Assembly (NCBI GenBank): GCA_025451235.1
Contig: JANWKT010000024.1
Location: 186,001 to 250,000 of the forward strand
Reading direction: 5' to 3'
DNA from: Flavobacteriales bacterium
Lineage (GTDB): Bacteria > Bacteroidota > Bacteroidia > CAIKAF01
Length of the DNA stretch: 64,000 bases
Shown: in pieces, positions 1 through 64,000 of the stretch
Position numbering within the stretch: position 1 is the first letter of the stretch
Layout: every line of letters begins with the position of its first letter
Notes under the pieces: generated by a model
Databases searched by the model: none
What the model saw: the letters and a program-made list of their open reading frames with translations, nothing else
Told to the model about the DNA's origin: nothing
Position numbers and translations under genes: made by a program

Positions 1-1777
1 TGGTAACAATATTGGGATAAGGATTAACAATAACGGTGGTAGTTGCGGTTACGGTACATCCATTCGGACTAGTTACAATCACCGTATAAACTCCCCCTGC
101 CGAGGCTGGCGCATTTGTAATAGTAGGATTTTGCATCAACGAAATAAAACCATTCGGTCCTGACCATGCATAATCGTTCCCTCCGGTTCCAACTAATCCA
201 AAGGCCTCATTCTCACAAATAGGTCCATCGTTTGTTGCCACCGCATTTGGGGGTGTATCAATTAAAACCACCACTGTATCGGTTCCCTGGCAGCCTCCAG
301 AATTGGTAGAGGTAACTATATAAGTCCCTGATTCGGAAACCTGGACTGAAGGGATCGTTGGATTTTGACTAGATGAATTGAAGCCCCCAGGTCCATTCCA
401 TGTATAGGAAACTCCTCCATTCGAAGCATTGAGATTAAGGGTATCTCCAATACAAAGCGGTGCATTTGAAGATGCGGTAAGATTAAATCCGGAGGTGATC
501 ACCACATTGATGGTTGCCGCTGTTTCACAACCATTTGCCCCAGTGACGATGACAGTATAAAAACCAGAATCGGCCATGGTAACGTTTGGAATAATAGGAT
601 TCTGCCAGGTAGAAGTAAATCCACCGGGTCCTGACCAGTTATAAAGAACCCCTCCTGATGAAGTTAATTGTAGATTCTGGCCTTCACATAACGGGCTATT
701 GTATCCTGGATTAACGATTGGACCTATATTGACGGTGACATTGGTGGTATAGGTTGAAGTACAACCACCTGCATCGGTAATTGTAACCGTATACACACCT
801 CCATTGGCAGTGGATGCATGTGGAATAATAGGATTTTGCACTGTATCATTAAAGCTTGAAGGACCACTCCATACATAGCTGGTTCCACCTGATCCGGAAG
901 TAAGTTGAACCGTGTCGCCTTGGCAATAAGGGCCTGTATTACCTACAGCAAAAACGGCTCCTCCACCCGTATACGTGATAGAAACAAAACCATTACCCGT
1001 ATTTGAACCATCTGTACAACCCCCACCAATGGTAAGACAAGAGCCACCTCCGCCACCTCCACCGCCTAAGGGAGACAGGTCATAGCAATCACTTCCGCCA
1101 CCACCGCCACCATAATATCCACCACCACCACCGGCACCGGGACCAAGGTTATAACAAGGATCTGAACCACCGTTACCACCAATACCAAGTCCGCCATCTG
1201 TTCCATAATTTCCACTTGGTATCCAGGGAGGACCGCCAAGTCCGCCTGCGAACTGAGTAGCTCCGAATCCTCCTTGTCCAAAGGGTGAAGTTCCATCAGC
1301 ACCGTTTACGCAGCCTCCCATTCCACCCTGGGCTTCGGTATCACCTCCACCCATTCCACCGCCACCAGCAGCCACCACTTGTCTATCGGTTAAAGCATAA
1401 GGAGTAAATCTTATATCAGATCCACCTCCGCCACCGCATGATTCATTCCCAAAGCCAGATGCTGTTGCACCTGTGCCTCCGCCATTCCATCCTCCTGTAG
1501 GACAGCCTCCTTGGCCTCCTACGTTTATCTGAAGGGTTTGACCTGGGGTAACCGCCATTGTACCAGTTACTTCAGCCCCCAATCCTCCATTGGTACCTCC
1601 TCCTTGGGCACCCCTTACTACTACGGTAATACTGGTTACACATGAGGGTACCACCCAATTTTGAGGAGCCCCTGTATAATTAAAATTGACCACCGTTTGA
1701 GATGATATCACTGAAATCTGTGATAACAGACCTAGGCAAATGAGAATATAACTAAAACTGCGCGTAAGGTTCCTCAT
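1..1777 (-). CDS. Secreted glycine-rich protein with Ig/PKD-like repeats, C-terminus off the left edge
   Basis: The reading frame is open from an ATG at 1775-1777 to the window edge, so the C-terminus is missing. It starts with a signal peptide (MRNLTRSFSYILICLGLLSQ), followed by a roughly 200-residue region very rich in Gly with scattered Cys, like the glycine-rich domain of some adhesins and receptors. Then come at least four repeats of about 78 residues, each with a Cys-x-Gly/Glu-[Asp/Asn] start, a Y-x-W-[SN]-G-P core, a Q-N-P-x-I-[PT] motif and a G-x-Y-x-V...GC end. This repeat type is typical of large surface proteins exported by the type IX system in Bacteroidota. A sorting tail is expected beyond the edge but is not visible. 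Likely an adhesin or matrix protein; ligand unknown. Confidence 0.85.
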   Translation of the reverse strand, partial: MRNLTRSFSYILICLGLLSQISVISSQTVVNFNYTGAPQNWVVPSCVTSITVVVRGAQGGGTNGGLGAEVTGTMAVTPGQTLQINVGGQGGCPTGGWNGGGTGATASGFGNESCGGGGGSDIRFTPYALTDRQVVAAGGGGMGGGDTEAQGGMGGCVNGADGTSPFGQGGFGATQFAGGLGGPPWIPSGNYGTDGGLGIGGNGGSDPCYNLGPGAGGGGGYYGGGGGGSDCYDLSPLGGGGGGGGSCLTIGGGCTDGSNTGNGFVSITYTGGGAVFAVGNTGPYCQGDTVQLTSGSGGTSYVWSGPSSFNDTVQNPIIPHASTANGGVYTVTITDAGGCTSTYTTNVTVNIGPIVNPGYNSPLCEGQNLQLTSSGGVLYNWSGPGGFTSTWQNPIIPNVTMADSGFYTVIVTGANGCETAATINVVITSGFNLTASSNAPLCIGDTLNLNASNGGVSYTWNGPGGFNSSSQNPTIPSVQVSESGTYIVTSTNSGGCQGTDTVVVLIDTPPNAVATNDGPICENEAFGLVGTGGNDYAWSGPNGFISLMQNPTITNAPASAGGVYTVIVTSPNGCTVTATTTVIVNPYPNIVT

Positions 1778-1903
1778 GATCAATATAGATTAATAGCTAA
1801 GATAGGATATTTGAGTTAAAGATGCTCAATATATCCAATAGGTTGTCAATAAACAGCTATAATTTATGAAAAGATCTTCCCAAGTGGCAATTATGTAAAT
1901 CCC

Positions 1904-1911
1904 TATATTTG
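1904..1911 (+). promoter_or_regulatory. -7 promoter element TATATTTG, 4 nt before the start codon
   Basis: This is an exact match to the Bacteroidota -7 consensus TAnnTTTG. It ends only four bases before the ATG at 1916, which would give a leaderless or near-leaderless transcript. No convincing -33 TTTG/TTG box at the usual spacing was seen. Confidence 0.45.
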
Positions 1912-1915
1912 GTTC

Positions 1916-2410
1916 ATGTCAATAAAAAAAATAATCATCCTTTCCGGAATCTTATTTATGCTGATGTTGAGCCTGGGATTTATGATCACTCCCTATTTGA
2001 TCCATATATATATGGATCGTTTGATTGGAGCTGCCAAAGGTTTTGAAATAGTTTCCACAAGCATCAACCAACAATTCAAAACACATTTGTTTACCTCCCT
2101 TACCTTTGCATCGGTTCCGATTTTTGTGATGATAGTGGGTTTGTTGATTAAAAAGATCAAGGGTAAACAAATTTCCAACTGGGATTATTTTTTTCATTTC
2201 TCCGTTGTTTTTACAGCTTGTTTATTGGGATTCATGTGTAAGTTTTATGCCATCAAAAACACGATTGAATTAGCTGCCCAGGACCGCATGACAGATATGG
2301 TTCAAGTATTGCCCATTGAAAAAATTAGATTTTATGACTGGTCATTCTATGCAATGCTCCTGATAAGCTTTCTCATGGTCCTGTTTGCTAAAAGAAGAAG
2401 ATCTGTCTAA
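1916..2410 (+). CDS. Small four-helix membrane protein, unknown function
   Basis: This 164-residue protein has four hydrophobic stretches (about residues 5-25, 60-78, 88-106 and 138-158) and a basic tail KRRRSV, so it is an inner-membrane protein with the C-terminus probably in the cytoplasm. I do not recognise a family; the fold class resembles small DUF4199-type membrane proteins but no diagnostic motif is visible. The next gene starts 3 bases after the stop, so the two are very likely co-transcribed. The ATG is kept because later Met codons would cut into the first membrane helix. Confidence 0.75.
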   Translation: MSIKKIIILSGILFMLMLSLGFMITPYLIHIYMDRLIGAAKGFEIVSTSINQQFKTHLFTSLTFASVPIFVMIVGLLIKKIKGKQISNWDYFFHFSVVFTACLLGFMCKFYAIKNTIELAAQDRMTDMVQVLPIEKIRFYDWSFYAMLLISFLMVLFAKRRRSV

Positions 2411-2413
2411 CCC

Positions 2414-3172
2414 ATGTTCAGATTCAAAAAAATAAGCGTAGCTGAACTCCGGGAAAATCCATCGGCCCTCCTGCTGATTTTATTGAACCTAGTTACTATT
2501 TTCGGGGCCATCGTTCTCAACTGGAGTCTATTTCAAATCGTTTTATCCTATTGGGCGGAAACAGCTATTATCGGTTTTTTTAATCTGCTGAAGATGTGGA
2601 AAGCAGAAGGCAAGCTGGCCTTGGAAAATTCTACAGGACCTTTAGACCCACCCCCCATTCCAACCAAGCCCAGTTTATTCAGGTCGAATCCTCCATTTTT
2701 CAGGATGTTTTTGATCGTCTTTTTCTGTATGCATTTTGGTGGGTTTTTGCTGGGACATTTGATCTTTACTTTTATCGTATTCAATGGAGAATTGGTACCT
2801 GAAGGGGTGAATCATTCGGTGGACTATACATTGATCATCTCTATTATATGCTTTATCATCATACATGGCTATTCTTATAAAAAGAACTATATTCAAAAGG
2901 AGGAATATAAAAGAATCCATGCCAGAAAATTATTGCTGGCTCCTTATGGACGGATATTTCTAGCTCATTTCTTCATCATGGTATCCGCCATCATCATTTC
3001 AATATTTGCCACCTCCAACCAATACATTTTCCAATCCACTATTATATTGCTGGTATTTTTAAAGATATTTATTGATACCAATGCCCATTTAAAAGAACGG
3101 GAAAAGAACTCGGCAGCCAGCATAGATACTAAGGATGCTAACCGAGAATTTATGTCGAAATTCTTCCGATAA
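2414..3172 (+). CDS. Membrane protein, DUF6498-like
   Basis: The 252-residue protein has about five to six membrane segments. The N-terminal part contains the stretch LSYWAETAIIGFFNLLKM, which resembles the Tyr-Trp-Ala-Glu-rich helix of DUF6498 proteins; that assignment is from memory of the family and not from a search. A loop rich in Pro (about residues 75-95) follows. The C-terminal tail after the last helix is charged and hydrophilic (residues 220-252). It forms a two-gene unit with the preceding small membrane protein (3-base gap). Function is unknown. Confidence 0.75.
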   Translation: MFRFKKISVAELRENPSALLLILLNLVTIFGAIVLNWSLFQIVLSYWAETAIIGFFNLLKMWKAEGKLALENSTGPLDPPPIPTKPSLFRSNPPFFRMFLIVFFCMHFGGFLLGHLIFTFIVFNGELVPEGVNHSVDYTLIISIICFIIIHGYSYKKNYIQKEEYKRIHARKLLLAPYGRIFLAHFFIMVSAIIISIFATSNQYIFQSTIILLVFLKIFIDTNAHLKEREKNSAASIDTKDANREFMSKFFR

Positions 3173-3211
3173 TTCGGGTTTTTTGTTATTAACTTCTGAC
3201 AAACACAACCG

Positions 3212-3219
3212 TACATTTG
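3212..3219 (+). promoter_or_regulatory. -7 promoter element TACATTTG
   Basis: The match to TAnnTTTG lies 27 bases before the ATG at 3247, which is normal leader spacing for this phylum. The upstream box is weak. Confidence 0.5.
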
Positions 3220-3246
3220 TGTAGAAATCAACAAAATTGGATGGTT

Positions 3247-3699
3247 ATGAAAACATTGATATACTCCTTATTGATCCTGAGCTGCACGTGCTTGACGATG
3301 GCCCAAAGAACCTCAGAAGCATTGGTCCCATTGGTTCAAGCAACCCAACCCACCATTCATAACTTCGAACGAACCAGTTGTTGTTTTTGCTGTTGCAATG
3401 AGTTGGAAAAGAATACTACAAAAGGAGAGCCTACCACCGGCTATGAAGGTCATAATTTTATAGAAGATCCTGCCATTATATATCCGAATCCTGCGGTGGA
3501 TGTGATCAATGTGAAATCTACTGATCCGATCACTGTGATTGAGATCCTGAACATAACAGGAGAAACCGTGATGGATAAAATGATGGGAACAGAAGGCCAA
3601 TACAATATCTCTGATCTGCCAGCCGGTCAATATTTTGTGAGGATCTATTTTCAGAACCGGAATGATGTTCAGATTGAAAAATTACTGATCGTCAAATAG
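3247..3699 (+). CDS. Small secreted Cys-cluster protein with T9SS type A sorting tail
   Basis: The 150-residue protein starts with a signal peptide ending near TMAQ (residue 20). I chose ATG 3247 because it places the Lys and hydrophobic core right at the N-terminus; an ATG at 3241 is also in frame. The mature N-terminus has a striking run of cysteines (Cys45, 46, 48, 49, 50). Residues about 78-150 are a type IX sorting domain: YPNP motif, a beta-rich core and the ending DLPAGQYFVRI...KLLIVK. So the product should cross the outer membrane and stay attached or be released. There is little mature sequence besides the Cys patch and the tail, so its function is unclear. Confidence 0.85.
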   Translation: MKTLIYSLLILSCTCLTMAQRTSEALVPLVQATQPTIHNFERTSCCFCCCNELEKNTTKGEPTTGYEGHNFIEDPAIIYPNPAVDVINVKSTDPITVIEILNITGETVMDKMMGTEGQYNISDLPAGQYFVRIYFQNRNDVQIEKLLIVK

Positions 3700-3706
3700 A
3701 AAATCA

Positions 3707-3714
3707 TAACTTTG
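3707..3714 (+). promoter_or_regulatory. -7 promoter element TAACTTTG with start-proximal hairpin
   Basis: TAACTTTG matches the -7 consensus 17 bases before the TTG start at 3732. A short hairpin (TGGGG 3713-3717 with CCCCA 3727-3731) ends directly against the start codon and may limit initiation. Confidence 0.45.
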
Positions 3715-3731
3715 GGGTAAACTATTCCCCA

Positions 3732-4139
3732 TTGAACCAAGAAGACCGATTAAAAAAGCAAATAGACCAGTTGGGTAAGGTATTGGGAAGGATATTAGCG
3801 GATATTCTTGGCATCAAAACACAAGCTGATGCATCTATTGGTTTCGACTCAGTTTACCAGGAATTGAAAACAGAATTGGACCTGAACATGGATGAGGTGC
3901 TGGATTGGCCGATGGACGAATTGGTGGTAAAGCTAAAGACCGAAAGAAATTATACCCATGCTCATCTTGAACTCTTGGCAGATATTTTATATAACCTTCA
4001 AGATGGAACCAATACGACCAGAAGCGTAGAATTATTGGAAAGGGCATTGGTGATCTATGAATATATTCAGGAAAATGATGCTGCCTATTCGTTCGAAAGA
4101 ATGAATAAAATAAACAGGATCAAGGCTTATTTAAACTAG
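3732..4139 (+). CDS. Small helical protein, possibly DUF6483-like
   Basis: The 135-residue protein begins with TTG (no earlier in-frame ATG in the short gap). It is all-helical by composition, charged and lacks a signal peptide or membrane segments, so it should be cytoplasmic. The N-terminal DRLKKQIDQLGKVLGRILAD pattern resembles the start of DUF6483 proteins, whose C-terminal half is TPR-like; the assignment is tentative. The C-terminal half (ELLERALVIYEYIQ) looks like a TPR helix pair. Its stop lies 6 bases from the stop of the convergent hydrolase. Confidence 0.7.
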   Translation: MNQEDRLKKQIDQLGKVLGRILADILGIKTQADASIGFDSVYQELKTELDLNMDEVLDWPMDELVVKLKTERNYTHAHLELLADILYNLQDGTNTTRSVELLERALVIYEYIQENDAAYSFERMNKINRIKAYLN

Positions 4140-4145
4140 GATTGA

Positions 4146-6065
4146 TCAAGGATGATCTCCGGCCACAATCACCGATGATCCATAGATGGTGATAGTAGAT
4201 TTAATAAAATCCTGCTCTTCAGCTTTGTAAATATTGTCTACATATTTTTGTGGGTTCCTGTCAATATAAGGGAACCAGGTACTATGGATCTGGATCATCA
4301 CTCTATGCCCCTTCTTAAAAGTATGCAATACATCCTGCAAGGGAACATCTACTTCGGTTATTTCACCAGCAACAAATGGTTCGGGTTTTTCAAAACTATT
4401 TCTAAACCTTCCACGGAATACTTCGCTTCTCACCAATTGTTGGTAACCTCCCATTTTAATATAGTCAGGATTATGATCGCATTGTGGATGGTCATCCGGA
4501 TATACATCGATGAGTTTAACGATGAAGTCGGCATCCGTACCTGTCATAGAAACAATTAATTTAGCCAGTATGGGTCCGGCAAAGGTGACATCCTCCGCTA
4601 ATACATCCGTTTTAAAGGTGACCACATCTTTCCTCAATGAAGCATGTCTTTGATCGTCACTCATAAACAACCTGGGTGTAAAAGACAATCCCTCCAGCTC
4701 TGATCGATATGGAACCGGATCAGAAGGATCACTTACATAGGAAAATCCAATGGATTTATCCGTAGGCTGATTAAGGAATAATTTATTATTGGGTCCCAGG
4801 TATAAACTTACCGGAGGTATTTCCTTTGGTGGCCAAACATCAAATTTTTCCCAAATCTTTTTGCCGGTATTGAACATATATGCCTCGGGCAGGTTCAGGG
4901 TCCCCTCACCTTTCAGATGGTATGCAAAAAAAGGACGTTCAATTTCTCTCTGATAAAAAGTGGAAATACTGTCTCCAAAACAAATATGGTTATGAGTAGA
5001 CTTACCTGTTTCATGCGCCCAATCACCATGCCCCCATGGTCCCATAACAATTGTATTGGTGGCACCTGGAGTGGTTTTTTCAATGGTTTGATAAATATGC
5101 AAAGGTCCATACAGGTCTTCTGCATCAAACCAGCCACCTACAGTAAGTACAGCAGGTTTGATATTGTTGAGGTGCGGCAAAATGTTTCTTTTTTGCCAGA
5201 ACTCATCATAGTTAGGATGTTCAACTATCTGCTCCCAAAAGAAATTATCGTGATGGTATTGTTTGGTAATATTCTTTAAAGGACCTAGTTTTAAATAAAA
5301 GCTGTATGAATTTCTAACATTCTGTGCATAAAACCGAAGGAGTTCATTTACAAACCAGGTTTCTTTCGTGTTCTTTGTTTTCTGATATCCAAAAACCGCA
5401 AATGCAGCAGTATAGCTTTCGAGGTAGGCTCCATTATGGTGAAAATCATCAAAGAAAAAATCAGAAATAGGTGCTTGTGGTGAACTTGCTTTGAGTGCAG
5501 GATGAGCATCAGGTAAGGCTGCTGCAGAATAAAAACCGGGATAGGAAATTCCAAATATACCCACCCGTCCATTATCACCTTTTAATTTTTTTAATAGCCA
5601 ATCAATGGTATCATAAGTATCCGAACTTTCATCAATATCCGTTTTATTTTTTTTATCATTTCCTGAAATATTGGGCCGCATATTATCAAATTGCCCATCA
5701 CTCATATATCTTCCACGAACATCCTGGAAAACCAATATATAACCATCTCTTACCATAAAGCTGGATGGATGACCATAGGTTTTATAATCTGCATAATCGG
5801 AAGCGTTATAACAGGTGCGATTCATTAAAATGGGATACTTTTTTGATTTATCCTTAGGCACATATACCACGGTGAACAATTTTGCGCCATCTCGCATCGG
5901 AATACTGTATTCATATTTTTGATAATGTTCCCGCATATAGATGGAATCCTGCGCCTCCTGGTTCTGCCCAAATGAAGAAGCTGAAAATCCAGCCAGTAAT
6001 AACATCGTTACCATTGGTACAACGAGTGATTTCAGATGCCCGGTTACTTTCTTGTTCAATTCCAT
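4146..6065 (-). CDS. CocE/NonD family alpha/beta hydrolase (X-Pro dipeptidyl-peptidase type)
   Basis: The 639-residue protein has an N-terminal signal sequence (about residues 12-34, cut near SFGQ). Residues 50-360 form the S15 alpha/beta-hydrolase core with nucleophile Ser174 in GISYPG, Asp314 in GGWFDAED and His346 in WGHGDW. The C-terminal third (about 420-630) is the jelly-roll domain typical of this family, with the PLQDVLHTFKKGHRV motif. Members cleave acyl or peptide bonds such as glutaryl-7-ACA, cocaine ester or X-Pro peptides; the substrate here cannot be read. It is probably periplasmic or secreted. It follows the DUF2147 gene by 14 bases on the same strand, which suggests an operon. 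Confidence 0.93.
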   Translation of the reverse strand: MELNKKVTGHLKSLVVPMVTMLLLAGFSASSFGQNQEAQDSIYMREHYQKYEYSIPMRDGAKLFTVVYVPKDKSKKYPILMNRTCYNASDYADYKTYGHPSSFMVRDGYILVFQDVRGRYMSDGQFDNMRPNISGNDKKNKTDIDESSDTYDTIDWLLKKLKGDNGRVGIFGISYPGFYSAAALPDAHPALKASSPQAPISDFFFDDFHHNGAYLESYTAAFAVFGYQKTKNTKETWFVNELLRFYAQNVRNSYSFYLKLGPLKNITKQYHHDNFFWEQIVEHPNYDEFWQKRNILPHLNNIKPAVLTVGGWFDAEDLYGPLHIYQTIEKTTPGATNTIVMGPWGHGDWAHETGKSTHNHICFGDSISTFYQREIERPFFAYHLKGEGTLNLPEAYMFNTGKKIWEKFDVWPPKEIPPVSLYLGPNNKLFLNQPTDKSIGFSYVSDPSDPVPYRSELEGLSFTPRLFMSDDQRHASLRKDVVTFKTDVLAEDVTFAGPILAKLIVSMTGTDADFIVKLIDVYPDDHPQCDHNPDYIKMGGYQQLVRSEVFRGRFRNSFEKPEPFVAGEITEVDVPLQDVLHTFKKGHRVMIQIHSTWFPYIDRNPQKYVDNIYKAEEQDFIKSTITIYGSSVIVAGDHP

Positions 6066-6079
6066 CGTATGAATATGGT

Positions 6080-6532
6080 TTAATTACCAGTATAACGTGT
6101 CCAGGTTTCAGTTCTTCCCAGAAAGCCTAATCCACAAATATTACCTCTCATGTCAATATGATCCATGTCAATAATTGTGATCTTACCGCAATAGGTTTTC
6201 CCATTATTCGGATCGTATGCGGTGCCTCCTTTAAATATGCCTTTATCTTCGTATGCAAAATCTTTCAGCACACGGAGCCCCAGGATTGGTACATTGCGCA
6301 TAGCAGCATCCGGGTTTTTGTTATCTACGTCCTGATCGGTGGTCCCTTCTTCGTATGGATTTTTTAGCCACACCACTTTACCGAAATATTTGGAGCCGAT
6401 CTTTTCAATCTTTACATGTGAATCTCCCTTTTTAGGGATCCAAGTACCCAACAACATATCAGGCGTAATGGTTTGGGCTGAAAGATTCATCCCAACGATA
6501 ATGAATAAACTAAGCAAAAAGCGCATTTTCAT
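6080..6532 (-). CDS. Secreted DUF2147 family protein
   Basis: The 150-residue protein carries a signal peptide (MKMRFLLSLFIIVGMNLSAQ). The rest is one DUF2147 domain: it begins with LLGTWIPKKGDSHVKI, has GKVVWLKNPY and the middle GLRVLKDF, and ends RTETWTRY. DUF2147 proteins are exported lipocalin-like beta-barrels of unknown ligand, common in Bacteroidota and Proteobacteria. It is the first gene of a two-gene unit with the CocE-type hydrolase. Confidence 0.92.
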   Translation of the reverse strand: MKMRFLLSLFIIVGMNLSAQTITPDMLLGTWIPKKGDSHVKIEKIGSKYFGKVVWLKNPYEEGTTDQDVDNKNPDAAMRNVPILGLRVLKDFAYEDKGIFKGGTAYDPNNGKTYCGKITIIDMDHIDMRGNICGLGFLGRTETWTRYTGN

Positions 6533-6688
6533 GACCTAAGTGGTTTTTAAAAAACAAGATTATAAAAGTATATATTTCAAAATGATTTAGGGGAGCAAGA
6601 TAAAGAGGTTTAACGAAAATAAACAATTGTTAATCAGTATGTTTATAAAACCTACCTGAATTTATTCATAAATCCTTATCCATACCTA

Positions 6689-6719
6689 TTGCTATCAACG
6701 TGAATGATAGTTATATTTG
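6689..6719 (+). promoter_or_regulatory. Bacteroidota promoter TTG-N20-TATATTTG
   Basis: A TTG at 6689-6691 is followed after 20 bases by TATATTTG (6712-6719). Both boxes and the spacing fit the sigma-ABfr type promoter. The ATG of the next gene is 25 bases downstream. Confidence 0.65.
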
Positions 6720-6744
6720 GACTTAGTAAACCAAGAAATATGAT

Positions 6745-7713
6745 ATGAGAAAACTCCTCTTCTCCCTATTGCTCATTCCTGCAATTGTCCAGGCACAGAG
6801 TGTGGCTATTAACGACAACGGGGCTGTTTCTAACACCCATGCTATTTTGGATGTAGATGTAACAGCTAATAACAAGGGTATACTTATACCTAGGTTATCT
6901 TCTGCGCAGAGAATTGCTATCCCGGGATTAGGAATGCCTGATGAGGGATTGCAGGTATATGACGAGACCACCAACTCCTTCTGGTACTGGGATGGGACCC
7001 AATGGGTAGAAATGAGCTACGGAAACAATGAATGGAAATTATTAGGAAATGCTGGCACCAACCCTGCGATCAATTTTATAGGGACTACGGATAACAATGC
7101 CTTGGTAGTTCGCACCAATAACGTGGAAGCTATGCGGGTTTCAGCAACCGGTAATGTGGGTATAGGTACCAATGCTCCTAATTATAAATTACACTTGGTA
7201 GGGAATGCCCGTTTTGAAGGTGATTTCGTGAACCAGGAGATTACTGGAGCTCATGGAAGTGCGGTTCAAAACGTTCCGTTTACCAATGGTGTATTTAATC
7301 CTATTGCCGGATCGGTAGCCAGTGTTACTATTAGTGATGGTAATGGTGGGGTAAATAATTCGGGAGTGCTGATCACTGGATTCGCCAGGATTTTTGGTGG
7401 AACATTAAATGGTGGTAACAGTTCTATGGGAGGTTATTTTTTACTTCTTGAAAGAGATGTTACTCCTGCATTTGCTGCTCCAACCATACTTACTTATACA
7501 TCAGGTGACTGTTATATAAAAACTCCTAACGGTTTAGGAAGTGCCGCTATAGGTTATGGCGGGGGTGGGCACATCAGTTATTTTGATGGAGCTTTAACCA
7601 CAGGTACCACTTATTATTACCGCTTGTCATTGTATCCTAATGGGGTTGGTATCACCTCAGGTACTTATGATGTATACCAAAGGGATTTGGTCATTGTTCA
7701 GATCAAGAGATAA
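6745..7713 (+). CDS. Secreted protein with tail-fibre-like GNVGIGT motif
   Basis: The 322-residue protein has a signal peptide (MRKLLFSLLLIPAIVQAQ). Residues 20-90 contain the phrase HAILDVDVTANNKGILIPRL and the stretch SFWYWDGTQWVEM, both common at the start of Bacteroidota surface proteins that end in tail-fibre or collagen-like parts. Around residue 130 is AMRVSATGNVGIGTNAPNYK, a motif recurring in phage tail-fibre and S-layer-like proteins. The C-terminal half (about 160-322) is Gly/Thr-rich and beta-strand-like, without a recognisable sorting tail or an intramolecular chaperone motif. Probably a surface or secreted protein; function unknown. Confidence 0.85.
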   Translation: MRKLLFSLLLIPAIVQAQSVAINDNGAVSNTHAILDVDVTANNKGILIPRLSSAQRIAIPGLGMPDEGLQVYDETTNSFWYWDGTQWVEMSYGNNEWKLLGNAGTNPAINFIGTTDNNALVVRTNNVEAMRVSATGNVGIGTNAPNYKLHLVGNARFEGDFVNQEITGAHGSAVQNVPFTNGVFNPIAGSVASVTISDGNGGVNNSGVLITGFARIFGGTLNGGNSSMGGYFLLLERDVTPAFAAPTILTYTSGDCYIKTPNGLGSAAIGYGGGGHISYFDGALTTGTTYYYRLSLYPNGVGITSGTYDVYQRDLVIVQIKR

Positions 7714-7734
7714 TTTAAGAACCGTGTAAAAATA

Positions 7735-7766
7735 AAAAAGCCCCTCGGTTGAACCAAGGGGCTTTT
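7735..7766. terminator. Bidirectional intrinsic terminator between convergent genes
   Basis: An A-run, GCCCCT, short loop, AGGGGC and a T-run form a stem of about 15 pairs with one internal mismatch. It lies between the tail-fibre-like gene and the convergent peptidase gene, so it can serve both strands. Confidence 0.85.
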
Positions 7767-7789
7767 TATATTAACGGATCTTATAACAA

Positions 7790-8587
7790 TTAATGATAAC
7801 GAACTCTACTGTCAACTAATAAGGCATCGTCCTCCCTCATAAAAGGATTTAATTGAAGGATTTCGGTAATGGTAACTCCATATGTGGCTGCAATGCTGAA
7901 AATATCGTCCCCTGGTTTTACCATATGGAACTTCTCTGCATTGGTGACAATAATTTTATCCCCATCCACCAAAAGATTTACGTTCACTAGTTTTAATTTC
8001 CTGGCTTCAAAATCTATGATGTACTCCGGATTGATTGGAATTCCCTGGTACCTCACCTCAAAATGAAGATGTGCTCCGTATGAGTGGCCTGTATTACCTC
8101 CTAAGCCAATAAAATCACCTGCCTGGACATAATCGCCCGGCTTTACATCGATCTTGCTTAAATGCGCATAATAGGTTTCTAAACCGTTTGCATGACGAAC
8201 GATGACCAGGTTACCGTACGAATTGTTCCACATCGCAAAGCGGACCATTCCTTCAAAAGCAACCTTTACTTTATCTCCTGTTTCCAAATCGATATCCATT
8301 CCATAATGCATTTTTCTACGACGATACCCAAATCCGGAAGTAACTCTTCCTTCAAAAGGGTGAACATAATCGCAAGAATGATTGAATGCCAGGGTAAGGT
8401 TTACATTTCTAGAGCCTGTATAACCTTCGGGTAACCAATAATGCACTGTGGATGTATCGAAATGCTGATAGTGGTCGGCGGCTGGAAATTCACCGCCTTC
8501 ATTTCCTCCCCATGAAAATGCTTTCATGGAAATTGATGAAAGAGCAAAGAGGGTTAGTGCTGCAAATATGTGGTTTCTCTTTAGCAT
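7790..8587 (-). CDS. M23 family metallopeptidase with C-terminal LysM
   Basis: The 265-residue protein has a signal peptide (residues 1-25). The LytM/M23 peptidase domain spans about residues 70-190 and has the zinc ligands His94 and Asp98 in HYGMD plus the HLH pair (His173, His175) in GAHLHFEVR; His142 in YYAHL completes the site. A LysM domain follows at about 219-263 (FHMVKPGDDIFSIAATYGVT), which binds peptidoglycan. All active-site residues are present, so this should be an active endopeptidase that remodels the cell wall in the periplasm, not a degenerate activator of EnvC type. A good promoter lies 42 bases upstream on the same strand. Confidence 0.95.
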   Translation of the reverse strand: MLKRNHIFAALTLFALSSISMKAFSWGGNEGGEFPAADHYQHFDTSTVHYWLPEGYTGSRNVNLTLAFNHSCDYVHPFEGRVTSGFGYRRRKMHYGMDIDLETGDKVKVAFEGMVRFAMWNNSYGNLVIVRHANGLETYYAHLSKIDVKPGDYVQAGDFIGLGGNTGHSYGAHLHFEVRYQGIPINPEYIIDFEARKLKLVNVNLLVDGDKIIVTNAEKFHMVKPGDDIFSIAATYGVTITEILQLNPFMREDDALLVDSRVRYH

Positions 8588-8629
8588 CTGATTAAAAAAT
8601 ACTCAAATAATAGCTTACAGGTATTGGCA

Positions 8630-8659
8630 CAAAAATAGAATTATAAATTAAAAATCCAA
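8630..8659 (-). promoter_or_regulatory. Promoter TTG-N19-TATTTTTG of the M23 peptidase gene
   Basis: Read on the minus strand, TTG (8659-8657) is followed after 19 bases by TATTTTTG (8637-8630), the exact Bacteroidota arrangement. The start codon is 42 bases further on. Confidence 0.65.
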
Positions 8660-8739
8660 CTTTTGTTGTACGTAGTTAACAGAATTTTTACAACGATTGC
8701 TGAAAAGCCCGTCAATAAAGGGATTTAATTAAATCTTCA

Positions 8740-9504
8740 TTAAGGCGTTGTTAACAATTCCATAAAGATCCCAACAGTTACTGATAAATTTAATGATTCA
8801 GGATGATTATCTGGTTGCGTAGCGGTGATTGTCAATGCATCGGTAGCCGCATGGGTCCAAGTCTTGGAGAGACCGTTCGATTCATTTCCAAATACAATGC
8901 ATGCGGGTTTTTTGATGGTAACTGATCTCAACTCTTTCCCTTCCATATCGGCCTTGAAAACAGGAATGCTGAAGGCCTGAAGATCAGAAATAAATTCCTC
9001 ATTATCAATAATATAAACCTTTACAGCGGCCAGTGAGCCCATGCTTGATTGAACTACTTTTGGACTGAATACTTCCACACTTCCGGGCGTGATAAATAAG
9101 TGATGGATCCCAAACCAATGGGCTGTGCGTATAATGGTCCCCAAATTACCAGGATCGTTCACGTTATCTAACAAAAATACGTAAGAGTCTTTTAGGATGG
9201 ATTTATCCAATTCGAACACCGGTTTCGGAAAAACGGCCATCACACCGGGTGGAGTGGCCAATAAACTCATTTTTTTATCCTGTTGACCGGTGGTTGTAAA
9301 ATATTCGCAAAAGGCATGAGATTGGCCCATATCTTTTAGCTCCCATTCACCTGGATTATAAGCTATCATTTGTGGTATAAACCCAAATTTAATAAGGTCT
9401 GTGATCACCTTAATCCCTTCAGCAATGAATACACCTTCCGCCTCCCTGTTCTTCTTTTGGTGAAGTGAAACAATGTATTTGAGCTTATTTTGTGAAAGTT
9501 CCAT
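8740..9504 (-). CDS. TrmH/SpoU family RNA 2'-O-ribose methyltransferase
   Basis: The 254-residue protein has an N-terminal substrate-binding domain (SLHQKKNREAEGVFIAEG, residues 13-30) and the SPOUT catalytic domain (about 100-254). The three SpoU motifs are visible: DNVNDPGNLGTIIRTAHWFG with the catalytic Arg, VFGNESNGLS, and the last motif LNLSVTVGIFM. Such enzymes methylate ribose 2'-OH in 23S rRNA or tRNA with SAM; the exact target nucleotide cannot be told. It lies 66 bases after murB on the same strand. Confidence 0.93.
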   Translation of the reverse strand: MELSQNKLKYIVSLHQKKNREAEGVFIAEGIKVITDLIKFGFIPQMIAYNPGEWELKDMGQSHAFCEYFTTTGQQDKKMSLLATPPGVMAVFPKPVFELDKSILKDSYVFLLDNVNDPGNLGTIIRTAHWFGIHHLFITPGSVEVFSPKVVQSSMGSLAAVKVYIIDNEEFISDLQAFSIPVFKADMEGKELRSVTIKKPACIVFGNESNGLSKTWTHAATDALTITATQPDNHPESLNLSVTVGIFMELLTTP

Positions 9505-9570
9505 TTTTTGATCTGGGATGATGGATTTAGGATTTGGTCATTTAAATCCGGAAATCCTGGATCCAAATTC

Positions 9571-10581
9571 CTACATTATATTTACTTCTCTTTCCAGTTC
9601 AATTCCAAATTTAGTTTTAATATCCTGCAATATTTCTTCCGACAGATCATAAATATCCTGTCCTTTAGCTCCTCCGTAATTTACCAATACCAAAGCCTGA
9701 TGAGTATGCACTCCATAATTTCCAAGTTTTTTTCCCTTCCAGCCAGCCTTTTCTATTAGCCAGCCTGCCGCTACTTTCACGCTTCCATCAGGATTCTTAT
9801 GAGCAGAGATATCGGGATATTGTTCCTTGATCTTTTCAAAAGTATCGATACCAACAACAGGGTTTTTAAAAAAGCTCCCTGCATTTCCTATTTTAGCCGG
9901 ATCAGGTAACTTGGATGCACGGATCGCAATCACTGCATTGCTTATATCTCTTATATCAGCTGACCCCACGCCTAACCTTTCTAATTCCTCTTCAATGGCA
10001 CCATAGGAAGTGTTGAGTACATGATTTTTGGGCAATTTAAATGTTACATTCAAGATGATGTACTCATCTTTTGCCTTGGTCTTGAATATGCTGGATCTAT
10101 ACTCAAATTCACATTCCTGTTTTGAAAATGTATGTAAGCTGAGGTCTTGACGATGGATGGCTTCCAGTTCATAAAAAACATCTTTTAATTCCACTCCATA
10201 TGCCCCGATGTTTTGCATTGGGCTTGCCCCCACATTCCCCGGAATCAAGGATAGGTTCTCCACTCCACCTAAATTATTATCAAGGCAAAATAGAACAAAT
10301 TGATGCCAGTTCTCTCCTGCCCATGCTTTGATATAGTAATGATCATTGTCTTCCCCTAATTTCTCAATACCGGTTAGGTTCACCTGTAAGGTAAGCCCAG
10401 GATAGTTGTTGAGCAAAAGGATATTGCTGCCTCCTCCTAATACCAATAAGGGTTTGTTTCGTGAAAATAGGAGTCCTTCTTTAAGATCATCCACAGACTC
10501 AGCAATAGCGAGGTGCTCAGAACTAGCGTTAATACCAAAAGTATTGTAAGTGAAGAGAGATTGATGTTGAAGGATATCCAT
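9571..10581 (-). CDS. murB: UDP-N-acetylmuramate dehydrogenase (MurB, type I)
   Basis: The 336-residue cytoplasmic flavoenzyme reduces UDP-GlcNAc-enolpyruvate to UDP-MurNAc with NADPH in peptidoglycan synthesis. FAD-binding motifs LVLGGGSNILL (residues 47-56) and NLSLIPGNVGASPMQNIGAYG (109-129) are intact, Arg162 is in EYRSS, the proton donor Ser236 is in GNAGSFFKNP, and Glu332 is near the C-terminus. The length and the C-terminal YGVHTHQALVLVN segment fit type I (E. coli-like) MurB. It begins 2 bases after the stop of the sterol desaturase-like gene, so the two are co-transcribed. Confidence 0.97.
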   Translation of the reverse strand: MDILQHQSLFTYNTFGINASSEHLAIAESVDDLKEGLLFSRNKPLLVLGGGSNILLLNNYPGLTLQVNLTGIEKLGEDNDHYYIKAWAGENWHQFVLFCLDNNLGGVENLSLIPGNVGASPMQNIGAYGVELKDVFYELEAIHRQDLSLHTFSKQECEFEYRSSIFKTKAKDEYIILNVTFKLPKNHVLNTSYGAIEEELERLGVGSADIRDISNAVIAIRASKLPDPAKIGNAGSFFKNPVVGIDTFEKIKEQYPDISAHKNPDGSVKVAAGWLIEKAGWKGKKLGNYGVHTHQALVLVNYGGAKGQDIYDLSEEILQDIKTKFGIELEREVNIM

Positions 10582-10583
10582 GC

Positions 10584-11552
10584 CTAAGCTACTGGTTCTT
10601 TCTCTGCTGGTGTTGCATTGAGCATCTCCTTGGCTTTAGCTGCTGCTTCAGCTTCGGCATTTTTTTCAAGCATTATTTTATAAGGACTTCCGAAAATCAT
10701 ATATAATTTTTTCTTTAACCCTTTGGCTTTTCTAACATCCTTTATAATGTCTATAGGCTCATGAAAGTTGATATAAAACGGATTGGCCTTATTGGGTATA
10801 TTGGTAGTTAACCCATAGATAACCTTTTCTCCTTCGGGTTCGAATGTCCCAAATATGCGGTCCCAAATAATAAAAGTAGCACCATAGTTTTTATCAATAT
10901 ACTGTTCCTGGGTGCCATGGTGAACCCTGTGATTGGACGGAGCCGCAAATATAAAATCGATGATAGGTAATTTCTTGATATATTCGGTATGAACCCAAAA
11001 CTGGAACAAAACAGCTACCTGGCTCGAAACAAAAAATACGTAGGGATGGAAACCGCAAATCATCGCAGGAATAAAGAAGGGTGTTTTAAAATGCTGGATC
11101 CAACTTAATCGAAAGGAAACCGCTAAATTATATTTTTCGCCACTATGGTGTGCTACATGTGTAGCCCATAGGAAACGATTTTCATGCGAATACCGATGGG
11201 CCCAATAACTGCAAAAATCAAAAATAATATAACAGGGAATAAAGGTCCACCAGTTGAGTTCCATGCGCCAGGGTACCATTTTCCATATCCAAACTACCAG
11301 TAAAATAAGACCAAGGTTAACAACCAAACTTATCAAAAGATTCCCAATACCTACCAATACTGAACCGATGGTCTCTTTTGTATCATAATATTTCCGCTCC
11401 TGGCGAAAAGAAATAAATACCTCGATGGCAGTAAAAAAGACCATTGCAGGTACTGCATAAAACAGAATTGGAGGTGTATTAGCTTTTAGCACACCTAAAT
11501 TATAGGGTAAGCTATTAGGGTCGGCTCCAAAAATATTCAACAATAGACTCAT
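10584..11552 (-). CDS. Sterol desaturase/fatty acid hydroxylase superfamily membrane protein
   Basis: The 322-residue protein has about four to five membrane helices and the di-iron histidine boxes of the family: HRYSH (His119-His123), HVAHH (His132-His136) and NHRVHH (His208-His212). These enzymes hydroxylate or desaturate lipids using O2 in the membrane. The substrate is unknown; Bacteroidota relatives act on carotenoids or sphingolipid-like fatty acids. The C-terminal tail is rich in Ala and Glu and is likely disordered. It is the first gene of an operon with murB and the RNA methylase. Confidence 0.92.
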   Translation of the reverse strand: MSLLLNIFGADPNSLPYNLGVLKANTPPILFYAVPAMVFFTAIEVFISFRQERKYYDTKETIGSVLVGIGNLLISLVVNLGLILLVVWIWKMVPWRMELNWWTFIPCYIIFDFCSYWAHRYSHENRFLWATHVAHHSGEKYNLAVSFRLSWIQHFKTPFFIPAMICGFHPYVFFVSSQVAVLFQFWVHTEYIKKLPIIDFIFAAPSNHRVHHGTQEQYIDKNYGATFIIWDRIFGTFEPEGEKVIYGLTTNIPNKANPFYINFHEPIDIIKDVRKAKGLKKKLYMIFGSPYKIMLEKNAEAEAAAKAKEMLNATPAEKEPVA

Positions 11553-13636
<2,084 letters not shown>

Positions 13637-13646
13637 GACCGTATCC

Positions 13647-13976
13647 ATGAAAAAATTCATAGGTATTGTATGCTTGGTTATATTTAGCTATAGCTGCGGC
13701 AGGGCTGAATGGGCCGGCAGATACAAATCAGACAATTGTATGACCCTGGAATATGTGGAGTTTTATGAAGACAATACTGCCGATGTAAAATATTATGGCG
13801 CTACCTTTCCTACCAACCATAAGCTCCGTAAAAAAGACAACCTGTTTTTTGTAAATATCTACAAGTTCGAGTTAAGGGAAGATGGCAAGATGTATGAAGA
13901 AAGTGGCCATGAAATGGGTTGTGTGCTCAGCAGGGATAAAAGCCATGGGTTTTGGGATCGATTGTTTCAACCCTGA
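13647..13976 (+). CDS. Small lipoprotein, unknown function
   Basis: The 109-residue protein has a lipoprotein signal with the lipobox-like SYSC (Cys17). The mature part is short and beta-rich, starting RAEWAGRYKSDNCMTLEYVEF, and looks like a compact lipocalin- or META-like unit that begins with a W-x-G-x-Y strand. Two further Cys (Cys31 and Cys92) could form a disulfide. I do not recognise a named family. It follows pyrG by 10 bases, and a strong hairpin ends the unit. Confidence 0.75.
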   Translation: MKKFIGIVCLVIFSYSCGRAEWAGRYKSDNCMTLEYVEFYEDNTADVKYYGATFPTNHKLRKKDNLFFVNIYKFELREDGKMYEESGHEMGCVLSRDKSHGFWDRLFQP

Positions 13977-13991
13977 AGAATTCAAGATTCG

Positions 13992-14032
13992 AAATTCGAG
14001 ATTCGAAATTTTGAATTTTGAATCTCGAATTT
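13992..14032. terminator. Long AT-rich hairpin between convergent genes
   Basis: Arms 13992-14010 and 14014-14032 pair over 19 bases with one mismatch and a TTG loop. It lies between the lipoprotein gene and the convergent deoxynucleoside kinase gene and covers the last bases of the kinase stop codon. It probably ends transcription on both strands, although it lacks a GC-rich stem. Confidence 0.65.
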
Positions 14033-14648
14033 ATTTGAACAACCCATGCACTTCTGCATCGATGCTATGAATGATCTTGCCGAGGTCTTCAGGTACTTCG
14101 GAGAAATTATTATTGTCTACATCCACTACCAATAGTTTACCCTGGTCGTAGGTAGTAACCCAAGTATCGTATCTTTCATTCAATCTCTTTAAATAATCCA
14201 GGCGGATGTTGTTCTCATATTCACGACCTCTTTTTTGGATCTGGTTGACCAAAGTAGGCACGGATGCTTTTAAATAGATCAGGAGATCAGGTGGCTGAAT
14301 GAATTGGGCCACCAGCTTAAAAAGTTCCTGATAATTGCTGAAATCACGGGTGCTCATGAGACCCATGGCATGTAAGTTAGGAGCAAAAATCTGGGAATCC
14401 TCGTAAATGGTGCGGTCCTGAATTACATTCTTCCCGCTTTTACGGATATCTACGATCTGTTGGAAACGGCTTCTTAAGAAATATACTTGCAGGTTAAACG
14501 ACCAACGTTGCATATCATCATAAAAATCGTTCAGGTAAGGATTATCATCTGTATCCTCATAATGAGCAATCCAATCGTAATGCTTTTCGAGCTTTGCGGT
14601 TAAAGTAGTTTTTCCTGATCCGATATTGCCTGCGATCGCTATATGCAT
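14031..14648 (-). CDS. Deoxynucleoside kinase
   Basis: The 205-residue enzyme phosphorylates deoxynucleosides in the salvage pathway. The P-loop GNIGSGKTT is at residues 7-15; the substrate-binding DRTIYED motif is near residue 80; the LID-type Arg cluster lies around KRGREYE. The length and motifs match the dNK/deoxyadenosine-deoxyguanosine kinase family rather than TK1. The start ATG is immediately followed by the beta strand IAIAG, so the assignment is firm. Substrate preference cannot be told from the sequence. Confidence 0.95.
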   Translation of the reverse strand: MHIAIAGNIGSGKTTLTAKLEKHYDWIAHYEDTDDNPYLNDFYDDMQRWSFNLQVYFLRSRFQQIVDIRKSGKNVIQDRTIYEDSQIFAPNLHAMGLMSTRDFSNYQELFKLVAQFIQPPDLLIYLKASVPTLVNQIQKRGREYENNIRLDYLKRLNERYDTWVTTYDQGKLLVVDVDNNNFSEVPEDLGKIIHSIDAEVHGLFK

Positions 14649-14741
14649 AAGTAAAGGTTGTACTGGTTATCACCCTTAGGGGGTTTTGTTGTACAAATAA
14701 AACAATTTTTTCGAGGAAAAAAGAAAGAAAGGGCCCGATGG

Positions 14742-15542
14742 CTAAAGTTTATATATGAACAATTTATTTTTTGTGAGCATATATACTTTCCCGGAGGAAA
14801 ACCGCACGGATTGAAGCCCATCATGATGAGGCAGGGCCAGGGAAGAGGTTTTAGCTATATCCGGCAATGATTGGAAATAGAGGGTATCGTTTTTAAAATG
14901 TATGAGTTCAGCCGACTGGATATCTGGATATTGAAGCTGGGTAATAGGCAGGGTTTGCACATATGCCCCAAATATATCGAAAACCAATAGCCCATAATCA
15001 GGGAAAAATAAATACAAGGTGTTGGAATACTCCTTCATAAACATGGGTTCCATTACCGATAAGCTCATAAACCGATTGATGGATTCAATATCCACCACCC
15101 TTTTTAAATACTGGTCGTAACGATATAAACTCATGGTCCCGGGCAGATAACACCAGAAACCGTTATCGTAAGATGAGCAAACCAGGGTGCTTTGAGCCAG
15201 GCTCATATCATTCAAAGAAATAGCTGTGGAAAAGTCCGATATATTGTTGTCGATATAGAGGATCTTACCTAGTTCTTTATAGTAGAGTTGAATTTTAAGC
15301 GCATTCGAAGCATCGATGGAACTTACATCTGAGAGGTTGATGATACTAAACTTTCTAAACAAGGTATCAAACCGGTTAAACATCCATAACTCATTGTTAT
15401 TCTGAATATAGTAATTCCCTATATAATCTACTGCAGTAAGCTGTGAATTGTTAATTTCATGGGTTTTTACCAGCTTTAGCTGGCCAAACAATGACGAAAA
15501 TCCTGTGAATAGTATGCAACAACAGACCAGGGATCTCCTCAT
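14742..15542 (-). CDS. Secreted beta-propeller-like protein paired with GH3 ligase
   Basis: The 266-residue protein starts with a signal peptide (MRRSLVCCCILFTGFSSLFG). The rest consists of repeated short beta strands with aromatic ends (NELWMFNRFD, GFWCYLPGTMSLYRYD, NTLYLFFPDYGLLVFD, KNKLFIYKL), a pattern of a degenerate beta-propeller. There are no catalytic motifs. Its ATG overlaps the TGA of the GH3 gene (ATGA), so the two are translationally coupled. Function is unknown; the coupling with a cytosolic ligase is curious because this product is exported. Confidence 0.85.
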   Translation of the reverse strand: MRRSLVCCCILFTGFSSLFGQLKLVKTHEINNSQLTAVDYIGNYYIQNNNELWMFNRFDTLFRKFSIINLSDVSSIDASNALKIQLYYKELGKILYIDNNISDFSTAISLNDMSLAQSTLVCSSYDNGFWCYLPGTMSLYRYDQYLKRVVDIESINRFMSLSVMEPMFMKEYSNTLYLFFPDYGLLVFDIFGAYVQTLPITQLQYPDIQSAELIHFKNDTLYFQSLPDIAKTSSLALPHHDGLQSVRFSSGKVYMLTKNKLFIYKL

Positions 15543-17068
15543 GGATGGTTGATATAAGATTGTATTACTTCCAGAATTTCTTCCAATTGTTCCCGGTCGT
15601 TTTGAAGACGGGGAATTTTTTGCTGTGCCCCCAGCTTTCCTTTGTATTTCATCCAGGTATAAAAACTTCCTTTAGGCAAAACACGTACCAAAGGACGTTG
15701 CAAAATATAATCTCCTTTTCGCTTGGCATCATAATCCGAATTGATCTCCTTTAATTTATCATCTAGCAAATCGGTAAATTCCTCTATATCCTTGGGAGCA
15801 TGTTCAAATTCCACCAACCACTCATGGGCACCCGAATGGTTATTGGATAAATAAACCGGAGCCGCGGTAAATTCTTTTACCAATGACCTGGTTCGCTGAC
15901 ATGCATAATCAATGGCTCGTTCCGCATTTTCTACCATGAGTTCCTCACCAAAAGCATTGATGAAATGTTTGGTCCTTCCGGTTACCACAATTCGATAAGG
16001 TTTAATGGAAGTGAATTTAATGGTATCCCCGATTTTATATCTCCACAAACCTCCATTGGTACTTATCACTAAAGCATAATTGGTATCTACTTCGATTTCC
16101 TGAAGGGTAAGGGTTCTTGGATTGGTTCGATGGATCTCATCCATGGGCATAAATTCATAATAGATCCCATAATCTACCATGAGCCTCATAGCACCAGGAT
16201 GATCTGTATCCTGCAAAGCAAAAAAACCTTCTGACGCATTATAAGTTTCATAATAATACATATCATCATGAGGGATCAACTGCTTAAAGGGCACCCTGTA
16301 TGGACTAAAGTTGACTGCTCCATGAATAAACAATTGTAATCCCGGCCAGATTTCGCGGATATCTTTTTTACCGGTGGTTTCTAATATCCTGTTCATCAGT
16401 ACCAGCATCCAGCTTGGCACCCCCCCTATAAAGCGTACATCCACATTCCGGGTGGATTCTATGATACGCTCAATCTTTTCCTCCCAGTTGGGTAATAGTG
16501 CTATGTCACGTGATGGGGTCCTTAAAAAATTGATCCACCCTGGTAATTTTTTTACAAGTACCCCACTAATATCACCATGCCATGCTTTTTTATAATCCGG
16601 ATTCTGGTTCACGGTACCGGTCAACATCAAACATTTCCCCCCAAATACTTCGGTATAGGGATGATTCTTCAGGAACATGGCTGTGGTATCCTTACCACTT
16701 CGAAAATGTGTGTATTCTAATGAATCTCTTGAGACTGGGATATATTTGCTTCTTCCGTCTGTTGTTCCTGATGATTTACTGAACCATCTAATCGTATCGG
16801 GCCATAAAACATTTTGCTGACCTTCGAACGTACGTTGTATAAATGGTTTTATTTGCTCGTAAGTACTTATCGGTACTTGTTGTACAAAGTCTTTTTTACT
16901 ATGAATGGTATTGTACGAATGCATTTTCCCCCAATCAGTATGTTTGGCTTTATGGATCAAATACATCAATGTTTTGCGTTGCACTGCTCCGGCGTGGTGC
17001 GTAGCATGCTCTATTCTTCCAATACGAGGTTTAAGGTAGGCCTTGATGAATGAATTGGTCAACAACAT
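15539..17068 (-). CDS. GH3 family adenylating acyl-amido synthetase
   Basis: The 509-residue protein matches the GH3 fold of ANL-type enzymes. Visible motifs are the ATP-binding SKSSGTTDGRSKYIPVS (near residue 110), YNASEGFFALQDTDH (near 280), and the hinge region VVTGRTKHFINAFGEELMVENAE (near 360). Plant GH3 enzymes conjugate jasmonate or auxin with amino acids; the bacterial substrates are mostly unknown. The protein has no signal peptide and should be cytoplasmic. It is translationally coupled (ATGA) with the secreted propeller-like gene downstream. Confidence 0.94.
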   Translation of the reverse strand: MLLTNSFIKAYLKPRIGRIEHATHHAGAVQRKTLMYLIHKAKHTDWGKMHSYNTIHSKKDFVQQVPISTYEQIKPFIQRTFEGQQNVLWPDTIRWFSKSSGTTDGRSKYIPVSRDSLEYTHFRSGKDTTAMFLKNHPYTEVFGGKCLMLTGTVNQNPDYKKAWHGDISGVLVKKLPGWINFLRTPSRDIALLPNWEEKIERIIESTRNVDVRFIGGVPSWMLVLMNRILETTGKKDIREIWPGLQLFIHGAVNFSPYRVPFKQLIPHDDMYYYETYNASEGFFALQDTDHPGAMRLMVDYGIYYEFMPMDEIHRTNPRTLTLQEIEVDTNYALVISTNGGLWRYKIGDTIKFTSIKPYRIVVTGRTKHFINAFGEELMVENAERAIDYACQRTRSLVKEFTAAPVYLSNNHSGAHEWLVEFEHAPKDIEEFTDLLDDKLKEINSDYDAKRKGDYILQRPLVRVLPKGSFYTWMKYKGKLGAQQKIPRLQNDREQLEEILEVIQSYINHP

Positions 17069-17332
17069 GAGGGAACCTCCTTTTCTAATAATTAAGCATC
17101 ATAAATTTAATACATTCTGAACATATAAAAAAGCTTACCATCACAGATACACAACATTATACGTCCAAATATAGAACGAAAGCTATATCCCAGGCTATGA
17201 ATCTGTGAATTGTATAACTTATTTCTGACTTTTTAAATGTTTTGAACCTGGGTTGGTACTCCAAGTTACCAAGACCCGGCCGACTGCTACTCACTGTCCC
17301 CAGGTAAGGGAAAGATTTATGGTTTCAACTAC

Positions 17333-17953
17333 TCAGTCTTTTTCCCATTTTCTCTTGACTGATCCCTCTTTTCTTTCTATTCTCCAGTTCTTCTCCATGG
17401 CCAATTTCAACAAACGTTTTCGCAACTTTTTAGGATAAAATATTTTTAAATAGGTGGTTTTATGCGAATAGCTCTTTATAATGTTCAATTGGGCAAGGAT
17501 TTCATAAGCTGCAGCTCCACATCTCATTCCAAAAAAGGCATAATCATATGGAGTCTGTTTTAAATAAGTAGCAGAAATGCTATCCAACATTTGTTTTTGG
17601 CGGTATGAAACAGGAATCCTTACCACGGTTGTTTTAACACTATCTGTTTTACCCCCAAATAAAGAATTAAAATCATCCTGGGAATATTCCCGGTAACAGC
17701 TATGTAATTTCCTTCTGCTGGCAAATACATGAAACTTACCACTAGGTAGAAAATTTAAGATCTGGTTGCTATCGGATTCAATACCTACATGCCCACCTAA
17801 TATTCCTCCAAACCATTTTTTTTCGGTTTGCTTATACTTTGGAATCGGCTTTGAGCCATAGAGAAAATGGACCTTAATAAATGAACTATCCTGGGAATAC
17901 CCTAGACTTGCAAAAAAACAAAACAAACATGTAAATGTAAATCGCATGATCAA
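17333..17953 (-). CDS. Secreted putative permuted papain-fold (NlpC/P60-like) protein
   Basis: The 206-residue protein carries a signal peptide (about residues 3-20; ATG at 17953 or 17947). His55 in LGGHVGIES and Cys145 in GMRCGAAAYEIL have the His-before-Cys order of circularly permuted NlpC/P60 enzymes (YiiX/LRAT type), and YDYAFFG before the Cys fits this fold. The family call is by motif only and needs a profile search. The last 40 residues are highly basic. It could be a periplasmic amidase or acyltransferase-like enzyme. The gene upstream on the same strand ends 31 bases before it. Confidence 0.8.
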   Translation of the reverse strand: MIMRFTFTCLFCFFASLGYSQDSSFIKVHFLYGSKPIPKYKQTEKKWFGGILGGHVGIESDSNQILNFLPSGKFHVFASRRKLHSCYREYSQDDFNSLFGGKTDSVKTTVVRIPVSYRQKQMLDSISATYLKQTPYDYAFFGMRCGAAAYEILAQLNIIKSYSHKTTYLKIFYPKKLRKRLLKLAMEKNWRIERKEGSVKRKWEKD

Positions 17954-17984
17954 TATAACTATATAAAGGACCGAATATTTTACT

Positions 17985-18824
17985 TCAAAACAACTTCATC
18001 TGCACATCCTTTCTTACGATCGGTGGTTTGATGCGAAAGGGTTTTTCCGCAATATGGTTTGACCTGATCTGATATACCTCCGTTTCCTGGTACCTGGAAG
18101 CAATTACTATTTTGGTGTCGCCGGCATGCTGATCAAACAATTCCTGCACCAATTGAGGTGAATTATTTTCCTTGGATAAATGTGACAAAAACAGATGACT
18201 TAAAAATTCAGATCGGTATTCCTGGAATATTTCCAATGCCTGGTCGTTCGACAAGTGACCATGGTTCCCTTTGATCCTGTTTTGTAAATGAATGGGATAA
18301 CGGCCCTGAGTAAGCATTGCATGATCATAGTTGGCTTCTAAAAAAGCTGCGTGGCAAATACCAAAATTCCTGGCTACATGCTCACATTCTGACCCTATAT
18401 CGGTGAAAACACCTATATTGATACCATTGCCTGATACAATGAAGCTATAAGGATCCGCCGCATCATGAAATTTAGGAAATGCAGTTACCGATAGATCTCC
18501 TATTTCCACTTCTTCATAGGCATTAAATGATCGCACCATTTTTTTATCCAAATGAAGTCCACTGTTCCGGTAGGTTTCGGAGGTGATATATACGGGCAAC
18601 TCATATTTTTTTGATAATACCTCTACCCCATTGATATGGTCGGAATGCTCATGGGAAATAAAAATGGCTTTGATGTTTTTCATCGAAAGACCTAATCTGG
18701 TCATTCTTTTCTCTGTTTCCCTGCATGATATACCGGCATCCACCAATACAGCTTCCTGGTTATTGGCTATATAATAGCAATTCCCGTTGCTGCCAGAATT
18801 AAGAGATGTAATGCAGAGAGACAT
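17985..18824 (-). CDS. MBL-fold metallohydrolase (WalJ/YycJ-like)
   Basis: The 279-residue protein has the metallo-beta-lactamase zinc motif HEHSDH (His58, His60, Asp62, His63) after the strand KAIFIS. The N-terminal SLNSGSNGNCYYI stretch is typical of the YycJ/WalJ group, and further metal ligands lie in FTDIGSECEH and LEANYDH. WalJ-type proteins are single- or double-strand 5' exonucleases linked to cell-wall signalling and DNA repair; whether this one is a nuclease is inferred. No signal peptide, so cytoplasmic. Confidence 0.92.
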   Translation of the reverse strand: MSLCITSLNSGSNGNCYYIANNQEAVLVDAGISCRETEKRMTRLGLSMKNIKAIFISHEHSDHINGVEVLSKKYELPVYITSETYRNSGLHLDKKMVRSFNAYEEVEIGDLSVTAFPKFHDAADPYSFIVSGNGINIGVFTDIGSECEHVARNFGICHAAFLEANYDHAMLTQGRYPIHLQNRIKGNHGHLSNDQALEIFQEYRSEFLSHLFLSHLSKENNSPQLVQELFDQHAGDTKIVIASRYQETEVYQIRSNHIAEKPFRIKPPIVRKDVQMKLF

Positions 18825-18906
18825 AAGAAGGGGTAAAATTAACCGCTTTTACCGAATTTAACAGCCGAAGTTATGAACGGATCAATTGACTTGAATGTTC
18901 GCTGGT

Positions 18907-19623
18907 TTATTTCTTCACCAAGGTGGAATCTATAAATGGCAACATTCTCTCTACCACGGTATGTGCCCAGTACTTGGCGGTGCGGCCCACAAAATGTTTT
19001 TGGGTAAGGGTATCACTTCCAAGAATATCATCGCTTCTTACCAGGATCCCATTGTTGCGGCTCGCCATGGCATCGTAAATGGCATCATATCGTAGATCTG
19101 CATTTACACGGTTATATGGACCTACCCATACAAAGGGTAAATTAATTTTATATGTTTCGATGATCCGGAGCAATTCCTTGTGGGCATTGTAATAATTGGA
19201 GCCTAGGGCAATCACTACCAAATCAGGTTTGAATTTTTGAAGCAGCATATATAAGGTTGATCCATATACCCTGCATATGAGCTTGTCTTCGCTGCTTTCT
19301 GAACTTTCCAGCACAGGTATCCATTCCTTTTCTCTTAACTTACTTTCCGGGCAAGTATACCTTACCCTATAACCACAACATGTACTGCGTAGCTGATCAT
19401 GGGTGAATGTTTTGGTACCTGCTCCGCCAATGGCCACGTTCAGGATAAAAAACCTCCCTTCGCTATGGAGCTTTTTATGGAAGAATTCACCGAAATACCC
19501 CTTCATATGGGAGTCCCCTAACACCAAGATGGATTTGGGTTCGGCCTGTAATTTTATGATCGCTAAGAAAATAGCAATTACTGAAATAATTGTTTTTGGT
19601 ATATGTTTCAACATCCCAGACAT
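18907..19623 (-). CDS. Exported SGNH-like hydrolase
   Basis: The 238-residue protein has an N-terminal hydrophobic signal or anchor (about residues 8-27). It then shows the SGNH block I Ser in VLGDSHMKG, a Gly-rich block II (AIGGAGTKTF) and the block III Asn in ALGSNYYN. A His for block V is plausible in the tail (KHFVGRTAKYWAH) but the canonical DxxH spacing is not obvious. It could be an esterase or acetyl-hydrolase acting on envelope glycans. Two Cys pairs (CC and C) in the middle are unusual for the family. Confidence 0.82.
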   Translation of the reverse strand: MSGMLKHIPKTIISVIAIFLAIIKLQAEPKSILVLGDSHMKGYFGEFFHKKLHSEGRFFILNVAIGGAGTKTFTHDQLRSTCCGYRVRYTCPESKLREKEWIPVLESSESSEDKLICRVYGSTLYMLLQKFKPDLVVIALGSNYYNAHKELLRIIETYKINLPFVWVGPYNRVNADLRYDAIYDAMASRNNGILVRSDDILGSDTLTQKHFVGRTAKYWAHTVVERMLPFIDSTLVKK

Positions 19624-19896
19624 GATCCAGTATTTTAAAACGGGTATCGAAGATAATAAAAATATACTAACCTAAAAGCGATAAGAAAAAAAAAATAACC
19701 TAATTCTGGTGCTTTGGGCCTTTCAATGAATTAAATGTCAATATTTTAGCTATATATAAGCGGCAGCTACCAGGGTGGTGAAAAATATAAGTTGGGTTCT
19801 ATTACCCAAAATACGACCACAATTATAAGGTAGACAATGAAGAAAATTTTAACTTATATAAAATATAAATACCTATTCATCAATACTTTAACTAAG

Positions 19897-20706
19897 CTAT
19901 TTTTTTAATGAGGCTTCAAACAACCATCCCTCCATGGTCTGCTCTTGCTTGTTATTCATTTCTATGATTTTTTGAAATTTCTTCCAATCTCTCCTTAATT
20001 TTGAATTAAAACATCCTTTCATTTTACCCAAATAAGAAAACAAGTCGGACCTAAAAATAGTAAAAGAGACCCCTTGGGTTTTCCTTTGGGTTATTATTTC
20101 ATTTAAGGGCACTACCCTTTCAACCATAAATCCATGCCTATGCAGCAATTCCTTCCAATTGTTTGCATAAGGAAAATCTGAACTTGCTTGTTTAATTCCA
20201 AAATCAGCCAATGCATTCCTGTTCATCCATTCAATGGTTTCTAAGCTGGTAGTGGATAGCCAAATGGTTTCATTAAAAACAATTTTCCCGGAAGGTTTAA
20301 GAATTCTAGCTATTTCTGTTAACACAAAATTTAAATCATCCACTTCCAGGATCCCTAAAACGGATTCGATATAAACCTTGTCAAAGAAGTTGTTTTCAAA
20401 AGGGAATTTCATTTTTTCCTTTATCAAATGCAGTTGTGGTTGATTCTTTAATCCTGAAAATTTAATTCTGGACCTGGTGGTTTTCAGCATGATTTCAGAA
20501 ATATCCACTCCATAGAAGTTTGTAGCTGGATTTTTTGATGCCAGGTATACCAGGGTATTTCCGGTTCCAAATCCAAATTCTAATATTTTTTCACTCGGCT
20601 TACAATTTATTTTTTTTTCAAGGCATAAGGTTGCTTTCCATCCAAATGCATGGATATTGGAAGTATTTGTCCTTCCAAAATAATCTAAAATTGATACCTT
20701 ACTCAC
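19897..20706 (-). CDS. Class I SAM-dependent methyltransferase
   Basis: The 269-residue protein has SAM motif I ILEFGFGTGNTLVYLA (residues 41-56), an acidic motif II loop (FYGVDISEIM), and post-motif FENNFFDKVYIESVLGILE. It belongs to the Methyltransf_11/25 class, with small-molecule or lipid substrates possible (ubiquinone/menaquinone-like or sterol-like). No membrane segment. It follows rnhB by 38 bases, so it may be part of the threonine aldolase-rnhB unit. Substrate unknown. Confidence 0.88.
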   Translation of the reverse strand: MSKVSILDYFGRTNTSNIHAFGWKATLCLEKKINCKPSEKILEFGFGTGNTLVYLASKNPATNFYGVDISEIMLKTTRSRIKFSGLKNQPQLHLIKEKMKFPFENNFFDKVYIESVLGILEVDDLNFVLTEIARILKPSGKIVFNETIWLSTTSLETIEWMNRNALADFGIKQASSDFPYANNWKELLHRHGFMVERVVPLNEIITQRKTQGVSFTIFRSDLFSYLGKMKGCFNSKLRRDWKKFQKIIEMNNKQEQTMEGWLFEASLKK

Positions 20707-20744
20707 TTATGTAAAATTAATCATTTTCAATAGCAAGAATTCCA

Positions 20745-21356
20745 TTAGTCGAACTCAAAACTCATTTGAGATTTAGTGAGTGTAAAAGACATTCTATGAT
20801 AATCGCAAGGACCGAACTCTTCAATGGCCTGCCTATGTTTTAAAGTGGCATATCCCTTATTGGAGTCCCACTTATAATGAGGAAATTTAGCATGTAGTTT
20901 TAACATAAATTCATCTCTATAAGTCTTTGCCAAAACGGAGGCAGCTGCGATAGAAAGATATTTAGCATCACCTTCAACGATGGTTGTAGCCGGAATTTTT
21001 TGATACGGTTTGAACCTGTTACCATCAACAATAATATGCTCCGGTTGGATAGCAAGATCTTTTAAGGATAAATGCATGGCTTTAATGGCCGCGTTTAAAA
21101 TATTTATCTTATCAATTTCTTTATGGTCAACAGAACGAACAGCAAAAGCTACGGCCTCTTTTTCTATAATGGGTCTTAATTCTTCTCTTTGTTTTTCTGT
21201 TAATTGTTTTGAATCATTTAAAAAAGGATGTGAAAAATCAAGAGGCAAAATAACGGCCGCAGCAAACACGGGTCCAGCCAGGCAACCCCTGCCCGCCTCA
21301 TCCACCCCTGCTTCCAAGGTTTTTCCTGAATAATTGGATTGAAGTAAATGGGTCAT
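20745..21356 (-). CDS. rnhB: Ribonuclease HII
   Basis: The 203-residue enzyme removes RNA from RNA/DNA hybrids and single ribonucleotides from DNA. The four acidic residues are present: Asp19 and Glu20 in GVDEAGRGCLAGP, Asp111 in IIVDGN, and Asp148 in VLAKTYRDEFM (after SIAAAS). The start codon lies immediately after the stop of the threonine aldolase gene, with no gap, so they share a transcript. Confidence 0.97.
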   Translation of the reverse strand: MTHLLQSNYSGKTLEAGVDEAGRGCLAGPVFAAAVILPLDFSHPFLNDSKQLTEKQREELRPIIEKEAVAFAVRSVDHKEIDKINILNAAIKAMHLSLKDLAIQPEHIIVDGNRFKPYQKIPATTIVEGDAKYLSIAAASVLAKTYRDEFMLKLHAKFPHYKWDSNKGYATLKHRQAIEEFGPCDYHRMSFTLTKSQMSFEFD

Positions 21357-22397
21357 TTATTTCTTTAAAAGCTCTTTCAACCTTTTCACAAAACGATCGA
21401 TATCATCCGTAGTGGTATCCCAACTGCACATCCACCGCACCATATTGGCATGTTCATCAAATACATAAAAGAATACTTCTTTCTGCAATTCCTCGGTAAT
21501 GGATCTGGGTATAATGGCAAATACTCCATTCGCATCCACCGGATGCACCACATTAATTTCCGGAATCTCCTTTACGGCATTATATAAATATTGCGCTTTT
21601 TCATTAGCATTAGAAGCATTTTTTTTCCAAATATCCGGATCTAGGTAGGTATCAAACTGCGCTGCAATATAACGCATCTTGCTATTGAGCTGCATATTCT
21701 GCTTCCGGAAATACTTGCTATGCCTGGCATGTTCAGGATTAAAAAATATCACTGCCTCGCCAAACATCATTCCATTCTTGGTCCCTCCAAAAGATAAAAT
21801 GTCCACTCCGGCATTTTTGGTAAAATCTATATATTCCAATCCCAAGCTAATAGCTGCATTGCTTAAACGGGCACCGTCCATATGGAGGAGTAAATGGTTC
21901 TCATGACAGAATTTTGAAATGGTTTTAATTTCTTCCAGGGAGTAAACCCCGCCCATTTCAGTGCTCTGGGTAATGGAAACTACCCTGGGTTGAACCCGGT
22001 GTTCATCGTCCAGCCAAACCAAGTGCTTATGGATACCCTCCACATTTATTTTTCCATGTATATGAGGTAAAGGGATCAATTTGCAGCCTGTAATTTTTTC
22101 CGGAGCTCCACATTCGTCTTCATAAATATGGGCAACTTCGGAACATAAGATACTTTGCCAGCTTTCTGTAGTTGATTTTAAAGCCAATACATTCGCCCCT
22201 GTACCATTGTATAAGAAATAGACGGCAATATCCTTCCCGAAGATCACTTTGAATTTCTCGATGGCAGATTGTGTATAATGGTCATTACCATAAGCTACCA
22301 CATGGCCTTCGTTTACATCAGAAAGGGCCTGCATAATTGCCGGATGTACTCCGCTATTGTTATCACTGGCAAAACCTCTTGGGTTTGTTCGTTTCAT
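21357..22397 (-). CDS. Threonine aldolase family protein (low specificity L-threonine aldolase)
   Basis: The 346-residue PLP enzyme of fold type I cleaves threonine to glycine and acetaldehyde. Visible are the N-terminal GFASDNNSGVHPAI, the ring-stacking His90 in SEVAHIYEDECGAPE, Asp174 in LHMDGARLSNA and the PLP lysine Lys207 in SFGGTKNGMM. The length is normal. Stereospecificity cannot be decided by eye. It starts the operon that continues with rnhB and a methyltransferase. A near-consensus TATCTTTA box precedes it. Confidence 0.93.
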   Translation of the reverse strand: MKRTNPRGFASDNNSGVHPAIMQALSDVNEGHVVAYGNDHYTQSAIEKFKVIFGKDIAVYFLYNGTGANVLALKSTTESWQSILCSEVAHIYEDECGAPEKITGCKLIPLPHIHGKINVEGIHKHLVWLDDEHRVQPRVVSITQSTEMGGVYSLEEIKTISKFCHENHLLLHMDGARLSNAAISLGLEYIDFTKNAGVDILSFGGTKNGMMFGEAVIFFNPEHARHSKYFRKQNMQLNSKMRYIAAQFDTYLDPDIWKKNASNANEKAQYLYNAVKEIPEINVVHPVDANGVFAIIPRSITEELQKEVFFYVFDEHANMVRWMCSWDTTTDDIDRFVKRLKELLKK

Positions 22398-22494
22398 TTT
22401 TTATATATTTACCGGGCTAAAGATATATTGATGAAAATGATTTTGCGGCTTTTATTGGTTTTGTATACCTTCTTTTTTTCAACAAAATCCTACC

Positions 22495-23814
22495 ATGAAT
22501 ATTAAGTTCCGGCTTACTATACTCAGTTTTTTAGAATTTTTTATATGGGGTTCATGGCTCATTACCATTGGTGCTTATTGGTTTCAAAACAAGCATTGGG
22601 GTGGAGCAGAGTTCGCCGCCATTTTTTCTACCATGGGTATTTCTGCTGTCTTTATGCCAACCATCGTGGGTATTATTGCCGACCGATGGGTAAATGTTGA
22701 AAGATTATTAGGCATTTGTCATTTAATAGGGGCTGTTCTTCTTTTTTTTCTCCCTGGGGTGAATGATCCTACTAGTTTTTTCTGGGTACTTCTGCTATAC
22801 ATGTTGTTTTATATGCCCACCATTTCGTTGGCAAATACGGTTTCATATACGGTTTTAGTAAAGAAAGGAAAAAATGTGGTGAAAGATTTCCCTCCCATCC
22901 GTGTTTGGGGAACCATTGGTTTTATTGCTGCTATGTGGACAGTGAGCCTTTTACATTTTGAGACTTCAGGCAACCAATTTTATGTTGCAGCTGTGGCCTC
23001 CTTACTCTTTGGACTTTATTCCTTTACCCTGCCCAGTTGCCCGCCGGAAGGCAAGAATATGCGTAGTAAATCATGGATTGATATATTGGGTTTAAAAGCC
23101 TTTTCTCTTTTCAAAACTCCGAAAATGGCCGTGTTTTTCATTTTTGCGATGTTGTTAGGAGCGGCCCTTCAGTTAACCAATGCCTATGGCGATACTTTTT
23201 TGCATGACTTTGCAAAAGTAGATGCCTATAAAAACCTGGCCCATCTTCAAAACGAATCCATCAGTGATCTTCCTGCATATCTGTATAGAGAATTACAGAT
23301 TTCAGCCATGAAATATCCTGCTATCGTGATGTCTATTTCACAGATCTCAGAAACTCTCTTTATTCTGGCCATTCCTTTTTTCCTTCGGAAATTTGGGATC
23401 AAGCAGGTGATGCTGATCAGCATGTTTGCCTGGGTACTTCGGTTTGGGTTGTTTGCTTATAGTGATCCTGCCAGTGGGTTATGGATGATTGTACTTTCCT
23501 GCATTATCTACGGAATGGCCTTTGATTTTTTTAATATTTCGGGGTCCCTTTTTGTGGAAACACAAAGTACACCTAGCATTAGAGCCAGCGCCCAGGGGGT
23601 ATTTATGATGATGACCAATGGGTTTGGGGCTATATTGGGAAGTTATGTGAGTGGAATTGTAATTACGGAGTTTTTTACGAATGCCGATAAGAGTAAGGAC
23701 TGGCAAGGTATATGGATCGCTTTTGCCGCTTATGCCTTGGTGGTTGCCATTTTGTTTGCTATTTTCTTCAGGCACAAACATAATCCCGAAGAGGTGAAAA
23801 ATGTATCTCATTAA
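22495..23814 (+). CDS. MFS nucleoside permease (NupG-like)
   Basis: The 439-residue protein has twelve predicted membrane helices. The N-terminal FRLTILSFLEFFIWGSWLI and the block RVWGTIGFIAAMW around helix 5 are characteristic of the nucleoside:H+ symporter (NHS) family related to NupG and XapB. It probably imports nucleosides, which fits the deoxynucleoside kinase encoded 8 kb away. No close operon partner; the upstream aldolase gene is divergent with about 100 bases between. Confidence 0.92.
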   Translation: MNIKFRLTILSFLEFFIWGSWLITIGAYWFQNKHWGGAEFAAIFSTMGISAVFMPTIVGIIADRWVNVERLLGICHLIGAVLLFFLPGVNDPTSFFWVLLLYMLFYMPTISLANTVSYTVLVKKGKNVVKDFPPIRVWGTIGFIAAMWTVSLLHFETSGNQFYVAAVASLLFGLYSFTLPSCPPEGKNMRSKSWIDILGLKAFSLFKTPKMAVFFIFAMLLGAALQLTNAYGDTFLHDFAKVDAYKNLAHLQNESISDLPAYLYRELQISAMKYPAIVMSISQISETLFILAIPFFLRKFGIKQVMLISMFAWVLRFGLFAYSDPASGLWMIVLSCIIYGMAFDFFNISGSLFVETQSTPSIRASAQGVFMMMTNGFGAILGSYVSGIVITEFFTNADKSKDWQGIWIAFAAYALVVAILFAIFFRHKHNPEEVKNVSH

Positions 23815-23969
23815 CCTGATCCGGGAAAAAACATTTTCAGGCCTCTTTTTATTAAAAAAAAATGAAAATATAACGGTCTTTCTCGGCATTTGCTGGTGGG
23901 ATACTTGCGAATAATAACTTCAATTTCTGGTTTATAGGTTTTTTACTATATTCGACCAACCATAACACC

Positions 23970-25247
23970 ATGACCAATCGTCGGGATTTTTTAAAAAAAG
24001 TAGGATTAGCCTCCATGGCTACATCAGTTTCGGCTTCACTTTGGTCAAAACCATTTGGGGAGATCAGTCAGCATCTTATTCCTGCTTTGAATCCACCAGA
24101 GGATGATTTTTGGGGATGGGTAAGAACTCAATATACGGTTTCGTCGAATTTACTTAATCTAAATAATGGTGGAGTAAGTCCACAATCAAAATTTGTGCAA
24201 GATGCTTTTTTCAGATATACTGAAATGGCCAACGAAGCTCCTTCCTATTATTTATGGCGTATTTTGGAAGAGGGTAAGGATGCTGTACGCAAAAAACTGG
24301 CCGGACTTTTAGGTTCTTCGCACGAAGAGATAGCCATCAACAGAAATGCCACAGAAGCATTGGACACCCTCATTCACGGAATTGAATTAAAAAAAGGAGA
24401 TGAGGTAGTATTGTCCAAATACGACTATCCAAGAATGATCAATGCATGGAAGACCAGGGAAAAAAGAGAAGGTATCGTGTTAAAATGGGTTGATTTTGAA
24501 TTTCCGGAAAACGACGAACAAAAACTGGCCAATAAGTTCACCTCTTTGTTTACTTCGAAAACTAAAGTGGTACATATTACACATTTGATCAATTGGACGG
24601 GACAAATACTTCCTGTAAAATTAATAGCTGCCGAAGCAAGGAAAAAAGGAATTAAGACCTTGGTAGATGCGGCCCATTCATTTGCCCATATCCGTTTCGA
24701 TGTAAAAGACTGGGACATCGATTATCTGGGGACCAGTTTGCATAAATGGCTATGTTGCCCCTTTGGTACAGGAATGATGTATATTAGAAAAGAGGAAATT
24801 GCCAATATCAAAACTTTTTTCTCCGAGGACCTTACCATGGATCCAAGTGGTATCAAACGCTTCGAAGAACTGGGTACCAGGGCAACAACAGCCGAATTAG
24901 CCATTGGCGAAGCCGTAGATTTTCATAATATCATTGGTTCTGAAAGGAAACAACAACGTTTATATGATCTTAAAAAATATTGGGTTGATCAGGTAAAAAC
25001 GCATCCTAGGATAAAAATACTCACCCCAGAATCCATGTCACTTTCAGGGGCATTAGGGTTGGTTTGTATTGAGGGGTTGGAAGCTTCGGAAATAGACAGC
25101 TATTTAATGAGCAAGCATCATATCCATGTGGTAGGTATTAAATTCGAAAAAGTAAATGGTATCAGAGCTACTCCCAATGTCTATACTTCTTTCGGGGATT
25201 TGGACCGTTTTTCAAAAGCATTGTTGGAGCTGGCCAACAAAAAATAA
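23970..25247 (+). CDS. Tat-signal class V aminotransferase (isopenicillin N epimerase-like)
   Basis: The 425-residue protein starts with a twin-arginine signal TNRRDFLKKVGLASMATS. The PLP fold type I domain has Asn/Gly-rich NNGGVSPQS near residue 66, RNATEALDTLIHG at 125, the Asp233-x-x-His236 pair in LVDAAHS and the PLP lysine Lys259 in GTSLHKWLCCPFG. Relatives act as epimerases or as cysteine desulfurase-like lyases. PLP enzymes are usually cytoplasmic; export with bound cofactor is exactly what the Tat route allows. Physiological substrate unknown. Confidence 0.92.
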   Translation: MTNRRDFLKKVGLASMATSVSASLWSKPFGEISQHLIPALNPPEDDFWGWVRTQYTVSSNLLNLNNGGVSPQSKFVQDAFFRYTEMANEAPSYYLWRILEEGKDAVRKKLAGLLGSSHEEIAINRNATEALDTLIHGIELKKGDEVVLSKYDYPRMINAWKTREKREGIVLKWVDFEFPENDEQKLANKFTSLFTSKTKVVHITHLINWTGQILPVKLIAAEARKKGIKTLVDAAHSFAHIRFDVKDWDIDYLGTSLHKWLCCPFGTGMMYIRKEEIANIKTFFSEDLTMDPSGIKRFEELGTRATTAELAIGEAVDFHNIIGSERKQQRLYDLKKYWVDQVKTHPRIKILTPESMSLSGALGLVCIEGLEASEIDSYLMSKHHIHVVGIKFEKVNGIRATPNVYTSFGDLDRFSKALLELANKK

Positions 25248-25252
25248 GCTTG

Positions 25253-25693
25253 CTATATTTTTGTATTTCTCTGAAAAAGCCCTTCTATCTGGGTTTTCTC
25301 ATCTCCATGCAACAGAATATGACGTACTGCTTCTTTCAAATGGTTGAATATGCTGGGTTTTATCAAAAAAAACGATGCTCCTAAATCCAACATTTCGGTT
25401 ACATCATCTTCTCTCTGAGAAGTGGTATAAATAACAATCTTTGCCCGGTTCAATTGCTCTATTTTCTTTATTTCCAACAAACATTCCTTGCCGTTCATAC
25501 GAGGCATATTCATATCCAGAAAAATATAATCAGGAACGATGAACTGATCCTTAGATAATATTTGAAGTGCATCTATACTTCCGGATGAAGTGCCACAAAC
25601 AATGGTTGGATCCGTCTCCTTAATAGCTTCCATCAGCAGTTCTCGATCGTCGGGATCATCATCTATGATTAAAATCGTCTTTGATGCGGTCAT
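25253..25693 (-). CDS. Single-domain response regulator (CheY/Rcp-like)
   Basis: The 146-residue protein is a lone receiver domain. The acidic pocket is DDD (residues 11-13), the phospho-acceptor Asp60 is in FLDMNMP, Thr90 is in IYTTS and Lys112 in LIKPS. It has no output domain, so it should work by protein contact, like receivers paired with multi-PAS kinases. It is convergent with the aminotransferase gene (5 bases apart) and lies next to the kinase cluster. A TATCTTTG box (25717-25724 on this strand) precedes it. Confidence 0.93.
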   Translation of the reverse strand: MTASKTILIIDDDPDDRELLMEAIKETDPTIVCGTSSGSIDALQILSKDQFIVPDYIFLDMNMPRMNGKECLLEIKKIEQLNRAKIVIYTTSQREDDVTEMLDLGASFFLIKPSIFNHLKEAVRHILLHGDEKTQIEGLFQRNTKI

Positions 25694-25716
25694 ACAGGCC
25701 TAAAAGTGGTTTGGTT

Positions 25717-25724
25717 CAAAGATA
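25717..25724 (-). promoter_or_regulatory. -7 promoter element TATCTTTG
   Basis: On the minus strand this matches TAnnTTTG and lies 23 bases before the response regulator start at 25693. The upstream box is not at the ideal distance. Confidence 0.45.
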
Positions 25725-25913
25725 ATACATTCGGCCAAATAACAGAAAATAGGCTATTCTGAGCCATAAAAACAGGTTCTTCACGCATATATTCTACCGT
25801 TATCCAAATTAATTTAGGATTATTAATAAACCGGAAGTCCATTTTCAGCCAAAATGCAATAGAATTCTGTACCTTTAAAAACCAAATAGTGGATAAATTT
25901 TTCTTCGGTAGGT

Positions 25914-26279
25914 ATGAAAAAAGTATTGATTGTTGAGGACGAACATTATATGGCCATGATGCTGAAAATGATCCTTACTAAAAATTTCAATTTTGATGTA
26001 AGGATAGCTAACGGTATCAAGGAAGGTATTGAATTCCTTCATAGTTTCGGTCCTGATCTAATTATTACTGATATTCACTTAAGCGATGGTACGGCTTATG
26101 AAATGCTGCCCGCCCTATCCGATTCCCGGAAAAATGGCACAAAAGTCATTTTAATGAGTGCCGTTTTTAATCTTGCCGATAAAAACAAAATACTAGACTC
26201 CGATATAGACCTCTTTATAGAAAAGCCTTTTACACGCGAAAAGATCATTCAATCACTGGAAGAGCTCCATTTTACTTAA
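25914..26279 (+). CDS. Single-domain response regulator
   Basis: The 121-residue receiver has Glu9-Asp10 in VEDE, the phospho-acceptor Asp53 in IITDIHLSDG, Ser82 in LMSAV and Lys104 in IEKPF. No output domain. The CHASE3 kinase gene starts 25 bases downstream on the same strand, so they probably share a transcript and a phosphate. Confidence 0.92.
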   Translation: MKKVLIVEDEHYMAMMLKMILTKNFNFDVRIANGIKEGIEFLHSFGPDLIITDIHLSDGTAYEMLPALSDSRKNGTKVILMSAVFNLADKNKILDSDIDLFIEKPFTREKIIQSLEELHFT

Positions 26280-26304
26280 ACCAGGTATTGATATAGTATT
26301 GCCA

Positions 26305-28125
26305 ATGACGAAAGAAAATCCACATAAACGATATAGGAATCTATTTATCATTTCGCTGTCTTTTATTGTGATATTTATTTTTACTGCCCTCTATCTGCTT
26401 TACCAAAGCCAGCAAGCCCAATTTTGGAATGACCATAGACGCAAAATGGAAATGGAATTGGACGAAGTTCTGTCAGGTCTATACGAAATGACAACGGCCT
26501 CGAGTGGATATCTGATCACCGGCCGACCGGAATCCATTACGCCTTACAAGCACGCGGAAATGGATATTGACAACCACTTACAGAATGCGTATCTACTTGT
26601 GAATAATGAAAAAGAGCAAAAGCGTATGATGGATACACTTTCAGTTCTTATTACGAAAAGGAAAATGTTATTAAATGAAGTAATTGATATTTATAAACAA
26701 TCCAGGTATTTGTATGATTCCACAGCAGCAAAGAAGATAAATTCACGCGTTCTAGCTGGCGATGTGGTGATGGATAAGATTCGCATAGAAGTAAAATCCA
26801 TTATAGCATACGAACAGTATTTATATAGGCAAAGAATAGGAATGGGTGATAATTTTAATCGCTTGTCCTATATCATCATTATATGTTTTGGGCTGATCAC
26901 CATTACCGTAAGCCTCTATGCTTATTCAATGCTTCAACAAGAAAACAGACAAAAATTAGCGGTTCAACAACAATTAACGGAGTATTACGCCAAAGTAGAA
27001 AAAGCGAATATCATGCTTACTGAAGCCGAAAAACTGGCTCAGATTGGTTCCTGGGAATGGGATATTCCATCAAACAAGGTTTTGTGGTCCGACGGGGTCT
27101 ATAAAGTCTATCAGCTGAGTCCTGATACTTTTACCCCTTCTTATGAAGCTTTTATTGATATTATTCATAAGGAGGATCGCGAAAAAGTAGTTCAGACTAT
27201 TCACGAAGCTATGGAGGAAAAAAAATCATACCATATCGAGTTCAGAGAAACGGCCAGTGGCCAGGGCAAAATCATTTATGCGGTTGGAGTTGCTAGATTG
27301 GATAATAAAGGAAATCTGATTGGATATTATGGAATTATTGGAAATATTACCCAACAGCGGAGCTATGAAAAACAACTGGAGGATTTTAATACAGCCTTAA
27401 AAAAATCGAATGAAGAACTTGAAGAATTTGCGTATGTGGCGTCCCATGATTTGCAGGAACCTCTGCGCAAAATACGTGCATTTGGCGACCGGTTGATGTT
27501 TAAATATGGTCATGAAGTTGAAATGCCAGGTCGTGAATATATCATGAAAATGATGGACGGAGCAGAGAGGATGCAAATATTGATCCAGGACTTATTGGCT
27601 TTTTCCAGGGTTTCGAGAGATGCAGGTGATAAAATGCCTGTTGACCTGAACGAAGCAGTAAAAGCTGTATTAGAAGATCTTCAACTATCCATTTCTGAAT
27701 CAAATACGGATATCCAAATAGAAAAATTACCCTCCTTACCTTCAGCCAATCCTGTACAGATGCATCAATTGTTCCTAAATCTTATTAGTAACGCTATCAA
27801 GTTCAGAAAAGAAAATATTGCCCCTAAGATAAAGATCAAGTGTAAAATTGTTAAGGGAGATTCATTAAGTTTGCTAGATCAGAATATTCCAGCACAGAAG
27901 AGTTTCTATGAGATTATTATACACGACAATGGAATTGGGTTTGATGAAAAATACCTGGATAGAATTTTTACTATCTTTCAACGGCTCCATGGTCGCAACG
28001 AATACAAAGGAACAGGAATTGGATTGGCAGTTTGTAAAAAAATCTGTTCCAATCATGGAGGGTATATTTCGGCACGCAGCGATGGAAAAACTGGATCAGA
28101 CTTTATAGTTTATTTACCACAGTAA
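26305..28125 (+). CDS. Membrane histidine kinase: CHASE3-PAS-HisKA-HATPase
   Basis: The 606-residue protein has two membrane helices (about residues 13-33 and 188-209) that flank a CHASE3-type helical sensor domain. A PAS domain follows at about 245-350 (AQIGSWEWDIPSNKVLWSD), then HisKA with His381 in YVASHDLQEPLRKI and HATPase_c with NLISNAIKF, DNGIGF and GTGIGLAVCKK. The ATG at 26305 was chosen; a TTG two codons earlier is also in frame. The phospho-His context is of the phytochrome-like type, which usually partners with stand-alone receivers such as the one just upstream. The next gene starts 1 base after the stop. Confidence 0.95.
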   Translation: MTKENPHKRYRNLFIISLSFIVIFIFTALYLLYQSQQAQFWNDHRRKMEMELDEVLSGLYEMTTASSGYLITGRPESITPYKHAEMDIDNHLQNAYLLVNNEKEQKRMMDTLSVLITKRKMLLNEVIDIYKQSRYLYDSTAAKKINSRVLAGDVVMDKIRIEVKSIIAYEQYLYRQRIGMGDNFNRLSYIIIICFGLITITVSLYAYSMLQQENRQKLAVQQQLTEYYAKVEKANIMLTEAEKLAQIGSWEWDIPSNKVLWSDGVYKVYQLSPDTFTPSYEAFIDIIHKEDREKVVQTIHEAMEEKKSYHIEFRETASGQGKIIYAVGVARLDNKGNLIGYYGIIGNITQQRSYEKQLEDFNTALKKSNEELEEFAYVASHDLQEPLRKIRAFGDRLMFKYGHEVEMPGREYIMKMMDGAERMQILIQDLLAFSRVSRDAGDKMPVDLNEAVKAVLEDLQLSISESNTDIQIEKLPSLPSANPVQMHQLFLNLISNAIKFRKENIAPKIKIKCKIVKGDSLSLLDQNIPAQKSFYEIIIHDNGIGFDEKYLDRIFTIFQRLHGRNEYKGTGIGLAVCKKICSNHGGYISARSDGKTGSDFIVYLPQ

Positions 28126-28126
28126 A

Positions 28127-29581
28127 ATGCAAGTACTAAAAAAACCATACCGAATATTGATCATCGATGACGATGAAGAGGATTATATGCTGATGATAGA
28201 TTATATATCAGAGCTAGGTGCTGAAGAGTATAGTTATGAATGGGCATCTAATTTTGATATGGGATCAAAACTCATGAAGGAGGCAAGACATGATATTTAT
28301 CTGATTGATCATTGGTTGGGGGCAGGAACAGGTCTTGATCTGATCAGGGATGCAACACTGAACGGGTGCAGGAATCCCAAAATACTGCTGACCGGGGTTG
28401 GAAACCTGGAATTGGATATGCAAGCTATTAAAGCAGGGGCTTATGATTACCTTCCGAAAACATTGCTCAGTACTGAAATGCTAGAAAGGACCCTAAGACA
28501 TTCAATAGAAAGGTTTGAACAAAGTATATTGTTCGAAAACCAGCAAGCCAGGTTCAAAAACTTATTTGAACAAAGTATAGACCCTATTTATGTTACCGAT
28601 GCAACATGGAATTTCTTAGAAGCTAACGACTCACTGATGAACCTGTTTCGATTGAAACAGGAAGATCTATATAGTAAAACCCTACAGGAATTGTTTAGTC
28701 AACCTGATACCTTTACCGACTTTATAACCCAGATTTTATCGGAAGGCTTTGTAGTAAATTTTATTTGTACGCTGCGGGTTGAAAATTCAAACAAAGATCT
28801 CATCTGCTTGTTGTCCTCCTCACCTATCCTGGATTTTCAAAATCGGGTAACCGGCTATCAGGGAATGATCCGTGACATTACCCAACTAAAAAAAGCGGAG
28901 AAAGAACTCATGCAGGCAGAGCAAATGAACCTTACTTCGAGAATGGCCAGAATCATAGCGCATGAAGTCCGCAATCCTCTTACCAATATCAATCTTGCTA
29001 CAGATGAATTGGAATATCATATCAAGAAATTGGAGGATGCTGTTCTTTACACCGATATCATCAAAAGAAGCTCAGAAAGGATCAACAACCTTATCACAGA
29101 TCTTTTGAACAGCACCAGGTTTGGAAATCCTATAATGGTAACGTGTGCTATAGAAAAAGTCCTGCAGGATGTACTTATACTTTGTAACGACCGGATCCAT
29201 TTGAAAGGAATAAAATTGATCAACGTTGGTTTGGATGGATCAACTCCATTATATGTGGATGTGGAAAAATTAAAAATTGCTTTTATTAATATCATCACCA
29301 ACGCCATTGAAGCCATGGAGCAGGTAAAGGAGCCGCTGTTAAAAATTGAGCTGGATATCCTGGATAAGGAAGTAAGGCTTAAAATATCGGATAATGGATG
29401 CGGAATGGATGAACATATACTCAAGAATTTATTTGAGGCATTCTTTACTGCCAAAACAGGAGGAATGGGCCTTGGAATGACTACAGTGCAAAATATTATT
29501 TTGCAACATCATGGAACCATCCAAGTAGAAAGTGAAGTCTCGAAAGGTACAAGTTTTATTATCCGGCTTCCACGTCCGTGA
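28127..29581 (+). CDS. Soluble receiver-PAS-histidine kinase
   Basis: The 484-residue cytoplasmic protein starts with a receiver domain (DDDEEDY at 14-20, phospho-acceptor Asp61 in YLIDHWLGAGTG, Lys111). A PAS domain lies at about 140-255 (LFEQSIDPIYVTDATWNFLEAN), followed by HisKA with His279 in RIIAHEVRNPLTN and HATPase_c with NIITNAIEAM, DNGCGMDE and GMGLGMTTVQNII. It lies 1 base after the CHASE3 kinase stop. The receiver at the N-terminus suggests it is itself controlled by the upstream kinase, a serial relay. Confidence 0.95.
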   Translation: MQVLKKPYRILIIDDDEEDYMLMIDYISELGAEEYSYEWASNFDMGSKLMKEARHDIYLIDHWLGAGTGLDLIRDATLNGCRNPKILLTGVGNLELDMQAIKAGAYDYLPKTLLSTEMLERTLRHSIERFEQSILFENQQARFKNLFEQSIDPIYVTDATWNFLEANDSLMNLFRLKQEDLYSKTLQELFSQPDTFTDFITQILSEGFVVNFICTLRVENSNKDLICLLSSSPILDFQNRVTGYQGMIRDITQLKKAEKELMQAEQMNLTSRMARIIAHEVRNPLTNINLATDELEYHIKKLEDAVLYTDIIKRSSERINNLITDLLNSTRFGNPIMVTCAIEKVLQDVLILCNDRIHLKGIKLINVGLDGSTPLYVDVEKLKIAFINIITNAIEAMEQVKEPLLKIELDILDKEVRLKISDNGCGMDEHILKNLFEAFFTAKTGGMGLGMTTVQNIILQHHGTIQVESEVSKGTSFIIRLPRP

Positions 29582-29594
29582 ATGAAAGACCAGG

Positions 29595-30839
29595 CTAATT
29601 AACCGTATTAAGTGGCAATGAAATAATAAAAGTAGCACCTTCATCTGGTTTACTAATGGCTGAGATAAAACCACCGTGTTCTTCCACGATCTTTTTACAC
29701 AGTGCTAGGCCAATCCCGGTTCCATCAGCTACATTGTAATGCAGTCGTTGAAACATCCCGAATATTTGTTCAGAATATTTTTGGTCAAATCCAATTCCGT
29801 TATCCTGCACATAAATCCTGCAATAACTGTGCACAGAAGGAGCCAGATTTTTCTCTTTGTTTTCGGCTTCACTGATCTTTGAATAAATTTTGATAACCGG
29901 TGGTGTATTGGGTTTACAATATTTTAATGAGTTGCTCAGAAGATTTTGGAACAATGGTAAAATAAGTGTAGGATACACAGGGAGGGAAGGAAGCTCATCC
30001 ACATTTACATTGGCATTTGCCTGTTTGATATTGGTTTCCATATCCGTTAGTACATCTTTCACAAGCATATTCATATCGCAAATAGCAAAGGTTTCTTTCT
30101 CAAGAGAAATTTTTGAAAAAGTGAGAATATCCTTAATGAGCAGGCGCATCCGGCTAGCCGCTTTCTGGATCCTAACAATATAACTTTTGCCTTCCTCATT
30201 GATATCATCCTCACATTTGGAGTGCAATAGATCACTAAACATGATAATTTTTCTTAAAGGTTCCTGCAAATCGTGAGATGCCATAAAGGCAACCCGGTCC
30301 AGGTCTTTATTTGCGGCCTCCAGCCGATCGATACTTTCTAATAATTGATGATTAAGGGCTTTTACTTTTTCCTCCGATATTTTACGTTCATTGATTTCGT
30401 TCTCCAAGCTCTTATTAATGGCCATTAGTTTTTGCTCCTGCGAAAGTAAAGCATAGGTTTTTTTGTACAGTTCTACAAAAACAGACACCTTGGCCCTCAA
30501 TAGTCCAGGATTGATGGGCTTATAAATATAATCCACCGCTCCAGAACTATACCCCTTAAAAATATTTTCGTCGCCATAGCTATGCGCTGTAATAAATATA
30601 ATGGGGATATGACGAAGTCTTTCCCGTTCATAGATCAATGCCGCCGTTTCAAAACCATTCAGGTTGGGCATTTTTACGTCCATCAATATTAAGGCAAAAT
30701 CATACTCCTTGAGCAAAATTTTTAACGCATTTTTTCCGGAATTTGCTTTTACAAATGTATACCCTTCCGGCTCTAAAATAGCTTCTATCGAAAGAAGGTT
30801 ATCTTCTATATCATCAACCAACAATATCTTCGCCTGCAT
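29595..30839 (-). CDS. Soluble receiver-histidine kinase
   Basis: The 414-residue protein has an N-terminal receiver (DD at 9-10, Asp54 in LILMDVKMPNLNG, Lys108), a coiled-coil linker of about 55 residues, HisKA with His189 in FMASHDLQEPLRKI, and HATPase_c with NLLSNSLKYC, DNGIGFDQ and GTGIGLALCKK. No sensor or membrane domain. It follows the giant hybrid kinase gene by 21 bases on the same strand and probably receives phosphate from it. It is convergent with the receiver-PAS kinase (13 bases apart). Confidence 0.95.
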   Translation of the reverse strand: MQAKILLVDDIEDNLLSIEAILEPEGYTFVKANSGKNALKILLKEYDFALILMDVKMPNLNGFETAALIYERERLRHIPIIFITAHSYGDENIFKGYSSGAVDYIYKPINPGLLRAKVSVFVELYKKTYALLSQEQKLMAINKSLENEINERKISEEKVKALNHQLLESIDRLEAANKDLDRVAFMASHDLQEPLRKIIMFSDLLHSKCEDDINEEGKSYIVRIQKAASRMRLLIKDILTFSKISLEKETFAICDMNMLVKDVLTDMETNIKQANANVNVDELPSLPVYPTLILPLFQNLLSNSLKYCKPNTPPVIKIYSKISEAENKEKNLAPSVHSYCRIYVQDNGIGFDQKYSEQIFGMFQRLHYNVADGTGIGLALCKKIVEEHGGFISAISKPDEGATFIISLPLNTVN

Positions 30840-30860
30840 ATCTCAATTATTCAAATCAAA

Positions 30861-33800
30861 TTATTTATAGAACCATACTCTCATCAAGGATAACAACTGA
30901 TCAATTTTTAATGGTTTGGTAATATAATCAGAAGCTCCTGCTTCAATACATTTCTCCCTGTCACCTTTCATCGCTTTCGCTGTTACCGCAATGATGGGCA
31001 AGGTAGTGTTTTTATGCTCCCTTCTTATTTTCTGGGTGGTCTCATACCCGTCCATCTCGGGCATCATAATATCCATTAACACCATGTCAATTCTTGGGTT
31101 CTCATTCAGGATATTAATTGCCTCCTGACCACTTTCTGCCGTAATTGCATTGATCTGGTAGCGTTCAAAAACAGTGGTCAAAGCAAAAAGATTCCGAACA
31201 TCATCATCCACTACGAGGATATTTTTACCGGTAAGAATATCCTCCTGTAGTTTGATATTCTCTATGATCCTCTTTTTCTCTGGAGCCAGATCATTGTGAT
31301 TGATATGCAATTGAAGCACTGTTTCTTCCAGCAAATGCTCCAATGATTTTACTCCTTTGATCACAATGCTGTTCGAATTCTGGTTCAGCATATTGAGTTC
31401 TGTTTTAGTAAAATCCTTGGCAGAATATACAATCACCGGTGTATTTTTTCTCTTGGCCTCTGTTACATCTTTTACCAAGGTGGCACCATCCATATCAGGC
31501 AAGGTGTAATCGAGAATGATACAGTCGTATTGCTTTTTGGCGAGCATGGCCAAAGCTTTTTTAGCCGTAGGTGCAATAGAAACTTGCACCTGATCTCCTT
31601 TCAGGATCTTGCTTATCTGAGAAGAATCAATTTCGTTGTCTTCAACAACCAATACCTGTTTACGCTGCTTTTCATTAAATGAAACAATGTCTTCAAATAA
31701 TTCGGTCAAGGAAGTATTATCCAGTGGCTTTAAATGAAAACTTCTTGCACCTCGTTTCATTGCCAATACCCTGTTTTCCTCTCCTGAAATAACGTGAATA
31801 GGAATATGCCTGTAATTCAGATCATTCCTTAACAGGTCTAACACCCTCCATCCGCTGGTATCAGGCAACCTAACATCTAACGTAATGGCTATGGGTGAAA
31901 AACGTGCTATAAAATCAAAAACCTCAATATAACTCACCGCCACTATTGCTTTTAATCCTTTCCTTCGGGCTACATCTGTAATGATTTTTCCAAACCTCAT
32001 ATCATCCTCCACGATCAAAACAATCTTATCATTCGGCTGAATATTGTTCCTGTCATCCCCACTTTCGTTCAACATCTCATTCACCAATCCCTTGGTCTCC
32101 AATCCTTCTCCAGTAATACGCATGGTATTTAATAATGTAGAGATATCATTGTTACTGGTTTCGAGTTGCTGTATTTGTTGCAGCGTACTTTGGGGTATTT
32201 CTTTGGATGATAGTCCGGAAACATTTTCTATAGGTAAATACAAGGTAAATGTACTACCATGTTCCGGAGTACTTTCCAATTCAATGGTACCTCCCAATAA
32301 TTCTGCAAGTCCCCTGCTGATTGATAATCCCAATCCAGTACCTCCGTATTTTCGACTCGTTGAACCTTCGGCCTGCTGGAAAGCTTCAAAAATAATATTC
32401 TGCTTTTCCTGAGGGATACCAATTCCGGTATCGCTAATTGCGAAGGCAACCACTCGTTGTGCCGTATCGAGGCTAAGATTCCCAGATTTCCATGAATTAC
32501 TAGACTCAAAAATACTCAACTTCACTTCTCCTTTTTCGGTAAACTTGAATGAGTTCGAAAGGAGATTTTTCAGGATCTGATTTAATCGCTGAATATCTGT
32601 TTCCAGGACATCAGGAAGCTTGTTATCAATTTCAATATTGAATTTGAGATGCCTTGCTTCTGATATCGGCTTGAAGGTTGTTTCTACAAAAGAAGCAATT
32701 TCCGCAAACCGAACAGGAGAAATATTAGCTGTAATAAACCCTGATTCAATTTTAGAAAGATCGAGGATATCATTGATCAATTGGATAAGGTCATCACCAC
32801 ATGAGTGGATGGTTTTTGCATATCTTACCTGTTTTGTATTCAGATTTCCCTCAGCATTTTCATATAGCTGTTGTGCAAGGATCAATAAACTATTCAAAGG
32901 AGTACGAAGCTCATGCGACATATTCGCAAGGAATTCCGATTTATATTTGGAGGTAAGTGTCAACTGTTCTGCTTTTTCTTCCAGCGATTTTCTGGCTTCC
33001 TCCACCTCTTTATTTTTAGCTTCCACCTCGTTCTTTTGTTTTACAAGAAGTAATGCCTTATCCTGTAACTCATCATTGGTTCTACTTAACTCCTCCTGTT
33101 GTAATTTTAGCTCTCCTGCTAATGATTGCGACTGAGTAAGTAACTCCTCGGTACGGGTATTGGTTTCAATGGTGTTCAATACAATACCGATACTTTCCGT
33201 AAGCTGGCCAAGGAAATCCACGTGGGTCTGGCTGATGGTATCGAGTGATGCAAGTTCAATAACGGCTTTTACATTGTTCTCGAACAATACAGGAAGAACG
33301 ATCAGGTTGTTAGGTTTTGCTCCACCTAATCCGGAACCGATCTTAATATAGTCTTTAGGTACATTGGAGATAATAATTCCTTCTTTCTCCAATGCACATT
33401 GACCAACCAAGCCTTCTCCGATCGCAAATTCCTTCGGAATATTTTTTTCCGACTTATAAGCATAGGCAGCAAACAAGGTTAGCTTCATATCCTGGGTTTC
33501 TTCATCCTGCCTAAGAATATAAAATGCTCCGAAGTGGGCTTTTACTACCTGGGCTAACTCGGAAAGGATACGTTGTGTAACCGTTTTCAAGTCTCGCTGC
33601 CCTTGTAACATTTGTCCAAATTTGGCAAGATTTGATTTTAACCAGTCTTGCTCCTGGTTACGAAGTGTTGTTTCACGCAGATTAGTGATCATCTGGTTAA
33701 TGGTATCCTTCAAGGCTTCCACCTCACCTTTTGCTTCCACACGAATATTTCGGGTTAAGTCTCCTTTTGTTACAGCCGAAGCCACTTCCGAAATAGCACG

Positions 33801-36800
33801 TACCTGTGTGGTAAGGTTCTCGGCTAACTGGTTTACGTTTTCCGTTAAGTTTTTCCATATACCGGATGCTCCTGGTACGTTTGCTTGTCCACCCAATCTT
33901 CCTTCCACCCCTACTTCTCTTGCAACGTTCGTTACCTGGTCGGCAAATACCGCCAACGTCTCAATCATCTCGTTGATCGTATCCGTTAATTGTGCCACCT
34001 CACCTTTTGCTGTAATCGATAATTTCTGACGCAGGTTACCTGTTGCAACCGAGGTTACTACTTTTGCAATCCCCCTTACCTGACTTGTAAGATTGGACGC
34101 CATCATATTTACTGAGTCTGTTAAATCTTTCCAGGTTCCTGCAACTCCCTTTACTTCCGCCTGACCTCCCAGTTTTCCTTCTGTTCCTACTTCTCTTGCC
34201 ACCCTGGTTACCTCAAATGCAAAAGAGTTAAGCTGCTCCACCATTGTATTGATGGTATTTTTTAGATCCAGGATCTCTCCTTTCACGTCAATCATTACTG
34301 TTTTCGAAAGGTCACCTCCCGCCACCGCTTTTGTTACCTCAGCAATGTTCCTTACCTGTGAAGTAAGGTTACCTGTCATTTGATTTACGGAGTCCGTTAA
34401 GTCTTTCCAGGTTCCTGCAACTCCAGGTACAAAGGCCTGTCCTCCCAGTTTACCATCGGTCCCTACTTCCCTTGCCACCCTGGTTACCTCCGAAGCGAAT
34501 GCCCTCAACTGGTCAACCATGGTATTCAACGTTTCTTTCAACTGTAAGATCTCTCCACGAACGTCCACTGTAATTTTTTTCGACATATCCCCATTGGCCA
34601 CCGCAACTGCCACCTCGGTAATATTCCTTACCTGTGCAGTAAGATTACCAGCCATCATATTTACTGAGTCTGTTAAATCTTTCCAGGTTCCTGCAACTCC
34701 AGGTACATTGGCCTGACCTCCCAATTTTCCTTCGGTTCCTACCTCACGGGCAACACGTGTTACTTCCGATGCAAAACCACGAAGCTGATCCACCATGGTA
34801 TTGATCGTATTCTTCAACTCGAGGATCTCCCCTTTTACGTCTACCGCAATTTTTCTTGAAAGGTCACCATTTGCAACCGCTGTTGTTACCTCTGCAATAT
34901 TTCTTACCTGTGAAGTAAGATTCGATGCCATTTTGTTTACTGAGTCCGTTAAATCCTTCCAGGTTCCTCCTACACCAGGTACGTCGGCCTGACCTCCCAG
35001 TTTTCCTTCCGATCCTACCTCCCGTGCAACCCGTGTTACTTCAGAACCGAAAGAGTTCAACTGGTCCACCATGGTATTGATCGTATTTTTTAACTCGAGG
35101 ATCTCTCCTTTCACATCCACCGTAATTTTTCGCGATAAGTCGCCTTTCGCAACCGCAGTTGTTACCTCTGCAATATTTCGTACTTGCGCAGTTAGGTTAG
35201 ACCCCATCTGGTTTACTGAATCGGTAAGATCTTTCCAAACACCTCCAACACCTTCCACAGTTGCCTGTCCGCCCAGCTTACCTTCCGATCCTACCTCCCG
35301 TGCAACCCTGGTTACCTCCGATCCAAATGAGTTCAACTGGTCCATCATGGTATTGATGGTAATTTTTAATTCAAGGATCTCTCCTTGCACATCCACTGTA
35401 ATTTTTCTGGATAAGTCACCATTTGCAACGGCTGTTGTTACCTCCGCAATATTTCGTACTTGGGAAGTAAGATTTGATGCCATTTTATTTACTGAATCCG
35501 TTAAATCCTTCCAGGTTCCTCCTACTCCAGGTACGTCGGCCTGACCTCCCAGTTTTCCTTCTGATCCTACCTCCCGTGCAACCCTTGTTACCTCTGAACC
35601 AAAAGAGTTCAACTGGTCCACCATTGTATTGATCGTATTTTTTAGCTCAAGGATCTCTCCCTTTACATCCACCGTAATTTTTCTTGAAAGGTCACCTTTT
35701 GCAACCGCTGTTGTTACCTCCGCAATATTTCTTACCTGACCGGTAAGGTTACTTGCCATACCGTTTACACTATCTGTAAGATCTTTCCAGGTTCCTGCTA
35801 CTCCTTTTACCTGTGCTTGTCCTCCCAATTTCCCTTCCGTACCTACCTCCAAGGCCACCCTGGTTACTTCCGATGAGAATGAGTTCAATTGATCCACCAT
35901 GGTATTGATGGTATCTTTTAATTCCAGAATCTCTCCTTTTACGTCGACCGTAATTTTTCTGGATAAGTCGCCTTTTGCAACCGATACTGTTACCTCAGCA
36001 ATATTTCTTACCTGCGAGGTGAGGTTCGACGCCATTTTATTTACTGAGTCGGTGAGGTCTTTCCATACTCCACCTACTCCTTTTACTTTTGCCTGCCCTC
36101 CTAATTTTCCTTCCGTTCCTACCTCCAATGCCACCCTGGTTACCTCCGAACCAAATGAGTTCAGCTGATCCACCATCGTGTTCATCGTATTTTTTAGCTC
36201 AAGGATCTCTCCTTTTACGTCAACCGTAATTTTTCTGGATAAATCGCCTTTTGCAACGGCTGTTGTTACCTCTGCAATATTTCTTACCTGACCCGTAAGG
36301 TTAGAGGCCATCTGGTTTACAGAGTCTGTTAAATCTTTCCAGGTTCCTGCAACTCCTTTTACCTGTGCCTGCCCTCCTAATTTTCCTTCTGTTCCCACCT
36401 CTAATGCCACCCGGGTTACCTCTGATGAAAATGAGTTCAGCTGATCCACCATGGTATTGATGGTGTTTTTTAACTCTAAGATCTCTCCTTTTACATCCAC
36501 CGTGATCTTTTTTGAAAGGTCACCTTTCGCAACCGCTGTTGTTACCTCAGCAATGTTACGTACCTGAGCAGTTAAGTTTGATCCCATCTGGTTCACGGAA
36601 TCCGTAAGATCTTTCCATACACCTGCTACCCCTTTTACTTTTGCTTGTCCTCCGAGTTTTCCTTCGGATCCTACCTCCCGGGCAACCCTCGTTACCTCCA
36701 TCGAAAATAAATTTAACTGTTTTACCATGTCGTTTACCTCCCTGGCAATACGTGCAAACTCCCCCTGAAGTACGTGGCCTCCAATTTCTTTTGGCATTTC

Positions 36801-37289
36801 TTCTGATAAATTCCCTTTTGCCACCGAGCTAATTACGTGGGCAATTTCAATGGTAGGGTGCACCAGATCCGATATAAGTTCGTTCAATGATTCAATACCT
36901 GTATTCCACGATCCCCTTGCACCCGGCATTTCAATCCGTTGTGTTAATTTACCCTGTTTGCCGATGGTATCTCCAGCCCTGGTAAATTCATCCATCATCT
37001 TTTCATTCAAAGAAATGATTTCGTTAATGGTATCGCATATTTTTCCCGACAATCCTATCTGATCAATCGGCATTCTTACTTTAAAGTTTCCATTTCTCAC
37101 TTCGGAGAGAACTTTCAAAAGTTCTTTGTTATCCAGGATTCCGGACAATTGATCTACCTGTTCTTTTTCAGCATGAACAACTCCATTGGTTTTGTTCTCC
37201 TTTTCTTCCTGTTTTGCGATCATGTCTACATCGCTGAGTTCTGTAGAATCACTTGCAAAACCATGCTGGTTTCGTTTCTTTGAATTCAT
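30861..37289 (-). CDS. Giant soluble poly-HAMP hybrid histidine kinase with GAF and three receivers
   Basis: The 2142-residue protein has no membrane segment. After about 50 polar residues come three divergent HAMP-like segments (about 55-195), then eleven near-identical 92-residue units (197-1208), each made of two HAMP domains. A GAF domain (about 1220-1375), a coiled coil (1380-1445), HisKA with His1459 in [15 protein letters not shown] and HATPase_c ([25 protein letters not shown]) follow. Three receivers end the protein with phospho-acceptors Asp1805, Asp1927 and Asp2073. The architecture is like fungal Nik1/group III kinases and bacterial poly-HAMP kinases, but with more repeats. The receiver-kinase gene follows by 21 bases. 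Confidence 0.96.
33666..36701 (-). repeat. Eleven tandem 276-bp units encoding double HAMP domains
   Basis: Each unit encodes 92 residues that begin EVTRVA[RL][12 protein letters not shown] and continue through [24 protein letters not shown] and [17 protein letters not shown]. The register is constant at 276 bases over all eleven units. Inner units are nearly identical at the DNA level (units 5 and 7 especially), while the last (11) is most diverged. Such an array is prone to unequal recombination and to collapse in short-read assembly. Confidence 0.95.
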
Positions 37290-37508
37290 ATAAATAAGTT
37301 GTTTAGGATTAAAATATCCAGCAATCAGAATAGTGATTTAGCCTGTGAAAGTATGATAAAGTAACCCCAGGACGGATACTTATAAACAAAAATAGGATTT
37401 TTTAGAACATTATTCAAGGATTTTGATCTAAAACCTATTAAAAATATTTTCAAGGAAAGAAAAAGTCCAAAACGGGATTAATAACCTGACTATAAGAATT
37501 TTATAACT

Positions 37509-39986
37509 CTATTCAATTCTTCGTTTAGCCAGTTTTCTCATAAGTATTCTAATTTTTTGCTCCAATGGATGCAGAGAAGCAGCCAAAATAACATTCATCA
37601 CCAATTGAAATACGGGTATACCATTGGTGAACTTATCTGTATAACCAGAGATATACAACATCGCAGATTCAAAAATGATGAAGATGGACAATAAGGTCAT
37701 GATCTGCCCAAGTCTGTTATTGGCTGCCTGCCGGGTAAATCTGAAACTGAGAAAAACAATGAATAAAAAGGTAACCACTTCGAACAAATAAAAACCAGGT
37801 GTATTCCAGAAAGGTTTTGAAATATGGATATCGATATTGATCTGGTTAGTCATAAATCCATTCGGATTGATCGCCTTTGCCATAAATGTATAATCTCCTG
37901 GAGCTAAATTCGTATAGTTGATTTCCCTTGTATTTACCTTTGTGGTCCATTCCTCATCCACACCTTCCATCTTCCATGAATATTTTACATCCTTGGCATT
38001 TGTATAGCATAAGGAGACAATCTGGAAATTAAGGTTGTTCTGGTTATGCTTCAATCGAAGTTTGGGATAAGCAGAATCGTTATAGGTTTCATAAAAAATG
38101 TTCTTACCGTTCACTTCCATTTGCTCTAACCGAAGCATTCCTTTGGTACTGTCTTTATCAAATTCGTTCACATTGATCTTGGTGGCAGCAGTAAGGGTTC
38201 CAAACCAAACATTGCCTTTACTATCCGTAAAAGCTGAACCTGCATTGGTTTCTATAGGAAGAAAACCTTGGTCGTAACCTATGTGGGTTACTTTGAAAGT
38301 TCCGGGATCAATACATTCCAACCCTTGTACATGACCTGCCCAGATCCTTCCCGAATGATCCTGGGTGACGCTAAAAAAAAGATCCGATCTTAATCCATTG
38401 CCTGAGTGTAACAACAACTTATTTTTCCCATTCCATACTACCAATCCCTTGGCGCTGGTGAACCACCACAAACGGTGCATATGGTCATAAAGGCCATCTG
38501 TTATAGTTGCCTGTATTGGGTTGATCAATTCGGTATAGTCGGTAACCTTTCCTTCTTCCATTTTATATACCTCTCCTTGCTCTCCCATCGCCCAAATATT
38601 ACCACTCGAATCAAAAAACGGCTCCTTCATAAAGATCCCTTCTGTCATACCGTATTTTTGAAAACTACGGTTCTCTTCATTGAAAACCAAACAACCTCCA
38701 AAGCCCGTGATCAAAAGATCATCGTTCTTCAATTTTAACAAACTGAAGGGCACTATCTCAACCGGGACTGCGATATACCATTCTAGTTGATTGTTGTGTA
38801 TCTTATAAATAAACTTGTTATTGGCCAGGAGATAAACATTTCCCTCATCATCCGATATACAGCTGGCCGGGTTCGCGGTTTCATTAATATCGAGCTTTGT
38901 TTTTTCAAAGGAAGTATCTGTTCTTTCGTAATAGCCTCCATAATATTTGCCGATCCATATCTTGCCGTTTTTATCTTCCGTTATTGAAAATGTACATAGA
39001 TCCCCCCCTTGTCCATCGGAATCATAATGGGTCATTCCCCGATCATTTAATAGGGTGGCTCCATTGCCATAGGTAGAAACCCAGGTATTACCGAATCTAT
39101 CCTCCATGACATCTTTGATCAGATTATAAGACAATCCATTTTCGGTTGTGATCCATGTCCTGCTGGTATCCTTAATCACCAGCAAACCCTCTTCGGTAGA
39201 AAAATAAAGCTTACCACTATTTGGAGGAGAACTAATATTCGAGACAGTAGCATGATTCCTTAACCATCCACTTCGGTCTATTACTATCGTATCTTTTATA
39301 TATAGAAGCGTTCCATAGCCTCCGGCCCAGATACCCCCGGTTTCATCCACAAATAAACCTTCGGTCATAGTTGGATGGATCTTCCGGGGCTGATAGTTTG
39401 CCGATTTTTTAAAACATATAATTCCCTTATTACCGGTAGAAACTATATCTCCATTGGGCAACTGATCCAGTTTTTGGGCATAGAGTCCTTTAGAAAGTTC
39501 ATCGAAATAATATATCCTGGGTCGATATTCCATTGTAACCCTTACGATGCCATGATCCTTGCTGGCAACCCATAATTCATTTTCACGGCTAAAAAATATA
39601 TCTGTTATAAAACCTAAAGGAAAACCGTTGGTAGCATTAAAAGAGTAAAAACTTGTTCCATCAAAAACCGCAATACCGGTTCCAAACGATCCAATCCACA
39701 ATCTCCCTTTTGAATCAAACTCTATGTCGAAAATAAAATTGGCATCTAAACCTGAATGATAAGAGTAGTTCTTAAAATCATATCCATCATACCTGCATAA
39801 ACCCGCCTCAGTAGCCATCCATATATAGCCTTGATGGTCCTGTGCTATTTTAAATACCGACGATTGAGGCAATCCATCTTTATTAGTGATGGTAGTAAAC
39901 GGATAATGCTGGGCATTGATGAATAGAACAGGCAACGACGAAAGAATGATACAAACTGACCGGATGAAAGGTTGAATTAGTCTCAT
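37509..39986 (-). CDS. Two-component-type propeller sensor with C-terminal membrane module, no kinase
   Basis: The 825-residue protein has a signal peptide, a long series of two-component regulator propeller repeats (about residues 30-640; typical units read GYIWMATEAGLCRYDG and GRLWIGSFGTGIAVFDG) and a Y_Y_Y domain (about 650-735, YSWKMEGVDEEW...NYTNLAPGDYTF). In hybrid sensors of this family the kinase follows; here the chain instead ends in three membrane helices (about 740-820). The last two resemble the end of the TPR protein encoded upstream. The start codon comes 25 bases after the stop of that TPR gene, so they may be an operon. A -7 box also lies right before the ATG. Confidence 0.92.
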   Translation of the reverse strand: MRLIQPFIRSVCIILSSLPVLFINAQHYPFTTITNKDGLPQSSVFKIAQDHQGYIWMATEAGLCRYDGYDFKNYSYHSGLDANFIFDIEFDSKGRLWIGSFGTGIAVFDGTSFYSFNATNGFPLGFITDIFFSRENELWVASKDHGIVRVTMEYRPRIYYFDELSKGLYAQKLDQLPNGDIVSTGNKGIICFKKSANYQPRKIHPTMTEGLFVDETGGIWAGGYGTLLYIKDTIVIDRSGWLRNHATVSNISSPPNSGKLYFSTEEGLLVIKDTSRTWITTENGLSYNLIKDVMEDRFGNTWVSTYGNGATLLNDRGMTHYDSDGQGGDLCTFSITEDKNGKIWIGKYYGGYYERTDTSFEKTKLDINETANPASCISDDEGNVYLLANNKFIYKIHNNQLEWYIAVPVEIVPFSLLKLKNDDLLITGFGGCLVFNEENRSFQKYGMTEGIFMKEPFFDSSGNIWAMGEQGEVYKMEEGKVTDYTELINPIQATITDGLYDHMHRLWWFTSAKGLVVWNGKNKLLLHSGNGLRSDLFFSVTQDHSGRIWAGHVQGLECIDPGTFKVTHIGYDQGFLPIETNAGSAFTDSKGNVWFGTLTAATKINVNEFDKDSTKGMLRLEQMEVNGKNIFYETYNDSAYPKLRLKHNQNNLNFQIVSLCYTNAKDVKYSWKMEGVDEEWTTKVNTREINYTNLAPGDYTFMAKAINPNGFMTNQINIDIHISKPFWNTPGFYLFEVVTFLFIVFLSFRFTRQAANNRLGQIMTLLSIFIIFESAMLYISGYTDKFTNGIPVFQLVMNVILAASLHPLEQKIRILMRKLAKRRIE

Positions 39987-39990
39987 ACAA

Positions 39991-39998
39991 CAAATATA
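39991..39998 (-). promoter_or_regulatory. -7 promoter element TATATTTG, 4 nt before the start codon
   Basis: On the minus strand this exact -7 match ends four bases before the ATG of the propeller gene, the same spacing as at 1904-1911. It would give a nearly leaderless message. It may also be chance, as the gene can be read from the upstream TPR gene. Confidence 0.35.
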
Positions 39999-40011
39999 TG
40001 CATCAATGGAT

Positions 40012-41487
40012 TCATTTCTTCACCCTTTTCTTAAATCTACTTTCCAAAAATCGATGTACAGGAAGTATAAGTGTTGCCAATAATAGGTTTACCAATAATT
40101 TATAAATCGGAACCCCATGGGTTATATTATCCACATAGGGATCAATAAATACCAGTATAAATTCAAACAATAATAATAAAGAAATAAAAATGAGTCCAAG
40201 GGATACCTGTTCAGATACCTTTATAAAGCCTAAAGACAATACAATCCCAAAAACAAGTAGAATGGCAAGAAGAATAATGGTGTATTGCAATATGTTTCGG
40301 CGTGCAATTCTTCTGGCCTCTTCCTTTTCCTTCTGTTCTATTACCATCTGTTCTTTCTCAAACTCATATTGACCTTGCAATTCCAGCATTTTTTCTGTGT
40401 TTTCATCATTATGTATACTATCCCGATATAACATGAACATCCTTTGATCGTTGAATGCACTCTTAAAATCCTCTTCTGAGCTGTCTAAAAAAGTCAATTG
40501 CAGATAAGTATCCCGAATGATGGTCTTTGCACCAATGTCAAATGAGATCGACAAAGCATCCTTCAAATACCCCCTTGCCTCCGTAAATCTTTTGAGCTTG
40601 GTGAGCACATGAGCTATAATGGTATACTTGTACGATATAATTTCTTTATTCCCTTGTTTTTCTTCTATTTCCAAACCTAGTAAAAGGTATTCCAGTGCTT
40701 TTTCATGGTCACCCTGCTCATCATATACGCTACCTATACCGCCATATGCACCCGCAACTATTGCTTCATCTCCAATTTCCTTGGCAAGCGCTAGACTGCG
40801 CTGATAGTTTTTCAATGCCTCAGGGTAGTTCTGCTGGCGAAAATAAGTAGCCCCCACATTATGATAACCAAGAGGAATAGCTTCCTTATCACCCAGGTAG
40901 ATCCATAGTTTCAGAGCCGCCTGATAATTTCTCCTGGCTATGTTAAAATCTCCTTGGTCATAATATATATTTCCAATATTGTTATAATAGTCTGCTACTT
41001 TCCCTTTATTATCCAGATCTTCATATATCCTAAGTGCGAACAGGTAATATTTTAGGGCTTCAGGAGGGTTTCCCTGGTGTAAGCAGATCGTTCCTATTTT
41101 TCCACACATATCCGCAACGCCCGGCTTATATTCCATTTCGCAATATATAGCCAAGGCTCCATTATAATATTTCAGGGATTCGGGATACTTTGACTGGTAC
41201 AAATAACATCTTCCCATTGTGCTAAAGGATTTGGCTTCTCCTTTTTGATAGTTGATCTGAACGGATAAAGTCATCGCCTGCTGCGTATACTCTATACATT
41301 TATCAAAATTATCGGCATTCAAGTACTCCACGCCAAGTTTGTTGAGTGTATTGACTTTATTGGTGTCCTCTCCAGTTGTTTTAAGAACCAGAAGCAGCGA
41401 ATCAGTAGGTGTTTGCTGCCCATTCAACATTAAATGAAGACTATTGAATAGTAGGGTGAGTAGAAGATATCTTGTTGTGATTGCCAC
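40012..41487 (-). CDS. TPR protein with C-terminal three-helix membrane module
   Basis: The 491-residue protein has a signal peptide (about residues 1-23). Residues about 40-340 form six to seven TPR repeats of the kinesin light-chain-like type (PEALKYYNGALAIY, GNIYYDQGDFNIARRNYQAAL and similar). A coiled coil of charged residues (355-395) leads to three membrane helices (about 397-419, 427-448, 462-480) and a basic end FKKRVKK. TPR proteins of this layout in Bacteroidota usually carry a kinase or LuxR domain after the helix; none is present here. The C-terminal module matches that of the next gene. Confidence 0.9.
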   Translation of the reverse strand: MAITTRYLLLTLLFNSLHLMLNGQQTPTDSLLLVLKTTGEDTNKVNTLNKLGVEYLNADNFDKCIEYTQQAMTLSVQINYQKGEAKSFSTMGRCYLYQSKYPESLKYYNGALAIYCEMEYKPGVADMCGKIGTICLHQGNPPEALKYYLFALRIYEDLDNKGKVADYYNNIGNIYYDQGDFNIARRNYQAALKLWIYLGDKEAIPLGYHNVGATYFRQQNYPEALKNYQRSLALAKEIGDEAIVAGAYGGIGSVYDEQGDHEKALEYLLLGLEIEEKQGNKEIISYKYTIIAHVLTKLKRFTEARGYLKDALSISFDIGAKTIIRDTYLQLTFLDSSEEDFKSAFNDQRMFMLYRDSIHNDENTEKMLELQGQYEFEKEQMVIEQKEKEEARRIARRNILQYTIILLAILLVFGIVLSLGFIKVSEQVSLGLIFISLLLLFEFILVFIDPYVDNITHGVPIYKLLVNLLLATLILPVHRFLESRFKKRVKK

Positions 41488-41544
41488 TATCTTTTTATAG
41501 AATTAGGGAAGAAAAAAACTATTAAAAAATATAGGGTCGAGGTT

Positions 41545-41552
41545 CAAACATA
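41545..41552 (-). promoter_or_regulatory. -7 promoter element TATGTTTG
   Basis: On the minus strand this fits TAnnTTTG and lies 57 bases before the TPR gene start, giving a leader of ordinary length for the TPR-propeller unit. Confidence 0.45.
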
Positions 41553-41610
41553 AATGTAAACAAAAAAATAGTCTTTCATTCATTCTTATGCCCATACATT
41601 CATTTTTTGT

Positions 41611-41618
41611 TACTTTTG
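41611..41618 (+). promoter_or_regulatory. -7 promoter element TACTTTTG
   Basis: This fits TAnnTTTG and lies 17 bases before the ATG at 41636. It also supports 41636 as the true start, since an upstream in-frame ATG at 41588 lies before this box. Confidence 0.5.
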
Positions 41619-41635
41619 AATATATTATAATTACC

Positions 41636-43105
41636 ATGAAAGCCTACCTTTGCTCTATTTTCTTCGCTTCTCTGTTTATTTCAGGAGGATTGTTGCCATT
41701 AAACGCCCAGCAAAGATTGTTTGCAGGCAGGGTGAATAACTTTAGCACCGAATATGATGTATACCCCCAAGGTTGGTCGGCATACCAGATCCTTGGCGTA
41801 CCTAATGTGTATCCGGCCTATGGTGATATTGAGGATGCCTTTAATCCTGAAAATTTTGGTATACAAAGAGATTTTATTGATATAGGGTATGATAACTACG
41901 GACCTATTGACAGTATTTTTATTTATCAAACCTATACCCCTGGTTTTATAGATTCTGTATTTGTTAAAAACCCAGGTACCCAGGCTTGGGACCTGGTATA
42001 CTCTGCCATTCCTGCACCAGGACCACCCGTCTCCAGCATATTGGCCATCGGTTTTCCCATGACCAGCTATCCGGTGAATGAGCTCCGCCTTACCCTTGCC
42101 AATGATACCGCACCTGACTGGGTTGAAATAGATGCCGTCTCCATTAGCCCGGCAAGTACTAATATATTCACGCCTGAAACTATACCCGGTTCTGCTTTGG
42201 ACTTCGATGGAGTGGATGATGCATTCCATTCCTATTCCAACTTGCTCAATTTGATCACCGATACAGGTGCGACCTTTACTGCCTGGATCAATATTCATCA
42301 GAACATCGCTCCTGCGATAACAGATGTTTTTGATGGGGCTTGTGTTTTATGTGACGCCGACGGTACTTATATTGGTGTATACTTAGGGAATGCCGGTGGA
42401 AGCGATAGCCTTTATTTTTATAATTATGATGGGGCGGATGAATTCTTTGGAATGGATTATACCCTCGATACCTGGTTCCATATTGCACTGGTTCATACCA
42501 ACGACCAGTTAAAGGCCTATAAAAATGGGGTTTTGTACCGCACCATTCCTTCGGGATCTACTGCTTATATTGGCATGAGGGCACTTGAAATGGGATTTAA
42601 TTTGAGCTCGGGGGCCTATTTCGAGGGAGAAATAGATGAGGTAACCACTTTTAATAAAGGCTTGAACATAACAGAAGTAAACGATGTAATGCATATGAAT
42701 GTTCCGGCAAATATGCCTGGACTAACTGCCTATTGGCAGATGAGTAATTGCGATGCTTCACATACCTATAATCCCAAAAACCATATTGCTGATTCATTGG
42801 ATGGCGTATCCTGCTCTTTGTCGGGCGTTCCTGATTTTACCGCAATAGAAAATACAGTGAATGAGACTTCATCTATCGACATATACCCAAATCCTTCAAC
42901 CGGTATAGTTCATATTGCATTCAACAATATAACAGCCAATTATGTAGCGATTTACGACATAGCTGGTCGAATGATCCATCAAATGAATATACCGGCGGAT
43001 GAGATAATTACCCTGGATTTGTCCCAATACCCGGCAGGGATCTACTCCATCCAGGTATTAGATGCTAATCAAAAAACGTATGTGTCAAAATTAATCATCC
43101 ATTAA
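41636..43105 (+). CDS. Secreted LamG-domain protein with T9SS type A sorting tail
   Basis: The 489-residue protein starts with a signal peptide (MKAYLCSIFFASLFISGGLL, cut near NAQQ). The N-terminal part (about 25-170) resembles a discoidin-like beta-domain (VEIDAVSISP at its end), the middle (about 180-375) is a LamG/concanavalin A-type jelly roll (ALDFDGVDDAF, FTAWINIH, LDTWFHIALVH, FEGEIDEVTTFNK), and the last 80 residues are a sorting domain with YPNPSTGIVHI and AGIYSIQVL...KLIIH. Exported by T9SS to the cell surface; probably carbohydrate-binding. No catalytic motif is seen. Confidence 0.92.
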   Translation: MKAYLCSIFFASLFISGGLLPLNAQQRLFAGRVNNFSTEYDVYPQGWSAYQILGVPNVYPAYGDIEDAFNPENFGIQRDFIDIGYDNYGPIDSIFIYQTYTPGFIDSVFVKNPGTQAWDLVYSAIPAPGPPVSSILAIGFPMTSYPVNELRLTLANDTAPDWVEIDAVSISPASTNIFTPETIPGSALDFDGVDDAFHSYSNLLNLITDTGATFTAWINIHQNIAPAITDVFDGACVLCDADGTYIGVYLGNAGGSDSLYFYNYDGADEFFGMDYTLDTWFHIALVHTNDQLKAYKNGVLYRTIPSGSTAYIGMRALEMGFNLSSGAYFEGEIDEVTTFNKGLNITEVNDVMHMNVPANMPGLTAYWQMSNCDASHTYNPKNHIADSLDGVSCSLSGVPDFTAIENTVNETSSIDIYPNPSTGIVHIAFNNITANYVAIYDIAGRMIHQMNIPADEIITLDLSQYPAGIYSIQVLDANQKTYVSKLIIH

Positions 43106-43426
43106 TTGGGCCACCCTCACCTTTTCCACTTGAATGACCAATGGATTAGAAAATGGTTCATTAAAATTCCGGATCTAACGAACATTTGATATTTATATTA
43201 TCTATCCATTAAAATAAACATGGGTTGGCAAACCTGTTTTTCATTTTAGTGAATGGTTGTCTCAAAATGAGATAAAAAAACTCTTTTAAAACAATATGTC
43301 AAATCACTAAAACCCTTGTAATTTTTTTATAATCAATTAATTGCATCCAATTTGGATCGATGCCCGTTTTGGTGGCACTATCATTGAAAATAGGATAATG
43401 AATTAAATCATTTAAATTTTAAAATT
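43106..43426. other. 321-base non-coding stretch before the DUF4382 gene
   Basis: The stretch is AT-rich, with no open frame of convincing length and no strong hairpin. It should contain the promoter of the DUF4382 lipoprotein gene, but I found no clear TAnnTTTG box at a suitable distance. Confidence 0.5.
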
Positions 43427-44200
43427 ATGAAAAGAATTATTTTGTATATGGTTGTCGGGCTTTTTACTGCATTCACGTTTACGTCGTGTGAAGATGATCA
43501 AGCGGTTGAACCTAAAAGTTTCAAAGTAAGAATGACCGACTCCCCTGGTAATTATGCTGCATTAAATGTAACAATTACCAGTGTGGATGGATATGTTGAA
43601 GATCATGGATGGGTTACACTTAGTTCTCAAACTCAAACAATAAATGTGGCATCACTAACAAATGGTAGTGAAATAGTAATTGCAGATGCACATGATGTGC
43701 AAACCGGATTTTATACCCATTTACGGATAAAATTTGGTGGTACTGCAACTATTAATATCAATGCCACCGGAAGCGGAAGCGGATTACTCTTCACGCTGAT
43801 CTGGGACTCACCTCAGGAAGTGGATATCTTGGTCAATCGCCAGGTAACCAACAACTCAGGAGCAAATGTATTGCTCGACTTTGATGTGGCCCAATCTATC
43901 ATTCAGATAGGCGCTCAATATCATTTTCAGCCTGTTGTAAGGGAAGTTCATAATGAGGATACTGGGGTAAAAGGTCGTACACAAGGAGCATCAACAGCTG
44001 CGGTAGTGTTCACCAACCCATCTCATACCTACAGTGGTTATATTAATTCCGACGGTTATTTCTTTATTCGTGGTATGTCATCAGGTACTTATACCTGTAC
44101 CATTTATAAAAACTCTGAATCGAACGAACAACACCAGATCAATGGTATTGTTGTTACGCAAGGACAGGTTTATCATATGGGTACCATCAACTTACAATAG
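43427..44200 (+). CDS. DUF4382 lipoprotein
   Basis: The 257-residue protein has a lipoprotein signal (lipobox-like FTSC, Cys21) and acidic residues after the Cys (EDD), which in Bacteroidota favours surface export. Residues about 30-165 are a DUF4382 domain (FKVRMTDSPGNYAALNVTI, DAHDVQTGFYTHLRI, DFDVAQSIIQIG). The C-terminal part (about 180-257) is a short carboxypeptidase-regulatory-like beta-sandwich (SGYINSDGYFFIRGMSSGTYT). DUF4382 proteins are of unknown function. A strong terminator follows. Confidence 0.92.
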   Translation: MKRIILYMVVGLFTAFTFTSCEDDQAVEPKSFKVRMTDSPGNYAALNVTITSVDGYVEDHGWVTLSSQTQTINVASLTNGSEIVIADAHDVQTGFYTHLRIKFGGTATININATGSGSGLLFTLIWDSPQEVDILVNRQVTNNSGANVLLDFDVAQSIIQIGAQYHFQPVVREVHNEDTGVKGRTQGASTAAVVFTNPSHTYSGYINSDGYFFIRGMSSGTYTCTIYKNSESNEQHQINGIVVTQGQVYHMGTINLQ

Positions 44201-44236
44201 TTTTGGTGAAGCTGCTGTTTCACTTCGGCAGCAATC

Positions 44237-44269
44237 AAAAAAGGGGAGGAGGAAGTTCTCCCCTTTTTT
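44237..44269 (+). terminator. Intrinsic terminator after the DUF4382 gene
   Basis: AAAAAAGGGGAG (44237-44248) pairs with CTCCCCTTTTTT (44258-44269) around a 9-base loop, ending in a T-run. It separates the DUF4382 gene from the next gene, whose start is 15 bases further on. Confidence 0.85.
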
Positions 44270-44283
44270 ATTATTTTCACTTC

Positions 44284-44757
44284 ATGAAAAAACTATCTTT
44301 CTTTTTCTTGGTCTTTATCCTTCTTCTTGGCTCAGGTCATACGCAAATGACCTATGATGCATTTGCGGATTCATTACAGGGAAATTCGGATAGCTGGGTG
44401 AACCAACGGGTTGAAAATGCAAAGAATGGGATCATTGAAAAAGTAGAAATGCCATTGGTAGTTCGAACAAAAGCATGGGGATGCAGGTGCCCCGACAATT
44501 ATATAGGCGTAGGTGCCAATGTGAAAGAATGCTCCTGGATATTCCCTATCGCTAAAAAGAAACTTCCTTCACCTGATGAAAAAGGGTATAGTTTGGTGGT
44601 GACCGGATATTTTACGGGTAAATGGAAAGTAATGGACCTGCGTGCCAACGAAAAGGAGCCGGAGGAATGGATATATACCGTGGCAGAATTTAATATTATT
44701 TCATGGAAAATGAACACCCAGGAATATAAAGTGGATGCTCCGAAGGTTGTCAAGTGA
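44284..44757 (+). CDS. Small secreted protein, unknown function
   Basis: The 157-residue protein carries a signal peptide (MKKLSFFFLVFILLLGSGHT). The mature part has one Cys-x-Cys pair (WGCRCPDNYIG) plus a third Cys (ECSW) and otherwise looks beta-rich. The start at 44284 was chosen because the signal peptide begins there; an in-frame start at 44203 would overlap the terminator. I do not recognise a family. The Cys triad near a Trp-Gly motif could bind a metal or form a disulfide. Confidence 0.8.
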   Translation: MKKLSFFFLVFILLLGSGHTQMTYDAFADSLQGNSDSWVNQRVENAKNGIIEKVEMPLVVRTKAWGCRCPDNYIGVGANVKECSWIFPIAKKKLPSPDEKGYSLVVTGYFTGKWKVMDLRANEKEPEEWIYTVAEFNIISWKMNTQEYKVDAPKVVK

Positions 44758-44768
44758 AGTATAAAAAT

Positions 44769-45383
44769 CTAGTAAATACTGATCTTCCCTGAAAAGCTTT
44801 GACCCTTATTGGGGGTTACTTTTACTATATAATCTGCTGGTTTTAACCGCACCGTCGACATATCTAATAAATTAGCCGAGTACTGCAAAATAGGTTTGTT
44901 ATACATCACATAATAATGGTTATCCAAAGATTGGATATCAATATAACAGGACTTATCCCCTTCTACTCCTCTAATTTGCACTGTTAAGATCTGGGCTGTA
45001 CGGTCCAGGAGAATGGTATTGCTGGTCTTGTTCTCCTCCGCATTGAACTTACTTGGGTCTGTAGCATCTATTCGCTGCAGATAGCTGTCCATAAAATGAG
45101 TATACAAGCCTTTTATTTCGGCATCTGCCATGAGATCCTTCCAACTGCGGGCATCGTAATTGGTATCACTTTCAATCGTTGCCATTTCAAGGTTAAGCCC
45201 GGTAGTAATGGTGCATTTATGGATCCATTTGTATTTCCCGTTCTGGAGGACCTCCATGTCTAACTTAATATTTCGAAGGCCCGTGCTGCTATTACCAAGA
45301 TAAGTACCCGAGAACCGGTACTCATTCTGAGCCCCTAAAAGGAAAGGAAAACTGATCAGACAAAGGAGTATGAAACGTTTCAT
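44769..45383 (-). CDS. Secreted protein, unknown function
   Basis: The 204-residue protein has a clear signal peptide (MKRFILLCLISFPFLLGAQ). The mature N-terminus starts YRFSGTYLGNSSTG, a lipocalin-like first strand. The C-terminal 30 residues (LKPADYIVKVTPNKGQSFSG...KISIY) resemble the end of a T9SS sorting tail, but the YPNP-type start of such a tail is missing, so I do not call it one. It is convergent with the preceding gene, with 11 bases between the stops. Confidence 0.8.
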   Translation of the reverse strand: MKRFILLCLISFPFLLGAQNEYRFSGTYLGNSSTGLRNIKLDMEVLQNGKYKWIHKCTITTGLNLEMATIESDTNYDARSWKDLMADAEIKGLYTHFMDSYLQRIDATDPSKFNAEENKTSNTILLDRTAQILTVQIRGVEGDKSCYIDIQSLDNHYYVMYNKPILQYSANLLDMSTVRLKPADYIVKVTPNKGQSFSGKISIY

Positions 45384-45435
45384 ATGAATAATTTATAGGA
45401 TTAAAATACGTAATTCCCTGTTTATTTGGCAATAT

Positions 45436-45468
45436 TGATACCAAATTTTACAAAATACTCTATATTTG
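45436..45468 (+). promoter_or_regulatory. Bacteroidota promoter TTG-N22-TATATTTG
   Basis: TTG at 45436-45438 and TATATTTG at 45461-45468 are separated by 22 bases. The ridA start lies 27 bases downstream. Confidence 0.6.
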
Positions 45469-45495
45469 GTCAAATTCAACCCGTTTATTTTCAGC

Positions 45496-45873
45496 ATGAA
45501 GACGATTTACGATACAGATGAGGCACCTGCACCCATAGGTCCTTACAGCCAGGCGGTGAAGGTCCACGGTTTTTTATTTACATCCGGCCAGATTGCCATT
45601 GACCCGGTTACCGGAAACATGATCCAAACCTCCATTGAGGCCGAAACCGTCCAGGTAATGAAGAACCTGGAGGCTTTATTGAGCGCCGCAGATCATAATT
45701 GGGACCATGTGGTTAAATCTACCATTTATCTCAAAAATATGGCGGATTTTCCCAAAGTGAATGAAGTCTATGGATCTGTTTTCAAACAATCCTATCCTGC
45801 CCGGGAAACAGTACAAGTAGCAGCCTTACCAAGAGGGGCAAATGTGGAGATCAGTGTAGTAGCATCCAAGTAA
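45496..45873 (+). CDS. RidA family 2-iminobutanoate/2-iminopropanoate deaminase
   Basis: The 125-residue protein matches RidA (YjgF/UK114): APAPIGPYSQAVKV near the N-terminus, SGQIAIDPVTG, and the catalytic Arg in PARETVQVAALPRGANVEI. It destroys reactive enamines and imines released by PLP enzymes, in the cytoplasm. The ATG at 45496 gives the usual family length; an in-frame upstream TTG (45466) lies inside the promoter. The next gene starts 10 bases after its stop. Confidence 0.96.
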   Translation: MKTIYDTDEAPAPIGPYSQAVKVHGFLFTSGQIAIDPVTGNMIQTSIEAETVQVMKNLEALLSAADHNWDHVVKSTIYLKNMADFPKVNEVYGSVFKQSYPARETVQVAALPRGANVEISVVASK

Positions 45874-45883
45874 GCTTATTTTC

Positions 45884-46423
45884 ATGCTTCCAATAAAAAA
45901 ACTCTTTTTGTTTTTTTTGATCGGTGGAGGATCCTTATCCATCCATGCGCAAATAACAAAATTCGGGTGGCAAACCTACAATGATGGCACCTATACCCTA
46001 AAATATCCGAATACCTGGATCGTTGAAAAACCATCAGACTCTCTAAAATATGTAAAGCTTGTTTTCAAGTTCAATGGGAGTATGATCAACGATCTGAATG
46101 GCAATGCAACCATCGCCCGTCATGAGATACCCAAAGAATATTCAACTATTTCCGAATTTTCAGCTATTCTCAGTATTGCGCTTATGCAAATGGAGGGTGT
46201 TATTTCTGATAAGACCACCGAAACTTCTAACGAACTGGGAAATTGCATTGTTACGGATTTTAATATTTCGGATAAAAATTACAACCCCTCGGCTTATATG
46301 ATGCAAGCGGTATGGAAATATAAAAATGAGTTTTGGGTGCTTACGCTAACACAAGCCAAAAAGAAGACAGGTAAAACGAGAAGATTGTTTTTACAAATGG
46401 TGGATTCTTTCAATATTCACTAA
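45884..46423 (+). CDS. Secreted PsbP/MOG1-fold-like protein
   Basis: The 179-residue protein has a signal peptide (about residues 1-23, cut near SIHAQ). The first mature strands GTYTLKYPNTWIVEKP match the start of PsbP/DcrB/MOG1-type folds, and the C-terminal WKYKNEFWVLTLTQAKK fits the last strands and helix. It is inferred to be a small periplasmic protein. It probably shares the ridA transcript (10-base gap). Function unknown. Confidence 0.82.
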   Translation: MLPIKKLFLFFLIGGGSLSIHAQITKFGWQTYNDGTYTLKYPNTWIVEKPSDSLKYVKLVFKFNGSMINDLNGNATIARHEIPKEYSTISEFSAILSIALMQMEGVISDKTTETSNELGNCIVTDFNISDKNYNPSAYMMQAVWKYKNEFWVLTLTQAKKKTGKTRRLFLQMVDSFNIH

Positions 46424-46454
46424 CGTCCATCAAAAAAAAATAAAAGAAAAAAAT

Positions 46455-46462
46455 TATTTTTG
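46455..46462 (+). promoter_or_regulatory. -7 promoter element TATTTTTG
   Basis: This fits TAnnTTTG and lies 20 bases before the ATG at 46483. No clear -33 box. Confidence 0.45.
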
Positions 46463-46482
46463 TTCAGATAATATCTGGCATC

Positions 46483-48465
46483 ATGGCTAAACCTAGATTT
46501 ACATTTAATACCCATACCCTCCCTTATCATAATTGGGGTAAACTATCACCAGAAGAAAAAGATGTTTTATTGAGTCGGGAACGCTTTGTAGGCGGTATAT
46601 GCTGGCTCAATGATTATATTATTAGCTCAAGTGAAGATGGGACCATTCGCATCACCGCAGCTGATGGCATCAGCAAGATCATCGACCAGTCTGAACATGC
46701 TTTCAATTATATTGCCTTGAACCATAACCAGCAATTATTGCTGGCTTGCAGCGACGACGGGAATATTTATTTGTACGAAACAGCACATTTTACCAAGGTC
46801 CATAAACTCACCGGACTCGATAAATCGGGTGTAAGAAAAGCCTCTTTTTCCAGAGCAGGGCATGTGATTGCAGGTTCCAATTCAGGGCACTTGGGTATCT
46901 GGCACCTTGAAAGTGGAAGGTCCGCTTTTTTTAACGACCATGAAGCAACTGTAAATGCGGTGGCTGTACATCCTGAAAAAGAGATGGCCATTTCAAATGA
47001 TATGTCGGGCAGAACTTTGATCTGGGACCTGCATGAAATGAAAATGGTGAAAGAACTGACTGAAAAAAGAGGGGCCTTTTTCAAAGGGCTCAATCATTTT
47101 GGAGCTAATACAGCTTTGTGGAACCATGATTTTTTGATCCTGGCGGATGACGAGCTAAGGATCTATAACAATGAATTTGAACAAGTACATGTGATCAAAG
47201 GAATGGCATTTGCTCCCAGTGATATTCAGGTATTTGATGGAATACTCTGGGCAGGGGGCGATTTTCTGAAAGGATGGAAAACAGATAACTGGGAAGAGGT
47301 TTTTTCAAAAAGACAAAAGGAAAATATTTATAGCATGGATATTGACCCGGATGGCATTCTTTATACAGGTGATCAGGAAGGGCATATATGCGTTTGGGCC
47401 ATCAAAGAACTGTTGGAAACCGAATTCAGGTACAGTCATGGCGGGAGTGTTACCCATGTGATCGACAATAAAGATTACCTGGTTACCTCATCAGATGATA
47501 AATCTATTATTGTTTGGAACAAAGATGGAACTGGAGTAAGCCGTTACCTAAGTAATGATAGTAAAATTGCGGTTTGCTCCTTCATCTCTCCCCATCAAAT
47601 TGTGATCATTGAAAACAATGCTGCCAGACTTCTTAACCTGGAATCCATGACCATTGAAAAAGAGGTAGAAATATGCCGTTACGTAAAAATGCAGTATAGT
47701 TTTATTAAAGACAACCTGCTTTACTTCTCCATGGTATGCCAGTTTCCAAGAATATTGAACCTGGAAAATTTTACATTGGAAGAAATTAGGTTCAGAACGG
47801 CTATTTATCATTTTTCGAATATCATTGACAACAAAATAATTGGCTGTGGTTATCCAGCATTTCCAGACGAGTACAAAGACTTTGACCTGGATAAACGAAA
47901 ACCTGATGAGGAGCTGAGAGAAGCTCCCGTGGTTTTAATTGACCTCGAAACGAACCAGGTGATAAAAGAGTTTTGGCTGAAGGGCACCGAGATCTATGGA
48001 CATTGGAAAAAAGATTCTATCTATCCTTCCTGCGCTTACCAGGAAAAAGATTGGTTTATTGTCGGCTATTCTGACGGCCAGATCGCCAAATGGAGAAAGG
48101 ATGGTGATCGGCCTGAATTACTTATTCATCCTGCCAAGGGCTATGTACTTAATATTCACAAAACAAAGAACAACGATTATGTAGTTTCTTCCGCCCCGGA
48201 TTACCCTTTGATGATCATTGACGAAAACCTTCAAATCGTTCAAAACAGGAAACTCAGCACGAATGCCAGTATTAAGTATTTTGACCAGGAAAAGAACATT
48301 GCGGTGGTAAGTGAAAGGGAAATAAAACAGGTCTTATTCTTTGAAGCGGATAGCCAGGAATACCTCGGAAATGTTGAATATGCCCATATGCTCGACAAGG
48401 TGTATAAAAGCGGTGAGGTTTATTATATATTCGGCGGTGGTGGGTGCACCGGAATATCAAGTTGA
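46483..48465 (+). CDS. Cytoplasmic WD40-repeat protein
   Basis: The 660-residue protein lacks a signal peptide or membrane helix. The N-terminal half shows seven-bladed WD40-type repeats: SSEDGTIRITAADG, SDDGNIYLYETAHF, SNSGHLGIWHLESG, SNDMSGRTLIWDLHEMK, GDQEGHICVWAIK, SSDDKSIIVWNKDG. A second, less regular propeller follows (about 370-655), for a likely two-propeller protein. It ends GGGGCTGISS. Function is unknown; such proteins serve as scaffolds. A run of CTTCAAA copies (about 48504-48535) lies between it and metH. Confidence 0.88.
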   Translation: MAKPRFTFNTHTLPYHNWGKLSPEEKDVLLSRERFVGGICWLNDYIISSSEDGTIRITAADGISKIIDQSEHAFNYIALNHNQQLLLACSDDGNIYLYETAHFTKVHKLTGLDKSGVRKASFSRAGHVIAGSNSGHLGIWHLESGRSAFFNDHEATVNAVAVHPEKEMAISNDMSGRTLIWDLHEMKMVKELTEKRGAFFKGLNHFGANTALWNHDFLILADDELRIYNNEFEQVHVIKGMAFAPSDIQVFDGILWAGGDFLKGWKTDNWEEVFSKRQKENIYSMDIDPDGILYTGDQEGHICVWAIKELLETEFRYSHGGSVTHVIDNKDYLVTSSDDKSIIVWNKDGTGVSRYLSNDSKIAVCSFISPHQIVIIENNAARLLNLESMTIEKEVEICRYVKMQYSFIKDNLLYFSMVCQFPRILNLENFTLEEIRFRTAIYHFSNIIDNKIIGCGYPAFPDEYKDFDLDKRKPDEELREAPVVLIDLETNQVIKEFWLKGTEIYGHWKKDSIYPSCAYQEKDWFIVGYSDGQIAKWRKDGDRPELLIHPAKGYVLNIHKTKNNDYVVSSAPDYPLMIIDENLQIVQNRKLSTNASIKYFDQEKNIAVVSEREIKQVLFFEADSQEYLGNVEYAHMLDKVYKSGEVYYIFGGGGCTGISS

Positions 48466-48543
48466 TAAAATCAATTTGAGGCTGGAGGCTGGCACGAAAA
48501 TAACTTCAAACCCCGTCAAACTTCAAACTTCAAACCTTTTCGC

Positions 48544-48551
48544 TACTTTTG
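48544..48551 (+). promoter_or_regulatory. -7 promoter element TACTTTTG, 7 nt before metH
   Basis: This fits TAnnTTTG and ends seven bases before the metH ATG at 48559, so transcription would begin at or next to the start codon. No B12 riboswitch fits in this short space. Confidence 0.45.
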
Positions 48552-48558
48552 CCCCCCA

Positions 48559-51237
48559 ATGAGCAATCCCGTTATAAAGCCTTATTTACGATTAAGTGGT
48601 TTAGAGTCATTAACCATTACACCCCAAACAAATTTTGTGAATGTGGGTGAACGTTGTAATGTAACCGGTTCACGGATGTTCTTACGGTTGGTGAAGGAGG
48701 ATAAGTACGATGATGCGATCCAGGTAGCCCTGGAACAAGTTCGAGGTGGCGCACAGGTATTAGATGTTAACATGGATGAGGGTATGCTCGATGGGGCAAA
48801 AGCCATGGTGCGTTTCCTGAACCTGATCGCAGCTGAACCTGAAATTGCCCGTATTCCGGTAATGATCGATAGTTCCAAATGGGAGATCATTGTTGCAGGG
48901 TTAAAATGCCTGCAAGGAAAAGGAATTGTAAATTCCATTTCCTTAAAATCCGGCGAAGATGAATTTATCCACCAGGCCAAGATCATCAAACGATTCGGAG
49001 CGGCAGTGATCGTGATGGCATTTGATGAAAAAGGACAAGCTGACAGTTTTGAACGGAGGATCGAGATCTGCAAAAGAAGCTATGATATCCTCACCCAGCA
49101 ATTAAAATTTCCTGCCTGGGATATTATTTTCGATCCGAATATTTTCCCAGTTGGCACGGGAATGGAAGAACATGCCAACAATGCCATTGACTTTTTTAGA
49201 GCCACCAAATGGATCAAGGAAAATCTGCCTTTTGCCAAAGTAAGTGGAGGTGTAAGCAATGTTTCCTTTTCATTCCGGGGAAATGATAAGGTGCGTGAAG
49301 CCATGCATGCTGCCTTCTTATATCATGGTATTCAAAACGGCATGGATATGGGGATCGTGAACCCCTCTCAACTGGAAGTATATGATGCTATTCCTAAAGA
49401 TCTCCTGGAACATGTGGAAGACGTATTGTTGAACCGCCGACCAGATGCTACCGAAAGGTTACTGGTATATGCAGAACAGTTTAAAGGAGAAAAAAATATT
49501 AAAGACGAAGTAGCCCAGGAATGGAGAAGTGGATCAGTAGAAGATAGACTGGCGCATGCTTTGGTAAAAGGTATCATAGATTTTATTGATGTGGATATTG
49601 AAGAGGCACGTCAAAAATATCCTCGACCCATTGAAGTGATTGAAGGTCCGCTGATGGATGGAATGAATATCGTAGGAGACCTGTTTGGAAGTGGAAAAAT
49701 GTTCTTACCTCAGGTGGTAAAATCGGCCCGTGTGATGAAAAAGGCGGTAGCCTATTTGCAACCGTTTATTGAAGCAGAAAAATCGGGTGTGATCACGGCC
49801 AATGGTAAAATATTAATGGCAACGGTAAAGGGCGACGTACATGATATTGGTAAGAACATTGTTGGGGTGGTATTGGGTTGTAATAATTATGACGTGGTGG
49901 ATCTAGGTGTAATGGTGCCCAGCGAAAAGATCATAGAAGCTGCCATCCGGGAAAAAGTGGATGTGATCGGCTTAAGCGGATTGATCACTCCATCATTGGA
50001 TGAAATGGTACATATGGCCAAAGAAATGCAAAGAGTTGGATTGACCATTCCATTGCTCATTGGTGGGGCTACCACATCGAAAATACATACAGCTGTAAAG
50101 ATAGAAGAGAGTTATCCGGATGGTGTTACGGTGCATGTATTGGATGCATCACGTTCAGTTCCGGTGGTTGAAGCATTGCTGGGTGATAAAAAAGAAAATT
50201 TTGTAAAAAATATCAGGGCCGAATATACCGAAATGCGGGAACGGCATAAAAGTCAGCAATCCCTTAAAAATCTCATTCCTATCAAGGATGCACGTACAAA
50301 TGCGTTTGATGGAAAATGGGAAACCTATACCCCCCCTACTCCCCGCTTCACAGGTGTAAAAGTGTTCGATAACTATTCACTGGCAGAACTGGCAGAATAT
50401 ATTGATTGGACACCCTTCTTTCAAACCTGGGAATTGGCTGGAAGATATCCTGCCATTTTAAAAGACAAACTAGTGGGTGAAGAAGCTACTTCCTTATTCA
50501 AAGATGCACAGGAAATGCTAAAAAAACTCATTGCCGAAAACTGGATCCAGGCCAAAGGTGTGATTGGGATCTTTGAAGCCAATGCGGTGGGAGATGACAT
50601 GGAGGTTTACGAAGACAACCAGCTTAAAACAGTTTTACATTCATTGCGCCAGCAAAATAAAAAGGCAGAAGGTTTACCCAATTATGCTCTTACCGATTTT
50701 GTTGCCCCTAAATCTTCAGGTAAAAAAGATTATATAGGTGGATTTGCCGTAACTGCAGGAATTGGTATCGATGAAAAAGTAGCTGAATTCGAGAAAAATC
50801 ATGATGACTATTCATCCATCTTATTAAAAGCATTGGCAGATAGATTGGCGGAAGCGTTCGCAGAAAGATTGCATCAAAGAGTTAGAAAAGAATTCTGGGG
50901 ATATGCAACGGATGAAAACCTATCGAATGATGAAATGATTTCAGAAAAATACCAGGGTATCCGTCCGGCACCTGGTTACCCTGCTTGTCCGGACCATACT
51001 GAAAAGAGGTTATTGTTCGATCTGCTGCAGGTGGAAAAGAACACGGGTATTATCCTTACTGATTCGTTCGCCATGTTCCCTACGGCGGCGGTAAGTGGTT
51101 TGTATTTTTCGCATCCTGATTCAAAATATTTCGGGTTGGGTAAGATCAATAAGGATCAAGTAGAAGATTATGCCAAGCGTAAAGGAATGAGCATGGAGAT
51201 GATGGAAAGATGGTTATCACCAAATTTGGGATATTGA
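48559..51237 (+). CDS. metH: B12-dependent methionine synthase, C-terminal modules (no homocysteine domain)
   Basis: The 892-residue protein starts with the methyltetrahydrofolate (pterin-binding) domain ([18 protein letters not shown] at 24-41), followed by the cobalamin cap (about 320-405), the B12-binding domain with GDVHDIGKN and axial His428, and the SAM reactivation domain (about 560-890, [16 protein letters not shown]). The N-terminal homocysteine-binding zinc domain (about 350 residues) is absent. Full MetH is about 1230 residues; the split form is widespread in Bacteroidota, with the homocysteine part encoded separately. That partner gene is not in this window. A palindrome follows the stop. 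Confidence 0.95.
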
Positions 51238-51266
51238 TTGATTGCTAAAAACTACGTTTTATCGTT

Positions 51267-51294
51267 GTATGGACGCAATATATTGCGTCCATAC
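51267..51294. repeat. Perfect 28-bp palindrome (REP-like)
   Basis: The sequence around GGACGCAATATATTGCGTCC is a perfect 28-base palindrome (GTAT on one end, ATAC on the other). The core GACGCAATATATTGCGTC resembles dispersed palindromic repeats known from many bacteria, which are moved or kept by RAYT-type transposases. It lies between metH and the TPR kinase gene and could also act as a terminator. Confidence 0.7.
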
Positions 51295-51324
51295 CATCGG
51301 CAATGATCAATCCGTTTATAATTT

Positions 51325-51332
51325 TATCTTTG
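51325..51332 (+). promoter_or_regulatory. -7 promoter element TATCTTTG
   Basis: This fits TAnnTTTG and lies 18 bases before the TTG start at 51351, supporting that start. Confidence 0.5.
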
Positions 51333-51350
51333 TAAACCAACATCAACACC

Positions 51351-53111
51351 TTGAAGAAACTCTTCATCCTTCTCATTGCATTCTTTTTTGCATACAACCT
51401 TCATGCACAGGCATCCGAATGGGTGGAAGGGTCATGGGATGTTTTTGGAGATGATATGGATTCGGCAAAAATACTTTGCGAAAAAGGTTATCATTTGGCT
51501 CAGGAAAAAGGCGATTTAAAAACCATGGGTAGGGCATTGGCATACAGAGCCATTTACTATGATATAGAAGCCAAAGCAGATTCCGCCCTTTTCCTTTTTT
51601 ATAAGGCGTTGTCTATCCAGGAATCCATCAGAGATACCATGGGATTGATCACTACCTATAATAACCTGGGTATATTTTACTTCAGCCAGTATCAATATAC
51701 CATGGCCACCACTTATTATAAAAAAGCCTATGAGACCGCCTTAACCGTAAATGACTATTCAAGCGCTGCTGGTTCACTGATCAATATAGGCGTTATTGAA
51801 TCATATCAACCCAATGGAGGGAATGCTCTAGATTATTATTCAGAAGCGGAACGACTGTATTTATTAGAAGGAGATAGCGTTGGTTTACTGCCAATCTGGA
51901 GCAATACAGCAAAAATATACCACGATAGAGGCAATTATGAACAAGCTTATTTATTAAACCTAAAATCTGTTCAATCGCCTGATGAGAATAAATCTTTGTC
52001 TGATTGGATCACTGAAAGGATTTTAATGACCAATATCCTCTATAAAATGGGCCGGTATGCCGAGGCCGAAAAATTCGGGTTACAAGCCCTGGAAGAGGCC
52101 GAAAAAGGGAATGTGCCGGAACGTAAGCAATATATCTACGAAGCCTTATCGAATCTATATTATGCTAAAAACGATTATAAAAGAGCTTTTGATTTTGGGA
52201 CCAAATACCGCGACCTAAGGGATTCATTGATCAACGATAGCAGAACAAAGCAGATCGCAGAGATGCAAACCAAGTACCAATCCGAAAAAGCAGTCAATGA
52301 GATCAACAAACTTAAGCTGGAAGCCCAGAAAAGAAAAAATGTGGAGCTTGAAAAGAAACGGCTGCAGGTAGGCTTTTATTCAGTATTGATCGCAGGTGGG
52401 ATCGGATTATTTGGGTTGGCCGTTTTTATTATATTATTGATCATTACCCTGCGTTTAGAAAGAACCAACAGCAAGCTCACGTTGGAAAAGAAAAAATACG
52501 CTGAGCAAATGCTGGAAAAGGAAAAATTATTGATGAGAGAATCCCATCATAGGATCAAAAATAACTTACAGCTCATCAATAGCATCCTCGACCTTCAATC
52601 CAGAAATATAAAAGATGTGGCCATTAAAGAAGCTTTCGCAGAAAGCAGGCAAAGGATCCAAGCTATTTCATTTGCCCACCAACGTTTATACGGAGATGAT
52701 ACCGTAGAAAAACTCAACCTGAAAAGTTTCTTGACGGATCTGAGCATTTCCATTCAATCCTCATCCATCCATGACAGTACCCACATAAAGATCATTCCAC
52801 AAATAGAGGATATTTCTATTTCCACCGAAAAAGCGATCCCGATTGGATTGATCGTTAACGAACTTCTCACCAATTCCATTAAATATGCATTCAGGGAATC
52901 GGCTGAAGGAGAAATATTCATTCGCTTAATGAATCGTGGAGATCAACTCGAACTGGTGATTGAAGATAACGGTTCTGGGATGAAAGAGGAGGTGGAGGGA
53001 ACAGGGTTCGGGCACCAACTGGTAAAATCAATGACCCGTCAATTAAAAGCAGAATATTCCCTATCTTTAACATCCGGAGTGAAACATATTTTCTTCATTC
53101 CCATAGTGTAA
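51351..53111 (+). CDS. TPR sensor histidine kinase (HisKA_2 type)
   Basis: The 586-residue protein begins at TTG 51351, where the signal peptide MKKLFILLIAFFFAYNLHAQ starts. Periplasmic TPR repeats cover about residues 35-300 (GLITTYNNLGIFYFSQYQYT, RQYIYEALSNLYYAKNDYKRAF-like units), followed by a coiled coil, one membrane helix (about 342-367) and the kinase: HisKA_2 with His399-His400 in MRESHHRIKNNLQLINS and HATPase_c with NELLTNSIKYAF and DNGSGM. This is the LytS-like/HWE-related type common in Bacteroidota. The LytTR regulator 12 bases downstream is its likely partner. Confidence 0.95.
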   Translation: MKKLFILLIAFFFAYNLHAQASEWVEGSWDVFGDDMDSAKILCEKGYHLAQEKGDLKTMGRALAYRAIYYDIEAKADSALFLFYKALSIQESIRDTMGLITTYNNLGIFYFSQYQYTMATTYYKKAYETALTVNDYSSAAGSLINIGVIESYQPNGGNALDYYSEAERLYLLEGDSVGLLPIWSNTAKIYHDRGNYEQAYLLNLKSVQSPDENKSLSDWITERILMTNILYKMGRYAEAEKFGLQALEEAEKGNVPERKQYIYEALSNLYYAKNDYKRAFDFGTKYRDLRDSLINDSRTKQIAEMQTKYQSEKAVNEINKLKLEAQKRKNVELEKKRLQVGFYSVLIAGGIGLFGLAVFIILLIITLRLERTNSKLTLEKKKYAEQMLEKEKLLMRESHHRIKNNLQLINSILDLQSRNIKDVAIKEAFAESRQRIQAISFAHQRLYGDDTVEKLNLKSFLTDLSISIQSSSIHDSTHIKIIPQIEDISISTEKAIPIGLIVNELLTNSIKYAFRESAEGEIFIRLMNRGDQLELVIEDNGSGMKEEVEGTGFGHQLVKSMTRQLKAEYSLSLTSGVKHIFFIPIV

Positions 53112-53123
53112 TAACTCATCATC

Positions 53124-53849
53124 ATGGAAAAAACAAAAGTGCTCATTGTAGAAGACGAAGCATTGATTGCTGATAACCTGGCAGCCATTATCGGAGACCT
53201 TAATTATGAAGTAACGGATATTTGTGCCAATGCAGAAGAGGCTATCAAATCCATTAAAAACAATCCTCCCGAAGTTTGTTTGCTGGATGTAAGTATTGAT
53301 GGTGAAATTGATGGAATAGATCTGGCAACCATGATCCAAAAAAGGATCCAGGTACCCCATATATTTATTACTTCCTTTAGTGATTCCTCCACTATTGAAA
53401 GAGCAAAACAAACATCACCTGCAGCGTATATCATTAAACCTTATACCGCAAAGGAAGTGGAAGTAAATATGACCCTGGCCTTGTATAAGAAAGACGAACC
53501 GGTTTCCATCCCCATAAAAACATCCAATAATCCAGAGGATGACTCATTTTTTATCAAGGATAAACATGAACTGGTGAAAATAAAGTTTGACGAGATATCG
53601 TATTGCGAAGCAGCAGATAACTACACAATTATTTATACCTCCAAAAGTAAATACATGATCAGTCAAACCATGAAAGCTGTTTTTGAAAAGCTGGAAGCGG
53701 GTGGTTTTGTAAGGATACACCGAAGCTATTTTGTGAGGTTCAAGGACATTGAATCGATCGGACCTAATTATATTATTATCCAAGGAAAAGAGATCCCCAT
53801 GAGCCAAAACCATCGGCAGGAATTATTGGCCCGCATCAACCTGATTTAG
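53124..53849 (+). CDS. LytTR family response regulator
   Basis: The 241-residue protein has a receiver domain (EDEALIADN at 10-18, phospho-acceptor Asp55 in CLLDVSIDG, Lys in IIKPY) and a LytTR DNA-binding domain at about 140-240 (EISYCEAADNYTIIYT, GFVRIHRSYFVRFKDI). It binds promoter DNA as a dimer after phosphorylation, presumably by the TPR kinase encoded 12 bases upstream. Targets are unknown. This is the only response regulator with a DNA-binding output in the window. Confidence 0.96.
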   Translation: MEKTKVLIVEDEALIADNLAAIIGDLNYEVTDICANAEEAIKSIKNNPPEVCLLDVSIDGEIDGIDLATMIQKRIQVPHIFITSFSDSSTIERAKQTSPAAYIIKPYTAKEVEVNMTLALYKKDEPVSIPIKTSNNPEDDSFFIKDKHELVKIKFDEISYCEAADNYTIIYTSKSKYMISQTMKAVFEKLEAGGFVRIHRSYFVRFKDIESIGPNYIIIQGKEIPMSQNHRQELLARINLI

Positions 53850-53967
53850 GGCTCATTCACTCAGAAAATTTCATTGTTCACCCAATATTTCCAACCTGAA
53901 TAAATGGGATTCGTTAATCTTGATATGATTATGATTTGAGTTTTTGAACCAACAAACTATGGAATCA

Positions 53968-53999
53968 GCCTTCCCGCTTCACTGGGAGGGCTTTTTTGT
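53968..53999 (+). terminator. Intrinsic terminator after the LytTR regulator
   Basis: GCCTTCCC and GGGAGGGC pair with one G-T wobble around an 8-base loop and are followed by a T-run. It lies about 120 bases after the regulator stop and faces the convergent gatC gene. Confidence 0.8.
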
Positions 54000-54024
54000 T
54001 TTTAACCATACAAATAAAGAGTAG

Positions 54025-54315
54025 CTATTTATCCAAAACCTTGGGCACCCTGAAATAGTCGGAGTCTTTTTTAGGGGCATTCACCAGGGCATCCTCGTGT
54101 GAAACGGAATTGTTCACCTCATCTTTCCGCAAGACATTCACTTCATTGCTCATATAGATCAGCGGTTCTACGTTGGAAGTATCTAATTCATTCAACTTAT
54201 CGATCCAGGTAATGATCCGTGAAAGGTCCTGACGAATGGCTGGTTTTTCCTCAGCAGAAAACTCAAGTCGGGCCAAAAAGGCCAACTTATCTACTGTTTC
54301 ATCGTTTATTTCCAT
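54025..54315 (-). CDS. gatC: Glutamyl-tRNA(Gln)/aspartyl-tRNA(Asn) amidotransferase subunit C
   Basis: The 96-residue protein matches GatC: INDETVDKLAFLARLEFSAE at the N-terminus, a middle LSRIITWIDKLNELDTSNVEPL and the end DSDYFRVPKVL. It stabilises GatA and GatB, which convert misacylated Glu-tRNA(Gln) or Asp-tRNA(Asn) to the amides. gatA and gatB are not in the window. The ATG at 54315 was chosen; it overlaps the end of the plsC-like gene by 17 bases, so translation is coupled. Confidence 0.95.
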   Translation of the reverse strand: MEINDETVDKLAFLARLEFSAEEKPAIRQDLSRIITWIDKLNELDTSNVEPLIYMSNEVNVLRKDEVNNSVSHEDALVNAPKKDSDYFRVPKVLDK

Positions 54316-55048
54316 GATATTCCTGCAAATTTGAAAGTACAATATTATAAACTTTTTCCTTTAGTTGTTCAATATCATTATTCACCTCCGAAGGATAGAT
54401 GGGTTTACCCACTTTGATATAGAGTTTCCCAGGCCCTCCCCTCCTCAGCTTCAGTAATTCCTTTTCATGGGGCATCCTGTCGAACGAATTGAGGGTGGTA
54501 ACCGGAACAATGGGCGTATTCGTCTCGACTGCCATTTTAAAGGCCCCTACTTTAAAAGGTAACAGCGTACCCTCTATCCTGTTTTGGGTCCCTTCCGGAT
54601 ATACCAATATGCTATATCCCTTCTCAATGTCTTTCACCGCTCTTAAAAACGCCGCTGAGGAATCCATTTTACTGCTCCGGTCAAAAGGTATATGGGTCTT
54701 TGAAAACATGATCTTAAACAAAGGTACTTTGGCCAATGAGCCTTTGGCCATAAAATGAAAATAATTAGGAATTACTTTATATCCGGTAAGGATATCCAGG
54801 AAGGTGCTGTGGTTAGGTGTATAGATATATACTTTTTTCGGGTCCAGCGGCTCTTCATAGGTTACGATCGTCCTGATCCCCATGGTTACCCTGAGCCAAC
54901 CTGCCCAGAACCGTTGTACCCTCATAGAAGCTGGCCAACGGGATTCTTTGGCGAATAAAAACTTAAGGGGCCAATAAAAGAACAACATCCAGAACAAAAA
55001 GTTCAGGGCGAAAAAAACTTGCCATATCAGATTGAATACTTTTCTCAT
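54299..55048 (-). CDS. 1-acyl-sn-glycerol-3-phosphate acyltransferase (PlsC-like)
   Basis: The 249-residue protein has an N-terminal membrane helix (about residues 3-30) and the acyltransferase motifs NHSTFLD (H-x4-D) near residue 72 and YPEGTQNR near 145. It makes phosphatidic acid at the inner membrane in phospholipid synthesis. I use the ATG at 55048; a TTG at 55066 would add six residues. The end overlaps gatC by 17 bases. A TAGTTTTG box (55064-55071 on this strand) is 15 bases upstream of the ATG and supports this start. Confidence 0.93.
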   Translation of the reverse strand: MRKVFNLIWQVFFALNFLFWMLFFYWPLKFLFAKESRWPASMRVQRFWAGWLRVTMGIRTIVTYEEPLDPKKVYIYTPNHSTFLDILTGYKVIPNYFHFMAKGSLAKVPLFKIMFSKTHIPFDRSSKMDSSAAFLRAVKDIEKGYSILVYPEGTQNRIEGTLLPFKVGAFKMAVETNTPIVPVTTLNSFDRMPHEKELLKLRRGGPGKLYIKVGKPIYPSEVNNDIEQLKEKVYNIVLSNLQEYHGNKR

Positions 55049-55063
55049 CGTTCGTTTTCTGTA

Positions 55064-55071
55064 CAAAACTA
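55064..55071 (-). promoter_or_regulatory. -7 promoter element TAGTTTTG
   Basis: On the minus strand this fits TAnnTTTG and lies 15 bases before the ATG of the acyltransferase gene. Confidence 0.45.
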
Positions 55072-55139
55072 ATATTTTAAATTTTCTTAGGATATGTATC
55101 GAAAAAACAAGGTGTTAATTAATTACTTTTAAACTCAAC

Positions 55140-55973
55140 ATGCAGAGAAAAATTTCCATCTTCTGGTCTCCAGGTTTTATTATTGGCCTGATCATCTTAT
55201 TGGTGAACGATCATTTTCTAAAAATTCTTTTTCCCCATTGGATCACCGGTAAATTATCTGATATCGCCGGACTTTTTATTTTCCCCATCTTTCTGGCAGC
55301 CTTTGTACCTCGATTCAAAAAAAACATGTATGGGATCACGGTCCTGGGTTTTATCTGGTTTAAATCTCCCTTGGCTAATGGATTCATCGAGTTTTTCAAT
55401 CAACTGGATCTGTTTTCTATTTCCCGTGTGATCGACTGGACCGATCTATTGGCCTTGATCATTTTGCCATTTTCTTACAGGTATTTTACGAATTACCAGG
55501 GTACAAATTTCAAACTTCATCCATTGCCGGTGATCCTGGTGGCATCGTTTGCTTTTATAGCTACCAGTAGGGCCAGGGTAAATGTATTGAACAACAAAAC
55601 CTATCGTTTCGATTATTCTTTAGATACATTGAAGAAAAAAATATTTCTACACAAAAATGTTTATAATGGTTTGAGGCCTGAGTGGCTAAAAAGGGATTCC
55701 TTGGAAAAAGTGGATCCTGTATATCAACACCCAGATTCCATCAAGATCAAGAACGATCTGTTCGACCGATTTCTTGGATTTACACAACTAAGGGTGGAAG
55801 ATACTGCATGCAGCGATGGATTCTATGCTCAAATAGAATTATCGGGTAACGATCAAGGATCTTCCTTAAAATCCACCTACCTCTATCATGAATGTCATGA
55901 TAAAAAAGACCAGTTCAAAACGCAGATCATACAAATTTTTGAAGAAAAAATCATCAAGCCCTTAAATGAATAG
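55140..55973 (+). CDS. Membrane protein of unknown function
   Basis: The 277-residue protein has four hydrophobic segments in the first half (about residues 11-28, 42-60, 64-80, 100-118 and a further one near 130-145), with the striking stretch ITGKLSDIAGLFIFPIFLAAF. The second half (about 150-277) is hydrophilic with Cys residues (Cys227, Cys255). I do not recognise a named family. The N-terminal half could be a membrane anchor for the soluble C-terminal domain. A TACTTTTA box lies near 55124, one base off the promoter consensus. Confidence 0.75.
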   Translation: MQRKISIFWSPGFIIGLIILLVNDHFLKILFPHWITGKLSDIAGLFIFPIFLAAFVPRFKKNMYGITVLGFIWFKSPLANGFIEFFNQLDLFSISRVIDWTDLLALIILPFSYRYFTNYQGTNFKLHPLPVILVASFAFIATSRARVNVLNNKTYRFDYSLDTLKKKIFLHKNVYNGLRPEWLKRDSLEKVDPVYQHPDSIKIKNDLFDRFLGFTQLRVEDTACSDGFYAQIELSGNDQGSSLKSTYLYHECHDKKDQFKTQIIQIFEEKIIKPLNE

Positions 55974-56024
55974 GAATCTTTATTACCTTAAACCACTCAA
56001 AAAAAAGAAGATCAACATCTAGCC

Positions 56025-56474
56025 ATGGAATTCATTCCTCAAGATAAAAACTATGCTTCCCGGATAAAAGAGAGTTTTGCTCGTCAGACTTTTATGGAAT
56101 ATATCGGCGCAAAACTTGCAGAAGTAAAGCCCGGATATTGTGAGATCCACGTTCCTTATCGAAAAGAACTTACACAGCAGCATGGATATTTTCATGCAGG
56201 TGTGGTGGGCACTTTGGCCGACAATGCTGCAGGCTATGCTGCCTATACGTTGATGGCTGTAGACTCCTCTATTCTTACCGTGGAATATAAAGTAAATTTA
56301 ATGGCTCCTGGTAATGGAGAAATGCTCATTGCCAAATCAACCGTATTAAAATATGGAAGAACTCTTACCATATGCAGGACCGATGTATTTGTACAAAAAA
56401 ATGGGGTAGAAAAAATATGTGCAGCTGCTCAGGTTACATTGATCGAATTAGCCGAAAAAAAAGATGGAGAGTAA
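56025..56474 (+). CDS. PaaI family hotdog-fold thioesterase
   Basis: The 149-residue protein is a single hotdog domain with the characteristic HxG segment HGYFHAGVVGTLADNAAGYAAY near residue 50, and the closing strands ILTVEYKVNLMAPGNGE. PaaI-type enzymes hydrolyse acyl-CoA thioesters; substrate unknown. It overlaps the next gene (ogt-like) by 11 bases, so both are translated from one message. Confidence 0.93.
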   Translation: MEFIPQDKNYASRIKESFARQTFMEYIGAKLAEVKPGYCEIHVPYRKELTQQHGYFHAGVVGTLADNAAGYAAYTLMAVDSSILTVEYKVNLMAPGNGEMLIAKSTVLKYGRTLTICRTDVFVQKNGVEKICAAAQVTLIELAEKKDGE

Positions 56475-56955
56475 ATCAATCGCATATCATTCTCCCATCG
56501 GCTGGATTAAAATCGTCGGCAACAAAGACTATATCATGGCGGTTGAATTTCATGATCAAGAACCGGAAACCGTTAGCCATGAAAATGAGGAGGAAAATGC
56601 ATTGCTGCAAATTGCCCATGACCAGATCAAAGCTTATTTTGAAAGCGGTTTAAAAAAATTCACTTTCCCGATTCTTCAACCAGGTACCCATTTTCAAATG
56701 GCAGTTTGGAATGAATTGATCGAAATACCCTATGGAAAAACCATTTCGTATTTACAACTGGCCCTGAACCTGGGTGACGCTAAAAAGATCAGGGCAGCAG
56801 GTAGCGCCAATGGCAAAAACAATATAGCCATCGTAGTTCCTTGCCATAGGGTCGTCGGATCTACCGGTGAATTGGTAGGATATGCGGGTGGACTCTGGAG
56901 AAAGGAATGGCTACTCAAACATGAACATGCCTTACCCAAAAGTTTATTCGATTAG
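56464..56955 (+). CDS. ogt: Methylated-DNA--protein-cysteine methyltransferase
   Basis: The 163-residue protein has the active-site PCHR motif with Cys127 in AIVVPCHRVVGSTGELVGYAGG, and the DNA-binding helix-turn-helix region before it (GKTISYLQLALNLGDAKKIRAAGSA). It removes O6-methyl groups from guanine by suicide transfer to the Cys. It has the Ogt/AGT layout without the Ada N-terminal zinc domain. It overlaps the thioesterase gene by 11 bases. Confidence 0.95.
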   Translation: MESKSIAYHSPIGWIKIVGNKDYIMAVEFHDQEPETVSHENEEENALLQIAHDQIKAYFESGLKKFTFPILQPGTHFQMAVWNELIEIPYGKTISYLQLALNLGDAKKIRAAGSANGKNNIAIVVPCHRVVGSTGELVGYAGGLWRKEWLLKHEHALPKSLFD

Positions 56956-56968
56956 TGCAAATACTTTA

Positions 56969-57463
56969 TTATCGCAATTCTTTTGTGGCCATCATATACA
57001 GCATATCGTATGCTCCTGCATTTCCATCGGTATTAGGAACGGTATAATTAAATCCGGTTCCAGTCCATCCATAGATGTTGATGCCTTTATCTGTATTTGG
57101 CTGCGTATAATACATTCCTTCACCACCCCAGGCGTATAGGTTTTCTCCACCGTCTACATTTGGCTTGGTATAATAAAGACCAGTCCCAGTCCAGCTATAA
57201 ATATTATAGCCTTTCTCCACGTTTGGTTCAGTATAATATAATCCGGTACCACTCCAGCTATGGTAATTCATTCCTCCTTTTACATTGGGTACTGAATATA
57301 ACAAACCTGTTCCACTCCATCCGTAAATATTAGACCCTTTATCGGTGTTGGGTTTTACATAATAAATACCTGTACCTGTCCAAGTATACAAGTTTTGAGA
57401 ATAAGCTGCGGTTGTTGAAAGTCCAATGCAAATCAATGCACTCAATAGTAGTTTAATTTTCAT
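56969..57463 (-). CDS. Secreted protein of six 21-residue Trp/Gly/Tyr repeats
   Basis: The 164-residue protein has a signal peptide (MKIKLLLSALICIGLSTTAA). Residues 23-148 are six back-to-back 21-residue repeats with the pattern xNxYxWxGTGxYYxxPNxxxG; a short tail AGAYDMLYMMATKELR ends the protein. The repeats have no Cys. The length of repeat and the strict W-x-G-x-G core suggest a stacked beta structure such as a small propeller or beta-prism, probably binding glycans. I do not know a named family with this repeat. It is convergent with ogt (13 bases between). Confidence 0.85.
   Translation of the reverse strand: MKIKLLLSALICIGLSTTAAYSQNLYTWTGTGIYYVKPNTDKGSNIYGWSGTGLLYSVPNVKGGMNYHSWSGTGLYYTEPNVEKGYNIYSWTGTGLYYTKPNVDGGENLYAWGGEGMYYTQPNTDKGINIYGWTGTGFNYTVPNTDGNAGAYDMLYMMATKELR
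57020..57397 (-). repeat. Six tandem 63-bp coding repeats
   Basis: The 378-base array encodes the six 21-residue units of the repeat protein in constant register. The DNA copies have diverged moderately, so the array is not fresh. Confidence 0.85.
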
Positions 57464-57503
57464 GATTAGTTTTTTTGGGGTGTTAAAGACAATATTTGAG
57501 CCA

Positions 57504-57511
57504 CAAATATA
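57504..57511 (-). promoter_or_regulatory. -7 promoter element TATATTTG
   Basis: On the minus strand this fits TAnnTTTG and lies 40 bases before the start of the repeat-protein gene. Confidence 0.5.
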
Positions 57512-57724
57512 GGAGGTTTAGGTTTATTTAAAAATTAACATTCCTTTATGATTTTCTATACTGATTTAGTGATAGTTCCATCAACAGACCTGGAGGGTCG
57601 ATAAGAAAGAAGGATGGCTTATTCATTACGTGATTTTACCCTAGGTAACTATTCGATTATAATATTATCTTAGCCTGATTCGATCTTATATCCACTTATT
57701 ATTTAAATCTAAAAATCAACTCAT

Positions 57725-59407
57725 ATGATAGGCTTATGTTTTGAAGCTGATACTCCCTGCAGTTCATGTTCCCGCCCCCTGGCCATGAATGCCCTGGTAG
57801 AAACCATTGTTTGTAGCGAATGTCTCACCGTGAATAAATTCACGGTGGAAGGCTGGAAGAACCTGCTGGAAGATATGTTTAAATCCGCCCCTACTTTTCG
57901 GGAAAATGAAGGGCAACCTTCTTCCATTATGGGTGGTAGAAATTATCAGATCATGTACGGCAGGCAGAACCCCAAATTTTTGGATACCAAGACCTATATG
58001 GACATGGAAACTGCCGTAGCAGGTGCGGAAACGGGTAAGATCATCAATCCACAAACGCAGGTTGCCTATTCCATTCGTAAACTACCTGAAAAATTTGCTT
58101 CCGCATGTCCAAATGTACATTATATCATTGGTGAAGATTTTACCTTGTTACCCAACTACACGGGTCAATCGGAAGTATTGGACAACCATCATAAAAAAGA
58201 GCTGGTTCCCTTTACATGCCCCAATTGTGCAGGAACTTTGCAAATCGATGGTTCGGTTAGAACACTTAAATGTCAGTTCTGCTCCACCGAATCATATATT
58301 CCAGATGAGACCTGGCAGAAAATGAATCCAACCAAGTCTAAAGAACGTTTTTATTTTTGGTATGATGAGCTCACCATGAAATTTGAATGGGATTCGGACC
58401 TTCATGATTGCATTGCTGATGAAGAAGGAACTTTATACCTGAGTGTTGATCCTATTTTTGGGTCTGACGACGATCTGTGGATCGTAGCACTCAATCCCGA
58501 CCTCACCATAAAATGGAAAAGGAATCAGTTAAAATTCAAAACCCATACAGGCGGAGGTGAAGCCCAACTAGGTTTGAATACGCATGGAGAATTAATGGTA
58601 TGGAGTTGGGATCGCAATACCATGCTGTTGCTTTCTAAAAAAGATGGTTTGGAAGTTAAACGGATAGGGAAGAAAAATGAAGATCCGGATAAAGCTGCCA
58701 CTACGGTTTTTGACTTTACTATGACCAGGCATTTAGCAGGTAACAAAGATGGTAACTATTTTGTATATGCAATAAGAGATCGGCAAGCGGATGGCAAAAC
58801 CTATTGCGAATTTTTAGTATTGGACCCCGAAGCAAATATTTCCAAACCATGGGGATTAGACGATCCTGCTAAAAAAGGATTTTTTGGTTCCCTTAAAAAA
58901 GCATTTTCTGGTATAGGGGAAGCCCCCTATTTTGAGAAGTTAAAAAACCGGCCAACACGTTGCCGGAATTATGATGTAAAAATAAGTATCGGAGCCGACG
59001 GATCCTATTATTTATTAGAGCATCACGACCTCATTAAATTGGATAAAAATGGGGAGCAAATCTATTTCCATACAATTACCGGTGGTTATGTAATGCATAA
59101 AGTGGTGGGAGATGCCGAGGGAAATGCATACTATTTGATGAATGAGGACCAAAAGGATACCACTGTTCTGATCAAAATTTCTCCCGACGGCAAGAACTTT
59201 GGCCCTTCTATCAAAGGGATCATGGATGGAGGCAAGTTATGTGAAGAAAACATGCTGGCCATCGGAGGTAATGGAACCATTTATTGCCTGGGATATGGAG
59301 GCCGCATCCGCATTTTTAATCCCGATGGAACATTAACATACGCCAGTAAGGAATCCTTAGAGGAAGAGGAAGATCTGATCAAGGAGAAGAAAGAAATGGA
59401 AGATTGA
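57725..59407 (+). CDS. Cytoplasmic protein with two zinc ribbons and a beta-propeller-like region
   Basis: The 560-residue protein has no signal peptide. It starts with a CxxC...CxxC unit (Cys12-Cys15 with Cys30-Cys33). A second one sits at residues 165-186 (Cys165-Cys168, Cys183-Cys186), in a rubredoxin-like ribbon FTCPNCAG...LKCQFCS. The rest (about 215-540) has repeated strands such as LYLSVDPIFGSDDDLWIVALNPD, DGSYYLLEHHDLIKLDKNG and NGTIYCLGYGGRIRIFNPDG, which read as a beta-propeller. It ends in a Glu/Lys-rich helix. I do not recognise this combination as a named family. Confidence 0.85.
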   Translation: MIGLCFEADTPCSSCSRPLAMNALVETIVCSECLTVNKFTVEGWKNLLEDMFKSAPTFRENEGQPSSIMGGRNYQIMYGRQNPKFLDTKTYMDMETAVAGAETGKIINPQTQVAYSIRKLPEKFASACPNVHYIIGEDFTLLPNYTGQSEVLDNHHKKELVPFTCPNCAGTLQIDGSVRTLKCQFCSTESYIPDETWQKMNPTKSKERFYFWYDELTMKFEWDSDLHDCIADEEGTLYLSVDPIFGSDDDLWIVALNPDLTIKWKRNQLKFKTHTGGGEAQLGLNTHGELMVWSWDRNTMLLLSKKDGLEVKRIGKKNEDPDKAATTVFDFTMTRHLAGNKDGNYFVYAIRDRQADGKTYCEFLVLDPEANISKPWGLDDPAKKGFFGSLKKAFSGIGEAPYFEKLKNRPTRCRNYDVKISIGADGSYYLLEHHDLIKLDKNGEQIYFHTITGGYVMHKVVGDAEGNAYYLMNEDQKDTTVLIKISPDGKNFGPSIKGIMDGGKLCEENMLAIGGNGTIYCLGYGGRIRIFNPDGTLTYASKESLEEEEDLIKEKKEMED

Positions 59408-59409
59408 TA

Positions 59410-59506
59410 TTATTTCCACCGAAGTACGAACTTTTACGAACCTACGAATATAGCCCGAAGCGATTCGTAAGTTCGTAGGATTTTATTAGTACTTCGGTGG
59501 AAATAA
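59410..59506. repeat. 97-bp element with 18-bp perfect terminal inverted repeats
   Basis: TTATTTCCACCGAAGTAC (59410-59427) is repeated inverted at 59489-59506. Inside, CCTACGAA (59441-59448) and TTCGTAGG (59472-59479) also pair. The whole can fold into one long hairpin. It may be a small non-autonomous mobile element or a bulky terminator for the zinc-ribbon gene. Confidence 0.75.
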
Positions 59507-59519
59507 AAAGAATAATTGA

Positions 59520-59527
59520 TATATTTG
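59520..59527 (+). promoter_or_regulatory. -7 promoter element TATATTTG
   Basis: This fits TAnnTTTG and lies 15 bases before the ATG at 59543, supporting that start. Confidence 0.55.
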
Positions 59528-59542
59528 AAAAAAAATAGTTCT

Positions 59543-60526
59543 ATGAAGAAAACTTTACTCTCTGTTATCCTGGCTATGTTTTCTTCTTCCTCCGCTTTTC
59601 TGCAGACTGATTTTCAGTCTTTGCTACTCACCATTGATTTTGAGAATGGAGCTGATAGCATTATCAGCTATTACAATGTATCCGGTACCCAATGGCAAAA
59701 GGGTGTTCCTCAAAAAACAGTATTGGATACCGCTTATTCTCCTGATCATGCTATGGTAACCGATACGGTCAATCCTTATGCACCTGGAACGTATACTTAT
59801 TTCGAAGTACCGTTTGTTCCAAACGATTACGGTGTTTTTGACTTCTCTAACTTTGTATGCCCGTTAAAAATGTGTTTTCGCCATAAATCAGATTGGGACC
59901 CGGCAGCAGCCGGTGGATGGGTCAGTTTAAGAGATAACAATGAGTATCTCTCCGAATTTGGGGGGTTCAGTACAGGCATCTATGGTCTCGACTATTATTA
60001 TTGGATGTTTGAATTTTATAATGATAGCTCCGGCTGGATGGAGAACATTGCCTATGATACACTCTACAATGATACTTTGGGCTTCGGGCAAAGCGATACA
60101 AGTTGGAAACATACCTGTACAGAAATGTCTTGGATAGCCCTATCTCCTGGACGTGCTTTTGATACTTTGTACTATCGATTCTCATTTATGTCTGACACCC
60201 TTGCTAACCCTGGACATGAAGGTTGGATGATAGATGATATCCAGATTGGCCAGGGTTGGGGCGTCTGCGCAGGTTCTATAGAGGAACAAACCAGCACCAT
60301 GTTATGGGTCTATCCAAATCCGGCCAATGAATATGTTAGGTGGGAAGTTCCCTATGCCTATGGTCAGGCAAGTTTTGATTGGATCGACGTACATGGAAAA
60401 ATCATTCAATCAGGTGCAGCAAATACCAGTATGATCCAAACCACCGGCCTAACCAATGGTCTTTATATCCTACGATTGAATATTGATGGTAAACAGGTGG
60501 TAAAAAAGATAATGGTGCAGCATTAA
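59543..60526 (+). CDS. Secreted beta-sandwich protein with T9SS type A sorting tail
   Basis: The 327-residue protein has a signal peptide (MKKTLLSVILAMFSSSSAFL). The mature part up to about 250 is rich in aromatic residues and Asp (DSIISYYNVSGTQWQKG, HKSDWDPAAAGGWVSL, PGHEGWMIDDIQIG), which resembles MAM/jelly-roll type domains, where the last phrase is often a metal site or strand. Residues about 255-327 are a sorting domain (WVYPNPANEYVRW...GLYILRLNIDG...KKIMVQH). No catalytic residues can be named. A TTG at 59516 is in frame but lies at the promoter. Confidence 0.9.
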   Translation: MKKTLLSVILAMFSSSSAFLQTDFQSLLLTIDFENGADSIISYYNVSGTQWQKGVPQKTVLDTAYSPDHAMVTDTVNPYAPGTYTYFEVPFVPNDYGVFDFSNFVCPLKMCFRHKSDWDPAAAGGWVSLRDNNEYLSEFGGFSTGIYGLDYYYWMFEFYNDSSGWMENIAYDTLYNDTLGFGQSDTSWKHTCTEMSWIALSPGRAFDTLYYRFSFMSDTLANPGHEGWMIDDIQIGQGWGVCAGSIEEQTSTMLWVYPNPANEYVRWEVPYAYGQASFDWIDVHGKIIQSGAANTSMIQTTGLTNGLYILRLNIDGKQVVKKIMVQH

Positions 60527-60547
60527 GACGGTCACATTTCTAATCCA

Positions 60548-60555
60548 TAACTTTG
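60548..60555 (+). promoter_or_regulatory. -7 promoter element TAACTTTG
   Basis: This fits TAnnTTTG and lies 24 bases before the GTG start at 60580. Confidence 0.5.
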
Positions 60556-60579
60556 AGATAAAGTTGTACATTAGTAATA

Positions 60580-60951
60580 GTGAAAAAACTACTTATCATA
60601 TCATTTGCTTTTATATCTCCAATTATCATCAAAACTCAAACTGGTACAGCGCCTTCGTGTAGATTTGAGTTAAAGGCAGATAAGGAAATACTTGAGAAAT
60701 ATTACCCGGTATCAAGGTATAGCTTTAGACCTCTTTCGAAAAATCTGGCAGATAAAATAGGTATGAAACTTCGACTAAGCAGATATGAGAGTTTGTATGT
60801 TCAAAAAGATTCTTTATGCAATCGATTTAAGGATATAGTAGTTTATAAGAATTTATATTTAAATAGCATAGAACTTGAACTCGACTCCATGCCCTATAAT
60901 ATGGTAGGTCTGTTGATCAGGTGCACATTTCAGCAAATAAAAAAGGATTAA
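60580..60951 (+). CDS. Small exported protein with GTG start
   Basis: The 123-residue protein starts at GTG with a signal peptide (VKKLLIISFAFISPIIIKTQ). The mature part contains three Cys (PSCRFELK, SLCNRF, IRCTFQ) and a basic character. I do not recognise a family. Its TAA overlaps the ATG of the next gene by one base (TAATG), so translation of the AraC-type regulator is coupled to it, which suggests a shared role. Confidence 0.75.
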   Translation: MKKLLIISFAFISPIIIKTQTGTAPSCRFELKADKEILEKYYPVSRYSFRPLSKNLADKIGMKLRLSRYESLYVQKDSLCNRFKDIVVYKNLYLNSIELELDSMPYNMVGLLIRCTFQQIKKD

Positions 60952-61520
60952 TGCCTCAACTTCTCATCAAAAATATGGTTTGTCACCGTTGTGTATTGTC
61001 GGTTGAACAAATACTCCAACAATTAAATATTCCATATACTGAAGTAACCATTGGAGAAGTACAACTTAGCAAAGAACTCACGGCCTCAGAGAAAAAAGGG
61101 TTGATAGAAAAACTCCAGTCCATTGGTTTCGAGCTGATCGGCAGCCATCAAAGTGGGCTCATTGAGAAGATCAAGCATTGGATAATCCTAAAAGCCCGAA
61201 ATGAAACAACCGAAAAAGAAAAGAAGTGGAAATTGTCGGAATACCTCATTCACCATATCCCCAACGAGTATACGTATTTGAGCAGCTTGTTTTCGGAAGT
61301 AGAAGGAAGGACCATAGAAAACTATTTTATTGAACAAAGGATTGAAAAAGTAAAAGAGTTATTGGTGTATAACCAGTTGAACTTATCTGAAATTGCGGTG
61401 GAGATGGACTATAGTTCCGTTGCACATTTATCGGCCCAGTTCAAAAAAATAACAGGACTTACTCCTTCTCATTTCAAGTCGATCGGAGACCAAAAGAGGA
61501 AGTCGATCGATCAGGTGTAG
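60951..61520 (+). CDS. AraC family regulator with N-terminal heavy-metal-associated-like domain
   Basis: The 189-residue protein has an N-terminal HMA-like domain (about residues 1-65) with the Cys-x-x-Cys metal motif in LIKNMVCHRCVLSVEQIL (Cys11, Cys14), a linker, and an AraC-type double helix-turn-helix (about 90-180, LNLSEIAVEMDYSSVAHLSAQFKKITGLTPSHFK). Only the DNA-binding half of an AraC protein is present. It probably senses a soft metal such as Cu or Zn. The start at ATG 60951 overlaps the preceding gene stop; an upstream in-frame frame exists but starts inside that gene. A metallothionein-like gene lies 310 bases downstream. Confidence 0.9.
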   Translation: MPQLLIKNMVCHRCVLSVEQILQQLNIPYTEVTIGEVQLSKELTASEKKGLIEKLQSIGFELIGSHQSGLIEKIKHWIILKARNETTEKEKKWKLSEYLIHHIPNEYTYLSSLFSEVEGRTIENYFIEQRIEKVKELLVYNQLNLSEIAVEMDYSSVAHLSAQFKKITGLTPSHFKSIGDQKRKSIDQV

Positions 61521-61546
61521 ATAACCGATCCAAGCGGAGTATTTGC

Positions 61547-61715
61547 TTCGTACCTACGGCACTCTATGTTTTATACCCTGCATACTTTTACCAATCTATC
61601 ATCCCCGTCCGAACGGTAGGGCCTGGCGGGCCTACGGGATTCATATGAGCTCCGTAGGAGCGGCATATTGGTAAAATAAACAGTGTAGATTTTGTTGGAG
61701 TGCCGTAGGTACGAA
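61547..61715. repeat. 169-bp REPIN-like element with 18-bp perfect inverted repeats
   Basis: TTCGTACCTACGGCACTC (61547-61564) is repeated inverted at 61698-61715, and a second inner pair TTTTACCAAT (61586-61595) returns as ATTGGTAAAA (61667-61676). A GC-rich middle (GTAGGGCCTGGCGGGCCTAC) can form a third hairpin. Nested pairing and a GTAGGTACGAAAT end recall dispersed repeats of Bacteroidota genomes; no transposase is nearby, so it would be non-autonomous. Confidence 0.75.
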
Positions 61716-61794
61716 ATATTGGATTTTTCAAATCATCCCAAAATCCTATAAAACCTTCCCAAAGTTGTATAACGCCCCTCAGGCAAGGTCACCG

Positions 61795-61802
61795 TACCTT
61801 TG
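61795..61802 (+). promoter_or_regulatory. -7 promoter element TACCTTTG of the metallothionein-like gene
   Basis: This fits TAnnTTTG and lies 27 bases before the ATG at 61830. A TTG at 61765-61767 is somewhat too far upstream for an ideal -33 box, so activation by a regulator is plausible. Confidence 0.5.
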
Positions 61803-61829
61803 TATCAACAATTAATAAAACTATAAATC

Positions 61830-61976
61830 ATGAAAACAAGATCAAAAATCAGAGATCCGAAGGATGAAAAACCAATATGTGGTTGTGGTAATCCGAAATG
61901 TAAATGTACCAATTGTACCTGCGGTGATGGATGCCCTGGGCAAGGTTGTACCTGTGGATGCGATTGCTGTAAATAA
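61830..61976 (+). CDS. Small Cys-rich metallothionein-like protein
   Basis: The 48-residue frame starts at ATG 61830 and ends at TAA 61974-61976. It has a basic N-terminus (MKTRSKIRDPKDEKP) and then twelve Cys in 31 residues (positions 17, 19, 24, 26, 29, 31, 35, 40, 42, 44, 46, 47), mostly as Cys-x-Cys, with no aromatic residue or His. That composition is the hallmark of metallothioneins that bind Cu(I), Zn or Cd in thiolate clusters. A -7 promoter box precedes it, and a perfect terminator follows 1 base after the stop. It lies downstream of a metal-type AraC regulator, its likely controller. The exact metal is unknown. Confidence 0.82.
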   Translation: MKTRSKIRDPKDEKPICGCGNPKCKCTNCTCGDGCPGQGCTCGCDCCK

Positions 61977-61977
61977 A

Positions 61978-62001
61978 AAAGGGCCTCTTCGGAGGCCCTT
62001 T
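61978..62001. terminator. Perfect terminator hairpin with TTCG loop
   Basis: AAAGGGCCTC pairs perfectly with GAGGCCCTTT around a TTCG tetraloop. It lies between the metallothionein-like gene and the convergent aspS, and can end transcription from both sides. Confidence 0.88.
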
Positions 62002-62017
62002 AAAGTTTATCTTCTAT

Positions 62018-63775
62018 CTAAAAATTTTCATTCTTCACGATGATTCCCAATTCGTTCAGTTGAGCCTCATCAATAACGCTAGGCGTATCGATCATCACAT
62101 CTTTGCCTGCATTGTTTTTTGGGAAGGCAATAAAATCACGGATAGACTCAACCCCTCCCATCAAAGCACATAGCCGATCGAAACCAAAAGCAATTCCTCC
62201 ATGTGGTGGAGCACCGAATTCGAAAGCATTCATCAAAAATCCGAATTTTTCCTGGGCATCTTCCTTGGTAAAGCCTAAAACTTCAAAAACTTTGGCTTGC
62301 AGGTTTTTATTGAAGATCCGTATAGATCCACCTGCCACTTCTGTTCCATTTAATACCAGGTCATAAGCATTGGCTTTTACTTTACCCAATTCATTGTTCA
62401 TCATGGCTTCAATATCGTCGGCCTTAGGTGAAGTAAATGGATGGTGCATGGCAAACCAACGACCATCCTCTTCAATATATTCGAACATAGGAAAATCCAA
62501 TACCCACAATGGTTTAAAATCATCTTTATTTCTTAAACCTAATTGGTTACCTAATTCCAGGCGCAGTTCATTCAATTGCTTCCGGGTCTTCTCCGTTTCA
62601 CCGGCCATCACCAATATCAGGTCCCCTGGTTCTGCATTTAACTGGCGTGCCCAATCTTTTAAATGGTCTTCGTTATAAAACTTATCTACGGATGATTTAA
62701 TGCTTCCATCTTCATTTACCCTGGCATATACTAATCCTTTTGCGCCAACCTGGGGTCGTTTAACGAATTCTGTTAATTCATCCAGTTGTTTACGGGTATA
62801 GGTAGCAGCGCCTTTGGCACAAATACCCACCACGATCTCCGCCTGGTCGAATACCGGAAATCCTTTTCCTTTGGCTATCTCGGTGATCTCCTCAAATTTC
62901 ATCCCGAAACGGATATCCGGTTTATCGGATCCATAATATTTCATGGCATCATCATAACTCATGCGGGGCACCTCCCCTATTTCAACTCCTCTTACTTCCT
63001 TCAGTACATGTTTGAGCAGACCTTCAAAAGTTTGTAATATATCCTCTCGTTCCACAAAAGCCATTTCACAATCGATCTGGGTAAACTCAGGCTGACGATC
63101 TGCACGCAGGTCTTCATCCCTGAAGCAACGAACAATTTGAAAATACCGATCATACCCACTAACCATGAGCAATTGCTTAAAGGTTTGCGGTGATTGTGGC
63201 AATGCATAAAATTCACCATGGTGTACACGACTGGGCACCACAAAATCACGAGCCCCCTCGGGAGTAGATTTAATCAGGAAAGGGGTTTCTATTTCCATAA
63301 AGCCCAATCCACTTAAATATTTCCTGGTTTCAAGGGCTGCCTGGTGGCGCAACATTAAATTTTGCTGCAAAGGTTTGCGACGCAGGTCCAAGTAACGGTA
63401 TTTCATCCGCAACTCTTCTCCCCCATCTGTGTTTTCTTCAATGGTAAAAGGAGGCGTATCAGCAGGATTGAGGATATGCAATTCAGAACAGATGATCTCA
63501 ATATCACCCGTCTCCATTTTATTATTTTTTGAGGAACGTTCGGCCACCGTTCCTTTCACCATGATCACGAATTCACGGCCTAGTTTCCGGGCTTGTTCAG
63601 CCAGAGCCGCATTGGTTTCCAGGTTGAAGGCCAATTGGGTGATCCCATACCGGTCGCGAAGGTCCACAAAGGTCATTCCCCCCAAATCACGGCCTTTTTG
63701 CACCCATCCACTCAGGGTAACGGCTTGTCCAACATGACTCATTCTTAATTCTCCGCAGGTATGTGTTCTGTACAT
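62018..63775 (-). CDS. aspS: Aspartate--tRNA ligase
   Basis: The 585-residue class II synthetase has the N-terminal OB-fold anticodon domain ([19 protein letters not shown]), class II motif 2 ([21 protein letters not shown]), the bacterial GAD insertion domain (about 280-420) and motif 3 with [15 protein letters not shown] near the C-terminus. The length is normal for the bacterial type. It charges tRNA(Asp); because GatC is also encoded nearby, the organism may use the indirect route for Asn-tRNA, which would need a non-discriminating form, but that cannot be told by eye. A -7 box lies 53 bases upstream. Confidence 0.98.
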
Positions 63776-63828
63776 TTTACTAGATTAATATATTCAATTT
63801 CAGTATATAAACAACCAATTTACGTCGA

Positions 63829-63836
63829 CAAAGATA
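63829..63836 (-). promoter_or_regulatory. -7 promoter element TATCTTTG of aspS
   Basis: On the minus strand this fits TAnnTTTG and lies 53 bases before the aspS start codon. Confidence 0.45.
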
Positions 63837-63974
63837 CTATTTTAAGGGTATTCGAAAATAAATAATTACAAAAACTAATACCATTTGTATTTACAGGTGA
63901 ACTTTAGCATCTTTAACTTATGATTGGTCTTTTAGCAAAGATTAAATTCTTTCGGTTTAAATTTGAACTACCCA

Positions 63975-64000
63975 ATGGATAAAAAAAAAACATATACACT
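63975..64000 (+). CDS. Possible start of a gene running off the right edge
   Basis: ATG at 63975 opens a frame reading MDKKKTYT that continues past the window end. A TAAATTTG box (63958-63965) lies 9 bases upstream and fits the promoter consensus. Only eight codons are visible, so this stays tentative and no product can be named. Confidence 0.35.

Follow-up and report, generated by a model that had tools for sequence, protein, structure and literature searches.

The window analyzed here is a stretch of 64,000 nt from contig JANWKT010000024.1 of a Flavobacteriales bacterium. Its last kilobases hold the following features:

60580-60951, plus strand: exported protein of 123 aa with 3 Cys, the stop of which overlaps the regulator start (TAATG)
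60951-61520, plus strand: HMA-AraC regulator of 189 aa, with an HMA-like domain at residues ~1-66 and an AraC double-HTH domain at residues ~95-180
60981-60992, plus strand: CHRC metal-site motif (Cys11 and Cys14 of the regulator), within MVCHRC near the N terminus (MxCxxC site)
61547-61715, unstranded: long hairpin of 169 bp with 18-bp perfect inverted termini, separating the regulator from the operator
61737-61772, plus strand: predicted operator, a 36-bp direct repeat with a 21-bp period, CCCAAAATTNTRTAA-n6-CCCAAAGTnnTGTAA
61795-61802, plus strand: -7 promoter box TACCTTTG, 22 nt past the operator
61830-61976, plus strand: metallothionein-like gene of 48 aa with 12 Cys (25%), no His, and no aromatic residue
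61978-62001, unstranded: terminator-like hairpin common to the peptide gene and the convergent aspartyl-tRNA synthetase gene (62018-63775, minus strand)

A first-pass annotation had claimed a 48-residue frame with twelve Cys and its own -7 box, and both are present at these positions. The next Cys-richest of the 465 ORFs of 30 to 110 aa in the window contains 6 Cys, and a level of 12 or more Cys at 25% Cys or more was not reached in any of 60 dinucleotide shuffles, which argues that the frame is not a chance occurrence. The frame is present once in the genome, and its composition is that of the metallothionein superfamily (<100 aa, ~15 to 30% Cys, CxC/CxxC pairs, few aromatics). The perfect terminator described directly after its stop is only partly borne out: the hairpin itself is perfect, but a clear T-run lies on the minus strand, with only a short T stretch on the plus strand. 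At the other end of the locus, the exported protein had been described as translationally coupled to the regulator. The TAATG overlap stands, but its membership in the unit does not, as we find no credible relative of this orphan in 100 related genomes; there is also no match to it in Pfam or NCBIfam. On this sequence comparison the coupling looks private to the window genome, and the protein, rejected as a partner, is probably a neighbor rather than part of the unit.

The peptide belongs to a family of 31- to 59-residue metallothionein-like proteins encoded at ~30 Bacteroidota loci. In a scan of related genomes with the regulator, a short Cys-rich frame was also seen behind its nearest homologue (61%, genome G029) and behind a distant one (G067). 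Searching with the 48-mer alone did not bring up the G029 homologue, which a three-row profile recovered, and a profile built on the window, G029, and G067 members yielded two further peptides (G240 and G122). A degenerate DNA pattern for the core returned 76 stretches from 84,980 species genomes; 28 of these encode peptides of Bacteroidota (Arenibacter, Flavobacterium, Chitinophagaceae, Segetibacter, and others), and the bulk of the remainder come from Actinobacteria, mainly mycobacteria. Profile and pattern searches give the Bacteroidota core as CGNPNCTCxxCxCGxxC, and four Cys are invariant in the alignment of 30 members, so that the Cys pattern, for which conservation in relatives had been proposed as a check, is kept at ~30 Bacteroidota loci. 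Base differences between close peptide pairs are concentrated at third codon positions, and His is absent from 26 of the 33 listed peptides. The family is rare, with 8 carriers among the 395 genomes sampled from the class; a phylum-wide profile scan, dominated by a 40-aa subtype, scored the window peptide weakly and was left out of the counts.

Comparison of 30 family members with Pfam, a search in which HMMER filters may drop weak matches, gave no match to PF02069 at an E value of ≤10. The best metallothionein match is that of one member to PF01439 (E = 0.042), and no member matches any Pfam model more strongly. The family has no match in NCBIfam. Weak profile matches (E values of 0.01 to 1) were discarded, those opened being unrelated Cys-containing ORFs. 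Spread of the peptide on plasmids was likewise set aside, with a single weak plasmid match, from Tsukamurella, where no gene is listed. Mycobacteria and their relatives (L085, L107, L086, L119, L130, and other actinobacterial loci) encode peptides with the same CDNPNCTCENCTCG core, without an HMA-AraC regulator; the core is single or duplicated there, in peptides ranging from ~36 aa with 7 Cys to 57 aa with 14 Cys.

The AraC HTH of the regulator spans residues 108 to 176 (Pfam PF12833 [HTH_18], 2.6e-15; PF00165 over the cutoff). For the N-terminal part, the Pfam HMA score of the window regulator alone falls below the cutoff (E = 0.24), and a profile of the regulator family matches CopA HMA domains (1p6t, E = 0.006). 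In the AlphaFold model (pLDDT, 88.8), the top Foldseek fold matches of the regulator are AraC-type structures, and the HMA part matches CopZ (2qif), Atx1 (2xmv), and TTHA1718 (2roe) with a TM score to the target of 0.61 to 0.68, E values of 0.09 to 0.26, and a probability of 0.99 to 1.0. The N-terminal domain is predicted to adopt a copper-chaperone-like HMA fold. The first-pass description of a Cys-x-x-Cys HMA-like domain fused to an AraC half is thus upheld, the MVCHRC motif and the AraC HTH both being found, with profile and predicted fold in agreement. Cys11, Arg13, and Cys14 are invariant among 21 regulators of the metallothionein-linked set. In three of the four regulator paralogues examined from the window organism's genome, the first metal-site Cys is lost and replaced by Ser.

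We tabulated 33 peptide loci, 31 of them with readable upstream DNA. An HMA-AraC regulator lies directly upstream on the same strand at 24 of these 31 loci, 91 to 310 nt separating its stop from the peptide ATG; one further locus has it 843 nt upstream of the peptide, and at six none is present within the flanking DNA examined. Most of the paired loci were retrieved by peptide, DNA-pattern, or operator queries rather than via the regulator. The AraC-metallothionein pair that was to be sought in other genomes is therefore adjacent at 24 of 31 testable loci, and this comparison of gene neighborhoods shows regulator and peptide family paired across Bacteroidota. In the regulator tree, where HMA-MauE-linked paralogues are labeled under a broader "ATPase" grouping, one supported clade (99/90) takes in 24 of 26 peptide-linked regulators together with one regulator preceding a copper ATPase, and the peptide-linked regulators of G240 and G067 fall outside it. 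Since these two lie outside the main clade and six of 31 loci have no regulator, the pairing has formed or re-formed on more than one occasion.

The predicted operator consists of two 15-bp half-sites, CCCAAAATCCTATAA and CCCAAAGTTGTATAA, with 0 mismatches in the window, and its pattern found no match in 100 shuffles. The first-pass annotation had overlooked both this repeat, the key element of the locus, and the 169-bp hairpin. It occurs with at most 4 mismatches at 27 of 31 homologous loci, and direct half-sites ~21 bp apart near the promoter are conserved across loci. The distance from the operator end to the -7 box is 21 to 22 nt at 28 of 31 loci (one read by eye), so that both operator and fixed spacing are shown by sequence comparison to be conserved. 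The operator usually starts 1 to 2 nt past the regulator stop; in the window it starts 216 nt past it. It is also kept without an adjacent regulator, e.g., at L080 (0 mismatches) and L081 (1 mismatch), the latter being one of two operator-bearing peptide genes in Arenibacter catalasegens, of which the other (L114) has a regulator. Degenerate operators are seen at G067 and L137. In Flavobacterium soyangense (L104, 871-1324), two identical tandem metallothionein peptides, each with its own operator, lie behind one regulator.

The 169-bp hairpin has a DNA fold z-score of -7.1. A multicopy mobile element is not supported here, the genome holding a single full copy; 21 nt are common to a short palindrome at C13:149801-149824. 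No known RNA element was found near the peptide gene in Rfam at the gathering threshold. Viral carriage of the operator was also rejected: the single exact match in viral contigs lies inside a larger ORF, has a matrix score below those of real sites, and was judged to be chance. In genome G280 (L151 and L166-L169), tandem CCAAAAATAGTATAT repeats with a 21-bp period mimic the operator and are probably an unrelated repeat array.

A matrix built on the metallothionein promoters outscores shuffles (P ≤ 0.01), and does so at a nearly constant position, behind all 6 CopA-linked regulators (a group in which scans covered all or part of L025 and L027/L152 and only the HMA part of L024, the others being assigned by resemblance), 6 of 7 HMA-membrane-linked regulators, and the one DUF4396-linked regulator. 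Behind other regulators it exceeds shuffles in only 2 of 12 cases, and the operator goes with the regulator family; the copies behind CopA-, HMA-membrane-, or DUF4396-linked regulators are weaker than the peptide-linked ones. In G071 the operator stands between the regulator and a Cu-type P1B ATPase with a CPC motif, and in G368 it precedes another Cu-type P1B ATPase with CPC. L034, and by resemblance L028-L033 and L045, were rejected as ATPases, since they encode HMA-MauE membrane proteins. A second operator occurs in the window organism's own genome, with the same geometry, in front of the following gene:

L179, 2623-3120 (contig C14): DUF4396 membrane protein with a His-rich N terminus

In G039 (L036), regulator, operator, and DUF4396 gene follow in a row, and this arrangement suggests a copper role for the DUF4396 protein.

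The reading that we favor, with a probability of about 0.75, is a small copper-buffering circuit in which an HMA-AraC activator responding to Cu(I) induces a cytosolic metallothionein for this ion. We infer that the regulator binds the predicted operator, that it activates and does not repress, that Cu(I) is both its ligand and the inducer, and that the peptide has a buffering role. The regulator would act as a one-component sensor, its HMA Cys-x-x-Cys site taking Cu(I) and its AraC half binding the 36-bp direct repeat in front of the peptide gene. Because the second half-site ends ~22 nt before the -7 box, it would occupy the position of the -33 element, with the regulator acting as a class II activator. 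The induced 48-residue peptide, without a signal peptide, would stay in the cytosol, where its Cys-thiolate cluster would trap several Cu(I) ions; in this genome the same operator also lies ahead of the DUF4396 membrane protein. The compact metal-sensing and metal-buffering unit first proposed from gene position alone gains support from the conserved Cys pattern and the 24 of 31 regulator adjacencies.

The metal could be another thiophilic ion, since HMA domains are found in Zn, Cd, and Hg proteins as well, and the same circuit might respond to Zn(II), Cd(II), or Hg(II), with the peptide a Zn/Cd metallothionein like SmtA. The operator-linked ATPases bear on this in both directions: fragments of them also match heavy-metal models and, more weakly, Cd models, but the copper-type models are matched strongly and the CPC motif is present. 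Multicopper oxidases adjoin three peptide loci (G029, G067, and G205), and known Zn-type bacterial metallothioneins use some His, whereas the peptides here mostly have none. We consider a Zn, Cd, or Hg circuit unlikely.

The same three oxidase genes could instead indicate that the peptide mainly carries Cu(I) to, or holds it in reserve for, a copper enzyme, e.g., the neighboring multicopper oxidase, rather than acting as a buffer. However, no oxidase adjoins the peptide gene in the window or at most other loci, and a hairpin with a T-run lies 3' of the gene at most loci (read by eye), for which reason the gene is usually alone in its own transcript. A dedicated carrier is, in our estimate, decidedly improbable. 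That regulator and peptide are adjacent by chance or joint transfer, the repeat being a site for some other factor, would suit the patchy distribution (8 of 395 genomes) and the six peptides without an adjacent regulator, but is hardly credible given the 24 of 31 adjacencies across several families, the constant spacing of operator and promoter, and the recurrence of this site behind related regulators that precede other metal genes.

The copper-buffering circuit resembles the cyanobacterial SmtA/SmtB system in placing the gene of a metal-responsive regulator beside one for a small, Cys-rich protein that buffers metal. SmtB is a repressor of the ArsR type that Zn releases, whereas the regulator here is of the AraC/HMA type, probably an activator and probably responsive to Cu(I). 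MymT of Mycobacterium tuberculosis probably differs from our peptide in its Cys pattern and is not known to have an AraC/HMA regulator. The likeness lies in a short, Cys-rich, copper-linked peptide from an originally nonannotated frame (PMC7558416, PMC7387436). The structure of SmtA has been solved (1JJD; PMC7558416), whereas the peptide profile here matches no sequence of a solved structure in the PDB at an E value of ≤10. CueR (MerR type), CsoR, and CopY likewise sense cytosolic Cu(I) and control copper efflux genes; in contrast to these, an AraC-type DNA-binding domain is here fused to an HMA chaperone-like domain, with a 21-bp direct-repeat operator. Open-licence papers that we searched never name CueR, CsoR, and CopY together with an AraC-family copper sensor, and they hold no AraC-controlled bacterial metallothionein and no HMA-AraC copper sensor. 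SmtA/SmtB already provide an example of a metallothionein beside a metal regulator. In the libraries and literature searched we found no description of the AraC/HMA regulator, the operator, or the peptide family.

Few bacterial metallothioneins have an investigated function, namely, SmtA, MymT, and later Pseudomonas proteins (PMC7387436). The peptides described here extend this set by a family from another phylum that comes with its own regulator and a precisely defined predicted operator. The comparison also suggests which DNA site and which metal are likely to be recognized by a large group of HMA-AraC regulators, for which the literature searched describes no ligand.

The locus had further been described as lacking the usual efflux pump, and this holds for the draft genome of the window organism (98% complete). 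We found no E1-E2 (P-type) ATPase in it by a search that was positive in 14 of 14 control genomes, a CopA query returned nothing beyond an HMA-type frame of 117 aa, and the single RND protein scored far below the cutoff for heavy-metal pumps. The organism is a candidate for copper buffering in the absence of export by P-type ATPases. A putative Cys-rich copper reserve of another kind is also encoded in this genome:

L177, 1809-2123 (contig C19): Csp-like copper storage protein (DUF326, 104 aa, 19 Cys)

Csp proteins are folded four-helix bundles, in contrast to the short, CxC-rich, metallothionein-type chain described here. We tentatively propose, at somewhat less than even odds, that HMA-AraC proteins form a separate class of Bacteroidota copper sensors, which use one 21-bp direct-repeat operator and control either CopA export or a metallothionein, and that cytosolic copper tolerance in the window organism rests on the metallothionein and storage proteins rather than on export.

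Near the Csp-like gene, at 2983-3564 of L177, lies a regulator paralogue in which the first metal-site Cys is lost, followed by a long sensor-like protein.
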